Shown here: positions 1 to 13,305 of the stretch, one piece after another
Numbering within the stretch: position 1 is the first letter of the stretch
Layout of the letters: each line of letters begins with the position of its first letter
Source: Gemmatimonadaceae bacterium
GTDB taxonomy: Bacteria > Gemmatimonadota > Gemmatimonadetes > Gemmatimonadales > Gemmatimonadaceae
DNA: 13,305 nt
Direction of reading: 5' to 3'
Assembly (NCBI GenBank): GCA_013813605.1
Contig: JACCRL010000435.1
Coordinates: 1 to 13,305, forward strand
Notes under the pieces: model-generated
What the model was told of the DNA's origin: nothing
Seen by the model: only the letters and a program-made list of their open reading frames with translations
The model's database searches: none
Position numbers and translations under genes: made by a program

Positions 1-31
1 GGCCGGCCGTGCCCTTTCGTTATTTTGCGCG

Positions 32-178
32 ATGAGAAGCCTGTGCTCCGGACTGCTTTTGCTGCTGTCGTGCCTTCCACTCGGAGCGGCAGCGCAGGCG
101 ACCGTCGCGGATTCGGTCCGTGCCGACTCCCTCGCACGAAGAGCTGACGCACTGACGTCCCGACGTTTGCAGCTGTAA
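32..178 (+). CDS. Very short exported peptide ORF (48 aa) or remnant of a secreted-protein gene
   Basis: I do not recognise a family. The ORF runs from ATG at 32 to TAA at 176-178. Residues 1-21 look like a signal peptide: Arg2, a Leu-rich core at 8-17 and an AAA cleavage site, so the mature part would start at Gln22 and be only about 27 residues long. A lipoprotein reading with cleavage before Cys14 (LLSC) is possible but is a weak lipobox. The mature part is Asp/Ser/Arg/Ala-rich and amphipathic, like the linker that often follows signal peptides in large periplasmic proteins, so this could be the start of a broken larger gene. There is no Shine-Dalgarno sequence, but a TATTTT hexamer at 21-26 lies 5 nt upstream of the ATG, compatible with a leaderless transcript. 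It converges on mlaD. Expression is unproven. Confidence 0.4.
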   Translation: MRSLCSGLLLLLSCLPLGAAAQATVADSVRADSLARRADALTSRRLQL

Positions 179-190
179 GCGGGAAGCATG

Positions 191-209
191 GGTCAGCTAT
201 CAGCTGACC
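191..209. repeat. Perfect 8-bp inverted repeat between convergent genes, possible terminator hairpin
   Basis: GGTCAGCT at 191-198 and its exact reverse complement AGCTGACC at 202-209 flank a 3-nt loop (ATC). A G-T wobble pair could extend the stem by one. It lies in the 67-bp gap between the end of the short plus-strand ORF and the end of mlaD, where a bidirectional terminator is expected. Neither strand has a T-tract after the stem, so it is not a classical intrinsic terminator. The rest of the gap shows nothing else. Confidence 0.4.
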
Positions 210-245
210 TCATGTTCCGTGCAGTTACAGTTCCAACCGTAGCCC

Positions 246-1127
246 CTAAAAGACGCTGATATTGATGTACCGCTTCGGATTCTTTTTGACATCCGCGACG
301 AGCGAATCCATGCGGTGCAGCACCGCGCGCATGTCGTTGTAGGCGCCCGGATCATTGAGCAGCAGGGCGGCGGTCCCGTTGCCGCTGTCCACCTTGGCGA
401 GGATCGCGTCGAGCTTTCCCGACGTTTGCTTGAACTCCTCGCTGATGGCGGCCATGTTCGCGCTGGCGGTGCGAAGATTGACGATCGTCGAGTCGACCTT
501 TGCGGGATCCACCGCTGATGCCGCGCGCCGCAGCGTAGTCATCGTCGCCGTCAGCTGCCGCGACTGCTCGGCGGCGATCACGCCGAACTCCCTGACCAGC
601 TGGTTTGTGCCGGCAATCGCCAGCCGCATGTCGCGAATGCCGCCGGCGGCGACGAACTCACGCTGCAGCGAAGTCGTGATGACGTTGAGCGACCGGGCGA
701 CCGAGTCCGCCTTGCTCGTGATGTCGGCAATGCCCGGCGTGGAAACCCCAACCGGGATAGTGTCGCTCTCCGCCAGCGAGACCGAGTTCGGCCGCTCGGG
801 CGTGAGCGCCACAGCCTGATCGCCGAAGATTCCGTTGGGCACCACCGTTGCCTTCGTTCCCGCCGGCACCTTGTAGTCGCCGGTTATCCGCAGCGTTGTG
901 ACGAGAATTCCATCAGGCTTGAGCTCGACCTGGTCCACGTAGCCGACGTTGACGCCGACGAGGAGCACCGGCTGTCCCTGCTTGAGGCCCGCTCCCCAGG
1001 GAAATTTCACGTACAGCGGGTAACCCTTGGAGAGGCCTCCGCGCGCGAGCCAGAGAGAGCCGACGATCGTAACCACGATCGCCGCCGTCATCAGCAGTCC
1101 AACAAGTACTTCGTCTCGTGTCTTCAT
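246..1127 (-). CDS. mlaD: MCE-family (MlaD-like) phospholipid-transporter substrate-binding protein
   Basis: Periplasmic, inner-membrane-anchored subunit of an Mla/MCE ABC transporter, which binds phospholipid and passes it between the MlaE permease and the periplasm or outer membrane. The 293-residue protein has one N-terminal membrane segment (about 8-28). An MCE domain follows at about 37-113, with the GVxVGxVxxV pattern near 58-68 and the VPAGTKATV and GDQAVALTP motifs (87-110). A long helical stretch (about 135-245) probably forms the tunnel or needle helix. The tail (about 258-293) contains NDPxxY and NPKRY and ends in an aromatic residue, a pattern I associate with MCE proteins of the Bacteroidota/FCB group. 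The ATG at 1127 overlaps the mlaE stop (ATGA). The upstream bases are pyrimidine-rich with no Shine-Dalgarno sequence, so translation probably depends on mlaE. It is the last gene of the operon. Confidence 0.9.
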   Translation of the reverse strand: MKTRDEVLVGLLMTAAIVVTIVGSLWLARGGLSKGYPLYVKFPWGAGLKQGQPVLLVGVNVGYVDQVELKPDGILVTTLRITGDYKVPAGTKATVVPNGIFGDQAVALTPERPNSVSLAESDTIPVGVSTPGIADITSKADSVARSLNVITTSLQREFVAAGGIRDMRLAIAGTNQLVREFGVIAAEQSRQLTATMTTLRRAASAVDPAKVDSTIVNLRTASANMAAISEEFKQTSGKLDAILAKVDSGNGTAALLLNDPGAYNDMRAVLHRMDSLVADVKKNPKRYINISVF

Positions 1128-1885
1128 GCCTGGAGGTAGGGGGCGAGCAGGAGAGCGGTAACGGCATCCAGCACCAGGATCGCCACCGAAGTGATGACCA
1201 CCGCTTGCGCGGTGCTGCGTCCGACGCCTTCAGCGCCGACGTTTGCGGTGTAGCCTTCATAGGAGCAGAAGAACGCGATCGCAGCCCCGAATATAGTCGC
1301 CTTGATGACGCTGTACACGATCTGGAACGGCGCAAACTCCAGCCTCAGCCCTTCGGCAAAGGCTGCGGCGGTGACGTCCGTCGCGGTAACGGCGGTGAAC
1401 ATCGCCGAGCCGACACCGATCGCATCCGCGAGAATGACCAGCACCGGCAGCATCACGAGACACGCGATTACGCGCGGGACGACGAGATACGCCACCGGGT
1501 CGTAAGCCAGCGTCTCCAGGGCGTCGATCTGCTCCGTGACGCGCATGGTGCCGATCTCGGCGGTGATGCGCGCGCCGACGCGGCCGGTGAGAACGAGCCC
1601 GGTAAGAAGCGGCCCCAGCTCGAGAACGATCGACTGCCGCGAGATCAGGCCGACGACGGAAAGCTGGACGCCGCCAAAAAGCTGGTATCGCGTCTGAAAC
1701 GCGGTCACTGCACCGATGAATGCTGCTACGATGGCGGTAAGCGGCAGCGAGTCCACGCCTATATTGCGCATCTGGCGGAAAACTTCGGGGCCGTAGGTGC
1801 GCGGATCGCGAAAAGCGCGCACGATGTCGCGCAGGAAGTATCCGCGCTGGCCGACCTGCCTGAATGGATCGAGGACGAATTGCAT
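1124..1885 (-). CDS. mlaE: MlaE-family ABC transporter permease (phospholipid transport)
   Basis: Inner-membrane permease of the Mla-type lipid transporter, working with an MCE protein and an MlaF-type ATPase. From the ATG at 1885 the product is 253 residues, a normal length for the family. It has an amphipathic N-terminus (1-40), hydrophobic segments near 48-66, 85-103, 136-165, 187-208 and 228-250, and the strongly conserved block RVGARITAEIGTMRVTEQID (102-121) followed by AL and VVPR (135-138). In this family that block forms the ATPase-coupling region. A longer reading from 1948 exists, but I chose 1885 because its ATG overlaps the lptG stop by one base (TGATG) and gives the usual family N-terminus. 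No Shine-Dalgarno sequence is visible, so reinitiation after lptG is likely. No mlaF lies in the window. Confidence 0.92.
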   Translation of the reverse strand: MQFVLDPFRQVGQRGYFLRDIVRAFRDPRTYGPEVFRQMRNIGVDSLPLTAIVAAFIGAVTAFQTRYQLFGGVQLSVVGLISRQSIVLELGPLLTGLVLTGRVGARITAEIGTMRVTEQIDALETLAYDPVAYLVVPRVIACLVMLPVLVILADAIGVGSAMFTAVTATDVTAAAFAEGLRLEFAPFQIVYSVIKATIFGAAIAFFCSYEGYTANVGAEGVGRSTAQAVVITSVAILVLDAVTALLLAPYLQA

Positions 1886-2970
1886 CAGCTGCGGACGCGC
1901 GAGAACATGACCAGCCCCAACGTCCCGAAGATGATGCTCGGTAGCCACGCGGCGAAATCGGCGGGGATCATGCCCTTGCCGCCAATCGCCTTGGTGAGCT
2001 GGATCAGCATCAGGAAAACCACCGTCGTCGCAAGGCTCAGCCCGACTCCGTAAGCGGCGCCGCCGCGCTGGTTGCTGGTCGCGAGCGAAGCGCCGAACAG
2101 GAAGATGACCATGCTCGTCACGGGAATGGCCAGCTTGAGCATGCGCTCTACCCTGAGCTCGTTCACTTCAGCGCCGGAGCGTTCCATCGACGTGATGAAC
2201 CGGCCCAGCTCCCGAAACCCCATGTCCGTCGGTGCCTTCTGGGAGAGCGTGAGCTGCTTCGGTGCTTCGACGAAATGCCGGTCGGTGAGCGAATCGAACT
2301 CGTACGTCGTGTTGCGCATTGTGTCGGGAATCACGTGCATCGCGCCCTTGTGCAGCATCCAGCCACGACCGGGGGTGTTGCGCGCGTCAACGGCCGAAAG
2401 AACGTATGACGGATAGTCGGCGTCCTTTCCCTTGCGCTCGATCACAATGCCGTCGATCCCTCCTTCATTCACGTGCAGTCCGCCGATCTTGTAAACACGC
2501 CCCCCATCGGCCGCGTACGCGAAGTTGTAGCGGTCGGTTGCAACGCTCCTGCCTCGCGCACCCTGCAGGATGTCCATCCGCTTCTTGTTCGTAATCGGCG
2601 CAAGCTCCGCGAGCGCGAGGCCAAGCAGTGTCGCAACGACCGCACCGACGAAGATCGGCGCGATGAACCGGAAGAAGCTGATGCCGGACGCCTTTGCCGC
2701 CGCAATCTCCGAATGCCTGGTGAATCCACCGATCGCAAAGACAGTGGCGAACAGCACCGCCGCGGGAAGGACCATGAACATCGAATCCGGCAGCCAGTAC
2801 ACGTAGCTCAGCGCGATCCGCCCTATCGACAGCTTCTGGTTGATGTACTTGTCGAGGTTGTCGGTGACATCGATGACGTTGACAAGCACCGGAAATCCGA
2901 GCGCCGTCGCCATGAAGATCTTCCAGAACTCGGAGAAAACGTACCGGTCCAGCGCCCGGATGCGGCTCAA
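1885..2970 (-). CDS. lptG: LPS export ABC transporter permease LptG
   Basis: One of the two half-permeases of the LptB2FG complex, which extracts lipopolysaccharide from the inner membrane and feeds it to the LptC/A bridge. The product is 361 residues, matching typical LptG. N-terminal motif RALDRYVFSEF (5-15) is followed by membrane segments near 18-35, 54-80 and 100-122. The ASGIS coupling-helix region (94-98) follows EIAAAK. A periplasmic beta-jellyroll domain spans about 125-270, and three C-terminal membrane segments lie near 277-297, 305-327 and 338-356. TTG at 2970 is chosen as start because it overlaps the lptF stop in a TTGA junction and gives the expected N-terminus. No Shine-Dalgarno sequence is visible. 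The LptF and LptG assignments rest on gene order and length; each is a YjgP/YjgQ-family permease, so they could be swapped. Confidence 0.9.
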   Translation of the reverse strand: MSRIRALDRYVFSEFWKIFMATALGFPVLVNVIDVTDNLDKYINQKLSIGRIALSYVYWLPDSMFMVLPAAVLFATVFAIGGFTRHSEIAAAKASGISFFRFIAPIFVGAVVATLLGLALAELAPITNKKRMDILQGARGRSVATDRYNFAYAADGGRVYKIGGLHVNEGGIDGIVIERKGKDADYPSYVLSAVDARNTPGRGWMLHKGAMHVIPDTMRNTTYEFDSLTDRHFVEAPKQLTLSQKAPTDMGFRELGRFITSMERSGAEVNELRVERMLKLAIPVTSMVIFLFGASLATSNQRGGAAYGVGLSLATTVVFLMLIQLTKAIGGKGMIPADFAAWLPSIIFGTLGLVMFSRVRS

Positions 2971-4529
2971 GCCGTCGCTCGCCGGGGGGATGCGAGTCCG
3001 ATGCGCACGAACGCGGCGCGGAAACGGCCCCGAATGGAGTCCAGCAGCTCACGCATGTCGCCGCCGCGGGCGGTGGCCCCCTCTTTCCCCATCCCGGCAA
3101 GCAGCCAGAGCGCCACGCCGGCAAACAGGATGTTCGCCATCCACATCGAGATCACCGGCGGCATCCGGCCGCGCTTGGCGAGCGTCTCGCCGCCAATGAG
3201 CGCGATGTAATAGATCGAGAACAGGAGCAGGCTGACGCCGATGGTGAGACCGACACCACCGCGCGGAAAGCGCAGTGCGATCGGCGCACCGAGCAGCACG
3301 AACACGAAGCATGCAACCGCGAGCGCAAACTTCTTGTGAATCTCCACGGAGTAGGCGTTCATCAGCAGGGCGCTGTCGCCGAGTCGAATTCGGAGCGCGT
3401 CCATTGCCGCGGTGGCGAGCGGGTCGGCCGAGACAACCGCGGGCGGGATTCCCTGCGATGGGGCCTGCGCGGTGTTCGGGCGAGTCTTGCCGAGGGCTCT
3501 GAGCCGGGACGGCGTGCTGCTCGCGGTTGTGGACGACTGAGCGCCGGCCTTCTTTACCGGCAGCGACCCCAGCAGCCCGCAGTAGGCGGCTGCTAACCCG
3601 ACATCGAAGGGCGGCTCCGCTTTCTCTGCGATCACTTCCTTGCTCAGCGGCAACCTGTCTTGCCGCGCCTTCGTGCGCCTGGCGAGAAACTCGGCGCGGG
3701 AAAGCTGGTAATCCCTCCGCGCCTTGTCCTGTGCCTGTCGCATCTCGCAGAGCGTCATCTCGCGATCGCTCTTGTAAGAGTCGTTGCCCGTCTTCTGGAA
3801 CTGGTTGCCGACCCCGCGCACCCTGATGAGGTCGACGTTGAAGTACAGGCGCTGGAGCTCATCAGGCGTGGCGGTGGGAACATCCTGCATGTTTCCGCTG
3901 TAGAGCGTTAACTCGAGGTCGGTCATGCGGCTGTTCATGCGCATGTTCCCGCTGTCGGCGTAAATGGTGCGCCGTCGTGTTGGGTCGCCCATGTCGTAGA
4001 TGGTCACTTCGCGCATCAGATTCGATCCTTCGTCCAGATGGCCGGCGCGAAGGTAGAGCTTGCCCGGACTCACCTCGTTAATGACCTGCTCGCGGAGACC
4101 GAATGTCGGTTTCTTCTGGGCGATGTCGCGCTGGAGGATGCTCAGGCGATGGTTGGAGCGCGGCAGGATCTGGTCGTTGAACCCGACCATCAGCATGGTG
4201 ACGCCCAGCGCCGCGAGGAGCACGGGCCGCAGCACGCTGACGAGACTCACTCCGCTCGCCTTGAGGGCTGTGATCTCGTTCTCCGAGGCCAGCCTGCTGA
4301 ACGCATAAAGCGTGGAGACGAGCACCGCCATCGGCAGCGTGAGGGCGATGGTGAGGGGAACCGAGAGCGCGAAGAACTCGATGATTACGCGCGCCGGCAG
4401 CCCCTTACCGACGAGCTGCCCGAAGTGCTTGCCGATGTACTGCAGCAAGAGGAGCGAGGTGAGGGCGGTGAGTGCGAAAATGAGAGGCCCGAGGTGCTCC
4501 TTAAGAACGTAGCGGTGCAGTATCTTCAC
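2967..4529 (-). CDS. lptF: LPS export ABC transporter permease LptF, with long insertion
   Basis: YjgP/YjgQ-family permease and partner of LptG in LPS extraction. From GTG at 4529 the protein is 520 residues, against about 365 in E. coli LptF. It has the family N-terminus ILHRYVLKEHL (3-13), membrane segments near 15-33, 50-76 and 100-118, the ENEITALKASGVS coupling region (83-95), and a periplasmic jellyroll (about 125-245). The last three segments lie near 402-420, 428-447 and 458-478. Between the jellyroll and segment four is an extra region of roughly 140 residues (about 250-395): a charged, probably helical part with Cys261 and Cys317, then a Ser/Thr/Ala/Pro-rich stretch (327-370). A longer ORF reads back to 4670, but it crosses the divergent sprA start and adds a low-homology Arg-rich leader. 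It is the first gene of the lptFG-mlaED operon and probably carries its promoter. Confidence 0.92.
   Translation of the reverse strand: MKILHRYVLKEHLGPLIFALTALTSLLLLQYIGKHFGQLVGKGLPARVIIEFFALSVPLTIALTLPMAVLVSTLYAFSRLASENEITALKASGVSLVSVLRPVLLAALGVTMLMVGFNDQILPRSNHRLSILQRDIAQKKPTFGLREQVINEVSPGKLYLRAGHLDEGSNLMREVTIYDMGDPTRRRTIYADSGNMRMNSRMTDLELTLYSGNMQDVPTATPDELQRLYFNVDLIRVRGVGNQFQKTGNDSYKSDREMTLCEMRQAQDKARRDYQLSRAEFLARRTKARQDRLPLSKEVIAEKAEPPFDVGLAAAYCGLLGSLPVKKAGAQSSTTASSTPSRLRALGKTRPNTAQAPSQGIPPAVVSADPLATAAMDALRIRLGDSALLMNAYSVEIHKKFALAVACFVFVLLGAPIALRFPRGGVGLTIGVSLLLFSIYYIALIGGETLAKRGRMPPVISMWMANILFAGVALWLLAGMGKEGATARGGDMRELLDSIRGRFRAAFVRIGLASPRRATA
4521..4526 (+). promoter_or_regulatory. Candidate -10 element for sprA (leaderless-type)
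   Basis: The plus strand reads TATCTT (TANNNT) and ends 6 nt before GTG 4533, with no Shine-Dalgarno sequence between them. This mirrors the arrangement on the other strand and supports 4533 as the sprA start. No clear -35 is seen at the expected distance; TTAAGA at 4501-4506 is too close at 14 bp. The element lies within the first three codons of lptF. Confidence 0.35.
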
Positions 4530-4537
4530 AGAGTGAA
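4525..4537. repeat. Palindrome containing both divergent start codons
   Basis: TTCAC (4525-4529), a 3-bp spacer AGA and GTGAA (4533-4537) form a perfect 5-bp dyad. It arises in part because both genes begin GTG-AAR (Met-Lys) on opposite strands. It may be a protein-binding site or only a by-product of the symmetric starts. Confidence 0.5.
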
Positions 4538-7500
4538 ATATACCGTGCGCTCGAGGGTAAGCGACACGACGACAACGACTTCCGTCTTCGCAACGCGCCT
4601 TGCCGCACGCGTCGGCGGCGTTGCCGCGGCGCTCGTGGCGGTCCTTTGCGTCGCGGCGTCGCCCGTGCACGCGCAGGAACCGCGCGATACCGCGCGCACC
4701 GTCACGCCAGCGCTGCCGACCACGCCTCCCACCGGAATGCCGGGCACGCCCGGGCTCCGCCTCCGACTCGGGCGCGATACGCTTCCGCTCACGCTGCCAC
4801 CGGTGATCTCACGCGGCGACCGGGAGTCGTTCCGCCAGGCGTCGGCGCAGATCGAAGCGGCGCGCGCGACTGCGTTCCAGCAGAACATGCGCACCATCCT
4901 CGAATCGGTGTGGGGACAGGTGGCGACGACGAGCTTCGCCACGTCCATCCAGGCCCCCTCTTACCCGGGCGAGATTCCGCTCAAGCCGAAGCCCGTCGCA
5001 GACATCAAGCCTGTGCCGATCATCGGCGAGTACGCGGACCTCGGCCTTCAGCTCGACGGGCGCCTCGAGTTCCGCGGCGAAAAGAATCAGAGCGCACTCT
5101 GCTCGTCGGCGATCTTTTTCGACCCGGCTGTCAACTGCCGCAGCGCCTTCGAGCCGCTCGTCGAATTCCAGTTCGCAGCGCGATCCGGCGGCGTCGTCGC
5201 CGACCGCGTCCACGTGAACCTCGACTACGACACGCAGCGCGAGTTCGACGCGTCCAACAACATCTCCATTTACTACCAGGGCAGGGGGAACGAGAAGCTT
5301 CAGCGCCTCGAAGTGGGAAACGTCACCTTCCAGCCCCCCGCTTCGCGTTTCATCACCGCCGGCATCCCGAGCGGCAACTATGGCGTGCAGGCAATCACGA
5401 AGCTCGGCCCAATGCGCCTCAAGGCGATTCTCGCGCAGCAGAAGGGCAACATCGTGCGCGACCACGTCTTTACCATCGGCGATCGCACGCTGCAGGCGGT
5501 CGACCGCAAGATCGAGGATTATCAGTTCGAGCCGCGCCGTTTCTTTTTCACCGTGAATCCGATGTTGTTCGGCGGCTCGTACCCGAACATCGACATTCTC
5601 GACACACGCCGGATGGCGTCACTCTCCGCTTCGCTGCCCGACACGCTGCGACCGACGAAGATCTTTCTTTACCGCCTGCTCATCGGTGGCCAGCCGCCAA
5701 ATCCAAGCGGACCTCAGTTCCGCATCCTCGGCAATCCGAGGTCACGGCGCGGGCAAGTCTACGAGTATCTCCGCGAAGGGGTGGACTACTATGCGGATCC
5801 ATCGCTCCTGTGGATCGCGCTCGTGCGGCCCCTTGCTCTCAATAATGAGCGGCTCGTCGTCGCGTACCGCGTCCGCATTAACGGCCGCGACACTGTGTTC
5901 GCCAGCACCGGTGGAACCCCCGACCTCTCCTTCAACCCGTCGACGGAGCAGCTCGCCAATCTGATCTGGGATCCCGATGTGCAGCCGGGCGATCCCGCGT
6001 TCGACCGCGAGATCCGCAGCGTCTACCGGCTCGGTGGCGCCGACCTCCGGCGCCAGAGCGTGACGTTGAAGGTCGTTGCGGGCAGCAGCGCCGACCAGGA
6101 GAAGCCGCCCGCCGGCAATGCAGACACCTACCTCAAGCTGTTCGGGCTCGCGCAGAGCACCAACAGCTCCAGCTTCGACATCGAGAACCGGATCTGGCCG
6201 CGACCGAGTGACCCGAACTTCGAGCTGAGCCTTGGTTCCACCGGGGCGAAGACGATTCGCGATCAGTTCCTGATCTTTCCTTCGCTCAAGCCGTTCGCCG
6301 CGGCCGGGCTGGCGGGAAGGGGGAACCCGGCGAACGACACGATCTACACGACGCCGCCCGAGTACGTCCGCTCCGCGCAGCGCCCGGAAGCGGTGTATCA
6401 CATTCGCCTCCGCTATCAGGCCGAGGGGAGCGGCGAGGGCGGCGCGCTGATGCTCGGCTCGGTACAGCTGCGGCCCAACTCCGAGCGCCTGTTCATCGAC
6501 GGCATCCCGCTCAATCGCGGCACCGACTACTCGGTCGATTACGACCTCGGCAGAGTCTCGTTCAACCGCCCGGATACGCTTTTTCCACGGCCCCGACAGG
6601 TCACAGTGCAGTACGAAGAGAACCCGGTGTTCGAGGAAACTCCAACATCGATCTTCGGCGCGACGGCGGAGTTTCAGACGGCGAAGGGGCAGGTGAACCT
6701 GACCGCCATCTCGCAGAAGCAGCGCACCAACTTTACGCGCCCGCCGCTCGGGTTCGAGCCCGCCGCCTCAATCGTTGCCGGAGTAAGCGGCCTGTTCAGC
6801 TTCGACGCGCAGCCGATCACCCGTCTCGTATCGCTGCTGCCGCACGGACCGACTGATGCGCCGTCGCGCATCGGGCTCACGGCCGAGCTCGCGGCCAGTA
6901 AGCCGCAGACGAACGCGGCCCAGCAGGCTTACCTGGAATCCTTCGAAGGCGAAGGGGGGCTGCAGATCTCTCTCAACGATCCGCAATGGTACTACAGCAG
7001 CCAGCCCGCGCTGGGCAGCAGAATTCCGTCTCGCTTCGGAGCGGGGGTATTCGATCTCGCGCGTGCATCGACGATGGCGTGGCAGAGCAACGGTGTCGAC
7101 GTGAACGGGAATCCGGTGCGCTATCGCATCGACCAGATCGACAGCCTCGCGACGCTCGCCGGCACCGGCGTCGCCGGCCCCGAGCAGTTGCTCTGGCTCA
7201 CGCTCTACCCGCTTGGCGTCGGCGGGCTGCTCAACAACTCCACCGACGTCTTCCGATGGAGTATCGCTGGTGCTCCGGCGGGACGCCGCTGGAGATCGAT
7301 TCGCACCGCGCTCGGACCCAGCGGGTCTGACATCTCGCGCGCCGAGCACCTCGAGTTCTGGGCGCAGATACCGATCAGGGAAGGACGCCGGCTGCGCAAC
7401 CCGACGATCGTTTTCGATTTCGGCGATGTCTCGGAGAATTCCGTCGCGTTTTCGCCAGACTCATTGTTTCTGCGTCCCGCCGCGCTGGCGGGGACGTTCG

Positions 7501-10500
7501 ACAGCACGTACCGCGGCAAGAGAATCCAGGGATATGACCGGCTGGACACGGAGCGCGATCCCTTTTCACGCGCCTTCAATGCCGGCGTAAACGACAACGG
7601 CCTGCCGGGCGACGTGGCCGATTCCCTCACGGCCATCGTCGAGACGGGCGGGCCGCCCGTGGTGTCGGTCCTCAATTCCTTCCGCACCTGCAAGGGCGGC
7701 TACGGCGCCCGCCAGGTTCTTGGCGACGCGAAAATCAACTGCACGATCAACAACAACCGTCTCGACGAAGAGGATGTCGACTCCGACAACGTCCTCAACC
7801 TCACCAGCTCCGAGCGCGACGCGGAGCAGTGGCACCGCTACATCGTCAATCTCGCCGACGACTCTCGCTACACCCGCGTCGGGAGGTGCTCCGTCGGCCC
7901 GCTCCTCGCCGGACAGAACAAGAGCTCGGAAACGGTCTGCTGGGTCCTGTTCAGGATTCCCTTCCGCGCGCCCGACGACTCGCTCGGCAATCCGCTGCTG
8001 CGCCGCGCCAAGGCGCTTCGCATCACGATGGTTTCCGGCGATAACGCCGCTGACGAAGAGTTCACTGCGGTTCCGCTGGCGCGCCTCCGCCTTACCGGGG
8101 CGCCGTGGCTCAAGGTGAGCGACCGCACTCTCCGCGGAATCGCCGGCGCGCAGACGTCGCTTGGCTCGGTGAACTCGGGTGTGATCGGCACGCAGGACAA
8201 AAATCTCACCAGTGGTGTCAGCTACGAATCCCCTCCTGGCGTGACCGATGCGCCATCGAGCAAGACCGTGTCGTACCAGCCAGGCCGGGTGCAGATCAAT
8301 GAGCGCTCACTGCGCCTGACCGCCACCCAGCTGCAGCCGTTCGAGCGGGCAGAATCGTACTACCGGTTCCCCGAGGGCGAAAAGAATTTCATGAGCTACA
8401 CTGAGCTCCGGCTGTGGGCGCGCGGCGTACGCAACGGCTGGGGACCGGACGGAGAGCTCCAGTTTTACGTTAAGATCGGGCGCGACGAAAACAACTTCTA
8501 TCTCTACCGCACGCCGCTCAACTCGGGTGACAGCAAGGCGGCCTGGCTGCCGGAGGTCCGCGTCGACTTCCGCAAGCTGTTCACGCTCCGTGCGCAGATC
8601 CAGAATGCGTATCTTCAGGGCAAGAGCCGGAACACCTGCACCGGCCTCGACTCGGCGCTGATTGCAAACACTCCCGTTCCCGCCGGTGCGAGCAGCGAGG
8701 GCCGGTACGCCGCCTGCGCAGACGGCTACATCGTGTACACTCTCGAGCCGGGCGTGAGCGCGCCGAATCTCGCCGCTGTGCAGGAGCTGTCGGTGGGAAT
8801 GCTGCGCCTTCCATCCGGCGCATCGGCGCGTGCGGTGATGCCCGGAGATACGCTCGAAGTCTGGGTGGACGACATCCGCCTTGCCGGCGCCGTGGGCGAG
8901 GCGGGATTCGCGGGCCAGCTCGGCCTGACGGTCATTGCCAGCGACTTCGCCGACATTCGCATCAACGCCAGCCGCCGCGACCCGAACTTCAGGCAGCTCG
9001 CCGAGCAGCCGACTTTCCTCACCGACAACAGCGTTTACGTCAGCTCGGCGTTCCGTCTCGAGAAGCTGCTGCCCGCGTCTCTCGGGCTGTCGATGCCGTT
9101 AACAGTGAACTACACGTCGGCCGGCACCGACCCGTACTACGTCTCCCAGTCGGACATCTTCGGAGAGGCGGTCGAAGGACTGCGGACGCCACGTTCGGCG
9201 GCGGCCTCGGTCACATTCAGCGTCCGCCGCATCAGGCGCTCCACTGGCACGAAACTCGGGCCGCTGATCGACAACCTTTCGCTCAACAGCGCCTACACCA
9301 CCGGTAACTCGCGGAGTGAATACGAGAACGGCAGGGCGCGAAACTTCGTCGTCGGCCTGGATCTGAACGTCTTGCGCGCGCTCGCGCCGAGCCTGTCGCG
9401 CTGGACTCCGTCGGAGCTGCACCTCACCAGCGTGTACAACCACGGCAATGACCGGCGCACCTCGTTCCTCAAGCCCGCCGCTTCCGCGGACGATCGGTCA
9501 CGCGCCGTGCGGGGAAGGAACCGGACGTGGCGTAACGGAAGCAGTATGGTATTCCGACCATGGAAGGCGGCGGCTCTGCGGTGGGACCTGACGTCGGTGC
9601 GCGATCTGCGCGGCTACGGCTCCAGCTCTCCGCTCGGCGTCGTCGCGGCGAGCGACCGCGATCACCTGCTCGGAGCCAGCACCGGTCTCGAGCGCGAGCG
9701 CGCGATGCAGGCGGGAATCAACATCTCTCCGCCAATCACGGCCTGGTTTCGCCCGCGCCTCGACTTCGGGACATCCTACAACATGCTGCGCGATCCGAAC
9801 ACGCTTAGCTTCACGCGCGAGCGGGATGACAGCGCCGCCAACTTCCGCATTCCGCGGCGGCTCGGAAACTCGCAGACGCTGACAGCGGGCCTGTTGCTCG
9901 ATCTGCCGCGCGCCGTGAAGCAGTACACGGATTCCGGAAGCTTTCTGCAACGATTTCTGGGCGGGCTGCAGCCGGTGGACGTGAATTTCAACCGTAGCCT
10001 GCTTTCCGTGTACGACGGCAGCTCGACCGCCGCGCCGCTCGGCTATCAGTTCGCGTTCGGCGGCATCAACACCTTTCGCGCGCTGAGCGGCGAGCTTGCC
10101 ACGAGCGCCGGACTGATCACTCAGATGTCCGTGAACCAGTCGCTCAACCTGCCTTTCGGCGCGAGCGTCGCGAGCCGCTACCAGCGAATCAACACCCGCA
10201 ACTGGACGCGCCGCTTCGACGAGGGCCAGGAAGTGGTGGACGGGACGCAGGTGGTGTTTCCCGACGTGTCCCTCCGGTGGAGCGGCCGGCCGCGCATGCT
10301 CAGCGCTCTCATATCCAGTCTTGGCGCAAACGCACGCATGCTCGAGACGCGCCAGTTCAACGGTACGCAGCCATTGTTCGGCGGGCTCTTCGACGACCGC
10401 GGACGCATGCATGTCAGGACCTATCCGGTGAGCGCGTCGGTCGTCTTCGCCGGCGCCCGTCCGCTGTCGAGCAGCGCCGGCTTCTCGCTTTCGAAGCGTC

Positions 10501-10868
10501 TCGATGCGCGACCCGGTCTCGCCAGCGATGGAAATAACTCGGACTACAACATCGACGTCGCCAAGCCGTGGGCATTGCCACCCGAGTGGAACCTCAGGAG
10601 CGACCTGCGTACGAGAGTCAGCTACCAGAAAAGCCAGGGACAGACCTTCGTCGTGAATCCGCTCGCCCTGACGGGAAGGAGCCGTCTCTCCGACAACGGC
10701 CGCCGCGCATTAAGCATGAGCGCAGACACCGACGTCGCCGAAAATCTTTCATCCAGCTTTGTTCTGTCGCGCGTGGAGAGCTTCGACCGTAACCTTAACC
10801 GGCGCTTCACGCAGACAGTTCTGAGCGCCGTAATGCACCTCCAATTCTACGCCGGGGAGTTCAAGTGA
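4533..10868 (+). CDS. sprA: SprA/Sov-type outer-membrane translocon of the type IX secretion system
   Basis: Homologue of SprA, the very large beta-barrel through which type IX substrates cross the outer membrane. The product is about 2,111 residues (Flavobacterium SprA is about 2,400). Residues 1-47 form a signal peptide cut at VHA/Gln48. Recognisable SprA blocks, in order: LDYDTQREFD and VGNVTFQPP (about 229-270); two copies of a GxDYxxD motif followed by a VAY/VQY strand (about 414-450 and 655-700); SFEGEGGLQISL (about 803); EEDVDSDNVLN (about 1078); SYTELRLWARG to YVKIGRDENNFYLY (about 1287-1330); and EVWVDDIRLAG (about 1441). The last 650 residues are alternating strands ending FYAGEFK. 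GTG 4545 is an alternative start; readings further upstream run through lptF. Eight mature cysteines form four close pairs. It overlaps the next gene by 4 nt. Confidence 0.92.
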   Translation: MKYTVRSRVSDTTTTTSVFATRLAARVGGVAAALVAVLCVAASPVHAQEPRDTARTVTPALPTTPPTGMPGTPGLRLRLGRDTLPLTLPPVISRGDRESFRQASAQIEAARATAFQQNMRTILESVWGQVATTSFATSIQAPSYPGEIPLKPKPVADIKPVPIIGEYADLGLQLDGRLEFRGEKNQSALCSSAIFFDPAVNCRSAFEPLVEFQFAARSGGVVADRVHVNLDYDTQREFDASNNISIYYQGRGNEKLQRLEVGNVTFQPPASRFITAGIPSGNYGVQAITKLGPMRLKAILAQQKGNIVRDHVFTIGDRTLQAVDRKIEDYQFEPRRFFFTVNPMLFGGSYPNIDILDTRRMASLSASLPDTLRPTKIFLYRLLIGGQPPNPSGPQFRILGNPRSRRGQVYEYLREGVDYYADPSLLWIALVRPLALNNERLVVAYRVRINGRDTVFASTGGTPDLSFNPSTEQLANLIWDPDVQPGDPAFDREIRSVYRLGGADLRRQSVTLKVVAGSSADQEKPPAGNADTYLKLFGLAQSTNSSSFDIENRIWPRPSDPNFELSLGSTGAKTIRDQFLIFPSLKPFAAAGLAGRGNPANDTIYTTPPEYVRSAQRPEAVYHIRLRYQAEGSGEGGALMLGSVQLRPNSERLFIDGIPLNRGTDYSVDYDLGRVSFNRPDTLFPRPRQVTVQYEENPVFEETPTSIFGATAEFQTAKGQVNLTAISQKQRTNFTRPPLGFEPAASIVAGVSGLFSFDAQPITRLVSLLPHGPTDAPSRIGLTAELAASKPQTNAAQQAYLESFEGEGGLQISLNDPQWYYSSQPALGSRIPSRFGAGVFDLARASTMAWQSNGVDVNGNPVRYRIDQIDSLATLAGTGVAGPEQLLWLTLYPLGVGGLLNNSTDVFRWSIAGAPAGRRWRSIRTALGPSGSDISRAEHLEFWAQIPIREGRRLRNPTIVFDFGDVSENSVAFSPDSLFLRPAALAGTFDSTYRGKRIQGYDRLDTERDPFSRAFNAGVNDNGLPGDVADSLTAIVETGGPPVVSVLNSFRTCKGGYGARQVLGDAKINCTINNNRLDEEDVDSDNVLNLTSSERDAEQWHRYIVNLADDSRYTRVGRCSVGPLLAGQNKSSETVCWVLFRIPFRAPDDSLGNPLLRRAKALRITMVSGDNAADEEFTAVPLARLRLTGAPWLKVSDRTLRGIAGAQTSLGSVNSGVIGTQDKNLTSGVSYESPPGVTDAPSSKTVSYQPGRVQINERSLRLTATQLQPFERAESYYRFPEGEKNFMSYTELRLWARGVRNGWGPDGELQFYVKIGRDENNFYLYRTPLNSGDSKAAWLPEVRVDFRKLFTLRAQIQNAYLQGKSRNTCTGLDSALIANTPVPAGASSEGRYAACADGYIVYTLEPGVSAPNLAAVQELSVGMLRLPSGASARAVMPGDTLEVWVDDIRLAGAVGEAGFAGQLGLTVIASDFADIRINASRRDPNFRQLAEQPTFLTDNSVYVSSAFRLEKLLPASLGLSMPLTVNYTSAGTDPYYVSQSDIFGEAVEGLRTPRSAAASVTFSVRRIRRSTGTKLGPLIDNLSLNSAYTTGNSRSEYENGRARNFVVGLDLNVLRALAPSLSRWTPSELHLTSVYNHGNDRRTSFLKPAASADDRSRAVRGRNRTWRNGSSMVFRPWKAAALRWDLTSVRDLRGYGSSSPLGVVAASDRDHLLGASTGLERERAMQAGINISPPITAWFRPRLDFGTSYNMLRDPNTLSFTRERDDSAANFRIPRRLGNSQTLTAGLLLDLPRAVKQYTDSGSFLQRFLGGLQPVDVNFNRSLLSVYDGSSTAAPLGYQFAFGGINTFRALSGELATSAGLITQMSVNQSLNLPFGASVASRYQRINTRNWTRRFDEGQEVVDGTQVVFPDVSLRWSGRPRMLSALISSLGANARMLETRQFNGTQPLFGGLFDDRGRMHVRTYPVSASVVFAGARPLSSSAGFSLSKRLDARPGLASDGNNSDYNIDVAKPWALPPEWNLRSDLRTRVSYQKSQGQTFVVNPLALTGRSRLSDNGRRALSMSADTDVAENLSSSFVLSRVESFDRNLNRRFTQTVLSAVMHLQFYAGEFK
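4537..4542 (-). promoter_or_regulatory. Candidate -10 element for the lptF operon (leaderless-type)
   Basis: On the minus strand this reads TATATT, a good match to TANNNT, and ends 7 nt before the GTG start of lptF. Transcription would then begin at or next to the start codon, giving a leaderless mRNA. This fits the absence of a Shine-Dalgarno sequence. No convincing -35 is visible at 17-18 bp spacing. The element lies inside the first codons of divergent sprA. Confidence 0.4.
10854..10859 (+). promoter_or_regulatory. Ribosome binding site inside the sprA 3' end
   Basis: GGGGAG within the last codons of sprA lies 5 nt before GTG 10865. It fixes the start of the M28/cyclase gene at the GTGA overlap and supports coupled translation with sprA. 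Confidence 0.6.
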
Positions 10869-11806
10869 AGACTGTGCGATCGCTGCTTTTAATGTGCACG
10901 GCTGCAGCGTGCAACGGTGACGCGAAGGGCGGCGATGCCCCGGTGCGGGATGCGCCCGTCCGGCGCTACACTGCTTTCAACGGCAGCGCCGCGTACGCGT
11001 ACGCAAAAACGCAGGTGGACTTCGGTCCGCGCGTTCCCGGCACGCCGGCCGCTCGCAAGGCCGGCGACTGGATCATCGCCCAGATGCGGGCGCGCGCGGA
11101 CACGGTGATAGTGCAGAGCTGGACGCACACCACGGCAACCGGCATAAAGCTGCCTATGCGCAACGTCCTCGCTCGGTTCCGTCCGGAGATGACGGATCGC
11201 GTGCTGTACGTCACGCACTGGGATTCGCGTCCGGTGTCGGAATCGGCGTCGGATTCCGCGCAGCGAAAGCTCCCCGTTCCCGGCGCGAACGACGGCGCAT
11301 CGGGCGTAGGGCTCTTCGTGGCGCTCGGAGATGTGCTCAAGACTACCAGGCCCACCGTTGGCGTCGACCTGCTGTTCGTCGACGGCGAGGACTACGGACA
11401 GTTCGGGCCGCCGGAGGTGGATGTGCTGATCGGCTCGAAGTATTTCGCGCAGCACATGCCCTCTGCCGATTACCGCCCCCTCTACGGCGTGGTGTGGGAC
11501 ATGATCGGTGACGCGGACCTGCGCCTCCCCTATGAGATGAATTCCTTTGAACAGGCGCCTGAAGTCGTTGCCAAGGTGTGGCAGATGGCCGCCGAGATGG
11601 GCCACGGCAACATCTTCGTGCAGGAAAGTGGTGGCGCCACGACTGACGATCACATCCCGCTTCTGAAGGCCGGCCTGCGCGTGATAGATGTCATCGACCT
11701 CAGTTATCCGGCTCACCACACGCCTGAGGACACGATGGACAAGATCTCCGCGCGATCGCTCGGAATCGTCGGCGACGTCGCGACCGCCCTGGTGACTCGA
11801 AAGTAG
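10865..11806 (+). CDS. M28-family zinc enzyme resembling glutaminyl-peptide cyclotransferase, probable lipoprotein
   Basis: Probably converts N-terminal Gln of exported proteins to pyroglutamate in the periplasm; an aminopeptidase role is the alternative. The protein has 313 residues. The N-terminus (Lys2, Arg5, Leu-rich 7-10, AAAC at 13-16) suggests a lipoprotein anchored at Cys16, although Ala at -3 is not ideal. M28/cyclase motifs appear in order: THWDSRP (117-123), GANDGASG (140-147, Asp143 as zinc ligand), FVDGEDYG (171-178, Glu175 as general acid/base, Asp176 as likely zinc ligand), WDMIGD (211-216), DDHIPLL (261-267) and AHHTPED (283-289, His285 as likely zinc ligand). DDHIPLL closely resembles the DDHIPFL of animal glutaminyl cyclases and favours cyclase over peptidase. 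Variations are Asp instead of the second Glu in the EE pair, and His284 where animal enzymes have Trp. Start is GTG overlapping the sprA stop, with GGGGAG 5 nt upstream. Confidence 0.82.
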   Translation: MKTVRSLLLMCTAAACNGDAKGGDAPVRDAPVRRYTAFNGSAAYAYAKTQVDFGPRVPGTPAARKAGDWIIAQMRARADTVIVQSWTHTTATGIKLPMRNVLARFRPEMTDRVLYVTHWDSRPVSESASDSAQRKLPVPGANDGASGVGLFVALGDVLKTTRPTVGVDLLFVDGEDYGQFGPPEVDVLIGSKYFAQHMPSADYRPLYGVVWDMIGDADLRLPYEMNSFEQAPEVVAKVWQMAAEMGHGNIFVQESGGATTDDHIPLLKAGLRVIDVIDLSYPAHHTPEDTMDKISARSLGIVGDVATALVTRK

Positions 11807-11816
11807 CAGAGCGACG

Positions 11817-11835
11817 CCCGGGCCCGCGGCCGGGG
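11817..11835. repeat. GC-only imperfect hairpin in the intergenic gap
   Basis: In the 53-bp gap after the cyclase gene, eight bases at 11817-11824 pair with 11828-11835 around a CGC loop, with one G-G mismatch. No T-tract follows. It could slow transcription or mark a processing site, but all-GC hairpins occur by chance in DNA this rich in G and C. Confidence 0.25.
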
Positions 11836-11859
11836 AAGCGACACGGAGCCCGCAATTCG

Positions 11860-12404
11860 ATGACGCAAGTCCCGGCTGCGCCACAACCTTACGCTACGAT
11901 GCCCACGTCATCGGAGCGTAAGGCGCTTATCTTTTTCGCCGCCGTCACCCTGCTTGGCGGTAGCGTCCGCGTCTACCGGGCCGCCAACCGGAACGCGGCA
12001 CCCGACCCTGCCGCCCGCGCCGCGCTCGCCCTCCAGCTCAAGGCTGCCGATTCCGCACGAAAAACAAAGGGAACCCGTCCCTCAAAACGTGAAAGAAAGC
12101 AAAAAAAAGCCGTTCAGGCTGCTGGGCCCGTTGACCTCGATCTGGCGAGCGCGGAGCAGATCGAAGCGCTTCCCTACATCGGACCCTCACTGGCAAAGAG
12201 GATTGTCGATGACCGGGACTCACTTGGCCCCTTCGGCTCGCTGGAGGCCCTGGAGAGAGTAAAAGGGATCGGCCCCGCCATGGTCGTAAGGCTCGGGCCC
12301 AGCGTAACCTTCTCCCTTTTCCCGCGTCCTTCCAACACAGTTACATCAAGGCGCTCCGAGCTGCCCAGGGCACGCAGGAAGCCTCACCGGAGGGACCAGC
12401 TTCC

Positions 12405-12408
<4 letters not shown>
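11860..12408 (+). CDS. Membrane-anchored ComEA-like helix-hairpin-helix protein
   Basis: Probable DNA-binding protein of the competence/DNA-uptake type, placed next to a pilus ATPase gene. The 182-residue product has one hydrophobic segment (about 21-36). An Ala-rich, then very basic linker follows (about 42-84; Lys/Arg cluster 67-83), then a tandem helix-hairpin-helix domain (about 92-150). The domain carries the usual ComEA landmarks: LDLASAEQIEALPYIGPSLA (93-112), GPFGSLEALERV and KGIGP (135-139). The Arg-rich tail (163-182) is not typical of ComEA; it overlaps the translation signal of the next gene and may exist mainly for that reason. ATG 11860 has GGAG at 11845-11848, 11 nt upstream; ATG 11899 is an alternative. 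The linker DNA is A-rich and contains eight consecutive A at 12101-12108. A generic HhH protein without a competence role cannot be excluded. Confidence 0.78.
12389..12394 (+). promoter_or_regulatory. Ribosome binding site deciding the TTG start of the PilB-like gene
   Basis: GGAGGG lies 10 nt before TTG 12405, inside the 3' end of the HhH gene. No ATG, GTG or TTG occurs in this frame for at least 100 nt upstream, so this site and the TTGA overlap together fix the start. Confidence 0.7.

Positions 12409-13305
<897 letters not shown>

Follow-up and report, generated by a model that had tools for sequence, protein, structure and literature searches.

The locus

The window analysed here is one whole contig of 13,305 bases from a draft Gemmatimonadaceae genome (2.13 Mb in 454 contigs, 80% complete). 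Its plus strand carries, in order, the genes for SprA, an M28-fold protein, a ComEA-like helix-hairpin-helix protein and a PilB-type ATPase that is cut by the contig end, and its minus strand carries those for MlaD, MlaE, LptG and LptF (Table 1). SprA matches its TIGR04189 profile at 684.6 bits against a cut-off of 200. Read from its GTG start, the protein has a predicted signal peptide of residues 1-47, ...CVAASPVHA/QEPRD, which leaves Gln48 at +1 as the first-pass annotation had described. The sprA stop codon TGA (10866-10868) and the start codon GTG of the downstream gene (10865-10867) overlap by 4 nt, and this overlap, together with a ribosome-site-like motif inside sprA, is likewise present in the sequence as first described. 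The same annotation had counted the product of a short open reading frame at position 32 as a second signal-peptidase I substrate beginning with Gln. The sequence ...PLGAAA/QATV with Gln22 is indeed there, but the status of the product as such a substrate is unsure, because it has only 48 residues and also holds a lipobox-like LLSC ending at Cys14.

Table 1. Features of the window, with the evidence on which each assignment rests
Feature	Position	Strand	Evidence
Short open reading frame, 48 aa, AAA/Gln22, putative gene	32..178	+	sequence only
LptG	1885..2970	-	PF03739; TIGR04408 171 bits, below cut-off 240
LptF, divergent from sprA, start codons 3 nt apart	2967..4529	-	PF03739 (search run on 2967-4526)
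sprA, outer-membrane translocon SprA/Sov, 2111 aa, GTG start 4533	4533..10868	+	TIGR04189, PF14349
GGGGAG, Shine-Dalgarno-like, 5 nt before QC start, within sprA	10854..10859	+	sequence
GTGA, overlap of QC start codon and sprA stop codon; putative translational coupling	10865..10868	+	sequence; -4 start in 15/21 loci
Predicted type II glutaminyl cyclase (QC), bacteroidal kind, M28 fold, 313 aa, predicted lipoprotein TAAA/C16	10865..11806	+	PDB matches, alignments, signature, tree, model, fold, lipobox
Helix-hairpin-helix (ComEA-like) protein, next in conserved cluster	11860..12408	+	PF12836; TIGR01259 44.9 bits, below cut-off 152
PilB/GspE-type ATPase, last of conserved cluster, runs off contig	12405..13304	+	profile matches

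A predicted glutaminyl cyclase behind sprA

The M28-fold protein is very probably a type II glutaminyl cyclase (QC) and not an aminopeptidase, an activity predicted from its place in a tree, its active-site signature, its lipobox and its fold. The closest PDB sequence matches are 6qql, 7cje and 6qro, and the structure model (pLDDT 92.3) has an M28/alpha-beta fold nearest to known bacteroidal QCs; the type II enzymes of Fimbriiglobus ruber (7d1b) and an Acidobacteriales bacterium (7d18) are less like the window protein than those of Bacteroidota. In the tree the protein groups with Bacteroidota glutaminyl cyclases, apart from the aminopeptidase-like paralogues tested. Its residues Asp143, Asp176, His285, Glu175 and Asp212 correspond to the zinc ligands and to the counterparts of human Glu201 and Asp248, and all five are invariant in 37 of 37 aligned rows. 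The zinc ligands of the Porphyromonas gingivalis enzyme PgQC (PG_2157), namely Asp149, Asp183 and His299, of which Asp183 stands for Glu202 of human QC, are matched in the window protein. Furthermore, Asp-Gly follows the first zinc ligand in 27 of 28 QCs of the class, that of the window included, and in 9/9 from Bacteroidota, but in none of 15 M28 paralogues.

It is very improbable that the protein is an ordinary two-zinc aminopeptidase that lies behind sprA by chance. Pfam does assign it to Peptidase_M28, its weak NCBIfam matches, far below cut-off, are to peptidases, and the substrate-pocket tryptophans of PgQC are not retained. Against this, aminopeptidases carry Asp-Asn or Asp-Asp after the first ligand and Glu-Glu as metal motif, whereas the window protein has Asp-Gly and Glu-Asp, unlike the pattern of all 15 paralogues checked; it shows neither aminopeptidase motif, falls outside the paralogue grouping and has bacteroidal QCs as nearest relatives in tree, fold and sequence. 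The tryptophans in question, Trp193 and Trp298, are reported to line the pocket of PgQC (PMC7948796), and the window protein has Val187 and His284 in their place; the position of Trp298 is Trp in 11/28 class QCs. These residues are no proof of activity, and the enzyme is kept as QC-like by its clade, with a putative activity.

With its lipobox TAAA/C16, the window QC is not itself a signal-peptidase I substrate. A lipoprotein signal is found in 24 of the best 30 QC loci of the class (67 matches), the window among them; the remaining six comprise five plausible lipoproteins judged by eye and one locus cut by a contig end.

Conservation of the sprA-QC pair

The pair was surveyed in 119 genomes of the class, SprA being counted at its curated cut-off and type II QC at E up to 1e-12. 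SprA is above cut-off in 77 genomes (one weak match, in G043, was left out) and type II QC occurs in 66, the weakest matches being those of G010 (36% identity) and G027 (a fragment). Both are present in 51 genomes, SprA alone in 26, QC alone in 15 and neither in 27, a co-occurrence with a Fisher p of 0.0019, uncorrected for relatedness. In 37 of the 51 genomes with both, spread over families f1, f2, f3, f5, f6, f9 and f10, the QC is on the same strand and no more than 4 kb beyond the last SprA match; the adjacency is thus widespread, a point that the first-pass annotation had named as a check. The 14 genomes without it include ten of family f7, in two of which (G050 and G056) sprA and QC are distant within one contig; in G015, G027 and G081 the genes are on different contigs, and in G040 they are apart on one contig, with QC-ComEA-PilB separate from LptF-SprA.

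The overlap was tested on the best 30 of the 67 QC matches. An SprA end lies upstream of the QC in 21 of these loci, and in 15 of the 21 a start codon in the QC frame overlaps the sprA stop by 4 nt (ATGA or GTGA); stop and start abut in two more. No SprA match was found beside the QC in 80 Bacteroidota QC loci (1.36 Mb, flanks of at most 10 kb). For the many of these loci that come from gut Bacteroides and their kin this is unsurprising, since Bacteroides species are described as an exception among bearers of the type IX secretion system (PMC11285876). In another class of the phylum, type II QC is present in 5/6 genomes, all draft assemblies; among the matches listed, SprA is on contigs apart from the QC in four of these five, and the place of SprA in G130 is unlisted. 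The evidence on adjacency outside the class is weak.

The locus is modular. A QC adjoins LptF without SprA in G060, G118 and G084, with PilB nearby in G060 and G084, and SprA precedes ComEA and PilB without a QC in G037, G109, G101 and G090. These arrangements come from crude gene maps drawn by a longest-ORF rule, by which some genes are missed or shadowed; the adjacency counts were taken from match coordinates instead. The sprA-QC gene arrangement is new and conserved.

Glutamine at +1 of exported proteins

Signal peptides were surveyed with a home-made gene caller and signal-peptide finder (an h-region finder) in stretches of 16 genomes and in the surroundings of sprA and QC. Homologues of genes in the window were removed from the candidates before the EM and motif counts, which reduced, for example, the Bacteroidota set from 139 to 133. 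The EM model was started from background letters at +1, and its null fraction lay at the floor of 0.02, so that poor candidates also received sites. Under this model the frequency of Gln at +1 is 0.49 (13x background) in genomes with type II QC, 0.71 (21x) in those lacking it and 0.35 (10x) in Bacteroidota. Decoded sites have Gln in 60/114, 43/56 and 50/133 candidates, respectively (103/170 over the class), and in 0/11 from Escherichia coli. An earlier rule-based cleavage predictor, which gave Gln at +1 in 37/95, was dropped because it misplaced sites, for instance AQA over LGA/Q.

A simpler count of the motif [ALVSTGI]xA-Q, taken close to where the hydrophobic stretch ends and set against a shuffled expectation, agrees with the enrichment. 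The motif occurs in 84 of 170 class candidates (131 have any such site), in 42/133 from Bacteroidota and in 0/11 from the small E. coli control. By QC content, 53/114 candidates with type II and 31/56 without it carry the motif; the shuffled expectations are 12.2 and 6.4, and 6.2 for Bacteroidota. Gln after internal sites of the same proteins is found in 99/2283, 39/1286 and 61/1685 cases for these three sets and in 6/137 for E. coli. The window's own genome has the motif in 6/13 candidates. By these sequence predictions, a Q-rule exists in the sampled lineage of the class Gemmatimonadetes, in keeping with the enrichment that the first-pass annotation expected.

The pattern is independent of SprA and of QC type. 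The motif is found in 61/128 candidates from genomes with SprA and in 23/42 from those without it; when protein families are weighted, the share taken over proteins that have a site falls only slightly, for example from 0.61 to 0.55 with SprA and from 0.74 to 0.68 without. It is found in 35/80 candidates where only type II QC is present, 18/34 where both types are, 24/39 where only type I is and 7/17 where neither is. A link between type II QC and Gln at +1 had been expected and was not found in the sampled genomes, those without type II scoring at least as high; of the 53 class genomes without type II, 30 have the type I enzyme. Some genomes in which neither QC was found still show Gln at +1, and a larger count gives 14/29, which includes two SprA proteins and some doubtful candidates and keeps homologues of the window's genes. 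A third enzyme, genes missed in incomplete assemblies, spontaneous cyclisation or a taste of signal peptidase I could account for them.

Two unrelated cyclases

Type I QC (PF05096) is present in 42 of the 119 class genomes, in G078 and G036 by weak partial matches. Type II alone occurs in 54 genomes, both types in 12, type I alone in 30 and neither in 23 (Fisher p 1.7e-5, uncorrected for relatedness). At least one type is therefore found in 96/119 genomes; in four of these (G010, G027, G036 and G078) the match to one of the two types is weak or partial. The window's own genome, 80% complete, has type II and no match to type I. The genus of G039, G090 and G116 combines an SprA of distinctly higher score with type I QC only. 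For Bacteroidetes a comparable near-exclusion has been reported, with counts of 574 animal-type, 507 plant-type and 63 both (PMC5837995).

The 23 genomes with neither type include incomplete assemblies. When they were searched for a diverged type II QC with an E limit of 1e-8, 16/23 genomes gave 27 matches in total. These include a QC remnant in G064; of the remaining 26 matches ten were examined, and all ten carry the aminopeptidase signature.

SprA and the type IX components

PorV-family proteins are above cut-off in 65/119 class genomes, and the window's own genome (80% complete) has one weak match (1.6e-4). GldM was found in 0/119 class genomes by a search that was positive in 6/6 Bacteroidota genomes; GldL was found in 0/119 by a profile search run without a positive control. 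A motor too diverged for the profile may still be present. The type A C-terminal domain (TIGR04183) is above cut-off in 27/119 genomes and does not appear in the window's own, incomplete genome. Because GldM was not found in the 119 genomes and GldL is silent, the SprA locus is, on these profile searches, not filed as a type IX secretion system. One published study found such systems only in Bacteroidetes (PMC4793230), and another paper states that they may be present in Gemmatimonadota (PMC11285876).

A bolder proposal is that SprA and PorV export proteins without the GldLM motor, driven by another energy source, and that the channel gene is translationally coupled to the capping enzyme. The giant barrel would then depend on capping to assemble or to be stable, and each SprA chain would be born beside fresh QC. 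We consider this unlikely.

What the cyclase may serve

The reading we prefer, with a probability of about 0.76, is that a lipoprotein QC serves exported proteins generally and that the sprA overlap is an old gene order. Proteins would be exported by Sec, and cleavage by signal peptidase I would make Gln the new N-terminus, which a lipoprotein QC facing the periplasm would convert to pyroglutamate in vivo; we infer that pyroglutamate would then block aminopeptidases, a protection argued for P. gingivalis (PMC10653852). The QC would act on exported proteins in general, SprA included, as a class-wide habit like the Q-rule of Bacteroidetes, most lineages carrying either type II QC or the unrelated beta-propeller type I enzyme. 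The overlap would belong to an old envelope-biogenesis order, LptG-LptF / SprA-QC-ComEA-PilB, with conserved translational coupling, which may set the amount of QC (dosage) or may be inherited gene order, with a QC that would not be restricted to SprA or its cargo. An export-plus-capping habit in this lineage, first suggested from the window alone, gains from the enrichment of Gln and from the presence of a QC in most genomes.

The first-pass annotation further suggested that cyclase and channel are produced together, so that SprA, or the cargo of its route, is the main substrate and is capped on emergence; the present results do not support this, and we regard it as distinctly unlikely. The conserved order and the -4 start codon are what such a device would call for, as are the co-occurrence of the two genes, uncorrected for relatedness, and an arrangement which, with no SprA beside the QCs of Bacteroidota, is particular to this group. 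However, the Gln pattern is equally strong without SprA and holds where only type I QC is present, QC occurs without SprA and SprA without type II QC, and the two genes are apart in two f7 genomes and on other contigs in four draft genomes of the other class. In addition, the published topology places the QC at the inner membrane, and data on P. gingivalis describe capping there that does not control type IX secretion (PMC10653852). A QC dedicated to the capping of SprA is therefore improbable: both the Gln pattern and the QC itself are found in genomes that lack SprA, and the reaction would come before transport across the outer membrane. About as improbable is the view that Gln at +1 stems from a preference of this lineage's signal peptidase I, or from signal-peptide sequences that were inherited, with a QC that works slowly or on few substrates; N-terminal Gln would then for the most part cyclise without an enzyme or remain free. 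Cyclisation is known to happen spontaneously (PMC5837995), and the pattern persists where neither QC was found and whatever the QC type; yet 96 of 119 genomes have a QC, the two unrelated types largely exclude each other as if the activity were needed, and the genomes with neither include incomplete assemblies. None of the three outcomes set beforehand against the original proposal (background levels of Gln, an adjacency unique to this genome, clustering with aminopeptidases) occurred.

Relation to known systems and significance

The class shares with the Bacteroidetes Q-rule the Gln at +1 of many signal-peptidase I substrates and the near-exclusive use of type II or type I QC across species, and the window protein resembles PgQC in being a predicted lipoprotein of the M28 fold whose five active-site residues are all the same. 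PgQC differs in leading another three-gene operon (PMC10653852), whereas the window QC overlaps sprA, and in its pocket tryptophans. The likeness to the type IX secretion system of Bacteroidetes extends to the SprA homologue and the PorV family; the difference lies in GldM, found in all Bacteroidota genomes searched and in none of the class, and in the type A domain, here confined to the minority of genomes given above. The Q-rule has been described as specific to Bacteroidetes, low in most Chlorobi and high in scattered cases elsewhere, such as Ignavibacterium album with 77% (PMC5837995). The stem 'gemmatimonad' does not appear in the main text of either Q-rule paper, that of 2018 (PMC5837995) or that of 2023 (PMC10653852). 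Among open-licence PubMed Central papers, none was found on glutaminyl cyclase in Gemmatimonadota, on SprA with glutaminyl cyclase or on a Gln cleavage-site preference there, and those on the phylum that mention pyroglutamate and signal peptides (for example PMC11285876) are, judged from the listing, not on the subject. Both the enzyme and the rule are of a known kind, here in a phylum for which no report of them was found.

With SprA present and GldM undetected, one may ask how export is powered. Genomes lacking SprA, carrying type I QC only or having no known QC are natural experiments on the purpose of capping, and the preference for Gln throughout the sampled class, next to one or other of two unrelated cyclases, suggests that the trait is older in the wider group or was gained there more than once.

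The divergent start region and the short ORF

The start codons of lptF and sprA diverge from one another with only 3 nt between them (window positions 4527-4535), and the same 3-nt gap separates the two starts in L085, a locus from a relative of the same genus. With the starts so close together, the ribosome site and promoter of each gene must fall within the other gene. Elsewhere among the relatives the spacing is mostly wider, with the earliest sprA start that could be used about 45-130 nt off, although the choice of start is unsure there. The short ORF at 32-178 combines an AAA|Gln22 site with an LLSC sequence ending at Cys14; it could encode a lipoprotein or a signal-peptidase I substrate, or could be no gene at all.

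Glutaminyl cyclases and Gln at +1

In the glutaminyl cyclase (QC) encoded behind sprA, two aromatic pocket residues of the Porphyromonas gingivalis enzyme are substituted, at residues 187 and 284. At the second of these sites, Trp is retained in 11 of 28 QCs from the class.

Codons of the substituted pocket residues of the window QC
Feature	Position
QC residue 187 codon	11423-11425
QC residue 284 codon	11714-11716

An isolated C-terminal piece of a QC (51% identity across 56 residues) is found in contig C54 of genome G064 (locus L307, 1498-1686). It looks like a remnant, as no match to the remainder of the enzyme is found in C54 even though the piece sits inside the contig. Gln at +1, the first residue after predicted signal-peptidase I cleavage, is also frequent in G031, G025 and other genomes where neither QC type turned up.

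SprA and the export route

SprA and PorV-like proteins are common among the 119 genomes of the class, a set in which GldM has no detectable match. Scored against a Bacteroidetes-based model, the SprA proteins of one genus of the family (G039, G090 and G116; loci L079, L080 and L113) reach 876-1251 bits; the best matches from other genera of the family score 463-650 bits, with one split gene at 258. The high-scoring genus also carries a type I QC, the unrelated beta-propeller enzyme, in place of the type II enzyme, and together the two features suggest that its SprA may have been replaced by transfer.
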